A DNA stretch of 64,000 nucleotides from Eubacterium coprostanoligenes. GTDB taxonomy: Bacteria > Bacillota > Clostridia > Oscillospirales > Acutalibacteraceae. Location of the stretch: positions 1-64,000 of the forward strand of contig NZ_FUWW01000003.1 of NCBI RefSeq assembly GCF_900167205.1, written 5' to 3'. Shown one piece after another: positions 1-64,000 of this stretch; position 1 is the stretch's first letter, and every line of letters starts with the position of its first letter. A program made the position numbers and the translations under genes. Below the pieces are notes generated by a model, which ran no database searches, was not told the DNA's origin, and was given only the letters and a program-made list of their open reading frames with translations.

Positions 1-129
1 AGCAGATGTTATTGTTATGAGCGAGCCCATTCCGCCTTTTGGCGGAACAGAGGCAACAACGCCGTCTTTAACTTCTGTTATTTTTATATCACCAAGAATG
101 ATATTCTCTTTTTTTATTGACACTATCAC
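1..129 (-). CDS. Partial ORF, N-terminal end of unknown protein running off the left edge
   Basis: An open frame enters the window from the left and reads on the minus strand, with GTG codons at 129 or 123 as possible starts and an in-frame TAG just upstream. The visible 41-43 residues include GDIKITEVKDGVVASVPP and then GGMGS. I do not recognise the family. No clear Shine-Dalgarno site precedes either GTG. The opposite frame is also open here, so coding on the minus strand is preferred only because its residues look more protein-like. Confidence 0.35.
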   Translation of the reverse strand, partial: MIVSIKKENIILGDIKITEVKDGVVASVPPKGGMGSLITITSA

Positions 130-170
130 GCAAATTGACTAAACAAACTAAATATGATATATTACCAATG

Positions 171-249
171 TAGCCACTTTGTTGGAAGCCAATGGGCAGA
201 CCCTTTTTAGGGTCAACGAAGCCTATCTGTCTTACCAATTTTGTGGCTA
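171..249. other. Nested inverted repeat, possible structured RNA
   Basis: The outer arms TAGCCAC and GTGGCTA close a nested set of stems: TTGG/CCAA, then GGCAGA/TCTGTC, then CCC/GGG around a T-rich loop, with asymmetric internal loops between them. The asymmetry is unlike a plain terminator, and there is no T-run at either side. It lies between the partial minus-strand ORF and the plus-strand alcohol dehydrogenase, so it could be a leader for either. I could not match it to a known riboswitch class. Confidence 0.4.
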
Positions 250-349
250 TTTTTATTTTTTAATAACAAGCTACTCCCCTTTGATATTGAAATCATAAGA
301 GAAACATTCTATAATTTAAGCAGAAATAAATTTGAAAGCGATGATGAAA

Positions 350-1390
350 ATGCAGACATACACCTATGTTTCACAAGGAAAATTTGAATTGACCGAAAAA
401 CCGAAGCCTGTGCTTATGCACGAGAGAGATGCCATTGTTAAGGTGACGCTTGCAAGCATTTGTTCAAGCGACCTGCACATCAAACACGGAAGCGTTCCTC
501 GTGCCGTTCCCGGCATAACTGTTGGGCATGAAATGGTCGGAATCGTTGAGGAAGTCGGCAGTGCGGTGAGTACCGTTAAGCCGGGTGACCGTGTGACCGT
601 GAATGTTGAAACCTTTTGCGGAGAGTGCTTTTTCTGCAAAAAAGGATATGTGAACAACTGCACGGACAAAAACGGCGGTTGGGCACTCGGTTGCAGAATA
701 GACGGCGGGCAGGCTGAATATGTGCGTGTTCCGTTTGCCGACCGGGGCTTAAACAAAATCCCCGACAGCGTCACGGACAGGCAGGCTTTGTTTGTTGGTG
801 ATGTGCTTGCAACGGGATTTTGGGCAACACGAATTTCTGAAATCACAGGAGATGACACGGTGCTTATTATCGGCGCGGGACCAACGGGAATTTGTACATT
901 GCTTTGCGTAATGTTGAAAAATCCGAAGCGTATCATCATTTGCGAAAAAGACGAAATCCGAATTAAATTCATCAACGAAAATTATCCTGATGTGCTCACG
1001 GTTTTGCCGAGCGAATGCCTGAATTTTGTTCAGGCAAACAGCGAACACGGCGGTGCGGATGTTGTGCTTGAGGTTGCAGGTGCGGACTCCACATTCCGCT
1101 TGGCGTGGGAATGTGCTCGACCAAACGCAATTGTGACAGTTGTTGCGTTATATGACAAGACACAAGCTCTCCCCCTCCCTGATATGTACGGCAAAAACCT
1201 GACCTTCAAAATCGGCGGAGTTGACGGTTGCGACTGTGAGGAAACTCTTAAACTTATCGCACAAGGGAAAATCAACACAGAGCCTCTTATCACCCACACA
1301 TATCCGTTGAGCAAAATTGACGAAGCATACGACCTTTTTGAAAACAAAAAAGACGGTGTTATCAAGGTTGCCGTTGATTGCCAAAAATAA
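350..1390 (+). CDS. Zinc-type alcohol dehydrogenase (MDR superfamily)
   Basis: A medium-chain dehydrogenase/reductase that would oxidise an alcohol or polyol with NAD(P). The N-terminal GroES-like half carries the catalytic-zinc signature GHEMVGIVEEVG and a structural-zinc cluster CGECFFCKKGYVNNC. The Rossmann half has VLIIGAGPTG. About 347 residues is normal for the family. Possible starts are TTG 332 and ATG 341, 344 and 350. I chose 350 because the family usually begins a few residues before the first beta strand, but no strong Shine-Dalgarno site decides it. The gene is monocistronic, with no sugar or alcohol pathway partner beside it, so the substrate cannot be named. Confidence 0.88.
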   Translation: MQTYTYVSQGKFELTEKPKPVLMHERDAIVKVTLASICSSDLHIKHGSVPRAVPGITVGHEMVGIVEEVGSAVSTVKPGDRVTVNVETFCGECFFCKKGYVNNCTDKNGGWALGCRIDGGQAEYVRVPFADRGLNKIPDSVTDRQALFVGDVLATGFWATRISEITGDDTVLIIGAGPTGICTLLCVMLKNPKRIIICEKDEIRIKFINENYPDVLTVLPSECLNFVQANSEHGGADVVLEVAGADSTFRLAWECARPNAIVTVVALYDKTQALPLPDMYGKNLTFKIGGVDGCDCEETLKLIAQGKINTEPLITHTYPLSKIDEAYDLFENKKDGVIKVAVDCQK

Positions 1391-1449
1391 TTTGCGAAAG
1401 ACACACTAATTTTGTGTTAAAACAACAAAAAAGACATTAAAAAATCTAT

Positions 1450-1478
1450 TTGTGTATAAACTGTTTATATGCTATAAT
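1450..1478 (+). promoter_or_regulatory. Putative sigma-A promoter
   Basis: TTGTGT at 1450-1455 and a perfect TATAAT at 1473-1478 are separated by 17 bases. It would drive the short leader ORF and the phosphatase gene downstream. Confidence 0.6.
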
Positions 1479-1530
1479 ATACATCTGTTCTGTTGAAACA
1501 TTTTTATGAACATTTTTGGAGGACATAAAA

Positions 1531-1557
1531 ATGAAAAGGGTACATAAAAAGAGATGA
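1531..1557 (+). other. Eight-codon leader ORF or broken gene start
   Basis: A good ribosome site GGAGG (1518-1522) precedes ATG 1531 with 8-base spacing, but the frame stops after MKRVHKKR. In the +1 frame the sequence continues as DEKTNDEIINIMVNNC before a stop. It may therefore be the start of a frameshifted small gene rather than a regulatory peptide. No family is recognised. Confidence 0.3.
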
Positions 1558-1624
1558 AAAAACAAACGATGAAATCATCAACATTATGGTGAATAACTGC
1601 TAATAATCAAAAAATATGTGTAAG

Positions 1625-2086
1625 ATGAAAAAAATAATGTTCGTTTGCCACGGCAACATTTGTCGCTCGCCTATGGCAGAATTTATACTAAAGGATATGG
1701 TAAAACAAAAAGGATTGCAAAATGATTTTGTCATCTGTTCAAGTGCCACAAGCACGGAAGAGATTTGGAACGGAATCGGCAATCCTGTATATCCGCCGGC
1801 AAAAGCCGTGCTCAACAGTCACGGAATCAACCCTGACGGCAAGCGTGCCGTGCAGTTAACCAAAAGCGACTACGACAAATACGATTTGTTCATCGGTATG
1901 GACAGTGCAAATATTCGAAATATGAAGCGTATTTTAGACGGCGACCCTCAATTCAAAATCCACAAGCTTATGGAATACACCGACAGCACCGCCGATGTGT
2001 CCGACCCTTGGTACACACGAGATTTTAACAGATGCTACAATGATATCCACAAAGGTTGCGAAGCACTGCTGAATTCTTTAATATAA
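1625..2086 (+). CDS. Low molecular weight protein tyrosine phosphatase
   Basis: A cytoplasmic phosphatase that removes phosphate from phosphotyrosine or small phosphoesters. The P-loop CHGNICRS lies at residues 8-15, with catalytic Cys8 and Arg14. The conserved general-acid aspartate is in DPWYT near residue 127, as expected for LMW-PTP. About 153 residues is typical length. The in-frame ATG at 1616 adds only MCK; the one at 1625 gives the usual MKKIMFVC start. No tyrosine kinase gene is adjacent, so its in-cell partner is unknown. Confidence 0.93.
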   Translation: MKKIMFVCHGNICRSPMAEFILKDMVKQKGLQNDFVICSSATSTEEIWNGIGNPVYPPAKAVLNSHGINPDGKRAVQLTKSDYDKYDLFIGMDSANIRNMKRILDGDPQFKIHKLMEYTDSTADVSDPWYTRDFNRCYNDIHKGCEALLNSLI

Positions 2087-2111
2087 AACGAACTCAAAGG
2101 GAAGTATCAAA

Positions 2112-2222
2112 ATGATAAACAAATTGCATTTGGCAATGATAGATTTATATAACGGTGACGCAAAGAGAATTCAACATTTTTGCAAAGTTCACAGCTATGC
2201 AAAACTCATTGCAGAAGCATAA
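2112..2222 (+). pseudogene. Truncated HD-domain phosphohydrolase, N-terminal fragment
   Basis: A ribosome site (AAAGGGA) and ATG 2112 start a 36-residue frame containing KRIQHFCKVHSYAKLIAEA. This matches how small HD-domain hydrolases begin: a GDPxRIxHxxKVHxFAKxI helix ahead of the HD residues. The frame then stops at TAA 2220-2222, and the rest of the domain is absent before the next gene. I read it as a deletion remnant. The family assignment is from memory of the pattern. Confidence 0.55.
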
Positions 2223-2290
2223 ATTTTGAGGTTTTTGATATATTTATCTTGAAAAAAGAAGGCATATAAAAATATGCCTCGAAGTTATTC

Positions 2291-2818
2291 TTATTTATCT
2301 TTATCTGAATTTCCGGAATAACCTATTTCTGATAATATCTTTCCTAATTCACCCATATAATCTTCATCACAATAAGCATATAGAGCGGTATTTCCAACTC
2401 GAATTGTTATATAATATACTCCTTTTGACTTCAAGGAATACATGGAATAGTTATTATAACCCTCATCTCGTTCAATCATATCACCACTTTGATAAGTGTG
2501 CATTTGAGAACAAGCATGGTTATATACATTAATTGCACTATTGTCATTATCAAATTCAAAGAAATCAAAACGGATTTTTTTGTTGTCGATTGTTACACTC
2601 TTTTGCAAATTTGAATCATCTTCAATATATAATGATGTCGTATCAATTGGTTCATATCCTAAATTTATAATCTCTTCATAAACTCGTTGACTTTCTACAG
2701 GTGTTTTCTCTCCAGTGTTAATTGACAATATTCCCCAAATTATTGCGAACAATATTATAATGAATGCTATGCTAAGATAAATTCCTTTGTTTCCGAGTTT
2801 TCTAAACTTTTCAAACAT
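2291..2818 (-). CDS. Hypothetical membrane-anchored protein
   Basis: A 175-residue protein of no family I recognise. A short basic N-terminus (FRKLGNKG) is followed by one strongly hydrophobic helix at about residues 13-32. A hydrophilic, acidic domain of about 140 residues then probably faces outside. It has two regions rich in Tyr/Asp/Asn and two cysteines. The gene is isolated, on the opposite strand from its neighbours, and AT-rich like the accessory region around it. Confidence 0.7.
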   Translation of the reverse strand: MFEKFRKLGNKGIYLSIAFIIILFAIIWGILSINTGEKTPVESQRVYEEIINLGYEPIDTTSLYIEDDSNLQKSVTIDNKKIRFDFFEFDNDNSAINVYNHACSQMHTYQSGDMIERDEGYNNYSMYSLKSKGVYYITIRVGNTALYAYCDEDYMGELGKILSEIGYSGNSDKDK

Positions 2819-3300
2819 ATATTTACCCTCATTTAAATTAATATAGACTCAGTATAGCAAATGTCAATATTTTAATCAAGTTAATAAAACATCATATTTT
2901 TCGCAAAAGTAAGAAAGACTAACTATTAAAAGTCAAGTCCAAAAAAGAAAAATATTGCGAATTGATTGACAGTAAAAAAGGCATAACGAACGCTTTTATT
3001 TCTACAATTGACAATAAATTTTAAGTAATATACAATAATGTAAAGATTGAAAATTTACACTATCGAAATGTTACTGTTGAGGCGTGTTGTAACGGTATCA
3101 GGTTTCACGCAAAGAAAAGTGAAATCGTCGAGTGATTTTTCATTAAATTTACTTTTTTGTAAGCATTTATGTACTGAATAATACTTATTTTATATTGCTT
3201 TCTTTCCATAACATACCTCGTGTTTTTTATCGAAAAACGGTGGATTTTTAGTACGATTTATAGTACAATGAGTTCACTAAATTATGAAAGGAAGATACCT
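2819..3300. other. Long AT-rich intergenic region
   Basis: Nearly 500 bases without a supported gene. I see no tRNA, transposase remnant or convincing hairpin. Two imperfect promoter-like AT stretches occur near 3020-3060. The last 15 bases hold the ribosome site AAAGGAAG for the Fe-S protein gene. Confidence 0.5.
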
Positions 3301-3990
3301 ATGATTAGAAAAATCATTAAGATAGATAAAGAAAAATGTAACGGTTGCGGTGCCTGTGCATCTGCCTGCCACGAGGGTGCAATAGAAATGGTAAACGGCA
3401 AAGCCGTTCTCACAAGAGAGAACTATTGCGACGGCTTGGGAGATTGCCTGCCCGCCTGTCCTGTTGACGCAATTTCGTTTGAAATGCGAGAGGCTCCGGC
3501 TTATGATGAGGCGGCGGTTAAAGCAAGTCAAAAAACAAAGCAACACGCACATTCAGGTTGTCCCGGTTCACGCTCAATGAGTATAAATCACGAAAAGAAA
3601 ACGGATAATGCCGATGTCTCGATATCAAGTCAGCTTTCACAATGGCCTGTGCAGATTAAGCTTGTGCCTGTTAACGCTCCTTATTTTGACGGTGCAAATC
3701 TCCTTGTTGCCGCTGATTGCTCGGCTTATGCCTATGGCAATTTCCACAACGATTTCATCAAAAACAAGATTACCTTAATAGGTTGCCCGAAGCTTGATGA
3801 TGTTGATTATGCAGATAAATTAACTGCAATTCTTGCAAATAATAATATTAAGAGCGTAACGGTTGTTAGAATGGAGGTGCCTTGCTGCGGAGGTATCGAG
3901 CACGCAGTTAAAACAGCACTTCAAAGCAGCGGAAAATTCATTCCGTGGCAGGTCGTAACAATCTCATCAGACGGAAAAATATTATCATAG
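3301..3990 (+). CDS. 4Fe-4S ferredoxin-domain protein
   Basis: A 229-residue iron-sulfur protein. The N-terminal ferredoxin domain has a complete CNGCGACASAC motif (Cys13, 16, 19, 23). The second motif, CDGLGDCLPACP (Cys43, 49, 53), has Leu where the middle cysteine of a bacterial 2[4Fe-4S] ferredoxin would be, so the second cluster may have three protein ligands. A longer C-terminal domain follows, with TLIGCPKLDD and VPCCGG. The start at 3301 is set by AAAGGAAG nine bases upstream; an upstream in-frame ATG at 3220 has no ribosome site. The cupin gene follows 27 bases later and is likely cotranscribed. The redox partner is unknown. Confidence 0.85.
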   Translation: MIRKIIKIDKEKCNGCGACASACHEGAIEMVNGKAVLTRENYCDGLGDCLPACPVDAISFEMREAPAYDEAAVKASQKTKQHAHSGCPGSRSMSINHEKKTDNADVSISSQLSQWPVQIKLVPVNAPYFDGANLLVAADCSAYAYGNFHNDFIKNKITLIGCPKLDDVDYADKLTAILANNNIKSVTVVRMEVPCCGGIEHAVKTALQSSGKFIPWQVVTISSDGKILS

Positions 3991-4017
3991 GGTAACGGTA
4001 ATAAGGAGGATAAATCA

Positions 4018-4356
4018 ATGGCATTTATAAAAAATGTAAATCACGAGGAAGTATTTGCCTTGGCAAATCAAGTGACTGTTCAGCCCGGACAGGTAGTAAG
4101 CAAAACCTTGGCGCAAAACAGTGCAGTCAGCGTAACACTGTTTGCCTTTTCGCAGGGCGAGGAAATCGGCACACACGACTCAACAGGTGATGCAATGGTT
4201 ACTGTTTTAGAGGGAACAGGACAGTTTACTGTTGACGGAAATGTGTATCTCTGCAACGCAGGTGAAGCTATTGTTATGCCCGCTAAAAAGCCACACGCAG
4301 TCTATGCTCCAACTGATTTCAAAATGCTTTTAACAGTAGTTTTCCCACTTGAATAG
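4018..4356 (+). CDS. Cupin-domain protein
   Basis: A 112-residue single-domain cupin. Motif 1 is recognisable around GEEIGTHDSTGDAMVTVLEG and motif 2 around GEAIVMPAKKPHAV, giving candidate metal ligands from His and Glu residues. Such proteins fold as a small beta barrel and bind a metal or small ligand; the sequence gives no substrate. AAGGAGG sits just upstream of ATG 4018. It follows the Fe-S gene closely, forming a two-gene operon that ends in a strong terminator. Confidence 0.88.
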   Translation: MAFIKNVNHEEVFALANQVTVQPGQVVSKTLAQNSAVSVTLFAFSQGEEIGTHDSTGDAMVTVLEGTGQFTVDGNVYLCNAGEAIVMPAKKPHAVYAPTDFKMLLTVVFPLE

Positions 4357-4366
4357 GCAATAAAAT

Positions 4367-4397
4367 AACCGAGAGTGATTAAATCGCTCTCGGTTTT
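4367..4397 (+). terminator. Intrinsic terminator after cupin gene
   Basis: Arms AACCGAGAG and CTCTCGGTT enclose a short loop and are followed by a T-rich tail. Confidence 0.85.
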
Positions 4398-4410
4398 GTT
4401 GTTGTGGTAT

Positions 4411-4479
4411 TTACGGTAAAATTTCAAGCCGATAGCCGTCGGGATCTTAGATGAAATAAATGCCCATTTCGTGATTTTC
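4411..4479 (-). pseudogene. C-terminal remnant of a VOC/glyoxalase-family protein
   Basis: On the minus strand this stretch reads ENHEMGIYFI, a stop, then DPDGYRLEILP and a second stop. This is the characteristic end of glyoxalase/VOC proteins, in which xxxYFxDPDGYxLE carries the last metal ligand. An in-frame TAA (4447-4449) interrupts it, and no upstream part of the gene is found toward 4577. It is a decayed fragment. Confidence 0.6.
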
Positions 4480-4577
4480 ACATTGGTTTTATTATTTGTG
4501 AAAAATGCCTAAAAAACCTTTATTTTTAATGATGATTATAGTATAATCGTAATATAGATTGTACGGAGGTTTTAGCT

Positions 4578-6074
4578 ATGGCAAATTGTATATCTGAAAA
4601 AAATGCCGAAAAAAAGTATGTTTCTAAAAAAGAGCTTGTAAATTTTCTTGCAGGTCTTTCGGGTCAAAATCTTGTTTATTCGCTGATTGGCGGCTCCTTC
4701 TTTACATATTTTATGACGGATATTGCTCTGTTTCCTGCAATAACCGTATCGGTATTGCTTATTGTTATGAAGGTGTGGGACGGTATTAACGACCCTGTTG
4801 TAGGCTCATTTATTGACCGCCATACCTTTAAAAGCGGTGAAAAGCTGCGACCGTTTTTGAAATATACGCCGCTTCCCGTCGGTGTGTTTACCGTTTTGCT
4901 GTTTCTTGTGTTCAGCACAAACGAGAATTTGCTTTGGCTTCGGGTATCGTATTTCATCATAATGTATATCTGTTGGGATTTGGCATATACCGTTCAGGAT
5001 GTCAGTGTGTGGGGAATTACCGCTGCAGTATCGCCTAATTCCTCCGAGAGAGACAGATTTGTTCAGTGGTCAAGAACTATCGGCAGTATGGTTTACAGCG
5101 CCTTCAGTACCGTTATTCCTATGGCACTTGAAATGATTGCCAATGCAAAGGGAATGAGTATGTCGCTTGTTACCTTGGTGTTTGCGATTATATTCGGCTT
5201 AGGCGGCTCAATGCTCAGCTACCGCTGCTCATATGCCCGGGAAAGAATTGCCGTCAACAAGGATGAGCAGCAGGAAACTCTGCGTGAAAGCTTTCTGCTT
5301 TTGTTCAAAAACAAAATGCTTTTGCTTGTAACGCTTTCAAATCTTTTCGGCTCTTTCGGCTTCGGAATAAGCCTTGTTACATATTTCTTTAAATATGAAA
5401 TTCCGTCGGATTTTCTCGGAAACGGAATTATCGGCGCGCTGGGACTTACAACTATTTACTTTATCATTACAGGCTTGCCGGGCTTTATCGGAATGTTGTT
5501 TGCCGATTGGATGAAAAAAAGACTTGGCGGATATGTTAATGTTCTTATACTTATTCAGGTGTTTAATATCGTTGCAAGAGCAATTGCATTTTTCGTTGGC
5601 TTTGAGGGAAAAAGGCTGTGGATTTCAATGATAATAATCGGCATAGGCAGTATTCCGTCGGGTGCGTCGTCAATAGCGCAAACATCAATCTTTTGCGACA
5701 GTATTGACTATATGGAGTGGAAAACAGGCAAGAGAACAGAGGGCATTACCTTTTCTATGCAAACCTCCTTTACAAAGATTTCAAGCGGCATAACATCGGG
5801 ACTTGCAACCCTTGCACTTCATCTTCTCGGATATAAGGCTATTGATAATGCGACAAATTATTTAGGCACTCAAACAGCCGCCTTTGATAGCTGGATTTGG
5901 CCTCTTGTAGTTCTTACTCCTGCTGTTGCAAGCGTTTTGTTTATAATTCCGCTTCTGTTTGTTAACTATACAAAGGAAAAAAGAGCACTTGTGGAAAGTG
6001 ACCTTAACGCTCGCAGAAACGGCTTGGCAGAGTCAGGGGAATCACCCTATGCTGAAAACAGGCAAAAAGACTGA
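4578..6074 (+). CDS. GPH/MelB-type sugar:cation symporter
   Basis: A 498-residue integral membrane transporter with about 12 hydrophobic segments. It belongs to the glycoside-pentoside-hexuronide:cation symporter branch of the major facilitator superfamily. The MelB-like signature is visible in MKVWDGINDPVVGSFIDR (about residues 63-80), with a second helix pair and a soluble C-terminal tail. It probably brings an oligosaccharide into the cell with H+ or Na+. The start ATG 4578 has GGAGG upstream. The glucosidase gene follows 18 bases downstream, so the two form an uptake-and-hydrolysis operon for an alpha-glucoside. Confidence 0.88.
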   Translation: MANCISEKNAEKKYVSKKELVNFLAGLSGQNLVYSLIGGSFFTYFMTDIALFPAITVSVLLIVMKVWDGINDPVVGSFIDRHTFKSGEKLRPFLKYTPLPVGVFTVLLFLVFSTNENLLWLRVSYFIIMYICWDLAYTVQDVSVWGITAAVSPNSSERDRFVQWSRTIGSMVYSAFSTVIPMALEMIANAKGMSMSLVTLVFAIIFGLGGSMLSYRCSYARERIAVNKDEQQETLRESFLLLFKNKMLLLVTLSNLFGSFGFGISLVTYFFKYEIPSDFLGNGIIGALGLTTIYFIITGLPGFIGMLFADWMKKRLGGYVNVLILIQVFNIVARAIAFFVGFEGKRLWISMIIIGIGSIPSGASSIAQTSIFCDSIDYMEWKTGKRTEGITFSMQTSFTKISSGITSGLATLALHLLGYKAIDNATNYLGTQTAAFDSWIWPLVVLTPAVASVLFIIPLLFVNYTKEKRALVESDLNARRNGLAESGESPYAENRQKD

Positions 6075-6092
6075 AAGGATATATAATTTATT

Positions 6093-7754
6093 ATGAAAGA
6101 TTGGTACAAGGAATTAGTTGTTTATCAAATTTGGCCTCGCTCCTTCTGCGACGGAAACGGCGATGGCATAGGCGATTTGCAGGGCGTTCTCTCAAAGCTT
6201 GACTACATAAAGGATTTAGGCTGTAACTGTATATGGTTTTCTCCTCTTTATCCCTCGCCCAATGCCGACTACGGCTACGATATTGCCGACTATAAAAATA
6301 TAAATCCCGAATACGGCGACCTCGACCTTTTCAAAAGAGTTTTAGACGAAGCTCACAAGAGAGAAATTAAGGTTATTATGGACCTTGTTGTTAATCATAC
6401 CTCCGACGAGCATCAGTGGTTTATTAATTCAAAGGATCCAAAATCTCCGTATCACAATTATTATATTTGGCGCAAGGGAAAGAAAAACGGCAAGCGTCCG
6501 CCGAATAACTGGCTTTCTTGCTTTGAGGGCGGTGCATGGGAGCAGGACGAAAAATCGGGCGAATACTATCTTCATGTGTTTGCCAAGAAGCAGCCGGACC
6601 TTAACCACGATAACCCAAAGGTAAGGGAGGAGGTTAAGGATATTATGCGCTTTTGGCTTGATATGGGTGTTGACGGCTTCCGTGAGGATGTTATAACCTT
6701 TATATCAAAGCGACCGGGTCTGCCAAACGGCTTTCCTATTCCTGCTGCCTGCGGAATTGAGCACTATATGGATGGACCTAATATTCATCAGTATCTTCAG
6801 GAATACCGCAAGGTAACTGATATGTACGACTGCTTTACCGTTGGTGAAGCTCCTATGATGACTCCTGCAAAGGCTCTCAATTATATTGACGAACGCCATA
6901 AGGAGCTTGACTTAATGTTTCATTTTCAGCATATCGAGGCAGATTGCTTTATGGTTGATTATATTCAAACGAAGTTCGATTTGCGAAAAATGAAAAGAGC
7001 CTTTTCCGATTGGCAAAGAAAAATCAACGGCAGAGCGTGGAATACCCTTTATATCGAAAATCATGACCACCCACGCATTATATCGCGCTACGGCAGTGAA
7101 AAATACAGAACAGAGTCAGGCAAAATGCTTGCCAATATGTATATGCTTCAGCAGGGAACAGCCTTTGTTTATCAGGGGCAGGAAATAGGTATGCTCAATA
7201 CCGAGCTTGATTCTCTCGACGAATACGAGGATTGCTTCGTAAAGAATAATTACAATGTTGCACGAAACAAGGTGCATCTTAACGAGGAAAAATGCTGGCA
7301 GTGGGCAGTTAAGTCAACAAGAGATAACTCAAGAACACCTGTTCAGTGGAATGCCGAGGAAAACGCAGGCTTTACAACAGGCAAGCCCTGGTTTCCCGTA
7401 AACAAAAACTATACCGAAATTAACGCCGAAAATGAAGAGAAAAATCCAAACTCAATCTTAAATCACTATAAGAAGTTAATCAGATTTAAGCGTGAAAATG
7501 AGGTGGCAATTTACGGAGATTACAAGGAGCATTACAAAAGCTCCTCAAAGCTATATGTTTATGAAAGGAATTATAAGGGCAAGCGATTGCTTGTAATTAA
7601 TTCCTTTAGTGATGAACGGGTACCATTTGAAGCACCTAAGGGCTTTGATTTGGAAAAGGGAACACCTATGCTTTGTAATTACGATAATCCCACTGTTCAG
7701 GGCAACGGCTTTATGCTCCGCCCATATGAAACAAGAGTGTATTACTTTGAATAA
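6093..7754 (+). CDS. GH13 alpha-glucosidase (oligo-1,6-glucosidase type)
   Basis: A 553-residue cytoplasmic glycoside hydrolase of family 13, which releases glucose from short alpha-glucosides. All four GH13 regions are present: DLVVNHTS (97-104), GFREDVI with the nucleophile Asp199, VGEAP with the acid/base Glu252, and ENHDHPR with Asp325. There is no signal peptide, so it acts on sugar already inside the cell. This fits the symporter gene 18 bases upstream. Length and start match the MalL/TreA group. Whether the substrate is isomaltose, sucrose, maltose or trehalose-6-phosphate cannot be settled here; the partner is a symporter and not a PTS, which argues against trehalose-6-phosphate. Confidence 0.92.
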   Translation: MKDWYKELVVYQIWPRSFCDGNGDGIGDLQGVLSKLDYIKDLGCNCIWFSPLYPSPNADYGYDIADYKNINPEYGDLDLFKRVLDEAHKREIKVIMDLVVNHTSDEHQWFINSKDPKSPYHNYYIWRKGKKNGKRPPNNWLSCFEGGAWEQDEKSGEYYLHVFAKKQPDLNHDNPKVREEVKDIMRFWLDMGVDGFREDVITFISKRPGLPNGFPIPAACGIEHYMDGPNIHQYLQEYRKVTDMYDCFTVGEAPMMTPAKALNYIDERHKELDLMFHFQHIEADCFMVDYIQTKFDLRKMKRAFSDWQRKINGRAWNTLYIENHDHPRIISRYGSEKYRTESGKMLANMYMLQQGTAFVYQGQEIGMLNTELDSLDEYEDCFVKNNYNVARNKVHLNEEKCWQWAVKSTRDNSRTPVQWNAEENAGFTTGKPWFPVNKNYTEINAENEEKNPNSILNHYKKLIRFKRENEVAIYGDYKEHYKSSSKLYVYERNYKGKRLLVINSFSDERVPFEAPKGFDLEKGTPMLCNYDNPTVQGNGFMLRPYETRVYYFE

Positions 7755-7775
7755 CAATAATTGAGCAATAAAAAA

Positions 7776-7951
7776 TAGGCTTGTTCATTGTGAACAAGTC
7801 CGTAAAAAATGGACAATAGAAAAAACAGACCTCCTATGGTAGAATAAAAGGAACTACCATAGGAGGATATTTTATGCCCAGAAGTTACAGACAAATAAGT
7901 CAATATGAGAAAGAAATCATAGAGTTGTATAATCAAGGAATAACCAAATCG
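7776..7951 (+). mobile_element. Insertion-sequence remnant: left end and start of a transposase HTH protein
   Basis: A hairpin GGCTTGTTCA/TGAACAAGTC (about 7780-7801) and then a near-perfect inverted repeat of 13-base arms (CCTCCTATGGTAG and its complement, 7832-7866) precede ATG 7874. The downstream arm contains the GGAGG ribosome site. The frame begins MPRSYRQISQYEKEIIEL, typical of the helix-turn-helix first ORF of IS3/IS150-type elements. After about 25 residues it loses similarity and runs into the DUF6809 gene. The rest of the element, including the DDE domain, is missing. Confidence 0.55.
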
Positions 7952-8023
7952 TTTATTATGATAAAATATCTGGACATTAAAACTCCTTTGTGGTATGTTG
8001 TGGTTCTGCAAGGGAGTGATTTT

Positions 8024-8279
8024 ATGTCAACACTACAAGAACTATGGTATGGAAATATCAGACCTAACGAAGATAAGATTATTAGCGATGAGGAGAAAAG
8101 GTTGATTGAACTTATCGCTCGACATCACGAAACATTATCCTCTTCCCTCAAAAAATAATGACTTGAAAGTGTTTGAAAAGTATGTTGATTGCTTTACCGA
8201 ATACTCTTCGCTGATTGAATGCCAGGCATTTGAAATCGGTTTCAAATTAGCAGTAAAACTGTTGAAGGAAATAGAATAG
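8024..8279 (+). pseudogene. Frameshifted DUF6809-like gene
   Basis: ATG 8024 has AAGGGAGTG upstream and reads MSTLQELWYGNIRPNE, the start of the small DUF6809-type proteins of gut Clostridia. The frame ends at TAA 8156-8158 after a run of six A bases. With five A bases the frame continues through NNDLKVFEKYVDCF and ECQAFEIGFKLAVKLL to TAG 8277-8279, which is the expected family C-terminus. One extra A therefore separates the two halves. This could be a true mutation, slippage, or a sequence error. Full product about 84 residues. Function unknown. Confidence 0.7.
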
Positions 8280-8388
8280 ACTCACTCATTTAATTTTAGA
8301 GAGCCTAAAAAATGACAACCAAAAACAGTTATTTACAAATTCAAAATTCACTGTCAATAAAGGCTCTACAACACTCAAAAAGGCTTCA

Positions 8389-8420
8389 CCTTACAAACGT
8401 TGGGTGAAGCCTTTGCTTTC
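8389..8420 (-). terminator. Intrinsic terminator of the AIM24 gene
   Basis: Arms AGGCTTCACC and GGTGAAGCCT surround a short loop. On the minus strand a T-run follows. It lies about 85 bases past the AIM24 stop codon. Confidence 0.7.
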
Positions 8421-8502
8421 ATACAATATCACTTTATATATCAAACAGAAAACAAAAAGTTCATTCCTAATTGATGTTTTTTAATATATAATCAAAAAAC
8501 TT

Positions 8503-9339
8503 TTACTTTCCAAAAGTATTGCTCTTAACAGCTGCTGCCTTTCCGGCCATACTGCTTGTAGAATCATACAATGATTTTGTTGGAGCAACAGGACACATCA
8601 AAACTTTACCGGTGCCACGATATACATTAACGAAGCCTTCGCCGCTAATTGCAGAACCTGTTAATGTTTTTGTAGTTCTCTCCACTGTGAAGTCAAGATT
8701 AGAAGACCAACAAACTACAAGATTTCCATCAACTTTAAGAGTATCGTTATCAAGTTCAATCTCGATTAATTCTTCCATAGGAACATTGCTTTCAAGGGCT
8801 GCTACACCTGTTCCTTGAAGACTTAGGTTGAACAATCCTTCTCCACCCATAACAGCAGAAGAAATACTTGAACGAACAACAATTTTCTGCTGTACGCTTT
8901 GATCACACGCAAGAAACATTCCGTCTTCAATAGTAACGCCTCGTCCCCATTCGCCAACATTCAAAAGAAGAATGTACTTATATGTAGGCTCTAACATTAA
9001 TAGTCCTGATCCACTATACATCGGTTTAACAGTTGATTCTTTGGTAACCGAACTCTTTAGCTTTTTCAACACCAAATCGCCAACGCCTTTTACACCGCTA
9101 CCGGCTTGAATAGGTCCTGCCATCCATTGCATTGAACCTGCTTGTACGGTAACTGCACTATTGTTTAGATTAACCAACACTTGACGCCTTCTTACGCCCA
9201 TTTTTCCCATGAAATACTCGACTTGTGCATTTCCGATATTTACAGAAGAGTCTTTTTCATACTCAATTACGCTGAAAGCACCAAGTTGATTCACAACCTT
9301 GCGATTTGAGTTGCTCAAGTTGTTAACTTTAATTCCCAT
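8503..9339 (-). CDS. AIM24-family protein
   Basis: A 278-residue protein of the AIM24 type, a predicted beta-barrel fold of unknown biochemical role in bacteria. It has the glycine-rich pattern of the family: AGSMQWMAGPIQ at about 67-78, GEWGRGVTIEDGMFLACD at about 129-146, VMGGEGLFNLSLQGTG at about 164-179. There is no signal peptide or membrane helix. The C-terminal 35 residues (STSSMAGKAAAV) are low complexity. The gene is followed by a terminator, and 70 bases upstream lies a same-strand XRE regulator, so the pair may be cotranscribed. Confidence 0.85.
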   Translation of the reverse strand: MGIKVNNLSNSNRKVVNQLGAFSVIEYEKDSSVNIGNAQVEYFMGKMGVRRRQVLVNLNNSAVTVQAGSMQWMAGPIQAGSGVKGVGDLVLKKLKSSVTKESTVKPMYSGSGLLMLEPTYKYILLLNVGEWGRGVTIEDGMFLACDQSVQQKIVVRSSISSAVMGGEGLFNLSLQGTGVAALESNVPMEELIEIELDNDTLKVDGNLVVCWSSNLDFTVERTTKTLTGSAISGEGFVNVYRGTGKVLMCPVAPTKSLYDSTSSMAGKAAAVKSNTFGK

Positions 9340-9409
9340 ATTCTTTTACCTCTTTTTAGTATTTTCAAATTGTCATAGACTTGATAATTATTATAGTGAT
9401 ATAATATAA

Positions 9410-9835
9410 TTACTCCAATAGCTCTAAATTATAATCGCTTAACAATTCATTGACTTCTATTAGATTTGAACCCTTGTTAAGACAATAGATAAATACACTG
9501 TCTCGTGGATTACGGGCATATAAGTCGGAAGAATTTGCGATTTTTAAAAGCTTTCTTGTTTCTAATACATTCAATCCCATTCCAAAAGCGAGCATAATCA
9601 TTTTATCTCTGGATGGGTTATCTTTATTGCCATTAAAGATTTGATATGCGTAATTCTTATCAATATTGCTCTTTTTGATTACTTCGCTCTTTTTGAGCTT
9701 CTTATCATTTAACAGTAGCTCCAAATATTCTGCAAGTGATGAAAATACAAGCTCATCTATTTCTTCCTTGAAGTAATCGCGTATTGATTTTTTGTTCTTT
9801 AGAATTTCCAATAATTCTTCTGTTGTCTTTTTCAT
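9410..9835 (-). CDS. XRE-type helix-turn-helix regulator
   Basis: A 141-residue protein. A helix-turn-helix is visible at about residues 45-75 (KKSEVIKKSNIDKNYAYQIF, then NGNKDNPSRDKM), flanked by an N-terminal helical region and a C-terminal alpha-helical tail. It is divergent from the membrane kinase gene starting at 10017 and shares the AT-rich 180-base gap with it, so it probably controls the kinase. The AIM24 gene lies downstream on the same strand. Regulator target and signal are inference from position. Confidence 0.75.
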   Translation of the reverse strand: MKKTTEELLEILKNKKSIRDYFKEEIDELVFSSLAEYLELLLNDKKLKKSEVIKKSNIDKNYAYQIFNGNKDNPSRDKMIMLAFGMGLNVLETRKLLKIANSSDLYARNPRDSVFIYCLNKGSNLIEVNELLSDYNLELLE

Positions 9836-9920
9836 AAGGGCTTCCTTTATTGTGCCGGGAGACTACCACATAGCACTATAATTATGATATAATATATTTA
9901 TTGTAAAATCAAGGAGTTTA

Positions 9921-10019
9921 GTGCGAAAAATCATATTAAGCCGATTGTTCTACATTTGGGGCACACAAAATTCCTGATAGAAATTTTTTAAAAACCTATT
10001 TGCAGTCGGAAAGGCTATG
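9921..10019 (+). promoter_or_regulatory. Candidate pseudoknot leader of the kinase gene
   Basis: CCGATTG (9941-9947) can pair with CAGTCGG (10003-10009), which directly abuts the purine-rich AAAGG before ATG 10017. A weak GTGC/GCAC stem (9921-9924, 9961-9964) and an A/T hairpin lie between. The segment CGGAAAGGCTATGG and the 12-base spacing to a second ATG are the same as in front of the acyltransferase gene at 35987. The pairing bases differ compensatorily between the two loci. It is likely a structure that controls translation start; no known class is recognised. Confidence 0.5.
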
Positions 10020-11033
10020 GGAAATAAAATGAATTATGAAATAATCAAAAATCTAAATGACCAAACAAAAATAGCAAAGTACGGTGAAGAGCTTTTTGTA
10101 CTTAAAGAAATTCCTTTATCCGATACTGACATGTACAAGAAATTGATTAACCTTAATTGCAGCAATATAGTTAAATTCTATGATACTGTTACAATTGACG
10201 GCTGTTTCTTTGTAGTTGAAGAGTATGTAAACGGAATCACTTTAAAAGACCATATTGATACAATAGGCTGTCTTGATGATGAGCAAACAAAGTATATTGC
10301 TCTGCAAATCTGTAATGGGCTGAAAGAAATTCACAAGCTTGGTATAATACATAGGGATATTAATCCAAATAATATTATGATTACTTCTGATGGATCTGTA
10401 AAGATTATTGATTTCGGAATAAGCAGAACCGTTAAACGAAATCAAAGCTTTGATACAGAAATATTAGGAACACAAGGCTTCACAGCGCCTGAACAATTTG
10501 GGTTTCATCAAACCACGGCTAAATCAGATATTTACTCTATTGGTGTGCTAATAAACTATATGAAGACTAAACAGCTTCCGGGTGTTAAACTTACGAACGG
10601 CTGGCTAAGTGAAATTGTGTTAAAATGCACTCAAATAGATGAAATAAACAGATATGATGATATTGATGATTTAATCAAATCAATAGAGAAGAAAAATAAA
10701 GCTAACCACTTTTTTAAATCCATTCCCAGATTTAGGAAAGGGGTATGGTGGCACTATATCATTTCCATTGTGTATTACATAACATTATTTGTTTTTTTAC
10801 TCTTTTCTTTATTTACCGGCATATCGGCTAAAGATAGTATCCTTACTTTCGGTTTCTTTTTCTTTGCCTTTGCTTTACCCGTACCAATACTAACGAATTA
10901 CTATAATTGGACAAGTAGATTTGAGTTTATCAAAAACAAAACAAGGTTTAAAAAAATCCTAATTCAAATTGCTTTTGCCTGTTTATCTGTTGTCGTTTCT
11001 TTTATCTGTATTATAGCAGATGCAAATCCTTAA
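10017..11033 (+). CDS. Membrane-anchored Ser/Thr protein kinase
   Basis: A 338-residue Hanks-type kinase. VLK30 is the ATP-binding lysine, HRDINPNN (112-119) the catalytic loop with Asp114 and Asn119, DFG 132-134 the metal-binding motif and APEQ 157-160 the activation-segment end. The glycine-rich loop is poorly conserved, and Asn replaces the usual Lys in HRDxKPxN. After a kinase lobe of only about 230 residues come three hydrophobic helices (about 247-270, 276-296, 314-334). There is no PASTA domain, so it is not the cell-wall-sensing PrkC type. ATG 10029 is an alternative start. It is divergent from an XRE gene. Confidence 0.87.
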   Translation: MGNKMNYEIIKNLNDQTKIAKYGEELFVLKEIPLSDTDMYKKLINLNCSNIVKFYDTVTIDGCFFVVEEYVNGITLKDHIDTIGCLDDEQTKYIALQICNGLKEIHKLGIIHRDINPNNIMITSDGSVKIIDFGISRTVKRNQSFDTEILGTQGFTAPEQFGFHQTTAKSDIYSIGVLINYMKTKQLPGVKLTNGWLSEIVLKCTQIDEINRYDDIDDLIKSIEKKNKANHFFKSIPRFRKGVWWHYIISIVYYITLFVFLLFSLFTGISAKDSILTFGFFFFAFALPVPILTNYYNWTSRFEFIKNKTRFKKILIQIAFACLSVVVSFICIIADANP

Positions 11034-11110
11034 ATGTTGTGCTGTGAGCACACCAAATCTCTTTTTTATTGTTGTATAATAAAATCATCAAATAAAAAGG
11101 AGGTTTGCAA

Positions 11111-11910
11111 ATGGCAAACGAAGCTGAAGTTCAAATGGCTGTTGATCAGGCATTGAAAGACCAAAAGAAAAAGAAGAAAAAAAGAAATTAATTATCTTCG
11201 GTGTAATTATCGCTATCATCATTATTGCTGTTGCTATTGGCAGCAAGCCAAAAGATTATGATTTTGATAATCCCGTAGCACAAGTAACGGTTGATACTAT
11301 TCTCAACGACTTCAACAATGACCCTGCTACTGCTTCTGAAAAATATTCAGACCAAGTAATCGCTATAACAGGTCAAGTAGGCTCAATCCAAGATAGTTAT
11401 GCTTGTATCCGTTCATATGACGATGATAATTGGCTCTACAATGCTAATGTCTATATGGAAAACAATGAAGACTTGAAGAATTTTAAGGTTGGCGACACTA
11501 TTACAATCGAGGGTGTATGCGACAAAACAACTATTTTCGGAGATGTTGATGTTCGCAAGTGTATAATTACTGACAAATTCGCTGTTATTCCTGATTATGA
11601 CAATGCAGAAAAGGTTAATATCAATGATTTTGTAAAGGCATATAAGGATAATCAAGTTAGTGCCGATGATAAGTACAAGGGTAAGACAGTAGAGTTTACA
11701 GCTGAAGTCACTTATATAGCTGATGATTATGTTGTTGTCCAGCCATCAAACGCAGATGCATTCGACTGGGATTGCGATGTGCAGATCTGCTTTGAAGATA
11801 TGGATGATTTGAAGAAGGTTTCTGAAGGAAATAAATTCACAATTGTTGGCGAATGCTGTGGTAAGGCTGATATGTATACATCAAAGATTTGTCGTGCTAT
11901 TGTAATATAA
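11111..11910 (+). pseudogene. OB-fold (tRNA_anti-like) membrane protein with a frameshift
   Basis: AAAAAGGAGG and ATG 11111 start a Lys-rich frame (MANEAEVQMAVDQAL, then DQKKKKKK) that stops at 11189-11191. In the -1 frame the protein continues without a break from KKLIIFGVIIAIIIIAVAIG, a membrane helix, to TAA 11910. It carries two repeats of an OB-like unit: one with YSDQVIAITGQVGSI and VGDTITIEGVCDK, one with YKGKTVEFTAEVTYI and EGNKFTIVGECCG. The shift falls at a run of seven A (11177-11183); eight would restore one frame of about 266 residues. The role of such proteins is unknown. An internal start at ATG 11455 would give only the C-terminal half. Confidence 0.65.
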
Positions 11911-12232
11911 TAGATTATAAGCCAATCGTTTTGCTTGAATTAAACGCAACGAGCTTTATCTTAAAATAAATTTCTATAATGCAATATGTGCAATGTCTTT
12001 GCCTGAAAAATGTTAGGTGAAGCCGAGATCGGGTTCAAGTTTACCGTAAAATTCTCAAAGAAAAAATTAAAATTTTGAAATTTGACATTGCCAAATATTT
12101 TCATTAGTATTTTTGTTTGCGATACACAAACTATTTTTGCAAGCGGTTAACAAAATGATTTGCAGGGGCGCAATACGTTCGTGTACATCATTTTCGCCCT
12201 TGTAAATTAAGATAAAGAGAGGTGTATACACA
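11911..12232. other. Intergenic region ahead of the spore protein gene
   Basis: About 320 bases with no supported gene. A GGGGCG...CGCCC imperfect palindrome lies near 12166-12200, loosely similar to the GGCGAA hairpins at 25.9 and 63.4 kb. The ribosome site AGAGAGGTG precedes ATG 12233. A forespore (sigma-G) promoter is expected here, but I cannot define one with confidence. Confidence 0.45.
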
Positions 12233-12418
12233 ATGGCAAAGAACACAGTTCCAGAGGCTAAGGACGCTCTCAACCGCTTCAAGATGGAAGCTGCTAACGA
12301 GGTTGGTGTTAACCTTAAGCAGGGCTACAACGGCGACCTTACTTCAAAGCAAGCCGGTTCTGTCGGCGGTCAGATGGTCAAGAAAATGATCAAGGCTTAT
12401 GAAGAATCAATGAGATAA
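12233..12418 (+). CDS. Alpha/beta-type small acid-soluble spore protein
   Basis: A 61-residue DNA-coating spore protein that would protect forespore DNA from UV and heat damage and be degraded at germination. The two conserved blocks are present: the helix around ALNRFKMEAANEVG (containing the expected GPR protease cleavage area after the first Glu) and GYNGDLTSKQAGSVGGQMVK with its Gly-Gly. A strong ribosome site and a strong terminator bracket it as a monocistronic unit. It shows that the organism belongs to an endospore-forming lineage. Confidence 0.95.
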   Translation: MAKNTVPEAKDALNRFKMEAANEVGVNLKQGYNGDLTSKQAGSVGGQMVKKMIKAYEESMR

Positions 12419-12430
12419 TTGTTGATGAAG

Positions 12431-12471
12431 AAAAAGGCTATGAATCAAAACGGTTCATAGCCTTTTGTTTT
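12431..12471 (+). terminator. Intrinsic terminator after SASP gene
   Basis: Arms AAAGGCTATGAA and TTCATAGCCTTT with a following T-rich tail. It may also work in reverse for the convergent DUF3048 gene. Confidence 0.88.
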
Positions 12472-12487
12472 ATAATCATTTGAAATT

Positions 12488-14170
12488 TTACTGTTCATCT
12501 GTTGTGGAGCTATCGGCAGTTGTTGCGCCGGAAACCTCGTAATATCCACCGTGATTGGATGAACCGTAGCCGATGTATGACTTGCCCGGATTGAGTTTTA
12601 CCTCATTGCCCTGTGCGTCCTTCATCCAAAGTTTGCCGTCCTTAACGCCCCATGTGATTTCAACACAAGTGCCCTCGGAGCAAACAATTCCCTTTCCGCC
12701 TGACAAGTTATAGTTACAATAAGTTTCGCTGTTGCCTGCGTGCTTATAGTTGTGCTTAACAATATACTCGGTTTCGTCAAGCAAAAAAATCAAATTTTCC
12801 CACTCAACACCCGAAGTGCCGTACTTTGAGTCAAAATCGGTTGTTGTGTACTTATGCTTTTCAGCATCATATGTGTACTTACCGAGTTTTGGACAATAGC
12901 CCTTTGACCACTTGAACGAAACTTCGTTTGCAGTATTTGATGACAAAGCCTTTGCCTCATCATTGAATTGAAGTTTTGTGAACTTGCTTTCGTTCAGTTT
13001 CAAATTAATCTTTGACTTTTGAAGCATCTCGGCAGTGTGTGCACCCATAAGACAGCCTGTGTGCTCGATTGTGCTTGTTCTGCTCTTATCTCTGTGGAAA
13101 TATGAGCTTGACTCCGAAAAGCTCAAAAGGTTGATGTGGTCAACATTTTCATTCTTAAACACTTCGTCTGCGCCGACATAATTATCCTTTGAATGTGAAA
13201 GACCTGCGTGGATGAACACAGCGTTGAACAACTGTGAAAAGCGAATAAACGGCGGTCGTGCAGAGCGTGCCGGACCTACTTGCTCCGGAACTTTGTTGTA
13301 ATCTGCCCAGAAAAGCAACATTCTTGTTGAGAATTCGCTTTCGCCCTCAAGAACTATATCTGCATCTGCAAGTCCCCACTGCGGTCTTACGGATGAAGTT
13401 GAATACTCGTTTTCAACAACAACGGCAACAGGTCGTTGTGTAAGAGCGCTTTCGTCATATCCTGCTTCGCCTGTGAGCGGATTTTGAGGTCCAAGAGGTG
13501 AGGTTTCGGAAACAGCTTCTGTTGCCTGTGCTTTTGTTGCAGTTGTAGCTTCATCCTGCTTGTTGCCATTGAAGAAGTAGAAATATACACCCACTGCGAT
13601 TGCAACAACAAGTGCCAAAACGACAAGAACAATAGCAATAGTCTTGCCTTTTTTCTTTGGCTTTTTTTCGTCAACCTGTTCTGCCATCTCGGGAAAATAA
13701 ATATTATCCTTATCATCCTGCTGTGATGATTCTGCTTCTGCATTTTCTTCAGGATATTCTTCCTCGTACTCTTCCTCATATTCAGGTTCGTCAGTCTTTT
13801 GAACATCCTCAACCGCATCATCAGAGACTTCAATATATTCGCTGTGATTCGGTTCTTCTTCAATCAAATCGGCAATTTCGTTTGCAGGTTTGAAATCATC
13901 CTCGTCATATTCCTGTTGAGGGTTTTCTGAAACAATATGAAACTCCTCTTTTGTTTGCTTTGACGAAGTTTCAGCTTTTACCTCTTTTGGCTTTTCGCTA
14001 TTTTCCTCTGCTTTTTTCACAGGTTTTTCAACAACCTTTTCAGGCTCTTGAACATCATCGGAATGCAGACTGTTGAGTATATCTTCAAAGCCTTCTGAAT
14101 CCAATTCTTTTTTGTGTGATTTATTGTTTTTTATCTCATTAAGTATCTCTTCTAATTCGTTATCGTTCAT
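12488..14170 (-). CDS. DUF3048 (YerB-like) membrane protein
   Basis: About 560 residues. An unusually long acidic cytoplasmic N-terminus (about 1-175, rich in Glu, Asp, Lys) precedes one transmembrane helix (about 178-200). A Thr/Ala-rich linker and the extracytoplasmic DUF3048 domain follow (from NPLTGE through RPVAVVVENE, GPARSARP and the C-terminal GKSYIGYG). Typical family members are shorter lipoproteins, so the acidic extension and type II anchor are notable. The start at 14170 is preferred because AAAGGAA lies correctly upstream; the in-frame ATG at 14188 has none. Function of the family is not established. It is convergent with the SASP gene. Confidence 0.87.
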   Translation of the reverse strand: MNDNELEEILNEIKNNKSHKKELDSEGFEDILNSLHSDDVQEPEKVVEKPVKKAEENSEKPKEVKAETSSKQTKEEFHIVSENPQQEYDEDDFKPANEIADLIEEEPNHSEYIEVSDDAVEDVQKTDEPEYEEEYEEEYPEENAEAESSQQDDKDNIYFPEMAEQVDEKKPKKKGKTIAIVLVVLALVVAIAVGVYFYFFNGNKQDEATTATKAQATEAVSETSPLGPQNPLTGEAGYDESALTQRPVAVVVENEYSTSSVRPQWGLADADIVLEGESEFSTRMLLFWADYNKVPEQVGPARSARPPFIRFSQLFNAVFIHAGLSHSKDNYVGADEVFKNENVDHINLLSFSESSSYFHRDKSRTSTIEHTGCLMGAHTAEMLQKSKINLKLNESKFTKLQFNDEAKALSSNTANEVSFKWSKGYCPKLGKYTYDAEKHKYTTTDFDSKYGTSGVEWENLIFLLDETEYIVKHNYKHAGNSETYCNYNLSGGKGIVCSEGTCVEITWGVKDGKLWMKDAQGNEVKLNPGKSYIGYGSSNHGGYYEVSGATTADSSTTDEQ

Positions 14171-14346
14171 AAAAAGTGTTCCTTTCATAGAATAACAGAT
14201 TAATTATACCACAAAAACAGCAAATATCCACAAAAATTACTAAATTGTAACACTTTGCTAATATATTATGCACGCTCAACACGCACTATTGAAAAAATGC
14301 ACAAAATGATATATAATATATTTATCAATCAAAAAAGGACAAAGCT

Positions 14347-14970
14347 ATGCCTAAAACAATTCCAATCTTAATTACAAACAGAAATATTCTTGTTAAAGAA
14401 AAAGACGAAAATAAGTTTGTGGCATTTAATATGCCTGGAATAGAAGATATACCGAACATTCCGTTTTATCATCAATTTGCAAGCAAAATTTCGGAATGTC
14501 AGTATTATTTTAAAGAATTTATGCTCAAATTATACGGCAAAAAGGTGAGCAAATATGTTTTTGCAATCATTGTGCCTGATGACACAACCGCACTTGAGCA
14601 TATCTTTTTAAACGAGTTCTTTTTGCACAGCGACACATGCAAAGCTGTTGCACAAACAACTATGGGACAAACTCTTTCAAAGGCACACACAAGGTATATT
14701 TCGCTTTCTCGCTCAAATCGAAACATCATTTTGCAATATGTCAGCAACAACGAAGTGCTTGCTGAAAAACAGTACGACACAAATTCGTTTGACCCGAAGC
14801 AAATAAAAGAAGACGCAAAAAGACTGCACATCGATGTTGAATATTCGGGCGCTCCAATCTACATCAACAATTTCAATATGAATATGGATGATTTTCTCGA
14901 TATGGGGCAAGTTGTAACGACCAAAGATTTCCTTGATAAAATTGCTCAAGTTGATGTTGAAAAAGCATAA
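14347..14970 (+). CDS. Conserved hypothetical protein, possibly actin-like fold
   Basis: A 207-residue cytoplasmic protein with no family I can name. The middle segment (KVSKYVFAIIVPDDTTALE followed by a helix and DTCKAVAQTTMGQTL) resembles the order of strand, TxxE-type helix and strand seen in MreB/actin-like ATPases, but phosphate-binding loops are not clear. It is followed within 45 bases by a hairpin and a 63-residue ORF. Treat the fold suggestion as weak inference. Confidence 0.65.
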   Translation: MPKTIPILITNRNILVKEKDENKFVAFNMPGIEDIPNIPFYHQFASKISECQYYFKEFMLKLYGKKVSKYVFAIIVPDDTTALEHIFLNEFFLHSDTCKAVAQTTMGQTLSKAHTRYISLSRSNRNIILQYVSNNEVLAEKQYDTNSFDPKQIKEDAKRLHIDVEYSGAPIYINNFNMNMDDFLDMGQVVTTKDFLDKIAQVDVEKA

Positions 14971-14972
14971 AA

Positions 14973-15010
14973 TGAACACCTCTGCAAAAAATAATGCAGA
15001 GGTGATTTTT
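14973..15010 (+). terminator. Hairpin: terminator and/or translation-sequestering structure
   Basis: CACCTCTGCA and TGCAGAGGTG form a stem followed directly by a T-run, as in an intrinsic terminator. The same downstream arm contains GAGGTG, the only ribosome site for ATG 15012, so readthrough transcripts would have that site buried in the stem. Confidence 0.75.
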
Positions 15011-15011
15011 T

Positions 15012-15203
15012 ATGAAAAAAGGCAAAAAGCCAAGCTATGAAAATAACGATTTGGGCAACACAAAAGAAATAATTGATTTGCGAAAATTCTTCCATCCCGA
15101 GGTTGTTCAGCTTGACGACAACGGCTCGTACACAGGCATAACCAAAGAAACCTACTATGACGGAGTTTTGGAAGAACCTATACAAGACGCAGATGATTTA
15201 TAA
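15012..15203 (+). CDS. Small hypothetical protein
   Basis: A 63-residue acidic protein with a basic N-terminus (MKKGKKPSYE) and an acidic end (EEPIQDADDL). No domain or membrane segment is seen. The ribosome site GAGGTG is present with 7-base spacing but lies inside the terminator-like stem after the upstream gene, so expression may depend on readthrough or refolding. The pattern SYTGxTxETYYDG looks like a conserved small Clostridia protein, but I cannot name it. Confidence 0.6.
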   Translation: MKKGKKPSYENNDLGNTKEIIDLRKFFHPEVVQLDDNGSYTGITKETYYDGVLEEPIQDADDL

Positions 15204-15236
15204 AAATATATAATATTTTTTAGCAAGTTATTATAA

Positions 15237-15446
15237 AGAAAGCTTCTGAATTTCGTTTTCTTGCGAAGGAAGATCTACGATGGTACCTCGACTGAGCAAA
15301 AAACGAAAAACGCAAAAATGCTGTAAGTTCGATACTTACAGCATTTTTTAAACCCTACCGTCAACACTTCGCGTTGTCATATTCCTTTTTATAAATGAAA
15401 AGCATAATTTAATTGATTACATTTTGGCGTGTTTCAGGAGGTTTAT
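15237..15446 (+). repeat. Interspersed non-coding repeat, copy A (truncated)
   Basis: This region matches 22341-22602 and the reverse complement of 28839-29097 over about 200 bases with small differences. Shared landmarks in order are TTCTGAATTTCGTTTTCTTG, GAGCAAAAAACGAAAAACG, a TGCTGTAAG/CTTACAGCA hairpin followed by T bases, CCGTCAACA and GGCGTGxTTCAGG. Copy A lacks the outer GACACGC hairpin of the others. It fills the gap between two convergent genes and abuts the gdhA stop codon. Confidence 0.85.
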
Positions 15447-16796
15447 TTAATAGATACCTTGTTCCATCATAGCTTCTGCGACCTTTTCAAATCCGGCAAT
15501 GTTTGCACCTGCAACAAGGTTGTAACCAAGTCCGTATTTCTCGGCAGCCTCAACAGAATGTTTGTGAATGTTAATCATAGCAGTGTGAAGTTTTTCGTCA
15601 ACTTCTTCTGCTGTCCAAGAAAGGCGCTGTGAGTTTTGGCTCATTTCAAGACCTGATACACAAACACCGCCTGCGTTAACAGCCTTTGACGGAGCAACAA
15701 TTATGCCATCTGTATCAATAAGAAGATTGAGTGCATCCTCTGTTGTCGGCATATTTGCAACTTCAATATAATACTTTGTTCCGTTTGCGATAATTTTCTT
15801 TGCTTCTTCCAAATCAACCTCATTTTGAGTTGCACAAGGCATTGCAACATCAACTTTTACACCCCATGGTTTTTCGCCCGGGAAGAACGGAACACCGAAT
15901 TTGTCGGCATAATCCTGTGCTCTATCTCTGCCCGATGCTCTCATTTCAAGGAGGAAGTTCAACTTTTCTTCCGTAACAATACCGTCCTCGTCATAGATAT
16001 ATCCGTCAGGACCTGAAATTGTAACAGGCTTTGCGCCAAGCTCTGCGAGTTTTTTGCATGCGCCCCAAGCAACATTACCAAAGCCTGAAACCGCAAAAAT
16101 CTTGCCCTCGATGGTGTCACCCTCATGCTTGAACACCTCTTGTGTATAATAAACGGCGCCGTAACCTGTTGCTTCAGGTCTGATAAGTGAACCGCCGTAA
16201 GAAATGCCCTTGCCTGTGATTACGCCGTTTTCGAACGCATCTGCAATACGCTTGTACTGACCAAACAAGAAGCCGATTTCTCTTGTGCCAACGCCAATAT
16301 CACCCGCAGGAACATCGACATTTGGTCCGATATGTCTGTAAAGTTCTGTCATAAATGCCTGGCAGAATCTCATAATTTCGCCCTTGCTTCTGCCTCTTGG
16401 GTCAAAGTCGGAACCGCCCTTTGCGCCGCCCATAGGCAAACCCGTAAGCGAGTTTTTAAATGTTTGCTCAAATCCGAGGAAATACATAATTGATGAATTT
16501 ACACTCGGATGAAAACGAAGTCCGCCTTTGTAAGGACCGATAGCCGAATTGAACTGAACACGATAACCCCTGTTGATTTGTGTTTTACCTGCGTCATCAA
16601 CCCATGCAATACGGAATGTAATAAGTCTGTCCGGCTCTGCCATACGCTGAAGCAAATCATCTTCTACATACTCGGGATGCTGTTCTATAACAGCCTCAAG
16701 CGACCTAAAAACTTCCTTAACACATTGAATATACTCGGGTTTTGCGTTATCCCTGCGTTCAACGGTTGCAATTACCTTTTCAATGTAATCATTCAT
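15447..16796 (-). CDS. gdhA: NADP-type glutamate dehydrogenase
   Basis: A 449-residue cytoplasmic enzyme that interconverts 2-oxoglutarate plus ammonia and glutamate. The hexameric GDH signature is clear: PYKGGLRFHPSVN, LTGLPMGGAKGGSDFDPRGR with the catalytic Lys, VDVPAGDIGVGTREIGF, and the dinucleotide site VSGFGNVAWGA. The length fits the ~450-residue class. ATG 16796 has AGGAG upstream. It is monocistronic; its 3' end meets repeat copy A, which probably supplies the terminator hairpin. Confidence 0.97.
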   Translation of the reverse strand: MNDYIEKVIATVERRDNAKPEYIQCVKEVFRSLEAVIEQHPEYVEDDLLQRMAEPDRLITFRIAWVDDAGKTQINRGYRVQFNSAIGPYKGGLRFHPSVNSSIMYFLGFEQTFKNSLTGLPMGGAKGGSDFDPRGRSKGEIMRFCQAFMTELYRHIGPNVDVPAGDIGVGTREIGFLFGQYKRIADAFENGVITGKGISYGGSLIRPEATGYGAVYYTQEVFKHEGDTIEGKIFAVSGFGNVAWGACKKLAELGAKPVTISGPDGYIYDEDGIVTEEKLNFLLEMRASGRDRAQDYADKFGVPFFPGEKPWGVKVDVAMPCATQNEVDLEEAKKIIANGTKYYIEVANMPTTEDALNLLIDTDGIIVAPSKAVNAGGVCVSGLEMSQNSQRLSWTAEEVDEKLHTAMINIHKHSVEAAEKYGLGYNLVAGANIAGFEKVAEAMMEQGIY

Positions 16797-16912
16797 AGTA
16801 TTTTTCTCCTGTCGTTTTGTTGAGTGAGTAATGGCTCACCCTATTTACACTTAATACTATAACACTACTACCGAAAATTTCAATATATTTCTTATAATTT
16901 TGTGAAAAGTCA

Positions 16913-16963
16913 CAAAAATAAACCGATTTTCTCTGTGTAATACACAGTGCAAAAATCGGTTTT
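16913..16963 (-). terminator. Intrinsic terminator after radC-like gene
   Basis: AAACCGATTTT and AAAATCGGTTT arms with an inner CTGTGTA/TACACAG stem. On the minus strand a T-rich tail follows. Confidence 0.75.
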
Positions 16964-17010
16964 TCTGTATTTTTCATATATATAAAATAATATAATTTTT
17001 TGTGCAATTT

Positions 17011-17682
17011 TTAATTTTCAAGAAGTTTATAATGCACCGTGTCGTTTATGCTCACGCATTCATCTATACCGACTGCAATATAATCAATAAAGTTGACACC
17101 GATAGGATTTACAAGAAATTTGAATTCAGAAATAAAATTGACATCATCGCCCAATATTTTGTCACTGCCGTATCTGATAACAAAAAGTGAATTGCAATTG
17201 TGACTGATTATATTTTCAACAACACAATTTTTTGCAACAATGTCAAAAGATGAAAAGCAAAAATCACCAACACAATCGCCGTCACCGCCGACAAAAACAA
17301 CTCTGTATTTTTTGTCGTTATTAATCTGAAGTTTTGCAAACGCAAGACGATTTTTGCTATTATAAAAATCTTCATTTGTTGAGGAATTTGAACGCCTCAT
17401 CAAATCACTATACATCATTATGTTTACGGCAGTATTTTTGCCGATACCGTTAATCTCAACAAGTTCGTCATAATCGGCTGAAAAGATTTTTTCGATACTG
17501 CCAAATCGGTTGAAAAGTGAATATGCAATAGGTTTGACATCTTTTCTCGGAATAAGTAGTGACAGAAAAAGCTCAACGATATGAACATCACTCATGGTTT
17601 CCGCACCGTTTGTAATGTAAGCATTTCTTATTCTGCTACGATGCCCTTCACGCCCAAATTTATTCAACCTTTTCACCTCCAC
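17011..17682 (-). CDS. RadC-like protein with degenerate JAB/MPN domain
   Basis: A 223-residue member of the UPF0758/RadC family. The N-terminal helical part with a helix-hairpin-helix is typical (GREGHRSRIRNAY, then LVEINGIGKNTAVNIM). In the C-terminal MPN half, the metal-binding HxHPSGxxxPSxxD motif is absent: the matching region reads HNCNSLFVIRYGSDKILGDD, which lacks the paired histidines. It is probably not a metalloprotease. Length and HhH are otherwise family-like. It is monocistronic, with its own terminator. Confidence 0.82.
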   Translation of the reverse strand: MEVKRLNKFGREGHRSRIRNAYITNGAETMSDVHIVELFLSLLIPRKDVKPIAYSLFNRFGSIEKIFSADYDELVEINGIGKNTAVNIMMYSDLMRRSNSSTNEDFYNSKNRLAFAKLQINNDKKYRVVFVGGDGDCVGDFCFSSFDIVAKNCVVENIISHNCNSLFVIRYGSDKILGDDVNFISEFKFLVNPIGVNFIDYIAVGIDECVSINDTVHYKLLEN

Positions 17683-17789
17683 ACAATATTTATTTTATCA
17701 CATCATATGTCTATTTACAACAATTTTGAACAGTGGATTGAATTTTTTGATGTAAAACTCACAAAAATGCAGAATATTCGCTTAAAACA

Positions 17790-17820
17790 AAAGAAAAAGG
17801 CACTCCGTAAGGAATGCCTT
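17790..17820 (-). terminator. Outer terminator downstream of rpsI
   Basis: AAGGCACTCC and GGAATGCCTT arms. On the minus strand they are followed by a long T-rich tract. It lies beyond a second copy of the rpsI 3' end and may be the original rpsI terminator. Confidence 0.75.
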
Positions 17821-17832
17821 GAAATTGAGAAA

Positions 17833-18025
17833 TGATTATCTCTTTGAGAACTGTAGGAGCGTTTAGAAAACAGTCCGGTGGACTGTTTTTAGCTCCGCCA
17901 CAGCAACAGCGTTGCGAGGACCCACAGGAACAAAGAGATAAGTAACTCGTGCAAAAGAAAAACAACACTTCCAAAACGGAAGTGCTGTTGTAATAATCTG
18001 CACTGATTATCTCTTTGAGAACTGT
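17833..18025. repeat. Duplicated rpsI tail flanking a 149-bp insert
   Basis: A perfect 22-base direct repeat (TGATTATCTCTTTGAGAACT plus GT) occurs at 17833-17854 and 18004-18025. The second copy is the real rpsI stop and last codons; the first encodes only a ghost LQFSKR-stop. Between them are 149 bases with a palindrome AACAGTCC/GGACTGTT (about 17878-17897), a GC-rich stretch and a terminator hairpin. This looks like insertion of a small element with target duplication. Confidence 0.7.
17955..17991 (-). terminator. Inner terminator downstream of rpsI
   Basis: ACAACACTTCC and GGAAGTGCTGTTGT arms, with a T-rich tail on the minus strand. It lies inside the 149-bp insert and is now the first terminator met after rpsI. 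Confidence 0.8.
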
Positions 18026-18405
18026 GGTGCACGACGAGCAGCCTTGAGACCCGGCTTCTTTCTTTCCTTCATACGAGGGTCACGAGTGAGGAAGCCTGCC
18101 TTCTTGAGAGCCGGACGAAGTGATTCGTCATACTGAAGAAGAGCTCTTGAAAGGCCGTGACGGATTGCGCCTGCCTGACCTGAAACACCACCACCGTTTA
18201 CACGGCAAACGATGTCGAACTTCTCAGTTGTTTCTGTAAGAGCGAGAGGCTGACGAACGATAAGCTTGAGTGTGTCAAGACCAAAGTAATCGTCAATATC
18301 TCTATCGTTGATTGTGATTTTACCTGTACCTGCATATACACGTACACGAGCAACAGACTCCTTGCGTCTGCCTGTTCCATAGAAATAAGGATTTGATTCG
18401 TACAT
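18007..18405 (-). CDS. rpsI: 30S ribosomal protein S9
   Basis: A 132-residue ribosomal protein of the small-subunit head whose C-terminal tail reaches the P-site tRNA. The start [16 protein letters not shown], the central [14 protein letters not shown] and the C-terminal [17 protein letters not shown] are diagnostic. It lies 16 bases after rplM, the usual L13-S9 operon order in bacteria. The 3' end is partly duplicated downstream. Confidence 0.98.
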
Positions 18406-18421
18406 AATCTATATACCTCCC

Positions 18422-18850
18422 TTATAATTCGTAAGCAACAGGCTTCTGAGCCTCATGCTTGTGGTCTGCGTTCTTGTAAATTCTGCATCTTGTGAGTTGC
18501 TTTCTGCCGAGAGTTGTGTCAGGGATCATACCTTTAACAGCGAGCTGCATAGCAAAATCGCTCTTTTCCTTCATAAGAGTGCCGTACTTAACATCCTTGA
18601 GGTTTCCGATGTAACCTGAATGATGATAAAAATGCTTCTTGTTGAGTTTGTCGCCTGTAAGAACAGCCTTGTCTGTGTTAATGATGATTACGAAATCACC
18701 GCAGTCTACATTTGGCATAAAAATTGGCTTGTGCTTGCCTCTGAGGAGAGTAGCAGCTTCAGCAGCTACACGACCAAGTGGCTTATCAGCAGCATCAATT
18801 ACATACCATGCGCGTTCGATTTCGTCAGCTTTTGGCATAAATGTTGACAT
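18422..18850 (-). CDS. rplM: 50S ribosomal protein L13
   Basis: A 142-residue early-assembly protein of the large subunit. The family pattern is plain: WYVIDAADKPLGRVA near the N-terminus, LRGKHKPIFMPNVDCGD, and VKGMIPDTTLGRKQL near residue 110. First gene of the rplM-rpsI operon, with GGAGG upstream of ATG 18850. Usual length. Confidence 0.98.
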   Translation of the reverse strand: MSTFMPKADEIERAWYVIDAADKPLGRVAAEAATLLRGKHKPIFMPNVDCGDFVIIINTDKAVLTGDKLNKKHFYHHSGYIGNLKDVKYGTLMKEKSDFAMQLAVKGMIPDTTLGRKQLTRCRIYKNADHKHEAQKPVAYEL

Positions 18851-19217
18851 AATCTATAATCCTCCAAATTTTTTCTAATCTTTTTGATTGCCTGCATATC
18901 TTACCACAAAGCGAAAAAATAGTCAACACCTAAATTAAAATAATTTATTGTTACTCTTGTTTTCTCTTATTTTCTCTTGTTTTCTATGCAAAATCTAATT
19001 TATTATTTATCATTTTTCACACATAATGCTCTGCATATATACATTATATATAGGCGAAAGCGTTGCAAATTCAAAAAAAATTAAAGTAATTCCTAAAAAC
19101 CTATTGACATAGTAGGCATTATATGCTATTATGAGGTCACAACAAAACAAAAACGAGATTTGGCAAACGGCTTTCACCCGGGCGACAATCCCAACAAAAT
19201 GAAAGAAGGACACAGAT
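18851..19217. other. Divergent intergenic region rplM / cysK
   Basis: About 370 bases holding the promoters of two divergent transcription units. The cysK side has a clear promoter at 19104-19132. The rplM side is AT-rich with a TTTTCTCTT repeat near 18960. I found no riboswitch or T-box here. Confidence 0.5.
19104..19132 (+). promoter_or_regulatory. Sigma-A promoter of cysK
   Basis: TTGACA (19104-19109) and TATTAT (19127-19132) are spaced by 17 bases, about 85 bases ahead of the cysK start. A leader of about 75 bases lies between. Confidence 0.8.
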
Positions 19218-20147
19218 ATGGCACTCTATCAGTCAGTAGCCGAAACAATCGGCAACACCCCACTCGTAAAAATCAGTAATTTTGAAAAGGCATACGGTCT
19301 TGAGGCAAATGTTTACGCAAAGCTCGAATACTTCAACCCGGCAGGCTCTGTAAAAGACAGAGTTGCAAAGGCAATCATTGATGATGCGGTTGCAACAGGC
19401 AAACTAAAGGAAGGCGCAACAATCATTGAGCCGACATCGGGCAACACAGGTATCGGAATTGCATCATACGCTGCGGCAAAAGGCTTTAAAGTAATCATCA
19501 CAATGCCTGAATCAATGAGCGTTGAAAGAAGAAATTTGATGAAAGCCTACGGTGCAGAACTTGTGCTCACAGACGCATCCCTCGGTATGAAAGGCGCAAT
19601 TGCAAAGGCAGAGGAATTGCAAAAAGAAACACCGAACTCAATCGTTGCAGGTCAATTTGTGAACCCTGTTAACCCAAAAGCTCACTACGAAACCACAGGT
19701 CCTGAAATTTGGAACGACCTTGACGGCAAGGTTGATATCTTCATTGCAGGTGTAGGCACAGGCGGAACTGTATCGGGCACAGGCAAATATCTCAAAGAGA
19801 AAAATCCGAATGTTCAAATCATTGCTCTTGAGCCTGAAACATCACCTGTTCTCACAACAGGCAAAGGCGGTGCTCACAAAATCCAAGGCATCGGCGCAGG
19901 CTTTGTTCCCGACACTCTTGACACAAAAATCTATGACGAAGTAATCACCGTTCCAAACGAAGCGGCGTTTGAATTCGGCGCAAAGTTCCCGTCACTCGAG
20001 GGTGCATTGGTCGGAATCAGTTCAGGTGCGGCACTTTGGGCAGCAACACAGGTTGCAAAGCGTCCTGAAAACAAAGGCAAAAACATTGTGGTTATTCTTC
20101 CCGATTCAGGCGACAGATACCTTTCAACTCCAATGCTTGCAAAATAA
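19218..20147 (+). CDS. cysK: Cysteine synthase A (O-acetylserine sulfhydrylase)
   Basis: A 309-residue PLP enzyme that makes cysteine from O-acetylserine and sulfide in the cytoplasm. The PLP lysine is Lys46 in NPAGSVKDR. The substrate loop TSGNTG follows, and the phosphate-binding GTGGTVSGTG is at about residue 177. Length is exactly that of the CysK group. GAAAGAAGG precedes ATG 19218. It is monocistronic with a consensus promoter and a terminator. No serine acetyltransferase gene is adjacent. Confidence 0.97.
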   Translation: MALYQSVAETIGNTPLVKISNFEKAYGLEANVYAKLEYFNPAGSVKDRVAKAIIDDAVATGKLKEGATIIEPTSGNTGIGIASYAAAKGFKVIITMPESMSVERRNLMKAYGAELVLTDASLGMKGAIAKAEELQKETPNSIVAGQFVNPVNPKAHYETTGPEIWNDLDGKVDIFIAGVGTGGTVSGTGKYLKEKNPNVQIIALEPETSPVLTTGKGGAHKIQGIGAGFVPDTLDTKIYDEVITVPNEAAFEFGAKFPSLEGALVGISSGAALWAATQVAKRPENKGKNIVVILPDSGDRYLSTPMLAK

Positions 20148-20170
20148 TCCCTCCAAATACAAATACATTA

Positions 20171-20208
20171 AAACACGACAGCGATTTACCCGTTGCCGTG
20201 TTTTTTTA
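20171..20208 (+). terminator. Intrinsic terminator of cysK
   Basis: AACACGACAGCG and CGTTGCCGTGTT arms, followed by seven T bases. Confidence 0.82.
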
Positions 20209-20277
20209 CAAAATTTTATTGAAGTATATATAAATATGTTATATAATAATTTACATTACATATAAGGCAGTGACAAT

Positions 20278-20769
20278 ATGTTCAGAGAAATGAGAAGAAA
20301 AAAGCAACAGCTTTCCGCTGACGAGGTTGAAGAAATACTCAAAAAACACAACACCTGCACCCTTGCATTATCGGGCGATGACGGTTACCCTTATTCCCTG
20401 CCGATAAGCTACGCTTACATTGACGACAAAATATATTTTCACTGTGCAAAAACAGGTCACAAAATCGATGCCGTAAAATCAAATGAAAAGGTATCACTTT
20501 CTATCATAGATTCCGACGAAGTTATCGAAAAAAAATACACAAATAAATACAAATCCGTTATCGTTTTCGGCAAAGCAAGAATTATCGAAAACAAAAACGA
20601 AGTATATAAAAACTGCGTACAAATGGCAAAGGCCATCTGCCCCCATATGGACGATAACGGAATCAAGGAAGAAACCGAAAGATTCATAAACGAAACCGCA
20701 GTAGTTGAAATCACACCGGAGCACATCACGGGCAAAGAGGGACTTGAATTTTACAAACTACGCAAATAA
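20278..20769 (+). CDS. Pyridoxamine 5'-phosphate oxidase-family flavoprotein
   Basis: A 163-residue split-barrel FMN-binding protein of the PNPOx-like family. Typical features are MRRKKQQLSADEV at the N-terminus, TLALSGDDGYPYSLPISY, YFHCAKTGHKIDAV and a late VEITPEHITGKEG. These proteins are often annotated as nitroimidazole resistance or MSMEG-type oxidoreductases; the natural substrate is usually unknown. It stands just upstream of a membrane protein and larE on the same strand and may share a transcript with them. Confidence 0.85.
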   Translation: MFREMRRKKQQLSADEVEEILKKHNTCTLALSGDDGYPYSLPISYAYIDDKIYFHCAKTGHKIDAVKSNEKVSLSIIDSDEVIEKKYTNKYKSVIVFGKARIIENKNEVYKNCVQMAKAICPHMDDNGIKEETERFINETAVVEITPEHITGKEGLEFYKLRK

Positions 20770-20820
20770 TTTTGCAAATTTATACATAATATATTATATA
20801 TCACTGCACAGAGGTTAAAT

Positions 20821-21501
20821 ATGAAATATAAATTGAGAAAAGACCCTATAAACGAAATACCAAAAGGACAATTGATATTTTGGATTATAGTCAGAGTGAC
20901 AATGATTATATGTGCAACATACAGTTTTGTTACAGGCAATGTGGTAATGGGATTTGAAAGCATTTTTTGTTTCATTTTTTCACATCTTTGGGATATGTTC
21001 CAGATTTTCGGTCACACAAGTTTTATTATTGAAGTGCCGCCGTTGTCGCAAACTATGCTGAATTTGATTATTTTCATCGGCATTTTGTTCGGCTCGTATT
21101 TTAAACTGTTTGACAAAATCAGTTGGTTCGACAACTTTATGCACATTTTAAGCGGGTTTGTTTGCGCTGTTTTCGGTTATGACTTTGCCGTGATAATTCA
21201 GCGTAAAAAAGGGCAATGTGCCGCAACGCTTGCCGCACTTTTCAGCATAATGTTTGCGCTGTCAATCGCAGTTGGTTGGGAGTTCTACGAATTTTTGATG
21301 GACACCCTCCACGGCACAAACCTTCAACTTGCAAAATACGGCACTGAAACCGCAAACATTGACATTTCAAAATACCACAACGAGTACGGATATTTGGGAC
21401 TTGTGGACACAATGACCGATATGATGATGAATGCAATCGGCGGAATTTTTGGAATGATATTCATGGTAGTTCTGCGTAACAAAAAGAAGAAAAGCAAATG
21501 A
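20821..21501 (+). CDS. Multi-pass membrane protein, DUF2238/YjdF-like
   Basis: A 226-residue integral membrane protein with six or so hydrophobic helices. Conserved polar motifs within helices are FDNFMHILSGF (about 107-117), VGWEFYEFLMD (about 147-157) and a late DTMTDMMMNAIGG. This His/Glu/Asp arrangement resembles the DUF2238 family of uncharacterised membrane proteins. Its last four bases overlap the larE start (ATGA), indicating translational coupling. Role unknown. Confidence 0.7.
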   Translation: MKYKLRKDPINEIPKGQLIFWIIVRVTMIICATYSFVTGNVVMGFESIFCFIFSHLWDMFQIFGHTSFIIEVPPLSQTMLNLIIFIGILFGSYFKLFDKISWFDNFMHILSGFVCAVFGYDFAVIIQRKKGQCAATLAALFSIMFALSIAVGWEFYEFLMDTLHGTNLQLAKYGTETANIDISKYHNEYGYLGLVDTMTDMMMNAIGGIFGMIFMVVLRNKKKKSK

Positions 21502-22304
21502 CAACAGCCGAAAAAGAACAAGAACTAAAAAGAATAATCACGGAGCACGGCAAGGTTGCTGTTGCATTTTCATCGGGTGTTGACAGCACACTTTTGCTAA
21601 AGGAGTGTGCCGACACACTCGGAGCGGAAAATGTTGTTGCAATCACGGCGTGCTCTCTTGCGTTTCCGAAAAGAGAGCAAAACGAATCAACGGAGTTTTG
21701 CAAATCGGAGGGAATAAAACAAATCCAATTCAACATCAATCCGCTTGAAATCCCAAGTTTTTGCACCAATCCGCCCGACAGGTGCTACATATGCAAAAAG
21801 GCGATTTTTACAGAGGTTTGCAGAATTGCCGATGAGCAAAAATGCAACTGTGTTTTTGAGGGTTCAAACCTTGATGACGACAACGACTACCGCCCGGGGA
21901 TGAGGGCAATACAAGAATTAGGCGTTGTCAGTCCGTTGAGAAAAGCAGAACTGACCAAGGCGGAAATCAGACTTTTATCAGAAAAGCTAAAACTCAAAAC
22001 AGCGAGCAAGCCATCCTTTGCCTGCCTTGCAACAAGGCTTGAATACGGCGACACAATAACGGAAGAAAAGTTGAAAATGATTGACCGTGCCGAACAATTG
22101 CTGATTGACCTCGGTATAAATCAAGTGCGTGTGAGATTGCACGGCAAAACCGCAAGAATAGAGGTTGAGCAAGAGCAAATGCAAACCGTTCTTGAAAATG
22201 CCGACAAAATCACAACAGCTTTTCAAGGCTACGGATTTGACTACACGGCACTTGACCTCAACGGCTACAAAACAGGCAATATGAACAAATCAATACAACA
22301 ATAA
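21498..22304 (+). CDS. larE: ATP-dependent sacrificial sulfur transferase LarE
   Basis: A 268-residue PP-loop enzyme that in the lactate-racemase pathway donates sulfur to the nickel-pincer cofactor precursor. The PP-loop is SSGVDST at residues 25-31. Cys176 in KPSFACLATR sits where the sacrificial cysteine of LarE lies. NPPDRCYICK at 91-100 is a family motif. Here it overlaps the upstream membrane-protein gene by four bases. larA, larB and larC are not in this window, so it may serve another nickel-pincer enzyme or a related sulfur transfer. Confidence 0.9.
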   Translation: MTTAEKEQELKRIITEHGKVAVAFSSGVDSTLLLKECADTLGAENVVAITACSLAFPKREQNESTEFCKSEGIKQIQFNINPLEIPSFCTNPPDRCYICKKAIFTEVCRIADEQKCNCVFEGSNLDDDNDYRPGMRAIQELGVVSPLRKAELTKAEIRLLSEKLKLKTASKPSFACLATRLEYGDTITEEKLKMIDRAEQLLIDLGINQVRVRLHGKTARIEVEQEQMQTVLENADKITTAFQGYGFDYTALDLNGYKTGNMNKSIQQ

Positions 22305-22309
22305 ACAAA

Positions 22310-22336
22310 GCGTATGTCAAAATTTTTGGCATACGC
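22310..22336 (+). terminator. Hairpin after larE
   Basis: GCGTATGTC...GGCATACGC arms with a T-rich loop, immediately downstream of the larE stop and ahead of repeat copy B. Confidence 0.55.
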
Positions 22337-22340
22337 TACA

Positions 22341-22602
22341 GCGTGTCTAAAAAGTATTTTTGACACGCTGTAGGCTGTTGAGAAAGGTTCTGAATTTCGT
22401 TTTCTTGCGAACTTTGCTGTACGATTGTACCGCTTGTGAGCAAAAAACGAAAAACGCCAAAAATGCTGTAAGTATCGAACTTACAGCATTTTTAAAACCC
22501 CACCGTCAACACTTCGTGTTGCCACCTCCCCTTATAAATAAGATGAGGCAAATGAGTTGAATATATTTGGCGTGGTTCAGGGGCTTTATCGACAGTCTGA
22601 AA
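22341..22602 (+). repeat. Interspersed non-coding repeat, copy B (full length)
   Basis: About 262 bases, matching copy C in reverse complement end to end and copy A over its inner 210. It begins with a GCGTGTC/GACACGC hairpin and TAGGCTGTTGAGAAAG. It continues through the shared landmarks listed for copy A and ends GGCTTTATCGACAGTCTGAAA. It carries terminator-like hairpins for both strands. It sits between convergent larE and pyrG. An ORF of 66 codons within it is shared in part with copy C but looks incidental. Confidence 0.88.
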
Positions 22603-22635
22603 GAGTATGTCAAATTTTTTGACATACTCTTTCAT
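22603..22635 (-). terminator. Hairpin after pyrG
   Basis: GAGTATGTCAAA and TTTGACATACTC arms lie just past the pyrG stop codon; the minus strand reads the hairpin before entering repeat copy B. Confidence 0.65.
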
Positions 22636-22636
22636 T

Positions 22637-24253
22637 TTATTCTCCGATTAAATGCTTGTACGAAGCTGTGACAAAGCCTCTAAACAACGGGTGCGGTTTG
22701 TTTGGGCGTGACTTGAATTCCGGGTGGAACTGACACGCAACAAACCATGGATGCTCCGGAATTTCTATCATTTCAACAATATGATTATTTGGGCTTGTGC
22801 CTGCAAAAATCATACCGTGGCTGAGCAACGAATCACGGAACTTGTTGTTAACCTCATATCTGTGACGATGACGCTCCCAGATTTCATCTGCGCCGTACAA
22901 CTCATACGACTTTGATTCCGGATTGAGCACACAAGGATATTTGCCGAGACGAAGCGTTCCGCCGAGGTCGGTCAGGTTTTTCTTTTCAGGAAGAAAATCA
23001 ATAACAGGATACCTTGTTTCGGAATCAATTTCGGCAGAGTTTGCACCATCAAGTCCCAAGACATTTCTTGCAAATTCGATAATTGCAATCTGCATACCGA
23101 GGCAAATTCCAAGGTACGGAATGTTGTGAGTTCTTGCGTAATTGCAGGCAAGAATTTTGCCCTCGATGCCACGACTGCCAAATCCTCCCGGTACAAGAAT
23201 ACCGTCAACGCCCTTGAAAACTTCGTCAAGGTCAACACCGTCTGCCTCAAGGCTTTCGGAATCAATCCAATCAATATCAACCGCACTTCTTGTGGCAATT
23301 CCGCCGTGTTTGAGTGCCTCGTTTACGCTGATATACGAATCGTGAAGTTCAACATATTTGCCGACCATTGCAATTTTTACGGTTTGTTTTGGATTACGAA
23401 GTGCAAAAAGCATATCCTCCCAATCGCTCAAATCCTGATTTGGGGCGTCAATGCCGAGTTTACGCAAAACGACCTCGTCCATTTTCTGCTCCTTGAGCAT
23501 CATAGGCACTGCATAGAGAATATCGCAATTGTTGTTTTCAATAACGCAATCCTCACCAACATTGCAAAACAGCGAGATTTTTCGTTTGATTTCCTCTGTA
23601 AGCGGATGTTCTGTTCTGCACACGATAATATCAGGCTGAATACCGATAGACAGCATTTCCTTAACCGAGTGTTGAGTAGGCTTGCTCTTCAACTCGTCCG
23701 AAGCGGCAAGATACGGCACAAGAGTTACATGGATGAACACGCAATTCTCTCTGCCATAATCGCACGCAAACTGACGGATAGCCTCCAAAAACGGCTGGCT
23801 CTCGATATCGCCGATTGTTCCGCCGATTTCCACAAGGCAAACATCTGCGCCCGTGTCCTCATTACGACGGATATAATTCTTGATTTCGTTGGTAATGTGG
23901 GGAATGATTTGAATTGTCTGTCCGCCGTAAACGCCCTTTCTCTCGTCCGAAATAACCTTCCAGTAAACTCTGCCCGAAGTGAGATTTGAATTTTGAGACA
24001 AGCTCTCGTCAATAAACCTCTCATAATGTCCGAGGTCAAGGTCGGTTTCGGCGCCGTCATCGGTTACAAAAACTTCGCCGTGCTGAACAGGATTCATTGT
24101 GCCCGGGTCAACATTGAGATACGGGTCGAGCTTTTGAGCCGTCACCTTCAGTCCTCTTGACTTGAGAAGTCTGCCAAGGGATGCCGCAGTTATCCCTTTG
24201 CCAAGTCCCGAAACAACACCGCCTGTGATGAATATGTATTTTGGCTTTTTCAT
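22637..24253 (-). CDS. pyrG: CTP synthase
   Basis: A 538-residue enzyme that aminates UTP to CTP with glutamine and ATP. The synthetase domain starts [17 protein letters not shown] and includes [16 protein letters not shown]. The C-terminal class I glutamine amidotransferase has the nucleophile in GICLGMQ, with the oxyanion strand [11 protein letters not shown] before it and CQFHPE containing the catalytic His and Glu. Length is standard. GGAGG precedes ATG 24253. A terminator separates it from the DUF1846 gene upstream. Confidence 0.98.
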
Positions 24254-24278
24254 AAATTTGTCCTCCTATAAAATTTTA

Positions 24279-24321
24279 TAAAAAAGACGGCAATACACCC
24301 TTTGGGGGGTGTACAACCGTC
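24279..24321 (-). terminator. Hairpin between DUF1846 gene and pyrG
   Basis: On the minus strand GACGG...ACACCC and GGGTGT...CCGTC arms form a stem followed by six T bases, about 30 bases before the pyrG start. It could be the end of the upstream gene or a pyrG attenuator; Gram-positive pyrG genes are often controlled at such a leader terminator. Confidence 0.75.
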
Positions 24322-24346
24322 ATTGATTGTTGTGCGACCCCTTGTG

Positions 24347-25801
24347 TTATTTATCGTTACAAGTGAGTCTGATTCCGAGTTCCTTAAGCACCTTTTCATC
24401 AACAGTGGAAACCATAACGGAACAGTGCATTTCGCTGTGCTTGAGTTTGTCAAGCTGTGCAAGTGCACGCTTTGCATTGTCATCGGTAACCGCTGAAATT
24501 GCAAGTGCAATAAGAATTTCATTTATGTGCAACTGTGGATTTTTTGCTCCAAGATGATGTGTTTTTAAGTTTTCGATAGGTTTGATAACCTCCGGGTCAA
24601 TCAAGGTCACATCATCCAATTGTGCAAGTGCCTTAAGTGCATTCAATATTGTGGCACTCAAGCAACCCATAATTGCCGAAGTTTTGCCCGTGATGATTGT
24701 GCCGTCAGGCAATTCAACAGCTGCCGCAGGTGCATTTGTTTTTTCGGAAAGTTCTTCCGCAAACTTAACGCATTTTCTGTCGAAAACATCAAGGTGAGCA
24801 TTGGTGAGCAAAAGCTCCAATTTATATATCTCGCTGTCGTTCTTTGCGCCACGCTTTTTGTTGCGCTTTGCATTGAAGTATCTTCGGATAATTTCATTGT
24901 TTGACGCTTCGCAAACTGCGTCATTGTCAATAATGCAGTTGCCCGCCATATTAACGCCCATATCGGTAGGCGATTTGTACGGACATTTGCCGTAAATCTT
25001 GTCAAATGTTGCCTTGAGCACAGGGAAGATTTCCACATCTCGATTATAGTTAACCGTTGCTTTGCCATACGCTTCAAGATGCCACGGGTCAATCATATTG
25101 ACATCGTTGAGGTCTGCCGTTGCCGCCTCATACGCAATGTTTACAGGGTGGTCAAGCGGAATATTCCAAATCGGGAAAGTTTCGAATTTTGCATATCCTG
25201 CTTTTACGCCACGCTTGTTTTCGTGATAAAGCTGTGAAAGGCAGGTTGCCATTTTTCCGCTGCCCGGACCCGGTGCGGTAATAACAACAAGTTCCCTTTG
25301 AGTTTCGATATAATCGTTTTTACCGTAGCCCTCATCCGACACAATTTTTGAAATATTGTTTGGATAACCGTCAATCAAATAATGATGATAGGTCTTTATG
25401 CCTGCATTTTTCAGTTTTTCCTCAAATGCCAAAACCTTTGGAGTTGCGGTATACTTTGTGAGGCAAACCGAACCGACAAACAAGCCCTTGCTTTCAAAAG
25501 CGTCAATGAGTCTGAACACATCAACATCATAAGTGATGCCGAGGTCGCCCCTGATTTTATTCTTTTCTATATCATCCGAGCTGATGACAACAACAACTTC
25601 TGCCTCGTCTTTAAGCTGAAGGAGCATTTGAAGTTTGCTGTCAGGCAAAAATCCCGGCAAAACTCTGCTTGCGTGATAATCGTCAAACAACTTTCCGCCG
25701 AATTCGAGATAAAGCTTTCCGCCGAATTCCGCAATTCGCTCCTTTATTCTGCTTGATTGCATAGACAAATATTTGTCGTTATCAAATCCTATTTTATACA
25801 T
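24347..25801 (-). CDS. DUF1846-family protein
   Basis: A 484-residue cytoplasmic protein of the DUF1846 family, whose members have known folds but no firmly known reaction. Typical features are the N-terminal IGFDNDKYLSMQSSRIKERI, a phosphate-loop-like TAPGPGSGKMATCLSQLYHE at about 174-193, and VNMAGNCIIDNDAVCEASNNE. It is slightly shorter than the usual ~500. Often annotated as a purine- or ATP-dependent enzyme because of the loop; that is not shown. Upstream of pyrG on the same strand. Confidence 0.9.
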   Translation of the reverse strand: MYKIGFDNDKYLSMQSSRIKERIAEFGGKLYLEFGGKLFDDYHASRVLPGFLPDSKLQMLLQLKDEAEVVVVISSDDIEKNKIRGDLGITYDVDVFRLIDAFESKGLFVGSVCLTKYTATPKVLAFEEKLKNAGIKTYHHYLIDGYPNNISKIVSDEGYGKNDYIETQRELVVITAPGPGSGKMATCLSQLYHENKRGVKAGYAKFETFPIWNIPLDHPVNIAYEAATADLNDVNMIDPWHLEAYGKATVNYNRDVEIFPVLKATFDKIYGKCPYKSPTDMGVNMAGNCIIDNDAVCEASNNEIIRRYFNAKRNKKRGAKNDSEIYKLELLLTNAHLDVFDRKCVKFAEELSEKTNAPAAAVELPDGTIITGKTSAIMGCLSATILNALKALAQLDDVTLIDPEVIKPIENLKTHHLGAKNPQLHINEILIALAISAVTDDNAKRALAQLDKLKHSEMHCSVMVSTVDEKVLKELGIRLTCNDK

Positions 25802-25940
25802 TCCTACTATTGTCCCCTCTTATGAACATTCTAAAAAAAGAAAAGACAGATGCACAAAACACCTGTCTGTACTTACTTATTATAAAGTATGGAGAGGAAC
25901 TTTTCAATAGGTTAATTAAAAAATTTTAAATTTTTTGCAA

Positions 25941-25962
25941 GGCGAACACATTTCGCCCCTAC
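25941..25962. repeat. Short palindromic repeat, copy 1
   Basis: GGCGAA, a five-base loop and TTCGCC are followed by CCTAC. The 22-base unit recurs at 63449-63470 with one mismatch. Both are in intergenic gaps. Confidence 0.65.
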
Positions 25963-25974
25963 AATATATATATA

Positions 25975-26589
25975 TTATTTTGTTTTACCTTTAAGGAATG
26001 GACGAAGCGGTTTGTAAATCAATGCAGAAATCGCAACGCTGATTAAACCCTTGATAAATGTGAACGGCACATTATAAATCAAAATTGCCATTTCGATGCT
26101 GTTAACCTTGAAGAGTGCCTGATAAACGCCGAGCACAGCCTCTTTTGGCATAAAGTTGTAATAGAACGGATAAACAACAAAGAGGTTTGACGGATAGCTG
26201 ACAACCGCCATAATGAGTGCACCGATTACACCTCCCAAGATTGCGCTTTTCTTTGTCTTATGTTTTTGATAAATCAAACCTGCTGTGAGAGTGAAAACTG
26301 CGCCCAAAATGAAGTTTGACAATTCGCCTACATATCCGCTTCTGCTGACTGCAAGGTGAATCACATTCTTCACAAGTTCAATGAGCACGCCGGCAATCGG
26401 ACCATACGCAAACGCACCGAGAAGCGCCGGTAAATCCGAAAAATCGAGCGCAATGAAGTTGACGGGACTTGGGATTTCCAAATACTGAAGTGCTGTTGCA
26501 ACCGCCGCCAACACGCCGCAACCAACAATGAGATGTGTTTTGTTTGCCTTTGTTTTTTCGTTTTGATTGATGATGTATTCCTTTGACAT
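25975..26589 (-). CDS. ribU: Riboflavin ECF transporter S component
   Basis: A 204-residue membrane protein with about six helices that binds riboflavin and works with a shared ECF energising module. Motifs of the RibU group include LQYLEIPSPVNFIALDFSDLP around residues 37-57 and AYGPIAGVLIELVKNVIHL. A basic N-terminus precedes the first helix. The identification is confirmed by an FMN riboswitch 110 bases upstream on the same strand. No ECF ATPase genes are in the window, as usual for group II S components. Confidence 0.95.
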   Translation of the reverse strand: MSKEYIINQNEKTKANKTHLIVGCGVLAAVATALQYLEIPSPVNFIALDFSDLPALLGAFAYGPIAGVLIELVKNVIHLAVSRSGYVGELSNFILGAVFTLTAGLIYQKHKTKKSAILGGVIGALIMAVVSYPSNLFVVYPFYYNFMPKEAVLGVYQALFKVNSIEMAILIYNVPFTFIKGLISVAISALIYKPLRPFLKGKTK

Positions 26590-26619
26590 AGTCGTTCCTT
26601 TCCTGCCCGGGATGGCATA

Positions 26620-26649
26620 AGAAAAACCCTAACATAAATATGTTAGGGC
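26620..26649 (-). terminator. Riboswitch-controlled terminator ahead of ribU
   Basis: CCCTAACATA and TATGTTAGGG arms followed on the minus strand by a T-run, between the FMN aptamer and ribU. It is the likely expression platform: FMN binding would favour this stem and switch ribU off. Confidence 0.85.
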
Positions 26650-26710
26650 GAAAGACAAATCCGATACTTGCGCACTCATCACTGCGCAAATACTATTAAG
26701 ATTTTATATT

Positions 26711-26818
26711 TCTTTCATCCGGACTTTAACCGTCGGTTTCGGATTTTCACCGAATCAACTGTCTTGCGACAGGTCGTGGACTATACCACCGGTGAGGAAT
26801 TGCACCTCGCCCCGAAAT
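26711..26818 (-). promoter_or_regulatory. FMN riboswitch (RFN element)
   Basis: On the minus strand the conserved blocks appear in order: TTTCGGGGCGAGGTG, CACCGGTGGT, AGTCCACGACC, TTCGGTGAAAATCCGAA, CGACGGTTAAAGTCCGGATG and AAAGAAA. This matches the FMN aptamer with its closing stem. It controls ribU. Confidence 0.96.
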
Positions 26819-26880
26819 ATTTTGTATAACTATAATAATACCGTCTATGCAGTTTGTCAAGAAAAATTATTTTCCAAAAA

Positions 26881-27813
26881 CTATGCCGTGTAAATCGGTG
26901 AAGTGACGGCAAGGAGTTTTTTCTCTCCGTCAACCTTGCCCCAAAGCTCGGCACGGTACCAATGATTATTCTTGAGATTAATATGAATATGTCGCTCGGA
27001 CACAGCAGTTTCCATAACACAAACACCGCCGTTTGTAATGAGTTTGATTGTTTGATACTCAACTTCTTCTGCACCTGAATTTTTCTCTCTTGAATGGAGG
27101 TCGGTGAAAAAACTGAAAACACTGCTTCCCTTTTTGAGCGTTTCACCGATTGTGTAGGTCACGCCTTTTTGATGAACACGGAAGAAAAATTTTACACCCG
27201 TTGAAGCAACACTTTTGCCCATACGCAAAGCCTTTAGCGCATTGTGCTGATTAATTTCGCCGTCTATATCAAGATAAGTACAACCGAAGTGACCGCTGTT
27301 TTCGTCATTTTTCCAATCTCTGCCATAGGTGCAGGCAATGTGACAACCCTTATCAAGAAGTTCTGTCCACATAGCAAGTGCCCTGTCATTTTCGGCATTT
27401 GCGAAAGTGAACGCACCGTGCCACACTTCAATAAAATCAATGTTGCGGTGATTGCGAAGATTGAATTTCCACGCACCGTTTTCATCAAACGGATGAGATA
27501 TGCCGACAACTGTGCCGTTGCCACGAAGCTCCTGTATCACACTATCGATATTGTCGGGTGTTGTGTTTGAAGTGTCAACAGCAGAATCAATACCGAGTGC
27601 AAGCAGGCTTCCGTACGGAGTTGCACACTCCATACCTTTGATTGACGGAGTGACGGAATCGTCAAGTTCCGCAAAGCCATCGGTTGTGTTTTTATCGGTA
27701 ATTGCTATTAAAGCGAGGTGGTCATCAGCAGATTTTTGCAAGAGTTCGCTGACAGAAAAATTGCTCTCACCGTGATTGCTGTGGCAATGAAGTTCGCATG
27801 GTAAATAGCTCAT
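26881..27813 (-). CDS. PHP-domain phosphoesterase-like protein
   Basis: A 310-residue predicted metal-dependent hydrolase. The PHP N-terminal motif CELHCHSNHGE supplies the first metal ligands. IAITDKNTT, a later GISHPF and a C-terminal CTYGRDW (in place of the usual GSDAH) follow. This resembles the CehA/McbA group. AAAGGA lies correctly ahead of ATG 27813; the in-frame ATG at 27822 has no ribosome site. It is divergent from the PLC-like gene 60 bases away, suggesting a shared regulatory region. Substrate unknown. Confidence 0.82.
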   Translation of the reverse strand: MSYLPCELHCHSNHGESNFSVSELLQKSADDHLALIAITDKNTTDGFAELDDSVTPSIKGMECATPYGSLLALGIDSAVDTSNTTPDNIDSVIQELRGNGTVVGISHPFDENGAWKFNLRNHRNIDFIEVWHGAFTFANAENDRALAMWTELLDKGCHIACTYGRDWKNDENSGHFGCTYLDIDGEINQHNALKALRMGKSVASTGVKFFFRVHQKGVTYTIGETLKKGSSVFSFFTDLHSREKNSGAEEVEYQTIKLITNGGVCVMETAVSERHIHINLKNNHWYRAELWGKVDGEKKLLAVTSPIYTA

Positions 27814-27917
27814 AAAAGTCATCCTTTAAATGTTAATGTAAATATTATATCACCATATAAACAGATATTCTATTGATAAACTTCAACAAATATTATATAA
27901 TATTCTTGGTGATAACT

Positions 27918-28811
27918 ATGAAATTAAATCTCAAAAAATGGATGGCGGACTTTGACAATAACGAAAATTTGTTTGAATTGACTATCCCCGGCAGTCACGA
28001 CTGCGTCACTCAATTTGTGCAATTTCCGCATCACTTTCAAACACAAAGCCAAAACATATACGAACAGCTGAACATCGGCATTCGTGCGCTTGACATCAGG
28101 GTTGAAAGCAAGGGCGAACGACTGAAAATGGTGCACGGAGTAGTCAAGGCATTTTGCACGGCAAACCGTTCCGGCGGTCAAATGGACCTTGAAAATGTGC
28201 TTGACCATTGCTACAAATTCTTGGAGGAAAATCCGAGCGAAGCCATTATTTTTCAGTTCAAAAACGACAGCAACAGTGAAAACGAAAAGTGCTTTGACAA
28301 CCTCTTTTACACCTACATAAAAGGCAACGAGAGCAAGTGGTTCACCGAAAATCGTGTGCCTAACCTCGGCGAATCAAGAGGCAAAATTGTGCTCATTCGC
28401 AGATGCAAAATGAGGACGGACAACAAGGAATTCACCGATGACAACACGGGAATTGACTTTTCTCGCTGGGTCGAACAAAGAACGGCAGAACCTCACGCAC
28501 TGACACTTGAAACAAAGAGCAAGGACAATGCCGTGTTCATCATTCAAGACAGATTTAAATACAAGCCTGTTGAACGCTGGAACGAGTGCCTGAAGCCGTT
28601 TTTGGACAGTATGGGCGAGTTTGACGGCAGATACGTAATTAACTACACATCAACCGCAGGCGGTTCAAAAGGTCCGAGAAAGAACTCGAAAATTATCAAC
28701 GAATATTTTATGGGTTATCAGCTTGACAAATCAAAGTACTACGGCACGATTTATCTTGATTTTCCGTTCCCGGAACTTACAGAAAAAATTATTTTACACA
28801 ACTACAAATAA
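27918..28811 (+). CDS. Phosphatidylinositol-specific phospholipase C X-domain protein
   Basis: A protein of about 297 residues with the PLC X-domain order: LTIPGSHDC holding the first catalytic His, IRALDIRVE with metal or substrate ligands, and MVHGV with the second His, then LEENPSEAIIFQFK. Family members cleave inositol phospholipids. No signal peptide is visible at ATG 27918 or at the upstream in-frame start 27873, so export is not evident. That is unusual for a bacterial enzyme that would act on host or surface lipids. It is divergent from the PHP gene. Confidence 0.83.
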   Translation: MKLNLKKWMADFDNNENLFELTIPGSHDCVTQFVQFPHHFQTQSQNIYEQLNIGIRALDIRVESKGERLKMVHGVVKAFCTANRSGGQMDLENVLDHCYKFLEENPSEAIIFQFKNDSNSENEKCFDNLFYTYIKGNESKWFTENRVPNLGESRGKIVLIRRCKMRTDNKEFTDDNTGIDFSRWVEQRTAEPHALTLETKSKDNAVFIIQDRFKYKPVERWNECLKPFLDSMGEFDGRYVINYTSTAGGSKGPRKNSKIINEYFMGYQLDKSKYYGTIYLDFPFPELTEKIILHNYK

Positions 28812-28816
28812 TGAAA

Positions 28817-28840
28817 GCCCGAAGTACGCTTCGGGGTTTC
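28817..28840 (+). terminator. Hairpin after PLC-like gene
   Basis: CCCGAAGTACGCTTCGGGG forms a tight stem followed by TTTC, 6 bases past the stop codon and adjoining repeat copy C. Confidence 0.65.
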
Positions 28841-29097
28841 AGACTGTCGATAAAGCTCCTGAACCACGCCAATAAAATAAACTAACCGCTTAATGCCTCC
28901 TTAAACGGAGGTGGCAACACAAATTGTTGACGGCGGGACTTTAAAAAATGCTGTAAGTATCGAACTTACAGCATTTTTGGCGTTTTTCGTTTTTTGCTCA
29001 GTCGAGGTACCACCGTACATCTTCCTTCGCAAGAAAACGAAATTCAGAAACTTTCTCAACAGCCTACAGCGTGTCAAAAACACTTTTTCGACACGCT
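28839..29097 (-). repeat. Interspersed non-coding repeat, copy C (full length, inverted)
   Basis: Reverse complement of copy B over about 259 bases, including the outer GCGTGTC/GACACGC hairpin and the terminal TTTATCGACAGTCTGAAA. It is inverted relative to A and B. It fills the gap between the convergent PLC-like and TauE genes. Confidence 0.88.
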
Positions 29098-29105
29098 TGT
29101 TTATA

Positions 29106-29876
29106 TTAGCCTTTAAAATATTTTACCGCAAAGATTGACAAGCCGAGAATGACAAGGATTGCACCTGTTATACGGTTGAGGGTTGTCGGTTTTGCCTTGT
29201 TTGCGAAATATGCCGCAACCTGTGCAAAAACAAGGGTGCTGACAATGCAAACAACAAGTGCAAGCATATCGGGTTTTCCGCCGATTGCAAAATGGCTCAC
29301 AGAACCTGTAAGGGCGGTTGCACTCATAATGAAAACGCTTGTTCCAACCGCTGTTTTAAGCTCATAACCGAGCACGGAAGTGAGCACCAAAAGCATCATC
29401 ATTCCACCGCCTGCACCGATAAATCCGCAGATGAAACCGACCATCACACCGCAAAGCGCAGAACGGATTGCCTTTTGTTTATCCGTTGCCGATTTAAGTC
29501 TTTGCTTCGGCTCAACAACAGGCTTGACAATAAACTTGACACCGAGCAAAAAGGTCATAAACACGGAGAAATTGCCCATTGTTGTCCTCGGCACAATGCT
29601 TGCAACATAACTGCCGACCATTGTGAAGCACAGCACCGAAATCATCATTATAATTCCGTTTTTAATATCGAGATTTTTATTTTTTCCATATGTATAAGCC
29701 GACACGGCACTTGCCAAAACATCGCTTGCAAGAGCAATTCCGACAGCCATATACGAGTCCATATCCAAAAAAGTTATAAGCACCGGACTGATAACCGCCG
29801 CCGCACTCATACCCGCAAAGCCTGTGCCAAGTCCTGCACCCAAGCCGGCTATGATACAAATCAAAATTTTGAGCAT
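29106..29876 (-). CDS. TauE/SafE-family permease
   Basis: A 256-residue integral membrane protein of the sulfite exporter TauE/SafE family, with about eight helices in two repeats. The family pattern GAGLGTGFAGMSAAAVISP is at the N-terminus, and its counterpart GFIGAGGGMMMLLVL lies at about residues 155-169. Such proteins move sulfur-containing or organic anions; the substrate here is unknown. It is monocistronic, with a poorly defined ribosome site upstream of ATG 29876. Confidence 0.88.
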   Translation of the reverse strand: MLKILICIIAGLGAGLGTGFAGMSAAAVISPVLITFLDMDSYMAVGIALASDVLASAVSAYTYGKNKNLDIKNGIIMMISVLCFTMVGSYVASIVPRTTMGNFSVFMTFLLGVKFIVKPVVEPKQRLKSATDKQKAIRSALCGVMVGFICGFIGAGGGMMMLLVLTSVLGYELKTAVGTSVFIMSATALTGSVSHFAIGGKPDMLALVVCIVSTLVFAQVAAYFANKAKPTTLNRITGAILVILGLSIFAVKYFKG

Positions 29877-29976
29877 TTTGTCACCCCCCCAAAAGTATAA
29901 AAGGTATTATATTGCAACAAAATACAATAATCAACGAAAAAATTGTTAAAAATATTTTTATATATTGTTAATTAAT

Positions 29977-30014
29977 ACTGTACTATTCCTATATTACTGT
30001 ACTATTCCTATATT
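29977..30014. repeat. Two tandem copies of a 19-base unit
   Basis: ACTGTACTATTCCTATATT occurs twice head to tail in the AT-rich gap before the wall-polymer genes. Confidence 0.8.
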
Positions 30015-30073
30015 GATTTATTATAAGTTATATGTTATAATTTATAGGTTAAAAACACATTAAGAGGTTGGAT

Positions 30074-31651
30074 ATGCAGAAGTATCAGCTTGAAATAAAC
30101 AATATTTTTGTTGAAAAAGGAAAACTGAATATTGAAGCTACTGCAAAATTTGAAATCAATCCGCTTGCAACCGTGCCAAAAATCAGACTGCTGTTTTGCG
30201 GGCAGGGGCAGACAAGACGCTTTCCTTTGCCTGTGCAGGAGTGCACAAAAGAAGACGGCATTTGCACTGCCAAAGCACAGTACAGCTACAATCTCTACTA
30301 TTTGTTCTACGAGCAGACTTTGACAGAGCCTGCTGTGCTCACCTTTGATTTGGCATACGGTGCAGACGAATACGAAGCAGTTGAATTTACAATTAAAAGT
30401 TTTGACAACGAACATTTGAAAATTGACGGCAACCATGTTGTGATTGACGACAAAATCAAATATCACAAGCAACATTTTGGATTGCAGGATTTGACAAAGC
30501 GTTCAACATACACAATCACGCTCAAAAAACCGATTGTGAAACTCCTCAATATTTACTACAAAAAATATTGGAAAATGCCTGTCAAAATGAACCGTGTCAC
30601 CTTTATTTCCGGCAGACGATCGGAGCTTACAGGCAACGAAAAATTCGTGTACGACAAGCTAAATGACACCAAGGGAATTGATTTTCAATTTTTGATGTTC
30701 AGCAGTGCCAAGGGGCATTACAATATTGAAAATATCAAAAGATTTTTTGAACTGTACACCACATCACGAGTTGTGATTGTTGACGACTATTTCAGGATGC
30801 TCAACATTGTGCCGAAAAAGGACGATGTAAAACTGTTCCAGCTATGGCACGCCTGCGGTGCATTCAAGACTTTTGGTTTTACCCGAATCGGCAAAGACGG
30901 CGGTCCTCGCCAATGGGCGAAAAATCACAGAATGTACGACTACGCCGTGGTGAGTTCAAAGAACATTGCAAAGCATTATGCCGAGGGTTTTGGTATTCCT
31001 GACAATTGCGTGTTGCCAAGCGGTGTACCGAGGACGGACATTTTCTGCGACAGTGAATACAAAGCTAAAGTGCAGACGGCTTTTTACGAAAAGCACCCAC
31101 AGTTGAGAGGCAAAAAAATCATCCTCTTTGCTCCGACCTTTAGGGGCAAAGGACAGATGAGTGCATATTACCCGACCGACAAATTCAACCCTAATGAGAT
31201 TTGCACGGCACTCGGAGAGGACTACGCAATCATCATCAAACTTCATCCGTTTTGCAAAGAGAAGTACGAGATTGACGAAAGCCTCCGTGACCGCATAATC
31301 GACCTTTCGGAAGCAGACGAATTGAACGACCTTTTGTTCGTTACCGACCTGCTGATAACCGATTATTCCAGCGTTGTGTTTGAGGCGTCATTGCTCGACA
31401 TTCCGATGCTGTTCTACGCATTCGACCTTGACGAATACATTGAAAATCGTGATTTCTACTACGATTTCAAGGAATTTATTCCGGGCAAAACGGTTGCAAC
31501 TCAAGACGAGTTGATAACCGCCCTTCGCAACAAGGATTTTGAGAGCGAAAAAGTTGAAAACTTTAAGCATAAATTCTTTGACGACATTGACGGCAAATCA
31601 AGTCAAAGAGTGGCAGACAAAATAATATCTTTACTTAATTTGGAGAATTAA
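30074..31651 (+). CDS. CDP-glycerol:polyglycerophosphate transferase-family protein
   Basis: A 525-residue peripheral membrane glycosyl/phosphotransferase of the TagB/TagF/TarL type that adds glycerol- or ribitol-phosphate to a teichoic acid chain. The catalytic GT-B-like domain covers about residues 170-520, with LWHACGAFKTFG (catalytic His), SGVPRTDIF, FAPTFRGKG and ITDYSSVVFE. The N-terminal 150 residues are a beta-rich TarL-like region. The start at 30074 follows AAGAGG by 6 bases. It is the first gene of a five-gene run on this strand. Confidence 0.88.
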   Translation: MQKYQLEINNIFVEKGKLNIEATAKFEINPLATVPKIRLLFCGQGQTRRFPLPVQECTKEDGICTAKAQYSYNLYYLFYEQTLTEPAVLTFDLAYGADEYEAVEFTIKSFDNEHLKIDGNHVVIDDKIKYHKQHFGLQDLTKRSTYTITLKKPIVKLLNIYYKKYWKMPVKMNRVTFISGRRSELTGNEKFVYDKLNDTKGIDFQFLMFSSAKGHYNIENIKRFFELYTTSRVVIVDDYFRMLNIVPKKDDVKLFQLWHACGAFKTFGFTRIGKDGGPRQWAKNHRMYDYAVVSSKNIAKHYAEGFGIPDNCVLPSGVPRTDIFCDSEYKAKVQTAFYEKHPQLRGKKIILFAPTFRGKGQMSAYYPTDKFNPNEICTALGEDYAIIIKLHPFCKEKYEIDESLRDRIIDLSEADELNDLLFVTDLLITDYSSVVFEASLLDIPMLFYAFDLDEYIENRDFYYDFKEFIPGKTVATQDELITALRNKDFESEKVENFKHKFFDDIDGKSSQRVADKIISLLNLEN

Positions 31652-31654
31652 CAT

Positions 31655-34090
31655 ATGGCGTATAAATCAAAAACCGACCCTGCCTTGCAGGCACTTCAAA
31701 CAGAAAATACATCAGCGGTATTTTCTCTCAAAAGAAGCATTTTGACTCATTTTCAGGATTTCACAAAAGATTTCCAGTCAAATATGCACCACAAAGGCTA
31801 TCGCCGTTTTATGGACAAGCTTATGGACAAAGAAATTCCAAAGGCTTACAGAGAGGCGGCAAAAGCTCCTGTTGACGAAAAGAAAGTTGTGTTTGTTGAG
31901 GTTAGACATCCGCAGATTACAAACAGTATGCAGGTTATGTTTGACGAACTTGCAAACAACTACGACTACAACATCCACACACACTTTTTGCTTACAAACG
32001 GCACAATCAGAGCCGATTTCAGAAAGCGTTGCCTTGATGCGGTCAAGGATATTGCAACAGCAAAATATGTGTTTATGAACGAGGCGTCAAACACAATGTC
32101 GGCAATGCCTCTCCGCCCTGAAACAAAGATTATTCAACTTTGGCACGGTTGCGGTGCATTCAAAAAATTTGGTTTTTCAACCGCAGATTTGATTTTCGGT
32201 GCGTCAAAAGACGAACAACTCAAGCACCCGTTCAACAAGAACTATTCGCTTGTAACCGTAAGTTCTCCTGAAGTTATCTGGGCGTACAACGAAGCTATGA
32301 ACATTGACGAGAGCAAAGGCATTGTTCAGGCAACAGGTTCAAGCAGAACAGATATTTTCTACAACAAGGAATTCCTCAAGGAAGCCAAAGAGCATGTGTA
32401 CGAGCTTGTTCCGCAGGCAAAGGACAAAAAAATCATTCTTTACGCTCCAACATTCCGTGGCAGAGTTGCAAAGGCAGAAACACCCGATATGCTCAACATC
32501 AAAATGTTTTATGAGGCACTCGGTGACGAATACGTGCTTCTCATCAAGCACCACCCTGTTGTTAAGAATCCTCCTGCCGTTCCGGAGGAATATAAGAACT
32601 TTGCAATGGATGTCGGCAACATTTTGAGCATTGAGGAACTCCTCTCAACAGCAGACATCTGCATTTCGGACTACTCATCTCTTGTATTTGAATACAGCCT
32701 TTTCGAAAAGCCTCTCATTTTCTTTGCATATGATTTGGACGAATACTTTGACTGGAGAGGCTTCTATTATGACTACTACGAGCTTGCTCCGGGTCTTATC
32801 GCAAAGACAAACTTTGAGATGATTGACTACATCAAGCACATTGATGAACGCTTTGACAAAAAAGCAATTCAGGATTTCAGATACAAATTTATGCGTTCTT
32901 GTGACGGTCACGCCACACAAAGAATCATCGACACTGTTTTTGAAAATCCCGAAGCACACAGAAAAGAGTGCAAGAATTTTGAACACTTCTACACCGTGCC
33001 AAAGGTTGAAAGCAGTAAAACTCCGTATTTCAAGCGAGTTGAAAATGTCAAAAAGCAAAAGAAGAACGCAACAAAACTCTATGACGGCGTTAAAAACAGC
33101 GAGCTCGAAAAAGGCAGTGTTATTGCACTCGACATCAAATCAAAAGAGGTCAAGACACTTGCAAAGGCAAACGGCATAAAACTTGTTAAATCGAGCAATC
33201 TTGACGAGGCAATTCCTGCCATCGCACAAAGCGAATACATCATCATTGACAAGCCGAGCACCTTGCTTGACGGCATTGAACTTCGTGAAGAAACAAAGGT
33301 TATCTACCTTCCTCCAAACGCATTTCCGCTCAAGACCTTCGGTTGCGACACAAAGGGATACAGAAGCGGACTTCGCAGAGAAATTTACGAAACCGCACCG
33401 CTGTTCAAGAGCGTTTCTGCCGTTACCGCACCAAGTGAAGCAACAGGCGAACTTTTCAAAAAAGAATTCGGCAAGGATGTCAAGGTTCTCAACATCGGTG
33501 ACATAAAGACCGACATTTTCTTTGACGAAGCAAACAAGAAAAAAATCCTTGATAAGATTTACGAAACCAATCCAAAACTCAAGGGCAGAAAAATCATTGT
33601 TTACATCTCAACAAACGGTGAAGCAATTGACGATTCGGCTATGTACGAATATCTTTACAAGGATTATGTGCTCCTCAAATGCTACACAAATCTCAACAAT
33701 GCAACCGAAACATTGATTTATTATTCAGACAGCATTGTTGATGTGAGCAATATGTTCAAGCCGTACGAACTTCTTTCTGTTGCAGATATTGCAATCGGCA
33801 ACATCAACGCTCCTGTTTTGTCGTTTATGTCAACAGGCAAGCCTGTGTTCCTCTACACAAAGAACACCAACAAGGCACTTTCGGAAATGGAAACGCTTGT
33901 TGATGTAAAAGAAGACATCAAGCTTCCTATATACAACGACATTGAGGATGTAATAAAACAAATTTTAAATATTGAAAACTACGATTATTCGGGTTATAAT
34001 CAAACCAAGGACAAGTACCTTGCAAACTGCAACGGAAAGAGCCTGGAAAATTTGCTTAATCAATTAAAATACATTAACAAACAATCTTAA
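31655..34090 (+). CDS. CDP-glycerol-type transferase with a second, degenerate catalytic domain
   Basis: 811 residues. The first transferase domain (about 60-430) is intact: LWHGCGAFKKFG, GSSRTDIFYN, YAPTFRGR and ISDYSSLVFE. The second half (about 500-811) repeats the same order in altered form: YLPPNAFPLKTFG lacks the catalytic His, NIGDIKTDIFFDE matches the SRTDIF block, IVYISTNGEA matches YAPTFRG, and IGNINAPVLSF replaces ISDYSSLVF. It appears to be a tandem duplication whose second copy lost its active site. It starts 3 bases after the previous gene. It probably polymerises poly(ribitol- or glycerol-phosphate). Confidence 0.87.
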   Translation: MAYKSKTDPALQALQTENTSAVFSLKRSILTHFQDFTKDFQSNMHHKGYRRFMDKLMDKEIPKAYREAAKAPVDEKKVVFVEVRHPQITNSMQVMFDELANNYDYNIHTHFLLTNGTIRADFRKRCLDAVKDIATAKYVFMNEASNTMSAMPLRPETKIIQLWHGCGAFKKFGFSTADLIFGASKDEQLKHPFNKNYSLVTVSSPEVIWAYNEAMNIDESKGIVQATGSSRTDIFYNKEFLKEAKEHVYELVPQAKDKKIILYAPTFRGRVAKAETPDMLNIKMFYEALGDEYVLLIKHHPVVKNPPAVPEEYKNFAMDVGNILSIEELLSTADICISDYSSLVFEYSLFEKPLIFFAYDLDEYFDWRGFYYDYYELAPGLIAKTNFEMIDYIKHIDERFDKKAIQDFRYKFMRSCDGHATQRIIDTVFENPEAHRKECKNFEHFYTVPKVESSKTPYFKRVENVKKQKKNATKLYDGVKNSELEKGSVIALDIKSKEVKTLAKANGIKLVKSSNLDEAIPAIAQSEYIIIDKPSTLLDGIELREETKVIYLPPNAFPLKTFGCDTKGYRSGLRREIYETAPLFKSVSAVTAPSEATGELFKKEFGKDVKVLNIGDIKTDIFFDEANKKKILDKIYETNPKLKGRKIIVYISTNGEAIDDSAMYEYLYKDYVLLKCYTNLNNATETLIYYSDSIVDVSNMFKPYELLSVADIAIGNINAPVLSFMSTGKPVFLYTKNTNKALSEMETLVDVKEDIKLPIYNDIEDVIKQILNIENYDYSGYNQTKDKYLANCNGKSLENLLNQLKYINKQS

Positions 34091-34107
34091 TTTAAGGAGA
34101 TATTATT

Positions 34108-34821
34108 ATGACATACGGTGTTATTCTTGCCGGCGGTATCGGCTCAAGAATGGGTGGCGACAAGCCAAAACAATACCTTACCGTAAAAGGCAAGCCTATC
34201 ATCATATACACTATCGAGAAGTTTTTGGTAGTGCCTGAATTTGAAAAAGTTATCGTTCTTTGCCCAAAGCAGTGGGTTGAGCACACAAAGAACCTCATTG
34301 AAAAGCACATTGCGCCTGCAAAGGACAGAGTTGCTGTTATTGAGGGTGGCTCAACAAGAAACGAAACTATTATGAACGCCATCAAACTCATCGAATCGGA
34401 GGGCAACCTCAACGATGACACAATCATTGTTACTCACGATTCTGTTCGTCCTTTCGTAACACACAGAATTATTGAAGAAAACATCAAAGCTGCCAAGGAA
34501 TTCGGTGCTTGCGACACAGTTGTTCCTGCAACCGACACAATTGTTGAAGCTATGGACAACGCAACAATCTCAAACATTCCTGACAGAAGCAAAATGTATC
34601 AGGGTCAAACCCCTCAATCATTCAAGGCTCTCAAGCTCAAGAATATGTACGAAAGCCTTTCTGACGAGGAAAAGGACATCCTCACAGACGCAGCCAAAAT
34701 CTTTGTTATCAAGGGTGAAAAAGTTGCTCTTGTTCAGGGTGAAACATTCAATATGAAAATAACCTACCCTTATGATTTGAGGGTTGCAAAGTCTTTGTTG
34801 GAGGACGAAACCGATGATTAA
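34108..34821 (+). CDS. tarI: Ribitol-5-phosphate (or MEP) cytidylyltransferase, TarI/IspD family
   Basis: A 237-residue nucleotidyltransferase. The N-terminal VILAGGIGSRMGGDKPKQYL binds CTP, and THDSVRPFV and QTPQSF complete the family signature. TarI and IspD share this fold. The following gene is TarJ-like and overlaps it by 8 bases, and polymer transferases precede it. Together they favour CDP-ribitol synthesis for wall teichoic acid over isoprenoid synthesis. AAGGAG lies before ATG 34108. Confidence 0.9.
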   Translation: MTYGVILAGGIGSRMGGDKPKQYLTVKGKPIIIYTIEKFLVVPEFEKVIVLCPKQWVEHTKNLIEKHIAPAKDRVAVIEGGSTRNETIMNAIKLIESEGNLNDDTIIVTHDSVRPFVTHRIIEENIKAAKEFGACDTVVPATDTIVEAMDNATISNIPDRSKMYQGQTPQSFKALKLKNMYESLSDEEKDILTDAAKIFVIKGEKVALVQGETFNMKITYPYDLRVAKSLLEDETDD

Positions 34822-35839
34822 TACAATCTATCGCTTGGTAGCTCCAAGACGATTTGAAATTGCATTTGAGGACATCAATATGTTTGGCGAAAATGCAATT
34901 GTAAGACCTACAAATCTTTCTATCTGCAATGCCGATATGAGATATTACCTCGGCACCCGTGACGCAAAGGTGCTTGCAGAAAAGCTCCCTATGGCACTCA
35001 TCCACGAGGGTATCGGAGAGGTGCTCCACGACCCGTCGGGCAAGTTCCAAACGGGCGACCTTGTTGTTATGGTGCCTAACTGCCCTACCGAAAAGGACGA
35101 CTATATTGCAGAAAACTACTTGCGTTCTTCAAAATTCTGCGGTTCTTCTATGGACGGCTTTTTGCAGGAATTTGTTGAGATTTCTCCAAACAGACTTGTA
35201 AAACTTCCGCAGGACATTGACAGAAATGTTGCGGCTTTTACCGAAATTATTTCTGTATCCGTGCACGCAATCACCCGATTTGACAAAATTGCTCACGCAC
35301 GCAGAGATGTCATCGGTGTTTGGGGTGACGGCAACCTCGGCTACATCACTTCATTGTTCTTGAAGTATATGTTCCCTAAATCAAAAATTGCTGTTTTCGG
35401 CACAAACAGAGAAAAACTCAACGACTTCACCTTTGCAGATGAAACACATCTTGTAAACGAAGTGCCTGACGGCTTCACAATGGATCACGCATTTGAATGT
35501 GTGGGCGGAAACGGCAGTCCTATCGCAATTGAGCAAATTATCGGACTCATCAAGCCTGAATCAACTCTTTCTATTTTGGGCGTCAGCGAATATCCTGTGC
35601 CTATCAACACAAGAATGATTCTTGAAAAAGGCATCCGTATGTTCGGCACATCAAGAAGCGGTGTTGCCGACTTCCAAAAAACAGTTGATATGTATGTTGA
35701 ACACCCTGAAATCATTGACTATCTCGGCAATCTTGTAAGCAGTGTAAATGTTGTGAGAACAACGACCGACATCAAGAATGCTTTTGAAAAAGACACTCAA
35801 AAATCATTCGGCAAAACCATTATGAAATGGGAAGAATAG
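34814..35839 (+). CDS. tarJ: Ribulose-5-phosphate reductase, TarJ-like
   Basis: A 341-residue zinc-type MDR dehydrogenase that in teichoic acid synthesis reduces ribulose-5-phosphate to ribitol-5-phosphate with NADPH. Features are the N-terminal INTIYRLVAPRRFEI, typical of TarJ, the metal site region LIHEGIGEVL and SKFCGSSMDGFLQE, and the Rossmann GVWGDGNLGY. The start ATG 34814 overlaps the tarI stop, so the two are translationally coupled, matching the TarIJ complex known in Staphylococcus. Wall polymers containing ribitol-phosphate follow from this by inference. Confidence 0.9.
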   Translation: MINTIYRLVAPRRFEIAFEDINMFGENAIVRPTNLSICNADMRYYLGTRDAKVLAEKLPMALIHEGIGEVLHDPSGKFQTGDLVVMVPNCPTEKDDYIAENYLRSSKFCGSSMDGFLQEFVEISPNRLVKLPQDIDRNVAAFTEIISVSVHAITRFDKIAHARRDVIGVWGDGNLGYITSLFLKYMFPKSKIAVFGTNREKLNDFTFADETHLVNEVPDGFTMDHAFECVGGNGSPIAIEQIIGLIKPESTLSILGVSEYPVPINTRMILEKGIRMFGTSRSGVADFQKTVDMYVEHPEIIDYLGNLVSSVNVVRTTTDIKNAFEKDTQKSFGKTIMKWEE

Positions 35840-35986
35840 TGTGAAAAATCACACTATTCCGATTGTATGCCCTCAAAATTTGCCGATGGCATAATTTTGA
35901 GATGGCAAAATTTCCATTATACGCCTTCTCCGGCTACAGCAATGGCGTATGTGATTTTTAATGAACTATTTGTAGCCGGAAAGGCT
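35834..35986 (+). promoter_or_regulatory. Structured leader with candidate pseudoknot before the acyltransferase gene
   Basis: A series of stems fills the gap after tarJ: GAATAGTGTG/CACACTATTC (no T-tail), CTCAAAATT/AATTTTGAG (35872-35901), and ATACGCC/GGCGTAT (35919-35925 with 35944-35950). The last has CCGGCTAC in its loop, which pairs with GTAGCCGG (35972-35979) next to AAAGG and ATG 35987. The 3' segment is shared with the kinase leader at 10 kb, with compensating base changes. Likely an RNA control element; class unknown. Confidence 0.55.
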
Positions 35987-37066
35987 ATGGAAATTAATAT
36001 GATATTTTTTGTACTCGTTCTTTTGCTGTTGATTTTCAACAAGATGGAAATAAGCAAGCCGGGCGAATTCAACAAAGATTATATTTCGCCCGACGGCACG
36101 CTGGCAATCAAGGGAATATTTGTTGCACTCATTTTGTTGAGCCACGGCAAGGGATATATTGAACTCGGCGGAATTTATGACGAACCGTATATTGCAATGC
36201 AAAACCATCTCAACCAAATGGTGGTGGCAATGTTTTTGTTCTACTCGGGATTCGGAATGATGGAAAGCATAAAGAAAAAGCAATTTGCCTATGTCCAATC
36301 CGTTGCAACAAAAAGGTTTCCGAACCTGCTGTTGAACTACGATTTGGCGGTTCTGCTGTTCTTTGTGCTCGGATATATAATCGACCGTCCGTACACAGCC
36401 AAACAACTTCTTATTGCATTGACCGCTTGGGAAGGAATAGGCAATTCGAGTTGGTACATTTTTGCAATACTCGTGATGTACATCGCTGTTATGATTGCGT
36501 TTTTGCCAAAGAAATTCAATCAAAGCAAAGCACTCGAAATTGTGTCTATTGTCGTTTTGACGGCACTCAGCATTGCTGTTGTGTGGGGATTGAAGAAAGT
36601 CGGAAGACCCGGTTTTTGCTACAATACAATCATCCTTTTCCCACTCGGATTTTGGTACAGCTACTTCAAGAACACAATTGAAAAGCTGTTGATGAAAAAC
36701 GACATCATCTATTCGTGCACATTGGCTGTTGTTGTGATTGCATACATCCTTGCATTTATGCACAGATGGGACAGATTACTGATTTTTGAAATTTGGGCAA
36801 TGCTTTTCTGCGCACTTATGATATTGCTGACTATGAAAATATCTTTGCAAAATGAGGTTCTCAAGTTCCTCGGCAAGCATATTTTCAGCATCTATATTCT
36901 TCAAAGAATACCGATGATATTCCTTGACCACTACGGTGTGTCGGATAGACATAAATACATCTTCCTCATTGCTTCGTTTGCGCTAACCATAGCAATGGCA
37001 GTTGTCTTTGACTTCGTGACAGGCAAAATATCAAGTGCCATATGGAAAAAGAAGAAATTAAACTAA
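35987..37066 (+). CDS. Acyltransferase-3-like membrane protein
   Basis: About 359 residues with roughly ten hydrophobic helices in the arrangement of the OatA/AT3 acyltransferase family: TLAIKGIFVALILLSH with the helix-2 His, LFYSGFGMMESI, and SSWYIFAILVMYI. Such proteins O-acylate surface polymers or sugars. Its place after tarIJ suggests it modifies the wall polymer. Starts at 35987 and 35999 are both possible; the second has better spacing only if the upstream structure is ignored. An in-frame extension to 35867 would read through the structured leader and is rejected. Confidence 0.75.
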   Translation: MEINMIFFVLVLLLLIFNKMEISKPGEFNKDYISPDGTLAIKGIFVALILLSHGKGYIELGGIYDEPYIAMQNHLNQMVVAMFLFYSGFGMMESIKKKQFAYVQSVATKRFPNLLLNYDLAVLLFFVLGYIIDRPYTAKQLLIALTAWEGIGNSSWYIFAILVMYIAVMIAFLPKKFNQSKALEIVSIVVLTALSIAVVWGLKKVGRPGFCYNTIILFPLGFWYSYFKNTIEKLLMKNDIIYSCTLAVVVIAYILAFMHRWDRLLIFEIWAMLFCALMILLTMKISLQNEVLKFLGKHIFSIYILQRIPMIFLDHYGVSDRHKYIFLIASFALTIAMAVVFDFVTGKISSAIWKKKKLN

Positions 37067-37077
37067 TAAACAATATA

Positions 37078-37110
37078 GCAAAAAGAGACGATTTACATCG
37101 CCTCTTTTCT
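37078..37110. terminator. Bidirectional terminator
   Basis: AAAAGAGACGAT and ATCGCCTCTTTT arms, with A-run and T-run on either side, between the convergent acyltransferase and sensor kinase genes. Confidence 0.85.
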
Positions 37111-37114
37111 ATAT

Positions 37115-39514
37115 TTATTTCCCTTGTTGTCTTGGCAAAACAACCTTGACCTTGAACAAGTCGCCGTCAATGTGGATTTCCATTCTGCCGTGCATTGCCC
37201 GGCAGAGGTTGTCTGCAATCGAGAGTCCCAAACCATTACCCTCCTCGTTGCGTGACTTATCACCACGAACAAAGCGTTCTTTCAGTTCATCCGCCGAAAT
37301 GTCAAGCGGTTGAGCCGAAACATTTTTGATTTCAAACACGGCGGTGTTGTTCTGCTCGTAAACATCCGCATAAACTCTTGAGCCTTTTGCAGAATATTTG
37401 CGTGCATTTGACAACAAGTTTTCAATAACTCTGTATGTCTTTTGACCGTCTGCTATTGCCGAAAGGCTCTTTTTGTCGCCCTTGAAGATGAGTTCAAGTC
37501 CGTTGTCGGCAAATTCCTGCTGATGTTCAACGACTGCCTGGGTTGCAAGCTCTCCCAAATCAAGCTGTACCAAATTGAGCTTTACCACTCCGCTGGTAAT
37601 CTTTGACGCTTCCACAAGGTCGTCAATAAGTCGCTTCAGCCTGCCACCCTTTTCGTCAAGAACACCGATGTATTCTTGCGCTTTTTCGTCTTTAATATCG
37701 CAGTGCTTCAAGAGGTCAACATAAGTGATAATTGATGTGAGCGGTGTTTTCAAATCGTGCGAAACATTTGTGATAAGTTCGCTTCTCATTCGCTCATCCC
37801 GAACAGCCTTGTCAACCGCACGGTTAAGTTCCTCGGCTGTGTATTTTTGTGCATCCACAAGCATCTTTAGGCTTTGCGGAAGTTTTTGGTAGTTAACTCT
37901 CGGCGGTCGTCTTTCGTTAAACGCCTTGATGATTTCGTCAAGGTCCATAACATATTTTACAATAAAGACAAGGCTTGCCACATTCATCCCAAACCAAACA
38001 AGGCAAAGGAGCCATCTCACTCCGCCCTCATCACAAAACCACACAAAGAACATCAACAGCAAATTGACAACACCGTAGCCGATGAGATATGCCATTAGTT
38101 GCTTTTTAAATACATCAGGACGGTATTTTAAGAACGCAATGCCTTTCTTTGCAGGCTTTGCAACAACCGTCTTAAAGAGCCATACAAGGCACTTTATCAG
38201 CATATAAACAAGTGTGTTTTTGAAAAATCCGCTGTGAGCCTTTACCTGTCTTGCCACCGATGTGAGCCACTCGCTCATAACAAGGAAAATTGCAAAAGCA
38301 AGAGCACAAACAAGAGGCATGAACATATTTGAGTTTATAACAACGGCAACCATATCCGCTAAAGTGCTGTAAATATCCGCTTCGGAAAACAGGCTTCTAG
38401 CATAAAAATAAAGTGAATTAACCAACAGGAAAAATCCGCCTGTAACAAGTCCGCCGCTTACAAGAAAATGCAAATCGTTTGGCACTTTGTCGATTTTGAA
38501 AGTTTTGTATTCACTGCCTTTTCTGCCTGCAAGCACGCAGTTCCAAACAAGGAGCAACAGCAAAAGTATGATGCAGGCAACGCTCACGGCAAAGTTTTTC
38601 ATCGGATTATGATTGACTTTGTCAAAATTTTCCTGAATTTCGGAATAGTAATCATCCTTTGCCTTGCTCATATCAATTTGAAAATAAGCCTGCTTTGTGT
38701 TATTGGTGTAGAAATCATCATAATTGCAAAGCGAATAAAACCTGTTTCTGCCCAAATTGTCCTCGCCGAGCCAAAAGCCTTTATCTGCCGTTGCATTCTT
38801 TTTGAATGCGTTTACATCATCAACATTTGTGTAAACGATACCGTCTTTTGACTCAATGTAAAATTGCAAAGCATCCGAAACTTCGGTTTGAGTGAGATAA
38901 GGTCCGAGATTTTTGGTTACTTCGTTATCAAACTTTTTTTCAAGGTATTTTTGTGCCTGTTCGCTTGAATATGAGAACGGAACAGAACATGTAAACCACA
39001 AATATCTTCCTGCTGAAAGTTCTCCGGAGTATTGCTTTTCAAAGTAGAAAACATCATTTCCGAACTCATCATATTCATGTTGAATGTTATACAGCGATAA
39101 TGCGTCGTCATAATCAACATCACTTTCATCATCTTCGTCATAATATTCATCATTATACGACTTTTGTAACGCTTGACTGTTTGCATCATAAAAGCTTTTT
39201 GATTCAAGGTATTTTGAAAGCATACCGTCAATGAATTCTGTTTTCTTTTTTTCAACCTGCTTTTGCATATAGTTTCGATTTGACCAAGCAAGCACAGAAT
39301 TAACATCTGTTTTAAAATCATTTTCAAATCCGTTTGTATCATAAACAGTGAGGTCATTGCGTAGGCAATCGTCAATGCCAAATATATATGCCGATTTGAC
39401 AACTTCAATTCCGTTGAGCATACCCACAACGATAAAAATCAACGCAAGCAAAAACGAAATGACTCTTGATGCCTTTTGAATTTTAATATTTTTCAATTTT
39501 GTATCCAAGTCCAT
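37115..39514 (-). CDS. Membrane sensor histidine kinase
   Basis: A 799-residue sensor. One helix at about 18-38, then a ~290-residue extracytoplasmic region, then about six helices from roughly 330 to 540, then the cytoplasmic kinase. The phosphoacceptor is His586 in SHDLKTPLTS. The N box is ENLLSNARKYS near 700 and the G box GNGLGLSIA near 760. It overlaps the upstream response-regulator gene by 32 bases, so they are coupled. The large outer domain and extra helices are unlike simple two-helix sensors. The neighbouring wall-polymer genes suggest an envelope signal; that is inference. Confidence 0.92.
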   Translation of the reverse strand: MDLDTKLKNIKIQKASRVISFLLALIFIVVGMLNGIEVVKSAYIFGIDDCLRNDLTVYDTNGFENDFKTDVNSVLAWSNRNYMQKQVEKKKTEFIDGMLSKYLESKSFYDANSQALQKSYNDEYYDEDDESDVDYDDALSLYNIQHEYDEFGNDVFYFEKQYSGELSAGRYLWFTCSVPFSYSSEQAQKYLEKKFDNEVTKNLGPYLTQTEVSDALQFYIESKDGIVYTNVDDVNAFKKNATADKGFWLGEDNLGRNRFYSLCNYDDFYTNNTKQAYFQIDMSKAKDDYYSEIQENFDKVNHNPMKNFAVSVACIILLLLLLVWNCVLAGRKGSEYKTFKIDKVPNDLHFLVSGGLVTGGFFLLVNSLYFYARSLFSEADIYSTLADMVAVVINSNMFMPLVCALAFAIFLVMSEWLTSVARQVKAHSGFFKNTLVYMLIKCLVWLFKTVVAKPAKKGIAFLKYRPDVFKKQLMAYLIGYGVVNLLLMFFVWFCDEGGVRWLLCLVWFGMNVASLVFIVKYVMDLDEIIKAFNERRPPRVNYQKLPQSLKMLVDAQKYTAEELNRAVDKAVRDERMRSELITNVSHDLKTPLTSIITYVDLLKHCDIKDEKAQEYIGVLDEKGGRLKRLIDDLVEASKITSGVVKLNLVQLDLGELATQAVVEHQQEFADNGLELIFKGDKKSLSAIADGQKTYRVIENLLSNARKYSAKGSRVYADVYEQNNTAVFEIKNVSAQPLDISADELKERFVRGDKSRNEEGNGLGLSIADNLCRAMHGRMEIHIDGDLFKVKVVLPRQQGK

Positions 39515-40172
39515 ACACCACCTTTAGATATTTAGGGTCTTTGGGGTTAATTTCGATTTTTTCTCGGATATTTCGTATATGTACGGTTACGGTTTTTTCA
39601 ATGCCGAACGAAGCCTCGTTCCACACAGCCTCATAAATCTGTGAAGAAGAAAGAACAACATTCATATTCTGCATAAGATATTCAAGAATTCTGTATTCAC
39701 GGGCTGTGAGGTGAACCTCCTCGCCGTCAACGGTTACACGCTTTGACTTTGTGTCGAGCACAAGACCGCCCGTGATGAGCTGACTGTCGGTTTTCACCAT
39801 TGAACCGAGAGTTGAATAGCGTCTGATTTGGCTTTTCACCCTCGCCACAAGCTCAAGAGGATTGAACGGCTTTGTAACATAATCATCGGCACCGAATGAA
39901 AGTCCCGTGATTTTGTCCGTGTCCTCGCTCTTGGCAGAAAGAAGAATAATCGGAAAATTCTTGTTTTCTCTGATTTTGAGCATAGCGTTCAAGCCGTCAA
40001 TCTTGGGCATCATAATATCAAGGATGAGGCAGTGCACTTCGTTATTTTCCGCAACCTTGATACATTCCTCGCCGTCAGAAGCGGTGAGAACATTGTAGCC
40101 CTCGTTTTCAAGATAAATCTTAATTGAATTTTGAATTGCGATGTCGTCATCGCATACTAAAACCGTGTACAT
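39483..40172 (-). CDS. OmpR/PhoB-family response regulator
   Basis: A 229-residue DNA-binding regulator. The receiver domain has the acidic pair DDD at 8-10, phosphoacceptor Asp52 in LILDIMMPKIDG and the conserved Lys in YVTKPFNPLEL. A winged-helix domain follows (VHLTAREYRILEYLMQN, then VTVHIRNIREKI and VYGLGYKIE). It forms an operon with the overlapping histidine kinase, its cognate partner. Confidence 0.95.
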   Translation of the reverse strand: MYTVLVCDDDIAIQNSIKIYLENEGYNVLTASDGEECIKVAENNEVHCLILDIMMPKIDGLNAMLKIRENKNFPIILLSAKSEDTDKITGLSFGADDYVTKPFNPLELVARVKSQIRRYSTLGSMVKTDSQLITGGLVLDTKSKRVTVDGEEVHLTAREYRILEYLMQNMNVVLSSSQIYEAVWNEASFGIEKTVTVHIRNIREKIEINPKDPKYLKVVYGLGYKIEKY

Positions 40173-40257
40173 ATATTTCCCCTCCGGTGATTGTATTAAA
40201 CCATACCGAATTTAATAATTGAACAAGAAAAAGTAAAGAACTGTCAAAGAATAAAAT

Positions 40258-41601
40258 TTACTTTTTTGATTTGATGTAGTGATACTTTTTGTTTTGAGTG
40301 AAAATGAACACTGCCGACATCACGAGTGCAAAAGCCTCTGCAACCGTGATTGAGAGCCAAATTGCCTGCTTGCCAAACAACAGTGGCAAAGCAAAAATAC
40401 AAACGATTTGGAACAAAAGTGTTCTCAAAAACGATATAATCGCACTGACAAGTCCGTTGTTGAGTGCCGTGAAAAATGCCGAAGCGTAAATGTTATATCC
40501 GACAATCAAGTACGAAGTTGCAAACAGTCTGAACGCCATAACCGTAAGGTCAAACAATCCCTTATCGTAGCCGACATAAATGCTTGCAATAGGTCCTGCA
40601 AGGAACACAGAAGCAACTGTGATTATGCCCGAAAAAACGAACAGGGTCAAAAGGCTTTTTCTGAATATATTTTGAAGTTCCTTATAGTTCTTTGCGCCGT
40701 AATTGTAGCCGACAATCGGTGACGAGCCAATAGAATAGCCGATGAACACCGATGTGAACAGAAAGTTGATATACATAATTGTGCCGTATGCAGCAACGCC
40801 GTCCTCGCCGTAATACTTCATAAGTTGAAGATTGTACATCATATTCACAAGGTTGACGGATACATTTGTCATAAGTTCCGATGAGCCGTTACCGCAAGTT
40901 TTGAGTAGTGCCCTACCGTCAAACTTTGTTTTGCAAAGACGGAGCGAACTTGAATTTTTGCTGAAGAAATAAATGAGCGGAGCAAAACCGCCGATGCTCT
41001 CACCCGTTACGGTTGCGACTGCTGCGCCGACAAGTCCCCATTTGAAAATGCCGACAAACAAAAAGTCCAAAATAATATTTGTAACCCCTGCAATAATTGT
41101 TATTGCAAGTCCGATTTGTGGCTTGCCTGCGGTGACCATAAAACTTTGGAACATAACCTGAAGCATAAACGGAATGGAGCTGATCGAGATAATTCTACCG
41201 TACAAAATGCAATATTCAATCATATTTTCGTCTGCACCGAGAACTTTTGCGATTTGCGGCATAAAGATTTCTGCAAGAACAAAAATAACAGAACCGAAAA
41301 TAAGAGTTATATAAACAAGCATAGAAAAGACTTCGTTTGCCTTTTTCTCTTTACCCTCGCCGAGCAATTTGGACACAATGGCATTACCGCCTGTGCCGAA
41401 CATAAAGCCTATTACGCCCATCATTAATAAAAACGGCATAACAAGATTAACGGCGGCAAACTGCGTTTTGCCCGCATAGTTTGACACAAAGTAGCCGTCA
41501 ACAACATTGTAAATGCTTGAAAATATCATCATAACGATTGACGGAATTGTAAATTGTATCAACTTCTTAAAATTAAAATGGTCTGATATTTGAACTTTCA
41601 T
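40258..41601 (-). CDS. MATE-family efflux transporter
   Basis: A 447-residue membrane protein with 12 predicted helices. MATE features include FTIPSIVMMIFSSIYNVVDGYFV in the first helix and GTGGNAIVSKLLGEGKEKKA after helix two, with the corresponding second-half repeat QNIFRKSLL. It exports cationic drugs or metabolites with Na+ or H+. It sits on the same strand 85 bases upstream of the response regulator gene. That could allow readthrough, but no functional link is shown. Confidence 0.93.
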   Translation of the reverse strand: MKVQISDHFNFKKLIQFTIPSIVMMIFSSIYNVVDGYFVSNYAGKTQFAAVNLVMPFLLMMGVIGFMFGTGGNAIVSKLLGEGKEKKANEVFSMLVYITLIFGSVIFVLAEIFMPQIAKVLGADENMIEYCILYGRIISISSIPFMLQVMFQSFMVTAGKPQIGLAITIIAGVTNIILDFLFVGIFKWGLVGAAVATVTGESIGGFAPLIYFFSKNSSSLRLCKTKFDGRALLKTCGNGSSELMTNVSVNLVNMMYNLQLMKYYGEDGVAAYGTIMYINFLFTSVFIGYSIGSSPIVGYNYGAKNYKELQNIFRKSLLTLFVFSGIITVASVFLAGPIASIYVGYDKGLFDLTVMAFRLFATSYLIVGYNIYASAFFTALNNGLVSAIISFLRTLLFQIVCIFALPLLFGKQAIWLSITVAEAFALVMSAVFIFTQNKKYHYIKSKK

Positions 41602-41681
41602 TTTCCCTCTCCGAATCTATTTTACTCAATGACTATACCATATATATGTAGATTTGACAACCGTGAATGTAAAAACCGCAA

Positions 41682-41720
41682 AAAACAAAAAATCACCCGT
41701 AGCATTTCTACCACGGGTGC
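41682..41720 (-). terminator. Intrinsic terminator of the SPFH operon
   Basis: CACCCGTAG and CTACCACGGGTG-type arms, with a long T-run on the minus strand. Confidence 0.88.
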
Positions 41721-41731
41721 AATAAATTACT

Positions 41732-42652
41732 TTACTTTGTTGCTTCAACAATGCCCTCTGCAAGTCCGGCAATAGATTGAATTTCCGACGGGATAATAAT
41801 CTTTGTTGCCTGACCGTCAGCAGCTTTTGCAAACGCTTCAAGTGCTTTAAGTTTCAGCACAGCCTCATTGGCATTAGCCTCGTTGAGTAGCTTGATTGCC
41901 TCTGCGCTTGCCTGTTGAACAGTTGCAATAGCCTGTGCCTCACCCTCTGCTTCTCTGATTTTTGCTTCCTTGACAGCCTCTGCACGAAGAATAGCCGACT
42001 GCTTTTCTGCCTCTGCTTCAAGGATTTTTGACTCTTTATGACCTTCTGCCACAAGAATTCTTGATTGCTTTTCACCCTCTGCACGGAGAATTGCCTCACG
42101 GCGTTCACGCTCTGCCTTCATCTGCTTTTCCATAGCGTCCTGAATTTCACGAGGAGGGATAATGTTTTTAAGTTCAACTCTGTTAACCTTGATGCCCCAC
42201 GGGTCGGTTGCTTCATCAAGAATTACACGAATTTTTGCATTGATTGTGTCACGGGATGTGAGGGTTGAGTCGAGTTCAAGCTCACCGATGATGTTACGGA
42301 GTGTTGTTGCCGACAGATTTTCAATAGCGGAAATCGGGCTTTCAACACCGTAGCAGTAAAGTTTTGGGTCGGTAATTTGATAGAACACAACCGTGTCAAT
42401 CTGCATAGTAACATTATCTTTTGTAATTACAGGCTGTGGTTTGAAGTCAACAACCTGCTCTTTAAGCGACACAACCTTTGCAATTCTGTCGATAAACGGA
42501 ACTTTCACATGAAGTCCTGTTTGCCAAGTTGTAAAGTAAGTGCCGAGTCTTTCAATAACATAAGCCTTTGATTGCGGAACAACTCTGATGTTTGCAAAAA
42601 CGAGAGCCAAAAGTGCAACAACGAGCACAACGATTACTACAAATAATTTCAT
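41732..42652 (-). CDS. SPFH/Band 7 (stomatin-like) protein
   Basis: A 306-residue membrane-microdomain scaffold. An N-terminal helix (3-20) is followed by the Band 7 domain (RVVPQSKAYVIERLGTY, VSLKEQVVDFKPQPVITKDN). A long Ala/Glu/Lys-rich coiled coil (about 170-255) with repeated AEGEKQS and AEAEKQS units follows, typical of oligomerising paraslipins. It lies 25 bases after an NfeD gene, the standard SPFH/NfeD operon pairing. Its role in membrane integrity is known for the family only. Confidence 0.94.
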   Translation of the reverse strand: MKLFVVIVVLVVALLALVFANIRVVPQSKAYVIERLGTYFTTWQTGLHVKVPFIDRIAKVVSLKEQVVDFKPQPVITKDNVTMQIDTVVFYQITDPKLYCYGVESPISAIENLSATTLRNIIGELELDSTLTSRDTINAKIRVILDEATDPWGIKVNRVELKNIIPPREIQDAMEKQMKAERERREAILRAEGEKQSRILVAEGHKESKILEAEAEKQSAILRAEAVKEAKIREAEGEAQAIATVQQASAEAIKLLNEANANEAVLKLKALEAFAKAADGQATKIIIPSEIQSIAGLAEGIVEATK

Positions 42653-42677
42653 AAATTTTCTCCTTTAAATAATTCTA

Positions 42678-43121
42678 TTATATGCTAATTTTTTTAACTA
42701 TTAATTTTACGCCGTCGATTTTTTCAACAGCAACAAGGCTGTTTGGCGGAAGAATTTTGTCATCACAACTTCGGGCAGTCCAAACCTTGCCGTCAATTTT
42801 CACCGTTCCGGTCTGTGCAATGTTGTTGATTTCCTCAACAACCACAGCAGTCTGCCCGATGACTCGGTCTGCATTTGTCGGCTGAACCTTTGTTTTCAGC
42901 TTTTTGCGAACAAGCGGTCTTGTCACCAAAAGTGCAAGCACGCTGACCGCAATACAGATAATAACTTGAAGGTAAATCGGAGCGCCCAAAAGAGCCGCCA
43001 CAAGACCTGCAACCGAGCCGATAACAAACCAAATCGACACAAGTTGAACAGTCACTGCCTCCAAAACACCGAAGCCAACTATTGCCACCGCCCAAATAAT
43101 ATACATCATTGAATCAGACAC
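42678..43121 (-). CDS. NfeD-family membrane protein
   Basis: About 147 residues. Three hydrophobic helices in the N-terminal 75 residues are followed by a soluble OB-fold (RVIGQTAVVVEEI, GTVKIDGKVWTA, VEKIDGVKLIVKKI), the short NfeD1b architecture without protease domain. The start is probably GTG 43121 because GGAGGTG lies 7 bases before it; the upstream ATG 43136 would place the ribosome site inside the gene. The OB domain is thought to dock with the SPFH partner encoded next. Confidence 0.88.
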   Translation of the reverse strand: MSDSMMYIIWAVAIVGFGVLEAVTVQLVSIWFVIGSVAGLVAALLGAPIYLQVIICIAVSVLALLVTRPLVRKKLKTKVQPTNADRVIGQTAVVVEEINNIAQTGTVKIDGKVWTARSCDDKILPPNSLVAVEKIDGVKLIVKKISI

Positions 43122-43320
43122 ATCTTTCACCTCCATAATAAATTACATATGCGCTGTTCCATATGTTGTGCACATTATACCATATTTTGCGGAATTTTTC
43201 AATATGTTGTGAATAGTATGAATGAGATTTACAATCTGTTCATAATCCGATACCACGGGAATAACACAAATATTTTTAACATACAACCTATTGTGGTTAA
43301 ATTTTGACACTTTACATATA

Positions 43321-43352
43321 AAAAAGAAGCCATCCAATACGGATGACTTCCT
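43321..43352 (-). terminator. Intrinsic terminator after rplL
   Basis: GAAGCCATCC and GGATGACTTC arms with a T-run on the minus strand. It ends the ribosomal operon here rather than letting it run into rpoB. Confidence 0.85.
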
Positions 43353-43379
43353 AAATTATGGATTAAGTTTAAACTAAAA

Positions 43380-43757
43380 TTACTTAAGTTCAACTGTTGC
43401 GCCTGCTGCTGTGAGAGCTTCCTTAAGAGCTTCAGCGTCAGCTGTTGGCATTGCTTCCTTAACTGTTGAAGGAGCGCCGTCAACGATTTCCTTAGCTTCC
43501 TTAAGGCCAAGACCTGTTGCTTCACGAACTGCCTTGATAACCTGAATCTTGTTTGCGCCTACTTCTGTAAGAACAACATCGAATTCTGACTTAGCTTCAG
43601 CTGCTGCTGCGCCACCTTCTGCCGGAGCTGCTGCTACTGCTACTGCTGCTGCAGTTACGCCGAATGTTTCCTCGATAGTTTCTTTAAGTTCTTTGAGTTC
43701 AAGAACTGTAAGTTCTGCGATTGAATCTACAATTGCTGTAATCTTTTCTGATGCCAT
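43380..43757 (-). CDS. rplL: 50S ribosomal protein L7/L12
   Basis: A 125-residue stalk protein that recruits translation GTPases. The N-terminal dimerisation helix pair ([19 protein letters not shown]), the Ala/Gly-rich hinge (about 35-52) and the C-terminal domain ([20 protein letters not shown]) are all present. It follows rplJ by 38 bases. Standard length. Confidence 0.98.
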
Positions 43758-43795
43758 GATTTTTCCTCCGATATAATTAGAATTAAATTTAGTAA

Positions 43796-44371
43796 TTATT
43801 CTGCCGGTGTTTCAGCCGGTGCTTCTGCCGGAGCTTCCTCTGCCGGAGCTTCCTCAGGAGCTGCTTCAACTGCTGATGCACCGCCCTTTTCTTCAAGTGC
43901 GTTAACTGCACGAGCGATACAAGCGATAGGTTCTACTACAACACTTGCGATAGTTGCAAGGAGAGTTTCTCTTGAAGGAAGCTTAGCAAGTGCTACAACT
44001 TCTTCGTTAGCGATGATTGCACCGTCGAGATAACCTGTCTTGATATTGAAGCTTTCATTTTCTTCTGCGTACTTGTTGAGAATACGAGCTGCTACTACAT
44101 AATCATCAACAGATGTTGCAACTGCTGTTGTACCTTCTACAACAGAATCCGCAATCTCAAGTCCAACTTCTTCAGCTGCACGCTTAAGGATAGAATTCTT
44201 AACTACTGTGTAAGTAACGCCTGCTTCACGAAGCTCTTTTCTGAGCTTTGTATCGTCTTCAACGTTGATACCCTTGTAGTCAACAACTACACCTGCGCAT
44301 GAACCCTTGATGCGTTCTGCAAGATCGGCAACTTGTTGCTTTTTCTTTTCAAGAACTACTGTACTTGGCAT
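43796..44371 (-). CDS. rplJ: 50S ribosomal protein L10
   Basis: A 191-residue stalk base protein that carries the L7/L12 dimers. Family motifs are [21 protein letters not shown] and [20 protein letters not shown]. The last 25 residues are an extra Ala/Pro/Glu tail with repeated APAE units beyond the usual ~165-175 residues. Preceded by an L10 leader, so expression is probably controlled by L10-L12 binding its own mRNA. Confidence 0.97.
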
Positions 44372-44437
44372 TTTAGTTTACCTCCATAATTATTTTGCCG
44401 CACAAGCGGACTTTGGAGCTATCCAACAAATATAAAA

Positions 44438-44462
44438 GTGCATCCCCAAATCGAGGATGCAC
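44438..44462 (-). terminator. Attenuator-like hairpin in the rplJ leader
   Basis: GTGCATCC and GGATGCAC arms with TTTTATATTT after them on the minus strand, located between the L10 leader and rplJ. Confidence 0.65.
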
Positions 44463-44500
44463 GACATTACATAAATTTGCACGAAAGTGCTACATAATGC

Positions 44501-44565
44501 TCATTCCTCGGTAGGCGACAAAGCTTATGTCACAGGGACACCTACTGTCTTTGGTTGAACAGCTT
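44501..44565 (-). promoter_or_regulatory. Ribosomal L10 leader
   Basis: On the minus strand CCAAAGACAGTAGGTG and, after a loop with TAAGC, GTCGCCTACCGAGGA give the kink-turn-bearing stem that L10 binds in Firmicutes. It sits between rplA and rplJ, the usual place for L10-L12 feedback control. Confidence 0.88.
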
Positions 44566-44606
44566 GTATATTGTATCACAAGAGCTTGCTCTTGTCAACA
44601 ACTTTT

Positions 44607-45314
44607 TTATTCTGCAGATGCTACAGAGCCAACCTTTGAAGGGTTGATTCTTACGCCGGGACCCATTGTTGAAGCTACTGCGCATGACTTAATGTATTGA
44701 CCCTTTGCTGCTTCAGGCTTTGCCTTGATAATTGCGTCAAGGAGAGCATTGAAGTTTTCGAGGAGCTTGTCTGTACCGAATGATACCTTACCGATTGGGC
44801 AGTGAATGATGTTTGACTTGTCAAGACGGTATTCAATCTTACCTGCCTTTGCTTCCTGTACAGCCTTTGCTACATCCATAGTAACTGTACCTGCTTTTGG
44901 TGAAGGCATCAAGCCACGAGGGCCGAGAACCTTACCCAAACGACCAACAACGCCCATCATATCAGGAGAAGCGATACATACATCGAACTCCATCCATCCG
45001 CCTTGAATCTTCTGCATCAAGTCCATATCGCCAACGAAATCTGCACCTGCATCTTGAGCAGCCTTTGCAAGATCGCCTTTAGCGAATACTGCAACCTTAA
45101 CATCCTTACCTGTACCGTTTGGCAAAACAACTGCGCCACGAACCTGCTGGTCAGCATGACGAGAGTCAACACCCAAACGAACATGTACTTCTACTGTTTC
45201 ATCAAACTTAGCCTTAGCTGTTTTTTCAACGAGGTCCAAAGCTTCTTTTGATGTGTATAAATTAGCGCGGTCAATCAATTTTGCGCCGTCTGTATATTTC
45301 TTTCCGTGTTTCAT
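44607..45314 (-). CDS. rplA: 50S ribosomal protein L1
   Basis: A 235-residue L1-stalk protein. Family features are [20 protein letters not shown], the hinge [28 protein letters not shown] and [14 protein letters not shown]. Follows rplK by 49 bases in the classic order. GGAGG-type site ahead of ATG 45314. Confidence 0.98.
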
Positions 45315-45363
45315 TAAAAATTACCTCCAGTGGTTAATCGGATTTTTCCTCCCACATTGGGAA

Positions 45364-45789
45364 TCAGTCTTCTACTACAATACCCATGCTGCGAGCTGTA
45401 CCTGCGATCATTGACATGGCAGCTTCAAGTGATGCTGCGTTAAGGTCAGGCATCTTCTGTTCTGCAATCTTTTGAACATCAGCCTTAGAGATTGTTGCAA
45501 CCTTTGTCTTGTTAGGTACGCCTGATGCCTTGTCAATACCGCATGCCTTCTTAATAAGAACTGCTGCAGGCGGAGTCTTTGTGATAAATGTGAATGTACG
45601 GTCTTCATATACAGTAATTACTACAGGAATGATAAGACCTGCGTCATTCTTTGTTCTTTCGTTAAAGTCTTTTGTAAAAGCAACAATGTTTACACCGTGC
45701 TGACCAAGAGCCGGTCCTACAGGTGGTGCCGGAGTTGCTTTACCGGCAGGAATTTGAAGTTTAATTAAACCTACTACCTTTTGAGCCAT
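45364..45789 (-). CDS. rplK: 50S ribosomal protein L11
   Basis: A 141-residue protein of the GTPase-associated centre. The N-terminal [20 protein letters not shown] and C-terminal [20 protein letters not shown] are diagnostic. The start at 45789 is fixed by TAGGAGG just upstream and by family length; an in-frame ATG at 45849 would add 20 unrelated residues. Confidence 0.98.
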
Positions 45790-45905
45790 AATTATTTTCC
45801 TCCTAAAAAATGTGGTTATTGGCGGAGAAGCATATCTCCTCCCACTCATAAGATGCTATAAATAACACCCTACGGTAAATGCAGCAAAGCTGCTGATTAC
45901 TAAAA

Positions 45906-46430
45906 TCAATCTTTGACCTTTTCCAATTGGTCAAGTTCAAAATCAACTGAAGTTTCACGACCGAACATAGATACAATTGCTTGTACGCTGTTGTTGGCAG
46001 TGTCTATTGATTCAACAGTACCGGTGAAGCCCTCAAGAGGACCGTCAATAACGGTTACCATATCGCCCACTTCGTACTGAACCTCTACGCTTACCTTTTC
46101 TACGCCAAGGTTTCTAACCTCTTCTTCGGTAAGGGCAACAGGCTTGCCTTCAGGTCCTACAAAACCTGCACAACCTCTTGTGTTGCGAACAATGTACCAA
46201 GTGTCGTCTGTCATTATCATCTTTACCATAATGTATGAGGGAAAAATCTTTCTTTCGATTTCCTTCTTTGTGCCGTCGTCCTTAACTTCAACAACGGTTT
46301 CGGTAGGAATGACAATATCCTGAATCATATCAGTAAGATTAAGGTTTTCGACCTTATTCTTAAGGTCGGTTGCCACCTTGTTTTCATAACCTGAAAATGT
46401 ATGAGCAACATACCATTTTGCTTCTTCCAT
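45906..46430 (-). CDS. nusG: Transcription termination/antitermination factor NusG
   Basis: A 174-residue RNA polymerase-associated factor. The NGN domain is seen from KWYVAHTFSGYENKVATDL to VRNTRGCAGFVG. A KOW motif follows in VGDMVTVIDGPLEGFTGTVE near residues 121-140. Located between secE and rplK in the standard order. Confidence 0.97.
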   Translation of the reverse strand: MEEAKWYVAHTFSGYENKVATDLKNKVENLNLTDMIQDIVIPTETVVEVKDDGTKKEIERKIFPSYIMVKMIMTDDTWYIVRNTRGCAGFVGPEGKPVALTEEEVRNLGVEKVSVEVQYEVGDMVTVIDGPLEGFTGTVESIDTANNSVQAIVSMFGRETSVDFELDQLEKVKD

Positions 46431-46445
46431 CGTGTGCCTCCTTGA

Positions 46446-46802
46446 TTATTCGGCAGTGGTGGCTTCTGTTGTAGCTTCGGTAAGAGCCTCGGCTGTTGTT
46501 TCGGCTGTTGTTTCCTCTGATTGGCTTGTAGTTGTCTGTGCCAACTGCTTAATGCCCTTCATACCGCTTGTAAGACCAAGGTCGATAACATAAATTACCG
46601 CACTTACAATAGCGATTACTACGATAACAACGAGGGTGTTCTTTAACACTTCCTGTGCCTTAGGCCATGAAACCTTTTTACCTTCACTGTTTACACTCTT
46701 AAAGAAACCTGCAATTGACTTGAACGGATTTTTCTTAGACTTCTGCTTATCGTTCTTTGACTTTTTAGCGTCTGTCTTCTTAGCCTTTTTATCTTCAGCC
46801 AT
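46446..46802 (-). CDS. secE: Preprotein translocase subunit SecE, with long tails
   Basis: A 118-residue subunit of the SecYEG channel. The conserved core FKSVNSEGKKVSWPKAQEVL, plus one membrane helix (about 53-75), identifies it. The N-terminus is strongly Lys-rich (about 1-25), and the C-terminus carries an unusual Thr/Glu/Ala-rich tail of about 28 residues (ETTAE, TEATTEA repeats) that would be extracytoplasmic. Many Firmicutes SecE proteins are 60-80 residues. Confidence 0.94.
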   Translation of the reverse strand: MAEDKKAKKTDAKKSKNDKQKSKKNPFKSIAGFFKSVNSEGKKVSWPKAQEVLKNTLVVIVVIAIVSAVIYVIDLGLTSGMKGIKQLAQTTTSQSEETTAETTAEALTEATTEATTAE

Positions 46803-46815
46803 CGTTATTCCTCCG

Positions 46816-46965
46816 TTACTTTGTTTCTCTGTGAAGTGTGTGCTTCTTACAGAAACGACAATACTTGTTCATCTCAAGTCTGTCAGGTGTGTTTTTCTTG
46901 TTTTTCATTGTGTTGTAATTGCGTTGTTTGCATTCAGTGCAAGCTAATGTAATCTTAACTCTCAT
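46816..46965 (-). CDS. rpmG: 50S ribosomal protein L33
   Basis: A 49-residue ribosomal protein. It begins [17 protein letters not shown] and keeps both zinc-ribbon pairs, CTEC and CRFC, so it is the zinc-binding (C+) form. GGAGG lies ahead of ATG 46965. First gene of the rpmG-secE-nusG-rplK-rplA run, 13 bases before secE. Confidence 0.96.
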
Positions 46966-47083
46966 TTTGGCACCTCCTAATTAATTTCGATAACAATCTC
47001 CCTCGTGCTGTCTGGGTTCGCAACGCTTACGAACCTGTCGAAAACAGGGCACAAAAATAAAACCCTTTTTACGAGGTACAAAG

Positions 47084-47112
47084 ACTATACCACAAATGTC
47101 AATCAATGTCAA
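47084..47112 (-). promoter_or_regulatory. Sigma-A promoter of the rpmG-nusG-ribosomal operon
   Basis: On the minus strand TTGACA (47112-47107) and TATAGT (47089-47084) are 17 bases apart, about 120 bases upstream of rpmG. Confidence 0.75.
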
Positions 47113-47261
47113 GGTTTTTTTGATGTGAAAGCCCCGCAAAAAACATATTTGGAACATTGTATATATAAGTGATAAAAATTTATGTTGAAATTTATTTATA
47201 ATGTATTATAATATATATACAATTTTATTACAACAATTTATTCGCATACAGGGAGAATAAT

Positions 47262-48395
47262 ATGAAGGCGGTAATAATCGGTGGCGGTGCTTCGGGCATT
47301 GCGACCGCTGTCAGAATAAAACAGAATAATCCTAACCTTGATGTGACAGTGCTGGAACATCTTGATGATATATTGAAGAAAATTCACGCAACAGGCAACG
47401 GCAGATGCAACATTGCAAACAAAAACGCCGAGCACTACAACGAGGTGCTTGAATTCTTGAATTCCCTGGGTATTGTTTTGCGTGAGGACGAATGTGGCAG
47501 AATGTATCCGTATTCTCTTCAAGCCTCAACTGTTGTTGAAGTGCTCAAGAACCAATGCGACGAACTCGGCATAAATATCGTGACCGAATGTGAAATAAAC
47601 AGAGTTGAGCATTTTGGTGACGGATTTTATGTTTACACAAACAAGGGTGTGTTCGACTGTGTTACCCTTGTGCTCGCTACGGGTGGCAAGGCGCAGAAAA
47701 CACTCGGCTCGGACGGCAGCGGATACGATTACGCAAAGGCTCTCGGTCATTCAATCACCGAGCTTTCCCCTGCTCTTGTTCAGCTCAAATCATCAAACAA
47801 GAATTGCCGTTCGCTCAAAGGCACAAGAACAAAATGTCTTGTTAAAATCGAAACCGACGGTGAGATTTTGGGTGAAGAATACGGCGAATTATTGTTTACG
47901 GACTACGGTCTTTCGGGAATCGTTGTGATGAACCTTTCAACCCTCATCAACGACAAAAGGCTTCAATCCGGACAGGACAAAGCTGTTGCAATCATCGACT
48001 TTGTTCCCGAAATGAGCGAAGAACAGCTTGTGGCTCACTGCGAAAAATTCCATTCCTTTGACGGAATACTACCGTTGAAACTTGCAACAATAATTGAAAA
48101 GCAATCAGGCGGTGACATCCAAAGAGCCGCAAGGTGCATCAAAAATCAGCGAATAATCATCACAGGCACAAAGGGATACGAATTTGCCCAAATCACGAAG
48201 GGCGGAGTTCCAAACAGCGAGTTGACAGACGAAAACGAATCAACGCTTGTGCCTTTCCTTTACATAGTAGGTGAACTGACCGACAATCAATTTGAATGTG
48301 GCGGTTTCAACCTTACATACGCATTATACAGCGGACTGAACGCTGCAAACAGTATTACAAAAAGATTGACATTGAATAACTATGATAAGAATTAA
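47262..48395 (+). CDS. NAD(P)/FAD-dependent oxidoreductase (HI0933/BaiN-like)
   Basis: A 377-residue flavoprotein. The FAD-binding AVIIGGGASGIATAV opens the protein. HATGNGRCNIANK at about residues 43-55 and VLATGGKAQKTLGSDGSGYDYA are hallmarks of the HI0933/BaiN family. The C-terminal GELTDNQFECGGFNLTYAL binds FAD. The physiological substrate is generally unknown. It overlaps the following FAD protein gene by 14 bases, so the pair is translationally coupled. Confidence 0.9.
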   Translation: MKAVIIGGGASGIATAVRIKQNNPNLDVTVLEHLDDILKKIHATGNGRCNIANKNAEHYNEVLEFLNSLGIVLREDECGRMYPYSLQASTVVEVLKNQCDELGINIVTECEINRVEHFGDGFYVYTNKGVFDCVTLVLATGGKAQKTLGSDGSGYDYAKALGHSITELSPALVQLKSSNKNCRSLKGTRTKCLVKIETDGEILGEEYGELLFTDYGLSGIVVMNLSTLINDKRLQSGQDKAVAIIDFVPEMSEEQLVAHCEKFHSFDGILPLKLATIIEKQSGGDIQRAARCIKNQRIIITGTKGYEFAQITKGGVPNSELTDENESTLVPFLYIVGELTDNQFECGGFNLTYALYSGLNAANSITKRLTLNNYDKN

Positions 48396-49989
48396 CGAAA
48401 TAAAATTGTCGCTTGACGATGACGAGGCTCTCCTCAAATCAAAAGCGGCAAAGACCTTAAAAATAAATGAAAAATACATCACAAATCTGACGATATTCAA
48501 AAAGAGCGTTGACGCTCGACGCAAGGATGATGTTCATTTCACATACAGCGTTGATGTGACAATATCGCTTGACGAAGAGCAGATTGTTGCAAAGTGCAAA
48601 TCGAACAAGGCTATGATAGTTAAGCCTTACAAATACGAATTGCCTGCAAACAACAGAGGCTCACAATTCCGTCCGATTGTTGTCGGCTTCGGTCCGGCAG
48701 GAATGTTGGCAGGGCTTATACTTGCACAGGCAGGAGCACAGCCGATTATCCTCGAAAGAGGCAAGGACATTGACGCAAGACAGCGTGATGTAAACGAATT
48801 TTGGACAAAGCGCAAGCTCGATGAAGAAAGCAATGTTCAGTTCGGTGAGGGCGGAGCAGGCACTTTTTCTGACGGCAAGCTCACAACGGGAATCAAAAGC
48901 CCGTTCATCCGCAAGGTACTTGACGAACTTTATGAAGCAGGTGCTCCCGAGGAAATTCTATATTCCTCAAAGCCACACATCGGCACTGACAGGCTTGCAA
49001 TAGTTGTAAAAAACATCCGCAAGAAGATTGAACAACTCGGCGGAGAGGTTAAACTCGAATGCAGACTTGACAAACTCCACACAGCAAACGGAGCGGTTCA
49101 GGGTGTGTCATATATCTGCCACGGAGAACGCTTTGACATTGAAACCGACAGCGTAATTATGGCAATCGGTCACAGCGCAAGAGATACCGTTGAAATGCTG
49201 TACAACCTCGGAGTTGAGATTATCCAAAAGCCGTTTTCGGTCGGTGCAAGAATCGAGCATCCGCAAAGCCTCATCAACAAGGCTCAATACGGCAAATTCG
49301 CAGGACATCCGAAATTGGGTGCAGCCGACTACAAACTTGCCTGCCACGGACTTCACGAGCGTGGCGCATACACATTTTGTATGTGTCCGGGCGGTACTGT
49401 TGTTGCAGCCGCAAGCGAAAAAGAGGGCGTTATCGTGAACGGTATGAGTTCGCTTGCCCGTGACGGAGAAAACGCAAACTCCGCACTTTTGGTTGGAATC
49501 GAGCCAAAAGACTTTCCGTCTGACCATCCGCTTGCAGGAATATATTATCAAAGAGAAATTGAGCACAAAGCATTTGAACTTGCGGGCGGAGATTACAGAG
49601 CACCGGCACAGCTTCTCGGCGACTTCCTTGCAGGCAAAGAAAGCAAACAGCTTGGTGATGTTCAGCCTACTTGCCCTACGGGAGTTACGCTCACAAACAT
49701 TGAAGAATGTTTGCCACAGAAAGTTTCGGCAACAATGAAAGACGCAATAGTGCAAATGGACAACAAGCTCCACGGCTTCAACCTTTATGATGCAGTGCTC
49801 ACAGCACCCGAAACAAGAAGTTCAAGCAGTGTCCGTATTTTGCGTGACGAATTTTTGGAATGCAACATTCAGGGCGTTTATCCGTGCGGAGAGGGTGCTG
49901 GATACGCAGGAGGCATTGTTTCTGCCGCTGTTGACGGAATCAAATGTGCCGAGGCGGTGCTCAAAGACGAGCATTACAAAATAAGTTGA
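48382..49989 (+). CDS. FAD-dependent dehydrogenase, COG2509-like
   Basis: A 535-residue flavoprotein of the uncharacterised COG2509 group. An N-terminal domain of about 90 residues (KKSVDARRKDDVHFTYSVDV) precedes PIVVGFGPAGMLAGLILAQ, the FAD-binding motif. NVQFGEGGAGTFSDGKLTT and YPCGEGAGYAGGIVSAAVDG are strongly conserved family blocks. The reaction is unknown. Coupled to the preceding FAD gene and followed 55 bases later by glyS. Confidence 0.92.
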   Translation: MIRINEIKLSLDDDEALLKSKAAKTLKINEKYITNLTIFKKSVDARRKDDVHFTYSVDVTISLDEEQIVAKCKSNKAMIVKPYKYELPANNRGSQFRPIVVGFGPAGMLAGLILAQAGAQPIILERGKDIDARQRDVNEFWTKRKLDEESNVQFGEGGAGTFSDGKLTTGIKSPFIRKVLDELYEAGAPEEILYSSKPHIGTDRLAIVVKNIRKKIEQLGGEVKLECRLDKLHTANGAVQGVSYICHGERFDIETDSVIMAIGHSARDTVEMLYNLGVEIIQKPFSVGARIEHPQSLINKAQYGKFAGHPKLGAADYKLACHGLHERGAYTFCMCPGGTVVAAASEKEGVIVNGMSSLARDGENANSALLVGIEPKDFPSDHPLAGIYYQREIEHKAFELAGGDYRAPAQLLGDFLAGKESKQLGDVQPTCPTGVTLTNIEECLPQKVSATMKDAIVQMDNKLHGFNLYDAVLTAPETRSSSSVRILRDEFLECNIQGVYPCGEGAGYAGGIVSAAVDGIKCAEAVLKDEHYKIS

Positions 49990-50044
49990 CTAAAAACAAT
50001 ATAAATAGTATAATATAAGACATCAAAAATTGGAGGACATTTCA

Positions 50045-51427
50045 ATGTTAAATTCTGAAAAAACACTTGACCAAATCGTTGCTCTTTGCAAAGGCAGAGG
50101 CTTTGTATATCCGGGCAGTGAAATCTACGGCGGACTTGCAAACACTTGGGACTACGGTCCGTTGGGTGTTGAACTCAAAACAAACATCAAGGACGCTTGG
50201 AGGAAGAAGTTTATCCAAGAGAACAAATACAATGTAGGTCTTGATTCCGCAATTTTGATGAACCCACAGACATGGGTTGCTTCAGGACACTTGGGCGGTT
50301 TCTCTGACCCGCTTATGGACTGCTGTGAATGTAAAACCCGTCACAGAGCAGACCAAATCATTGAGGACTTTGACGGCACAAATGTTGCAGGCTGGTCAAA
50401 CGAAGAACTCAGCAACTACATCAAGGAAAAGAACATTCCTTGTCCAAACTGCGGTGCTCACAACTTCACCGACATTCGTCAGTTCAACCTTATGTTCAAG
50501 ACTTTCCAGGGTGTAACAGAGGACAGCAAGGACGAAATCTATCTCCGTCCCGAAACCGCACAGGGTATCTTTGTTAACTTTGCAAACATCCAAAGAACAA
50601 CAAGAAGAAAAGTTCCTTTCGGTGTTGCTCAAATCGGTAAGTCATTCAGAAACGAAATTACTCCGGGCAAGTTCATCTTCCGTGTTCGTGAATTTGAGCA
50701 AATGGAACTTGAATTCTTCTGCAAGCCGGGTACAGACCTTGAGTGGTTTGAATACTGGAGAGGTTTCTGCAGAGATTGGCTCTACTCACTCAACATCAAG
50801 CCTGAAAACCTCAGACTTCGTGACCACGACCCTGAAGAACTTTGCTTCTACTCAAAGGCAACAACCGACTTTGAATACAACTTCCCATTCGGTTGGGGCG
50901 AGCTTTGGGGCGTAGCAGACAGAACAGACTACGACCTCACACAGCACATCAAGACTTCGGGCAAGAATCTTGAATACTTTGACGGCACAACAAACGAGAG
51001 ATACATTCCGTATGTTATCGAGCCGTCACTCGGTGTTGAAAGACTCTTCCTTGCAGTTCTTTGCGAAGCATATGACGAAGAAATGCTTGACGAGGAAAAG
51101 AACGACAAGAGAATCGTTATGCACTTCCATCCGGCTCTTGCACCGTACAAGTGCGCAGTTCTTCCTCTTTCAAAGAAGCTCAACGAGCAGGCTGAAGAAG
51201 TGTTCCAAAACCTTTCAAAGAAGTTTATGGTTGACTATGATGACGCAGGCTCAATCGGCAAGAGATACCGCAGACAGGACGAAATCGGTACTCCGTTCTG
51301 CATCACATACGACTTTGACTCTGTTGAGGACGGTTGCGTAACAGTTCGTGACAGAGATACAATGGAGCAGGTTAGACTTCCTATTTCAGAACTCGAAGCA
51401 TTCATTGAAGAAAAAATCGCATTCTGA
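50045..51427 (+). CDS. glyS: Glycine--tRNA ligase, alpha2 type
   Basis: A 460-residue class II synthetase of the single-chain (eukaryote-like) glycyl type. Motifs: [43 protein letters not shown] (motif 2) and [12 protein letters not shown] (motif 3), with an insertion containing the [12 protein letters not shown] zinc-like cysteines. The C-terminal anticodon domain starts near [14 protein letters not shown]. The start at 50045 is set by TTGGAGGA upstream; TTG 50030 overlaps that site. No T-box leader is visible, as only 55 bases separate it from the previous gene. Confidence 0.97.
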
Positions 51428-51437
51428 CAAACATAAC

Positions 51438-51480
51438 AAAAAGGCTACTTTGGTATTCACACCAAAATAGCCTTTTTTAT
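51438..51480 (+). terminator. Intrinsic terminator of glyS
   Basis: AAAGGCTACTTTGG and CCAAAATAGCCTTT arms, followed by T bases. Confidence 0.88.
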
Positions 51481-51486
51481 TTTCGA

Positions 51487-51693
51487 TTAGCTTGTCAACT
51501 TTGTTCCGAGCAGTTCATCCATACTGACATCAAAAAGGCTTGCCAAATCAGTCAACTTTTTCAAATCGGGCATAGCCGTGCCGTTCTCCCATTTGGAAAT
51601 ATTCTGACGGGATGCATTCATTTTCTCCGCAAGGTATTCCTGTGAAAACTCCTTTTGTTTTCTAAACGCTCTCAAATTCTCATCAAATTTTAT
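51487..51693 (-). CDS. Short XRE-type HTH protein with ATA at the expected start
   Basis: A helix-turn-helix protein of about 68 residues: KFDENLRAFRKQKEFSQEYL, then SRQNISKWENG and FDVSMDELLG. AAAGGAGG lies correctly spaced, but the codon where family members have ATG is ATA (51693-51691). An in-frame ATG 54 bases further upstream (51747) would add a hydrophobic, family-unlike extension and lacks a clear ribosome site. It may be poorly expressed, use ATA, or be a young pseudogene. Confidence 0.6.
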   Translation of the reverse strand: MKFDENLRAFRKQKEFSQEYLAEKMNASRQNISKWENGTAMPDLKKLTDLASLFDVSMDELLGTKLTS

Positions 51694-51784
51694 ATAAGCT
51701 ACCTCCTTTGCTAACCTAATGATAGCAAAAATCAACCGTTTTAGCAATCAAAAAACGGTTCCATAATGTAAACTTACGGTTGCG

Positions 51785-51823
51785 AAAAACAAAACGCATT
51801 CAGTTTTATCCGAATGCGTTTCA
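51785..51823 (-). terminator. Intrinsic terminator after the 622-residue membrane protein gene
   Basis: AAACGCATTC and GAATGCGTTT arms with a T-rich minus-strand tail. Confidence 0.8.
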
Positions 51824-51831
51824 ATTTCAAA

Positions 51832-53700
51832 TTATTTTACAACTTCAACATCACTTGCAAGAACAAATTTATCGCTGTCCTTGGTGTAGGTAACTTTAAC
51901 CTTGTCGCCCTTGTTAATGAGAAGAACATCCATACAATCGGTCACGGTGATGTAATAATACTTGCCCTTAACCTGCAAGTAGTAAACCGTGTTGCCGTCA
52001 TTTACAGAAGTTTTGATGTCCTTAACTTCGCCTGTAACAGTGAGTTTTTGTTCTTCCTGCGGTTGTTCGGTTGTTGAATCCGCCGAAGCATTATCACCGT
52101 CAACCACAGTATTTGACGAGGAGTCATCAACCTTGTAATCATCGGCATTTGCGTCTTGGTCAACTTTATTCTTATCTTTAAGAGCCGAAATATAGTTTTC
52201 AACCGCCGCATTAAGTGCGTTTGAATGTGACTTTTCATTATCAAGAAGTCCTGTACCTACGATAGTTTTGTCATCAAGGTTTACAAGCGCATAGCCCTTA
52301 ACCGTGTAGCCGTCACCATAAAGCGACATAAAGTAGGTTGGCTGACCCTCAATATCAAGAAGAATCGGGAATGTAGCCTGATAACGATATTGCTGAACCA
52401 TATCAACAGCAGAAGCCTGTGCCGAACTTTCCTGAGCACCGCCGTTTTTGTAATATCTGAGTTCTTTTGTGCGCTGATTGCAAAGGATGAAGCCGAAGTT
52501 TGATGTGTCTGCCTCAGCAGATGTAACGCCTGTGTAAACCCACACATCATCGTCCATAGCAATAACTCCGCTGCCGTCCGATGTAACATTTACATCATTT
52601 TGGAAAATAATTGAGTTCCAGAAGCCGTGTGAAAGCTTGCCGTGATAGTTATATTGCTGAATAACAAGATTTTCGTTGTAAACAACATCAATCCAGTTGA
52701 GAGAGTCATCCGTGCGGATTTGACCCATACTGTAGTATTCGCTTTCGCCTGTGAGTGCATCGGTTACGATTGCGCCCTTTACATCGGTACCGCCGAAAAG
52801 ACCGATTGTTTTGTCAAGTACCGGAGTAATCCAATAAGGGTGTGCCTCATCGTCAATTTCAAAATTAGGGGTGTCAAGAAGTGCGGTTGGATACTGAAAT
52901 CTCAAATGACGGATAAGTTTTTCATTAAAAAGTTCCGTTGGAGAATACTTGATACCGCTGCCGAATTTTTCAACGCAGTTAACAACAGTTACATTTTGGC
53001 TGACAAGGTCTGTGAGCATATATGCCGGCAAACCGTTCTTTGTGTTGTTGAACCACTTGAAAACATTGGCATATTCAAGATATGCAACTCTGACAGGATG
53101 ATTTTTGTAATTGATTTGAGTCGACACATTGGAAACAACATATTGGCTCTTGTATTCCGAAAGTGAGCCAAGCTGTTGGTCTGCAAGAACCTTTGATGTG
53201 AGAGCATCAAGACGAGGAACATCGGTGTAATTAATATCCTTGAAGTCCTCGGAAAAACTGCTTTCCTTAACATCGACAAGTTCGCTGTAGCTCTTTGCAC
53301 GGAAAAGTGTGCAGCCCACAAGCCAGCCGACCGCCATAACAACAAGCATCATAGCAACCAACACAATCGGAAAAATCGAGCGTTTTTTGCAATATTCACG
53401 GCGTTCTACTTTTTTGTTTGCACCGCAAAGAAGATAAAACGAAGCGCAGAAAATTGCAATGATTATAAACCAAAATGTGTAAAAATCTGTTGATTTGAAA
53501 TTCATTGCAGGAATCATCATATAATAAACGCCTGCACCCGCAACCAAGGTAATAAGAAGTGAAATCAAAAATTTAAGACCTACTTTTGGCGGCTTAACAA
53601 CCACTTCGACCTCGTTGCTTGATGGCCATTTGAATTTTGATTTGAAACTGTCGATTACTTCGTCAGCGTCATAATCCATATTTGGAATTTTATCACTCAT
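51832..53700 (-). CDS. Large uncharacterised membrane protein with C-terminal OB-like domain
   Basis: A 622-residue protein. A basic cytoplasmic N-terminus precedes three hydrophobic helices (about 42-64, 73-92 and 110-130). A large extracytoplasmic region follows, with conserved-looking blocks PTELFNEKLIRHLRFQYPTA and DDEAHPYWITPVLDKTIG. A Ser/Asp-rich linker (about 520-550) leads to a small beta domain (LTVTGEVKDIKTSVNDGN, KGDKVKVTYTKDSDKFV) resembling an OB fold. I do not recognise a named family. Monocistronic, with its own terminator. Confidence 0.8.
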   Translation of the reverse strand: MSDKIPNMDYDADEVIDSFKSKFKWPSSNEVEVVVKPPKVGLKFLISLLITLVAGAGVYYMMIPAMNFKSTDFYTFWFIIIAIFCASFYLLCGANKKVERREYCKKRSIFPIVLVAMMLVVMAVGWLVGCTLFRAKSYSELVDVKESSFSEDFKDINYTDVPRLDALTSKVLADQQLGSLSEYKSQYVVSNVSTQINYKNHPVRVAYLEYANVFKWFNNTKNGLPAYMLTDLVSQNVTVVNCVEKFGSGIKYSPTELFNEKLIRHLRFQYPTALLDTPNFEIDDEAHPYWITPVLDKTIGLFGGTDVKGAIVTDALTGESEYYSMGQIRTDDSLNWIDVVYNENLVIQQYNYHGKLSHGFWNSIIFQNDVNVTSDGSGVIAMDDDVWVYTGVTSAEADTSNFGFILCNQRTKELRYYKNGGAQESSAQASAVDMVQQYRYQATFPILLDIEGQPTYFMSLYGDGYTVKGYALVNLDDKTIVGTGLLDNEKSHSNALNAAVENYISALKDKNKVDQDANADDYKVDDSSSNTVVDGDNASADSTTEQPQEEQKLTVTGEVKDIKTSVNDGNTVYYLQVKGKYYYITVTDCMDVLLINKGDKVKVTYTKDSDKFVLASDVEVVK

Positions 53701-53850
53701 AAAAAATCTCCTTTAAAAATAGTATAAATATTATACTATATACGCACTGCATAATCAAGCAAACAATTTTTGAACAAAGCGAGGGTGTTGCTCAATTCAA
53801 AAACAGCTTCCCCTGCAAGCAAGGAAAGCTGTAATAAACTTGATATTTAA

Positions 53851-56037
53851 TTATCTTCTGTCGCCACGACGATTATCTCTTCTTGACTTGCGAGGAGCTT
53901 CTTCAATATCATTTTCAGGTGTCATACCCTCAAGTTCAATCAAAGCATCTCTTCTTGAAAGATTGATTCTGCCCTGGTCGTCAATCTCAATGCACTTAAC
54001 GATGATTGAATCGCCAACATTAACAACATCCTCAACCTTTTCTGTTCTCTTAACATCAAGACGAGAAATGTGAACAAGACCTTCCTTGCCCGGAGCAATC
54101 TCAACAAATGCACCGAAGTTCATAATTCTTGTAACAACACCATTGTAGAAAGCGCCAACTTCAGGATCGGTTGCGATAAGCTTAACAACGCCTACTGCAC
54201 CCTCGCACTTTTCTGCGTCAACACCTGAAATGAATACTCTGCCGTCTTCTTCAATGTTAATCTTAACTTCATATTCAGCCTGAATTTCCTGAATAACCTT
54301 GCCGCCCTTGCCGATTACATCGCCAATCTTGTCAGGGTCGATTTGAAGTGTGTACATCTTTGGAGCGTACTTTGAAAGTTCCTTACGAGGCTCGCTGATA
54401 ACAGGGAGCATAATTTCGTCAAGAATGTAATTTCTTGCCTTGTGTGTCTTTGCAAAAGCTTCCTTGATGATTTCAGGAGTAAGACCGTGTACCTTAAGGT
54501 CCATCTGAATTGCAGTGATACCCTTCTTTGTACCTGCAACCTTGAAGTCCATATCGCCATAGAAGTCCTCAAGACCCTGAATGTCAACCATTGTCATAAA
54601 GTCGCCGTAAACGCCCTCATCGCCTGTGATAAGACCGCAAGAAATACCTGCTACAGGAGCTTTAATCGGAACACCTGCTGCCATAAGAGCAAGAGTTGAA
54701 CCACAGATTGAACCCTGTGATGTTGAACCGTTTGAAGAAAGAACTTCTGATACAACACGGATAGCATATGGGAACTCATCAACAGACGGAAGAACAGGAA
54801 CAAGTGCCTTTTCTGCAAGAGCACCGTGACCGATTTCTCTTCTGCCAGGGCCTCTTGACGGCTTTGTTTCGCCAACTGAATATGATGGGAAATTGTAGTG
54901 GTGGATATATCTCTTTTCTGTTTGCTCATCAAGACCGTCAAGGATTTGTGCATCATTCATAGGACCGAGTGTTGCAACTGAAAGTACCTGTGTTTGACCT
55001 CTTGTGAACATACCTGAACCGTGAACTCTTGAAAGAAGGTCGATTTCGGCATTAAGAGGACGAATCTCGTCAATACCTCTGCCGTCAACTCTCTTGTGTT
55101 CATCCTTGAGCCAAGCACGAACAACATGCTTTTGAACAAGATACATAATCTCGTCAATCTTGCCCTCGTTGCCCTCAAAGAGCTCGTCAAACTTCTCGTG
55201 AACTGCATCATAAATAGGAAGAAGAGCCTCATCACGAACATTTTTGTCGTCTGTGTCAAGTGCTTTCTTAACATCCTCAATGCAGAAGTCCTCGATTTGA
55301 GCAAGGATTTCAGGATCAGGATCTGATGATTCGTAAGCGAACTTTGGCTTGCCGATTTCATCAACAATACCCTGAATGAAATTAACAATCTTCTTATTTT
55401 CTTCGTGACCTGCCATAATAGCGTCAAACATTTGCTCATCGCTGATTTCGTTACCGCCTGCTTCAATCATAGCGATAAGGTCTGCTGTTGAAGCAACTGT
55501 AAGAACAAGGTCGCTCTTTGCTCTGTCATCAAGACCCGGGTTGATGACGATTTGACCGTCAACAAGACCGACATTTACGCCTGAAATAGGACCGTCCCAT
55601 GGAATATCCGAAATTGCGATTGCAGCAGATACACCGATCATAGCTGTGATTTCAGGTGAGCAGTCAGGGTCAACAGACATAACTGTTGCAACAACCGAAC
55701 AGTCGTTTCTCAAATCCTTTGGGAACAAAGGACGGATAGGACGGTCGATGCAACGAGATGTGAGGATAGCTTTTTCGGAAGCTCTGCCCTCTCTTCTTTG
55801 GAATGAGCCCGGAATACGGCCAACCGAATACATTTTTTCTTCGTAGTCTACGCTGAGTGGGAAGAAATCAACGCCCTCTCTCGGCTTTGCCGAAGCTGTT
55901 ACATTACACAAAACCTCTGTTTCGCCATAGCGAGCAAGGATTGATGCGTTTGCAAGGCCTGCCATCTTACCTGTTTCAAGGGTAAGTTTTCTGCCGGCAA
56001 GCTCTGTTTCCCATACTTTAAAATTCTTGAAAAACAT
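53851..56037 (-). CDS. pnp: Polyribonucleotide nucleotidyltransferase (PNPase)
   Basis: A 728-residue 3'-5' phosphorolytic exoribonuclease. Two RNase PH-like cores (first with GRIPGSFQRREGRASEKAIL, second with FTRGQTQVLSVATLG and ISCGLITGDEG), then KH (IGDVIGKGGKVIQEI) and S1 (GAFYNGVVTRIMNFGAFVEI), are in the usual order. It ends in an Arg-rich tail (SRRDNRRGDRR). It follows rpsO, the conserved rpsO-pnp order, with a long leader hairpin before it. Confidence 0.98.
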   Translation of the reverse strand: MFFKNFKVWETELAGRKLTLETGKMAGLANASILARYGETEVLCNVTASAKPREGVDFFPLSVDYEEKMYSVGRIPGSFQRREGRASEKAILTSRCIDRPIRPLFPKDLRNDCSVVATVMSVDPDCSPEITAMIGVSAAIAISDIPWDGPISGVNVGLVDGQIVINPGLDDRAKSDLVLTVASTADLIAMIEAGGNEISDEQMFDAIMAGHEENKKIVNFIQGIVDEIGKPKFAYESSDPDPEILAQIEDFCIEDVKKALDTDDKNVRDEALLPIYDAVHEKFDELFEGNEGKIDEIMYLVQKHVVRAWLKDEHKRVDGRGIDEIRPLNAEIDLLSRVHGSGMFTRGQTQVLSVATLGPMNDAQILDGLDEQTEKRYIHHYNFPSYSVGETKPSRGPGRREIGHGALAEKALVPVLPSVDEFPYAIRVVSEVLSSNGSTSQGSICGSTLALMAAGVPIKAPVAGISCGLITGDEGVYGDFMTMVDIQGLEDFYGDMDFKVAGTKKGITAIQMDLKVHGLTPEIIKEAFAKTHKARNYILDEIMLPVISEPRKELSKYAPKMYTLQIDPDKIGDVIGKGGKVIQEIQAEYEVKINIEEDGRVFISGVDAEKCEGAVGVVKLIATDPEVGAFYNGVVTRIMNFGAFVEIAPGKEGLVHISRLDVKRTEKVEDVVNVGDSIIVKCIEIDDQGRINLSRRDALIELEGMTPENDIEEAPRKSRRDNRRGDRR

Positions 56038-56075
56038 ACTTTTACCTCTCTAAATTAATATTTTTATTATATATC

Positions 56076-56159
56076 AAAAGGAGGGCAATAGTAATAAACT
56101 CAAGGCATAAATCTGTGCAATTACGCCCTCAATTTACTACTATTGTTTGCTCCTCCTTT
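56076..56159 (-). promoter_or_regulatory. Long hairpin in the pnp leader
   Basis: AAAGGAGGGCAATAGTA and the matching TACTATTG...CTCCTCCTTT arms form an imperfect stem of about 84 bases just upstream of pnp. Nearby GGCAT...ATGCC-type pairing adds an inner stem. In Escherichia coli a comparable leader stem is cut by RNase III and controls pnp; the same role here is inference. Confidence 0.65.
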
Positions 56160-56165
56160 GGAATC

Positions 56166-56207
56166 AAAAACAAACAGGCAAGCGATGCCAAACAGGTATC
56201 ACTTGCC
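56166..56207 (-). terminator. Intrinsic terminator of rpsO
   Basis: GGCAAG and CTTGCC arms with an inner stem. The minus-strand T-rich tail lies toward 56166. Confidence 0.75.
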
Positions 56208-56216
56208 AACGGATTA

Positions 56217-56513
56217 TTAGTCCTCGTTTTCAGCCATGTTACGCTCAAGAGTGTTACGGATGCCGAGCTTTGCGATAAGTGCACGGTATTCGTTAATATC
56301 CTTCTTGTAGATGTAAGCAAGAAGGTTTCTTCTGTGACCTACCATCTTGAGAAGGCCTCTGCGTGAGTGATGGTCCTTCTTGTGAACCTTGAGGTGCTCT
56401 GTGAGTTCGTTGATTCTCTTTGTGAGAACAGCAACCTGAACCTGTGCAGAACCTGTGTCACCCTCGTGAGTAGCGTATTCAGCCATAATAGCTTGCTTTT
56501 CTGCCTGTGTCAT
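56217..56513 (-). CDS. rpsO: 30S ribosomal protein S15
   Basis: A 98-residue protein binding the 16S rRNA three-way junction. Characteristic blocks are [38 protein letters not shown] and [16 protein letters not shown]. It is about ten residues longer than most. The start at 56513 has AAAGGTGA upstream; an in-frame ATG at 56525 would sit inside that site. Confidence 0.97.
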
Positions 56514-56532
56514 AATTAAAATCACCTTTCAT

Positions 56533-56640
56533 AATAATATTTGCATTGCGAAAAACACAGTAGTGGGCTCGGTGTATGTCGTATCCGACTTGCCCCCAGA
56601 ACCGAGTCATCCGCATTAAGCAAAAAGATTATATCACACA
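56533..56640 (-). promoter_or_regulatory. Putative rpsO leader (S15 autoregulatory type)
   Basis: On the minus strand a -10-like TATAAT is followed by about 100 bases that fold around ACTCGGT/ACCGAG, with an inner GTCGG stem and GC-rich arms. Several Firmicutes control rpsO with such leaders that mimic the S15 rRNA site. The exact fold is not proven here. Confidence 0.45.
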
Positions 56641-56703
56641 AAATCGGATTTGTAAAGAATTATTTTTATCCTTATCAATTCCGAAATTTTGAGTTTAATA
56701 CTT

Positions 56704-57090
56704 TTATTCGGTTATAATTCCAAACAATTCTTTAATTCTGTCATCCTGCTCGGTGAGGTACAAATATCCGAAAAGTGCCTCAACACCTGTTGCGATGTGG
56801 TATTCACCCTGACTTGCGGATTTTGGATTATGCCCCACCTTGGCATTTCTGCCACGCTTATACACTGCGGTTTCCTGCTCGGTGAGAACATCCTTGATTT
56901 TGTCATAAGCCAATGTTTGAGCCTTTGCCGACACAAATTTTACGCTTTCCTTGTGCAAATCATTTACGGGACGGTTTGCATCAAGCACCAAGGTTTCACG
57001 CACAAGCATTTCATAAATGCAGTCGCCGATAAACGCAAGGTTAAGCGGACTGAGTTCGTTTGGATGTGCTTCTTTATCTGTAAATCTCAT
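56704..57090 (-). CDS. mrnC: Mini-ribonuclease III
   Basis: A 128-residue double-strand RNase lacking the RNA-binding domain of RNase III, known to mature 23S rRNA in Bacillus. NLAFIGDCIYEMLVRE holds the first acidic cluster, and ATGVEALFGYLYL the second. Its start codon shares a base with the obgE stop (TAATG), so the two are coupled. In many Firmicutes it follows cysS; here the partner is obgE. Confidence 0.93.
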   Translation of the reverse strand: MRFTDKEAHPNELSPLNLAFIGDCIYEMLVRETLVLDANRPVNDLHKESVKFVSAKAQTLAYDKIKDVLTEQETAVYKRGRNAKVGHNPKSASQGEYHIATGVEALFGYLYLTEQDDRIKELFGIITE

Positions 57091-58364
57091 TACGGAATAT
57101 ACTCGAATTCAATGTCATAAAGGCTGACAATGTCGCCCTCTTGAATCCCTTTCTCTCTTAATGCGTCAAACACGCCACTCTTTTCAAGCACTCTTTGCAT
57201 ATACTGAAGTGCCTCGTAGTCGGTGACATCAATACCCTTGAGAACTCTCGGGAACCACTTCGCCTCAACAAGGTAGTAGCCCTCGTCCTCTTGAGTAATC
57301 TTGAAGCTGTTGTCATCCTCCGGAATGAGTGACTCAAGCGGAATTTCCTCAACATCGTATTCCTTAATCGGAGGAAGCTCCTTGAGCATATTCCAAGTGA
57401 CATTCATCAATTCTTTTGTGCCCTCCATAATCGGCGCACAAATAGAATAGTATTCATAGCCTTTATCGTTGACATATTTTTTGAACTCTTCAATCTGTTC
57501 AGGCTCTGCCATATCAATCTTGTTGCCCGCAACAATCATAGGACGCTCCGCAAGGTCGGGATTGAATTTTTTGAGTTCCTCGTTGATTTTTTCAAAATCA
57601 TCAATCGGATTTCTGCCCTCACTGCCACTGACATCAACAATGTGAATGAGCATTCTGCAACGCTCAACATGGCGCAGGAACTGATGACCCAAACCAACGC
57701 CCTCACTTGCACCCTCGATAAGTCCCGGAATATCGGCAAGAACAAAGCTGTTGCCCTCGCCCATACTTACAACGCCGAGATTCGGCACAAGAGTTGTGAA
57801 GTGGTAATCGCCGATTTTCGGCTTCGCCTGTGAAACAACAGAAATAAGACTACTTTTGCCGACTGACGGATAGCCGACAAGACCGACATCCGCAAGAAGT
57901 TTAAGTTCAAGGCTAACTTCCCACTCCTCGCCCGGAACACCCGGTTTTGCAAAACGAGGAACCTGACGGGTTGAAGTTGCAAAGTGCATATTGCCCCATC
58001 CGCCTTTTCCGCCTTTTGCGGCAACAAAACGCTCCGTTTTGCTCATATCCGCCATAACAGCCTTGCTGTTTGCTTCACGGATGATTGTGCCACGAGGCAC
58101 TTTGATTTCGAGGTCTTGACCTTTTTTGCCGTTGCAACGACCGCCTTTTCCGCCCTCGCCGTTTGGTGCAGAATACTTTCGCTTATATCTGAAGTCGGCA
58201 AGAGTTGCAAGATTGTCGTCAACTACAAAAACAACATCTCCGCCCTTTCCGCCGTCACCGCCGTCAGGACCGCCTGCCGCAACATATTTTTCTCTGTGAA
58301 AGGCAACCGCACCGGCACCGCCGTCGCCGCCTTTGATTTTTATTTTCGCAATATCTACAAACAT
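57090..58364 (-). CDS. obgE: GTPase ObgE/CgtA
   Basis: A 424-residue ribosome-associated GTPase. The glycine-rich Obg domain (about 1-157: GGDGGAGAVAFHREKYVAAG) is followed by the G domain with GYPSVGKSSL (G1), DIPGLIEGAS (G3) and NKID (G4). A C-terminal OCT domain follows (about 345-424), ending DIEFEYIP. Standard length and order. First gene of a two-gene unit with mrnC. Confidence 0.98.
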   Translation of the reverse strand: MFVDIAKIKIKGGDGGAGAVAFHREKYVAAGGPDGGDGGKGGDVVFVVDDNLATLADFRYKRKYSAPNGEGGKGGRCNGKKGQDLEIKVPRGTIIREANSKAVMADMSKTERFVAAKGGKGGWGNMHFATSTRQVPRFAKPGVPGEEWEVSLELKLLADVGLVGYPSVGKSSLISVVSQAKPKIGDYHFTTLVPNLGVVSMGEGNSFVLADIPGLIEGASEGVGLGHQFLRHVERCRMLIHIVDVSGSEGRNPIDDFEKINEELKKFNPDLAERPMIVAGNKIDMAEPEQIEEFKKYVNDKGYEYYSICAPIMEGTKELMNVTWNMLKELPPIKEYDVEEIPLESLIPEDDNSFKITQEDEGYYLVEAKWFPRVLKGIDVTDYEALQYMQRVLEKSGVFDALREKGIQEGDIVSLYDIEFEYIP

Positions 58365-58520
58365 ATTATCACCATTTTAATAATGGGCTGTCAATTATGA
58401 CAACCCCAAAGTTCATGTTCATATATCATTATCATCGGTATCATTATACCAAATATTTTTTATATTATAACAAACACCCACCCCGATTTCAAGGCTTTTG
58501 TACCGCAAAAGTATCAAACA

Positions 58521-58910
58521 TCAATAAAGTTCCCAAAACATTTTGTATAAATCACTGTCAATAATATAAATCCCGTTATACGGCTGTTCAATATAGAATT
58601 TGCCTTTATCCTTATACACAAAAACAGTAGTCTTTTCTGTTTGGGAATTAATTTCAATCCTTATATAATCATTAACATGAGGGGAATCCTGAACGCTCTC
58701 CCTATTCGTTTGTTTGGAATCGGAAAGACCGCTTATCACTTCATCAATCCAAGTTTTATCCGAAGAGTTCACCGTGTTTTCACCGTCAATTACATCAACA
58801 GAAACAACATCACTGCTTTGAGGCAATATAATAGGATTTGCTTTTTTACCGCAAGCAAATAAAGTCAATATTCAAGCAACGCAGATTATTACAGAAAAAC
58901 ATTTTTTCAT
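58521..58910 (-). pseudogene. Lipoprotein gene with an in-frame TGA in its signal peptide
   Basis: ATG 58910 starts MKKCFSVIICVA, then TGA (58874-58872), then ILTLFACGKK and a 100-residue hydrophilic domain ending MFWELY. LFAC is a proper lipobox, so the intact gene would make a secreted, lipid-anchored protein of about 129 residues. The TGA replaces what may have been a Trp or Arg codon. TTG 58868 could restart translation but would lose most of the signal peptide. The outer domain (SQTEKTTVFVYKDKGKFYIE) is not recognised. Confidence 0.7.
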
Positions 58911-59026
58911 AAATACATTTTCCTTTACTGATTTTCTTTATTATAACATAAAAAAATAAAAATCTGTCAAAGAATTTATAAAGAATTTTTACAATATAAA
59001 TTGATTAACTCAAACTTTAAACAAAC

Positions 59027-59068
59027 AAAAAAGCCGAGGGTCTTAAAAATTTAAGACTTTCGGCTTTT
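59027..59068 (-). terminator. Native terminator of the split tRNA-Arg gene
   Basis: AAAAGCCGA and TCGGCTTTT arms with an inner AAGTCTTAAA stem and a T-run on the minus strand, directly after the tRNA 3' half. Confidence 0.82.
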
Positions 59069-59112
59069 GGCATCCCCGACCGGAATCGAACCGATGGCCT
59101 ACTGCTTAGGAG
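59068..59112 (-). pseudogene. 3' half of a split tRNA-Arg(CCT)
   Basis: On the minus strand the sequence runs from CTCCTAAG (anticodon loop) through GCAGT, a T-arm ATCGG/TTCGATT/CCGGT and an acceptor strand to CCA. There is no D-arm or 5' acceptor strand beside it. The missing 5' half is at 62204-62243; joined, the two give a 77-nt tRNA with perfect ACTGC/GCAGT anticodon stem. Confidence 0.85.
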
Positions 59113-59469
59113 AAGCCCCCGAGGGGCATTTTTGACTCCCTGCAAATCCCCGAAAAACCTTGATTTTACTGGCTTTTCCGAGGTTTTGCTGTCAATAAAT
59201 TCTCGTCCAAAACCTGCTAATTTTTCGTGGTTTTTTGCCTTCCTTTTAGCAAGGTATTAGCAAATGCAAAGAAATATGGGAATATGAGTTGTATTTATAC
59301 CGCCGTATTTCAAATTATTTGATGTCAATAGACGGCGGGTAGAAATATTCATAATTTTGGTGTATAATAGGAAATTAAGAGAAAGACAAATTTGAATTTT
59401 ACGGTCAGTAAGGAATGAGTAAAGTTATATGATTGTATTATAAGCGATTTGTTAAATTTTTATAACCAC
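59113..59469. other. Left arm of the element, non-coding
   Basis: Contains a GAAAAACC/GGCTTTTC hairpin, three TTAGCA-type motifs (59215 inverted, 59246, 59256) and AT-rich sequence leading to the ABC-F promoter. No ORF with a ribosome site is seen. Confidence 0.5.
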
Positions 59470-59498
59470 TTGTATTTGCCTGCAATTTATGGTATAAT
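59470..59498 (+). promoter_or_regulatory. Promoter of the ABC-F leader
   Basis: TTGTAT (59470-59475) and TATAAT (59493-59498) with 17-base spacing. Confidence 0.7.
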
Positions 59499-59526
59499 GT
59501 TTTAGAATTTAGAAAGAGGTGGAAAG

Positions 59527-59550
59527 ATGATTAACTTTTCTTGCAAATAA
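59527..59550 (+). promoter_or_regulatory. Leader peptide 1 of the attenuation region (MINFSCK)
   Basis: AGAGGTGGAAAG precedes ATG 59527, and the seven-codon frame ends TAA 59550. Its own sequence (AACTTTTCTTGC) can pair with 59598-59608, so a ribosome stalled on it would free that segment to form the antiterminator. Confidence 0.65.
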
Positions 59551-59674
59551 AATCAAAATATGCGGTAGTGCTATACTTTGGCATTATTGTGTCTATTGCA
59601 AGAAAGTTATATGTCTATCTTACTCAATATAGTGCTGTTGCCACTTTTGCTTAGTGGTGTTATTATGCTATGAC

Positions 59675-59716
59675 GAGCTGCAAGGATAAACTTTCTTGCG
59701 GCTCTTATTTTGTTTT
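59675..59716 (+). terminator. Attenuator terminator in the ABC-F leader
   Basis: GAGCTGCAAG and CTTGCGGCTC arms followed by TTATTTTGTTTT. The alternative partner of the right arm is GCAAGAAAGTT (59598-59608), perfectly complementary to AACTTTCTTGC (59689-59699), which would prevent the terminator. Confidence 0.78.
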
Positions 59717-59727
59717 GGAGGTGCTTT

Positions 59728-59808
59728 ATGAATAGTGCAGATCAGATAGTTACACATGATTCACTCCGTATAGTGTCGGTTCCTTTTGGTGAAATCTATA
59801 CGGAGTAA
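59728..59808 (+). promoter_or_regulatory. Leader peptide 2 and second switch
   Basis: GGAGGTG precedes ATG 59728, and the 26-codon frame starts MNSADQIVTHDSLR and ends FGEIYTE. Inside it ACTCCGTATAG (59763-59773) can pair with CTATACGGAGT (59796-59806), or GTCGGTT (59775-59781) with AACCGAC (59819-59825). The pairings exclude each other, a second control stage before the ABC-F start. Confidence 0.6.
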
Positions 59809-59861
59809 ACATTCACCGAACCGACTTTATATCGTATGACAGGCAAAGGAGGATAATATTT

Positions 59862-61322
59862 ATGTCAATGATTAAAATTGAAAACCTTACGTTTTCATAT
59901 CCGACAAGTTATGATAATGTTTTTGAAAATGTCAGTTTCCAGGTTGATACCGATTGGAAGCTTGGTTTTGTGGGCAGAAACGGACGAGGTAAAACAACCT
60001 TTCTGAATCTTCTGCTTGGGAAATATGAGTATAGCGGAAAAATCCTATCATCCGTACAGTTTGATTATTTTCCTTATCCCGTTTCAGATAAGAATCGTAT
60101 TACAGAGGATATATTGCAGGAGGTTTGCCCACTTGCGGAAGAATGGGAACTTATGCGAGAACTTTCTTATCTTGATGTTGATGTCGATGTGCTTTGGCGA
60201 CCTTTTGAAACACTTTCCAACGGAGAGCAGACAAAGGTTTTGCTTGCCGCTCTTTTTCTTAATGAAGGGCATTTCCTACTGATTGATGAACCTACCAACC
60301 ATTTGGATGCCAAAGCGAGAAAAAGTGTGGCGACATATCTGAAAAAGAAAAAGGGATTCATCTTAGTTTCTCACGATCGTCGCTTTCTTGACGATTGTGT
60401 TGACCATATTCTATCGATTAACCGAGCGAATATCGAAGTGCAAAGAGGAAACTTTTCATCATGGATGTCAAATTTTGAGCGACAGCAAGAATTTGAACTG
60501 GCTCAGAACGAACGTTTGCAAAAGGACATCAGACGATTACAGCAGTCGGCAAAACGCTCTGCAGTATGGTCTGAACGTGTAGAAGCTTCCAAAATTGGGG
60601 CAGGAGATAAAGGTTATGTCGGTCATAAAGCCGCCAAAATGATGAAGCGTTCAAAATCTATAGAAGCGAGACAACAACAGACAATCGAACAAAAATCAGC
60701 ATTGCTGAAAAATGTGGAAACCGCAGAAGCACTCAAGATACAACCGCTTAATTACCATACAGATTTGATTGCATCATTATCGAATGTAGTAGTTTATTAT
60801 GATGGCATTTCAGTTTGTGAACCCGTTTCGTTTGAAATAAGACAGGGAGAACGCATTGTGCTTGATGGAAAGAACGGCAGTGGCAAAAGTAGCCTGTTAA
60901 AGTTGGTAGTCGGGCAGTCCATAGATTATACGGGTACAGTAACACTTGGCTCTGGGCTTGTAATTTCTTATGTGCCACAGGATACATCGTATTTATGTGG
61001 AACCCTTTCCGAGTTTGCAGAAGAAAACAACCTTGATGAAAGTTTGTTCAAGGCAATTCTTAGGAAAATGGACTTTGAGCGTGTACAGTTTGAAAAGGAT
61101 ATTAAAGACTTTTCTGGCGGGCAAAAGAAGAAAGTCCTAATTGCGAAAAGCCTTTGTGAAAAGGCACACTTGTATGTATGGGATGAACCGCTCAACTTTA
61201 TTGATGTGTACTCACGTATGCAGATTGAACAACTCATAACGGAGTTTGCCCCGACCATGCTCCTGGTAGAACATGACAGTGTTTTTCGAGATACTGTGGC
61301 AAGTAAAATTGTGAATATCTAA
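59862..61322 (+). CDS. ABC-F ribosomal protection protein, Lsa-like
   Basis: A 486-residue soluble ATPase with two ABC domains and no membrane part. First Walker A GRNGRGKTT, signature LSNGEQ, Walker B LLIDEPTNHLD. Second Walker A GKNGSGKSS, signature FSGGQ, Walker B YVWDEPLNFID. The ~80-residue basic linker between them (about 200-280) reaches into the ribosome in this family and dislodges bound antibiotics such as lincosamides, pleuromutilins and streptogramin A. The Lsa/Vga-like assignment is by overall likeness. AAAGGAGG lies before ATG 59862. The leader suggests induction by the drug. Confidence 0.9.
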   Translation: MSMIKIENLTFSYPTSYDNVFENVSFQVDTDWKLGFVGRNGRGKTTFLNLLLGKYEYSGKILSSVQFDYFPYPVSDKNRITEDILQEVCPLAEEWELMRELSYLDVDVDVLWRPFETLSNGEQTKVLLAALFLNEGHFLLIDEPTNHLDAKARKSVATYLKKKKGFILVSHDRRFLDDCVDHILSINRANIEVQRGNFSSWMSNFERQQEFELAQNERLQKDIRRLQQSAKRSAVWSERVEASKIGAGDKGYVGHKAAKMMKRSKSIEARQQQTIEQKSALLKNVETAEALKIQPLNYHTDLIASLSNVVVYYDGISVCEPVSFEIRQGERIVLDGKNGSGKSSLLKLVVGQSIDYTGTVTLGSGLVISYVPQDTSYLCGTLSEFAEENNLDESLFKAILRKMDFERVQFEKDIKDFSGGQKKKVLIAKSLCEKAHLYVWDEPLNFIDVYSRMQIEQLITEFAPTMLLVEHDSVFRDTVASKIVNI

Positions 61323-61518
61323 ATTGGTTCTTCCGCAATTTTACGTTTTTCGCTTTAATAAAAATGGAGAATGCTGATTTACACTGGCATTCCAGTATTG
61401 AAAAATTACAAAATACGGATAATTGCGTAAGAACCTCTAAATTAAAATAATTGTATGGGTTAATTCCAGCTTTACAGAGACTCAAATTCCAGTTTGTCGG
61501 ATTTACTCTAAAATTAGC

Positions 61519-61550
61519 AAAGACCGCTTACAAAAGTGTAGGCGGTCTTT
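61519..61550 (+). terminator. Intrinsic terminator downstream of the ABC-F gene
   Basis: AAAGACCGC and GCGGTCTTT arms with a T-containing tail. Confidence 0.8.
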
Positions 61551-61992
61551 ATTCGTGTTCAGATATATTTGATTTTGAACTTTCTTTTCTTGGCTGAAAG
61601 CACCTTGCAAAGAATATCATCTACTGCGTCCGTGTATCTGCCTTGTGCTATCAGGCTGTTCTTCAAACGGATAAGTGATTGCAACACTTTACCGCAATTA
61701 TATAATAATAAAGGACATAGAGGTAGTGTGCGATTGTCGCTTGACCACCCCTAAATGAACGAATTAACAGGGTAACAACCGCCTTGTCCATTAGCAAAAA
61801 TTTTTTCCGTTTTTTTCTTCAATTAGCAGAGAGGGCATTTTCATTAGCAAAATAGCGAAAATCCTGCTAATTTTTATTAGCAAGCCGTCCACCTGAAAGG
61901 CGGACGACATTAGTTCTAATTTCCATTAGCTGACGGTGAATTTGCTAATGAAAATCCGTGAATTTCTCGATTTTTCTCTTTTTCCGTAAAAA

Positions 61993-62036
61993 TGAAAAAA
62001 CGCCGGAAACCCTTGATTTTACTGGGTTTTCCGGCG
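61993..62036 (-). terminator. Terminator of the intact tRNA-Arg
   Basis: GCCGGAAAACCC and GGGTTTCCGGC arms, with a T-run on the minus strand just past the tRNA. Confidence 0.82.
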
Positions 62037-62043
62037 GAGTTTT

Positions 62044-62120
62044 TGGCGTTCCCGAGGTGATTCGAACACCCGACCTACCGCTTAGGAGGCGGTCGCTCTA
62101 TCCAGCTGAGCTACGGAAAC
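62044..62120 (-). tRNA. tRNA-Arg(CCT), complete, inside the element
   Basis: A 77-nt cloverleaf with encoded CCA. Acceptor GTTTCCG/CGGGAAC, D-arm GCTC/GAGC, anticodon stem ACCGC/GCGGT around CTCCTAA (anticodon CCT, reading AGG), T-loop TTCGAAT. The body differs from the split tRNA in the T-arm, D-loop and stems, so it is a separate lineage, not a copy. It lies between the two halves of the host tRNA gene and has its own promoter 20-50 bases upstream. Confidence 0.97.
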
Positions 62121-62138
62121 ATCTTTAAAATCTATTCA

Positions 62139-62167
62139 ATTATAGGTACAAACTTACTCAATGTCAA
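62139..62167 (-). promoter_or_regulatory. Consensus promoter of the element tRNA
   Basis: On the minus strand perfect TTGACA (62167-62162) and TATAAT (62144-62139) with 17-base spacing, 19 bases before the tRNA, within 45 bases of the element end. Confidence 0.88.
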
Positions 62168-62203
62168 TCGCCTTTGCCCGAAAGGCGGTCGTTATAACAT
62201 ATT

Positions 62204-62243
62204 CTTAGGAGGCAGTCGCTCTATCCTACTGAGCTACGGAGAC
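62204..62243 (-). pseudogene. 5' half of the split tRNA-Arg(CCT)
   Basis: On the minus strand GTCTCCG, D-arm GCTC/GAGC, ACTGC and the anticodon loop CTCCTAAG. It then breaks into unrelated AT-rich sequence instead of GCAGT. The matching 3' half is at 59068-59112. Confidence 0.88.
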
Positions 62244-62301
62244 ATATTTTGCAAGAAAACGAAATTCAATTCGTTTTGTCATTATCTTTGCGACAATTTT
62301 A

Positions 62302-62330
62302 ATTATAATTATATTCTGCCCGATTGTCAA
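62302..62330 (-). promoter_or_regulatory. Consensus promoter of the split tRNA gene
   Basis: On the minus strand perfect TTGACA (62330-62325) and TATAAT (62307-62302), 17-base spacing, about 60 bases ahead of the tRNA 5' half. It shows the host gene was once active and would still transcribe into the element. Confidence 0.85.
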
Positions 62331-62382
62331 CCGAGCAAACAAAAAACATCCGCAATCCTGCGACTGCGGATGAATCTGTCAA

Positions 62383-62667
62383 TTACTGCTCAACTGGGTA
62401 AACAGAAACCTTTTTTCTGTCCTTGCCCATTCTTTCGAATCTAACTGTACCGTCTACGAGAGCAAAAAGTGTGTCGTCCTTGCCGATACCTACATTAGTA
62501 CCAGGGTGGATGTGTGTGCCTCTTTGACGATAAAGGATGTTGCCTGCAAGTACGAACTGACCGTCAGCTCTCTTTGCGCCCAAACGCTTTGATTCGCTGT
62601 CTCTGCCGTTCTTTGTAGAACCCATACCTTTTTTATGAGCAAAAAGTTGTACATTAAGCTTAAGCAT
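62383..62667 (-). CDS. rpmA: 50S ribosomal protein L27
   Basis: A 94-residue protein near the peptidyl-transferase centre. The N-terminus [17 protein letters not shown] carries the Firmicutes extension that Prp removes after the LFA motif, exposing HKKG. The core [18 protein letters not shown] and [20 protein letters not shown] is standard. It starts 2 bases after prp. Confidence 0.98.
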
Positions 62668-62669
62668 AA

Positions 62670-62999
62670 TTACACCTCCGATATAGTTACTTTTATGTTT
62701 TGAGGATAATCTTTTTGGAGTTCCGTCATATGAAGAACCAAACCGTTGAGAATATCCTGCGCCTTTTCCGGTGATGACTTGATGCGCAATGACATATATC
62801 CGTCGGAAGCAGAAGCACGGGCATCAAGTTTGATAACATCCGTGATTGTGTTTGCCGTGAGATAACATGCACTGCTGATGAATGCACACAAAACATCATT
62901 GCCCTCGTCGGCAAATCCGGTGTGACCTTTGCATTCAAATCCTGTAAGCATATCACCGCTTTTGAAAAATTCTATTCTGTTAATCATTAAATCAAACAA
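62670..62999 (-). CDS. prp: Ribosomal-processing cysteine protease Prp
   Basis: A 109-residue protease (YsxB) that trims the L27 N-terminus. Catalytic His26 is in CKGHTGFA and Cys38 in [10 protein letters not shown], the normal spacing. Start codons TTG 62999 and ATG 62987 are both possible, and neither has a strong ribosome site; the first directly follows the rplU stop. It lies between rplU and rpmA, the diagnostic order for species with extended L27. Confidence 0.95.
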
Positions 63000-63308
63000 T
63001 TAAGCGTTAATCTTTGTGATCTCAACCTTTGTGTAAGGCTGTCTGTGACCCATCTTGCGCTTTTCGTTCTTCTTTGGCTTGTAGGTGAAAACAGTGATTT
63101 TCTTGCCCTTGCCGTTCTTAACAACTGTTGCGTCAACAGTAGCCTTTGCGCAATCCTTGCCTGCCTTAAGACCCTTGTCTGTACCAACTGCAAGAACCTG
63201 ATCGAAAGTGATTTTTGCTTCTGCTTCTGCATCGAGCTTTTCGATGTAAAGAACATCACCTTCAGATACCTTGTACTGCTTTCCGCCTGTTACGATAACT
63301 GCGTACAT
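63000..63308 (-). CDS. rplU: 50S ribosomal protein L21
   Basis: A 102-residue protein starting [40 protein letters not shown] near the end is the rRNA-binding signature. First gene of rplU-prp-rpmA. GGAGAG lies upstream of ATG 63308, and a leader of about 60 bases with a -10-like TATAAT (about 63399) precedes it. Confidence 0.98.
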
Positions 63309-63448
63309 AGTAATAACTCTCCTTCATAAGTCTCGCTACGATAGGCGAACGCACCGAGGTGTATTTCTTACTGCCCATAATATGCGGCTTAATTATTATA
63401 GCAGAATAAAGTAAAATGTCAAGAGGTAAATTGAATAATTTATTTATA

Positions 63449-63470
63449 GGCGAACACAGTTCGCCCCTAC
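63449..63470. repeat. Short palindromic repeat, copy 2
   Basis: Same 22-base unit as 25941-25962 with one mismatch, again in an intergenic gap. Confidence 0.65.
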
Positions 63471-63513
63471 GGTGTCGAAACCTTCCCAAGGTTCGAGCAC
63501 CTAAATCACTCAA

Positions 63514-63552
63514 TAAAAAAACATAGACACTCAAAAGAGTGTCTATGTTTTT
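63514..63552 (-). terminator. Terminator after tRNA-Val
   Basis: AACATAGACACTC and GAGTGTCTATGTT arms with flanking A- and T-runs. On the minus strand it follows the tRNA directly. Confidence 0.85.
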
Positions 63553-63628
63553 TGGTGGAAACAACAGGGCTCGAACCTGTGACCCTCTGCTTGTAAGGCA
63601 GATGCTCTCCCAGCTGAGCTATGCTTCC
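63553..63628 (-). tRNA. tRNA-Val(TAC)
   Basis: A 76-nt cloverleaf with CCA encoded: acceptor GGAAGCA pairing near TGTTTCC, anticodon stem TCTGC/GCAGA around CTTACAA (anticodon TAC), T-loop TTCGAGC. It reads GUA/GUG-type codons. Confidence 0.93.
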
Positions 63629-63756
63629 GTGGTCAACGACATTTATTATAGCATAAATTTTTCATTTGTCAATAGAAATTTAATAATTTTTTATTTTACA
63701 AAGCGAAACATATATGATAATATATATTAGATACAATTTAAAGTGAGGTAATGACT

Positions 63757-64000
63757 ATGTTACTTGCAGTTGATGTGGGCAATACCAACATCGTGCTTGG
63801 CGTTATTGACGGTGAGGAACTTGTCAGTTCAGGCAGGGTTTCCACCAATATATACGAAACAGAAGACGAATGTGCAATGAAGATATATTCTTTTTTGAAT
63901 TTGCACAACAACATACAAATTGACGGTGCAATCATTTCTTCGGTTGTTCCGGCACTTGTTACCACGCTGAAAAAAGCAATCTACACCGTTTGCAAGGTGA
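63757..64000 (+). CDS. coaX: Type III pantothenate kinase, N-terminal part
   Basis: An open frame that runs off the right edge. The first 81 residues begin MLLAVDVGNTNIVLGVIDG, the phosphate-1 motif of CoaX (ASKHA fold), which phosphorylates pantothenate in the first step of coenzyme A synthesis. IDGAIISSVVPALV at about 62-75 is the phosphate-2 region. GTGAGG lies eight bases before ATG 63757; the in-frame ATG 63751 is too close to it. Confidence 0.92.
   Translation, partial: MLLAVDVGNTNIVLGVIDGEELVSSGRVSTNIYETEDECAMKIYSFLNLHNNIQIDGAIISSVVPALVTTLKKAIYTVCKV

What the first reader, a model, noticed from the sequence alone, without database searches (positions are those of the whole stretch)
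59068..62243. Element that splits tRNA-Arg(CCT) in the anticodon loop and carries a replacement tRNA
Seen: the minus strand has a tRNA-Arg 5' half ending in CTCCTAAG at 62204 and a 3' half beginning with CTCCTAAG at 59112. Joined, they give 77 nt with perfect anticodon stem, good D-, T- and acceptor stems, a consensus promoter upstream (62302-62330) and a native terminator downstream (59027-59068). Between them is 3.1 kb holding an ABC-F gene and a complete but different tRNA-Arg(CCT) with its own perfect TTGACA-17-TATAAT promoter, close to the element end. Known: most tRNA-targeting integrases rebuild the tRNA 3' end; elements that break the gene and supply a stand-in tRNA (as tycheposons do in marine cyanobacteria) are rarer. 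Inference: a small, integrase-less, resistance-carrying element of this kind in a Clostridia genome, whose removal or loss would be linked to the only AGG-reading tRNA.
Basis: partly seen in the sequence, partly recalled or inferred. Interest (0 to 1): 0.87.

Follow-up and report, generated by a model that had tools for sequence, protein, structure and literature searches.

The report
Element breaks tRNA gene, brings replacement
A mobile DNA element has cut a bacterium's gene for one arginine tRNA in two and brought its own complete copy; the same trick turns up in many related bacteria, sometimes apparently several times in a row at one gene.

Summary
Confirmed. The two minus-strand halves (62212-62243, 59068-59104), each next to a copy of CTCCTAAG, join to a 77-nt tRNA-Arg(CCT) identical to the intact gene between obgE and rpmA in the nearest relative, an empty site. 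The insert carries a different, complete tRNA-Arg(CCT), the only intact one among 44 tRNAs found in the 99%-complete genome. It is a remnant: both ends match a 50.2-kb conjugative element in Monoglobus that splits a different tRNA-Arg(CCT) at the same 8 bp and carries an integrase and the same tRNA. An Lsa ABC-F block fills its cargo slot. A broken 5' half followed by an intact tRNA occurs at 90 of 119 scan loci. In the order, 26 of 295 genomes match the pattern, against 0 of 295 for the TCT control. Twenty of 119 loci hold two or more broken halves in a row, read as serial replacement. Carrying a stand-in tRNA is known from actinobacteriophages (PMC10865867) and Pasteurellaceae conjugative elements (PMC6028734). 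New here: Clostridia, tRNA-Arg(CCT), serial arrays, stranded cargo islands.

The parts
62302..62330 (-). original host tRNA promoter, TTGACA-17-TATAAT
   Evidence: read, no tool test
62212..62243 (-). 5' half of the host tRNA-Arg(CCT)
   Evidence: identical to the G012 gene
62204..62211 (-). right copy of the 8-bp core CTCCTAAG (anticodon loop)
62121..62203 (-). 83-nt spacer of the right end with a perfect promoter (-35 62162-62167, -10 62139-62144) for the replacement tRNA
62044..62120 (-). complete replacement tRNA-Arg(CCT), the only intact CCT gene found in the genome
61484..62203 (.). right end of the element; two pieces, 61484-61689 and 61689-62212, are 97.1% and 93.9% identical to the Monoglobus element
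59862..61322 (+). Lsa-family ABC-F gene (cargo)
   Evidence: NF000167, 774.3 bits against a cut-off of 750
59401..61483 (+). cargo block in the place of the DUF3784 gene of the Monoglobus element; 59388-61503 is 98.7% identical in G294
59315..59400 (.). piece of the right end (upstream of DUF3784 in Monoglobus), 97.7% identical
59283..59314 (.). 32-bp stretch without a match, where the body of the conjugative element (integrase, transfer genes) is missing
59113..59282 (.). left end of the element (59105-59282 is 94.4% identical to the integrase side in Monoglobus)
59105..59112 (-). left copy of the 8-bp core CTCCTAAG
59068..59104 (-). 3' half of the host tRNA-Arg(CCT)

Best explanation
A conjugative element encoding a tyrosine integrase inserted, by recombination over the 8-bp anticodon-loop sequence CTCCTAAG, into the host's tRNA-Arg(CCT) gene. 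Because element and host share only those 8 bp, the gene is cut into two dead halves. Function is kept because the element carries a whole tRNA-Arg(CCT), here with its own promoter, just inside its right end. The body of the element, with integrase and transfer genes, was later lost, while both ends, the tRNA and an Lsa ABC-F cargo gene remained. The remnant is held in place because it now carries the only intact tRNA-Arg(CCT). SHOWN: split gene, empty site, same ends on a large conjugative element, same core in different tRNAs, sole intact CCT gene found, no match to that integrase in the genome. INFERRED: that the integrase performed the recombination, that the replacement tRNA is expressed and works, that losing it is costly, and the order of events.
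For: Empty site with a 77-nt identical gene between obgE and rpmA in G012. Both window ends match the ends of a 50.2-kb element in Monoglobus NZ_OY725736.1 with an integrase (PF00589), relaxase, MobC, VirB4- and VirD4-like genes and two predicted tetracycline resistance genes, which splits a different tRNA-Arg(CCT) at the same 8 bp. G000: 44 tRNAs by Rfam, one CCT gene, the element's. CCT pattern 26 of 295 genomes of the order, TCT control 0 of 295. A hybrid of host 5' half with the element tRNA's 3' half would keep complete acceptor and anticodon stems in 12 of 89 cases, against 82 of 89 for the native replacements. Of the 30 fetched loci with integrase relatives, 17 have an intact tRNA-Arg(CCT) and 6 a 3' half in the flanks. 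Of 12 named genomes, 8 hold a perfect mate (7/7 acceptor, 5/5 anticodon stem) of a broken 5' half, 6 of them on the same contig about 9 to 75 kb away. G000 has no match to the integrase at E 0.001.
Against: No recombination, excision or tRNA expression was observed, and no circular junction was looked for. Strong promoters (11 or 12 of 12) occur in 9 of the 10 spacers of window length (83 nt) and in 0 of the other 80; those look much like shuffles, so in most families expression may depend on the host promoter reading through. Of 119 scan loci, 13 are cut by a contig end, 12 show only broken copies and 1 an intact copy followed by a broken one. Of the 26 matching genomes of the order, 8 are cut by contig ends and 4 show no intact copy at that spacing. 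Of the 30 integrase loci, 5 have no core and 2 are unclear. Of the 12 named genomes, 2 gave no mate, 1 gave 6/7 and 1 was ambiguous; in Angelakisella two 5' halves fit the mate equally, and cross-pairs within a genome can reach 7/7 and 4/5. The deletion history rests on one full-length relative.
Confidence: 0.9

Rival explanations
1. An ordinary anticodon-loop island: the element carries only a tRNA fragment that restores the host gene at one end, and the complete tRNA is that restored gene.
For: Anticodon-loop integration with a restoring fragment is a common described arrangement (Islander, PMC4383910, passages: 2083 of 3919 islands at the anticodon site). For the related Pasteurellaceae case, PMC6861422 (passages) proposes restoration at one end.
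Against: Both host halves are left over in the window and pair with each other, giving the G012 gene exactly; the complete tRNA differs from the host gene in both halves. In 89 scored loci the hybrid would keep full stems in only 12.
Confidence: 0.03
2. The broken halves are remnants of a tandem tRNA duplication that decayed, with unrelated DNA in between.
For: Some arrays have near-identical 93-bp units (L222), which plain duplication could also make.
Against: The break is at the same 8 bp in different tRNAs and genomes, spacers of 90 loci fall into 27 groups by their first 30 nt (single linkage at 70%, largest group 37), mates can lie kilobases away, and the TCT control gives 0 of 295.
Confidence: 0.03
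3. The 3.1-kb unit is a mini-element in its own right, moved by an integrase supplied by a visiting conjugative element, rather than a stranded remnant.
For: Both ends and both cores are kept; a second island without an integrase gene recognised among its ORFs, 9.7 kb with what look like galactose genes, has a right end of the same type in Ruminococcus sp. FMBCY1.
Against: Among 295 genomes the cargo block was found full-length only in G000 and G294; in G294 the fetched 5.1 kb hold no core and no element end, and G121 holds two partial pieces (99 and 100%) on two contigs, the one fetched without core or left end. G000 has no match to the integrase.
Confidence: 0.25

Closest known systems
Pasteurellaceae conjugative elements in tRNA-Leu (PMC6028734 and PMC6861422; passages read)
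   Same: Conjugative elements with tyrosine recombinases insert at the anticodon loop (11-13 bp); [quoted passage not shown] PMC6861422 suggests that using the anticodon loop widens host range.
   Different: Gammaproteobacteria and tRNA-Leu; XerCD-like recombinases; the second paper instead proposes that one end restores the gene. The passages read mention no serial arrays of 5' halves.
tRNA-dependent lysogeny of actinobacteriophages (Guerrero-Bustamante and Hatfull 2024, PMC10865867; abstract, passages and discussion read)
   Different: Phages, tRNA-Lys(TTT); the need for the carried tRNA was tested there, not here. Here the replacement sits 53-83 nt from the core and is itself a target for later insertions.
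Cis-mobilizable elements (PMC3146451 passage read; PMC5704250 and PMC7563491 seen in a listing)
   Same: Both attachment ends kept, integrase and transfer genes gone, cargo retained.
   Different: The remnant also holds the only intact copy found of a host tRNA gene.
Dehalococcoides ssrA islands (PMC3146451, passages read)
   Same: Serial insertions at one RNA gene leave fragment repeats; 15 of 31 islands lack integration modules.
   Different: There a 3' direct repeat of ssrA and a Ccr-like recombinase; here a whole tRNA is supplied and 5' halves accumulate.
Caldiarchaeum tRNA-Thr locus (PMC3293823; section 6 and most of section 7 read)
   Same: A 5' tRNA fragment, an insertion and a complete tRNA in line.
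   Different: Archaeal, intron-bearing tRNA, one locus, reconstruction at the border proposed.
Tycheposons (recalled; only passages of a citing paper, PMC10872708, were read)
   Same: Tyrosine recombinase, tRNA association, cargo.
   Different: Not tested; the original description was not available.

Membership tests
Elements that break a tRNA and carry the stand-in (as in PMC10865867, PMC6028734) | insertion within a host tRNA gene | tested here: met
   joined halves identical to the G012 gene
Elements that break a tRNA and carry the stand-in (as in PMC10865867, PMC6028734) | short common core; host tRNA not rebuilt | tested here: met
   8-bp core, both halves left over; hybrids complete in 12 of 89
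[quoted passage not shown]
Elements that break a tRNA and carry the stand-in (as in PMC10865867, PMC6028734) | tyrosine integrase on the element | tested here: inconclusive
   met for the Monoglobus relative (PF00589, 5.7e-15); absent from the window remnant and no match in G000
Elements that break a tRNA and carry the stand-in (as in PMC10865867, PMC6028734) | carried tRNA needed for survival | not testable with these tools
   sole intact CCT gene found; need not tested
tRNA-dependent lysogeny proper | element is a temperate phage | tested here: not met
   Monoglobus element annotated with relaxase, MobC, VirB4/VirD4-like genes; the pattern found 0 stretches in viral contigs
Pasteurellaceae tRNA-Leu conjugative elements | target tRNA-Leu | tested here: not met
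   target is tRNA-Arg(CCT)
cis-mobilizable element | both ends kept, no integrase or transfer genes | tested here: met
cis-mobilizable element | mobilised by a related element | not testable with these tools
   no match to the integrase in G000
anticodon-loop island with restoring fragment (Islander) | element fragment restores the host tRNA | tested here: not met
   both host halves displaced
tycheposon | features of the original description | not tested
   paper not held; recalled only

The most novel reading that the evidence does not exclude
In Clostridia the tRNA-Arg(CCT) gene has become a docking gene owned by mobile elements: many different elements break it and bring their own copy, later arrivals break the copy of earlier ones, the row of dead 5' halves records the succession, and elements that decay cannot be dropped because they hold the cell's only copy, so their cargo (drug resistance, sugar genes) is kept.
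Probability: 0.6. Interest if true: 0.72.

Novelty: new variant of a known kind. Interest (0 to 1): 0.56.

Why it matters
Elements that break a tRNA and bring a stand-in have been shown by experiment in actinobacteriophages (PMC10865867) and described in Pasteurellaceae conjugative elements (PMC6028734). Here the same arrangement is widespread in Clostridia at tRNA-Arg(CCT). The pairing test suggests why: with an 8-bp target shared by hosts with different tRNAs, a half-tRNA swap would usually misfold, so a whole tRNA is needed. Remnants that hold the only copy would stay in the chromosome without selection for their cargo, which here includes a predicted resistance gene. Rows of 5' halves may give a countable record of past insertions at one gene. 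None of the titles and abstract openings listed in my searches pointed to serial arrays of this kind or to tRNA-Arg(CCT) in Clostridia; the library holds open-licence papers only, and most listed papers were not opened.

Tried and rejected
Rejected: ordinary restoring island and decayed tandem tRNAs (see rivals). A pattern for all CCT tRNAs in G000 returned nothing because its gap and T-loop were set too narrowly; replaced by Rfam plus ARAGORN. My first hand-made intact/broken test called 12 of the scan matches intact-intact, several of them spacers that imitate a T-loop; replaced by ARAGORN. Three scan loci (L094, L164, L183) look broken at the T-loop, not the anticodon loop, by reading, and were dropped before the count of 90. 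L173 was dropped from the stem test because it starts too near the edge. In the stem test the register that favours the hybrid was chosen. Viral contigs gave nothing. The stretch upstream of the ABC-F gene folds about as well as its shuffles (z -0.54).

Not all was inspected: searches list many weak matches of which only fetched loci were read. Papers opened: PMC3293823, PMC4383910, PMC10872708, PMC3146451, PMC9897764, PMC6907783, PMC10865867, PMC11476347, PMC6861422, PMC6028734, by outline, passages or sections, none in full.
Full report
What is there. On the minus strand of the window a 77-nt tRNA-Arg(CCT) is cut at its anticodon loop. The 5' half lies at 62212-62243 and the 3' half at 59068-59104; each adjoins a copy of CTCCTAAG (62204-62211 and 59105-59112). 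Between them lie a complete tRNA-Arg(CCT) at 62044-62120 and one ORF of 100 aa or more, 59862-61322, an Lsa-family ABC-F protein above the curated cut-off (774.3 against 750 bits).

The empty site. ObgE was sought in 60 genomes, G000 included; the closest protein outside G000 is in G012 (94%). Between its obgE and rpmA lies an intact tRNA-Arg(CCT). Joining the window's host flanks at the core reproduces that gene without a mismatch over the 77 nt. Of the 30 obgE loci fetched, only G012's has a tRNA-Arg(CCT) beside it, so the location is particular to this lineage.

Dependence. Rfam finds 44 tRNAs in G000 (99.01% complete). ARAGORN on their loci gives tRNA-Arg genes with TCT, ACG and CCG anticodons and a single CCT, the element's. 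That the cell needs it is inferred.

Where the insert comes from. Both ends match an element in Monoglobus pectinilyticus NZ_OY725736.1: left end 94.4% over 59105-59282, right end 93.9-97.1% over 61484-62212. There the cores lie at 418712 and 468937, 50.2 kb apart, and the record lists an integrase next to the left end, a relaxase, MobC, VirB4- and VirD4-like proteins, ParA/ParB and two predicted tetracycline resistance genes. The integrase matches PF00589. It has split a tRNA-Arg(CCT) of clearly different sequence at the same 8 bp, and its replacement tRNA reads the same as the window's. In the window the body is missing at a 32-bp stretch (59283-59314), and a block with the ABC-F gene stands where Monoglobus has DUF3784. 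That block, 59388-61503, is 98.7% identical in G294, in other surroundings. G000 has no match to the integrase. So the window holds a remnant with both ends kept.

How common. By ARAGORN, in 93 of 119 a broken copy is followed by an intact one, 13 are cut by a contig end, 12 show only broken copies and 1 an intact copy followed by a broken one. Three of the 93 look like T-loop breaks, leaving 90. Within the order the pattern occurs in 26 of 295 genomes (14 with an intact last copy, 8 cut by contig ends, 4 with neither). The same pattern with the TCT anticodon gave 0 of 295, and the reversed patterns gave none. It was absent from viral contigs.

Why a whole tRNA. In 89 scored loci the native replacement has complete acceptor and anticodon stems in 82; a hybrid of the host 5' half with the element tRNA's 3' half would have them in 12. 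With only 8 bp shared, a half-tRNA swap would usually spoil the tRNA. This is an argument from pairing, not a test of function. The window spacer has a perfect promoter. Of the 90 spacers, 9 of the 10 with the window's length (83 nt) score 11 or 12 of 12, and 0 of the other 80 do. In other families the intact tRNA may be read from the host promoter that still stands upstream of the broken half; this is inference.

Serial replacement. Twenty of 119 loci have two or more successive broken 5' halves. In G020 a window-type right end follows the broken replacement tRNA of another element type, whose first step alone is seen in G033 of the same genus. In G262 four broken 5' halves precede the intact tRNA, with a fifth, diverged one by reading; L194 has a row of six. 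Rows of near-identical units could also grow by duplication; rows with different spacers (L136) can hardly do so.

Mates and integrases. In 12 named genomes I looked for the far 3' half: 8 have a perfect mate (7/7 and 5/5 pairs), 6 of them on the same contig at about 9 to 75 kb; one has 6/7, one is ambiguous and two have none. ARAGORN finds one intact CCT tRNA at the sites matched by the pattern in 11 of the 12; in C. citroniae a second, odd call falls on the far half. Relatives of the integrase were found in 197 of 295 genomes at E 0.001, many of them weak. Of the 30 loci fetched, 17 have an intact tRNA-Arg(CCT) in the flanks, 6 a 3' half, 2 are unclear and 5 have no core.

Against what is known. 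Two descriptions come close. Actinobacteriophages with a 10-bp core break tRNA-Lys(TTT) and must supply their own, shown by experiment (PMC10865867). Pasteurellaceae conjugative elements insert at the anticodon loop of tRNA-Leu, leave a disrupted gene at both ends and carry an intact copy next to parA (PMC6028734, passages); a later paper proposes instead that one end restores the gene (PMC6861422, passages). Islands are usually described as restoring the gene with a fragment (PMC4383910). Serial fragments at one RNA gene and integrase-less remnants are known from Dehalococcoides (PMC3146451). So the stand-in tRNA on a conjugative element is not new. What I did not find described is the spread of this arrangement over many element types at tRNA-Arg(CCT) in Clostridia, the rows of 5' halves, and remnants holding the only copy.

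Noticed in passing
L344 380-10056 (Ruminococcus sp. FMBCY1, NZ_CP074197.1): A second island with a right end of the same type (89% identical) and what look like galactose-pathway genes (kinase, epimerase, uridylyltransferase, mutarotase, transporter, LacI-type regulator; names from reading translations, no family search); no integrase was recognised among ORFs of 100 aa or more.
   Followed up: partly
window near 61484; L033 near 8326; L076 near 1482; L347 near 876 and 1488: A motif AATTCCAGTTTGT marks one side of a cargo slot at the right end: DUF3784 in Monoglobus, another small gene in G262, the ABC-F block in the window; the motif also flanks that block in G294 (read).
   Followed up: partly
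L094, L164, L183: tRNA-Arg(CCT) genes that look broken at the T-loop and are followed by a complete tRNA-Arg(CCT), one in Aestuariibacter: perhaps the same strategy with another target point.
   Followed up: no
L194, reverse-complement positions 4424-4985; L222 3120-3592: Rows of successive 5' tRNA halves: six in L194 (units of 94-115 nt), four or five before an intact tRNA in L222 (units of 93 nt).
   Followed up: partly
L031 (MT837101.1) 7259-7611: A faecal scaffold deposited as a phage holds PTS-like genes (by reading) and a junction of a right arm and tRNA 3' half with a left end; it looks like a bacterial tandem insertion, not a phage.
   Followed up: partly
spacer group of 16 loci beginning like CGGCAGTTCGTTCGA: These short spacers imitate part of a tRNA 3' half, which misleads simple tests; whether this has a role is unknown.
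   Followed up: no
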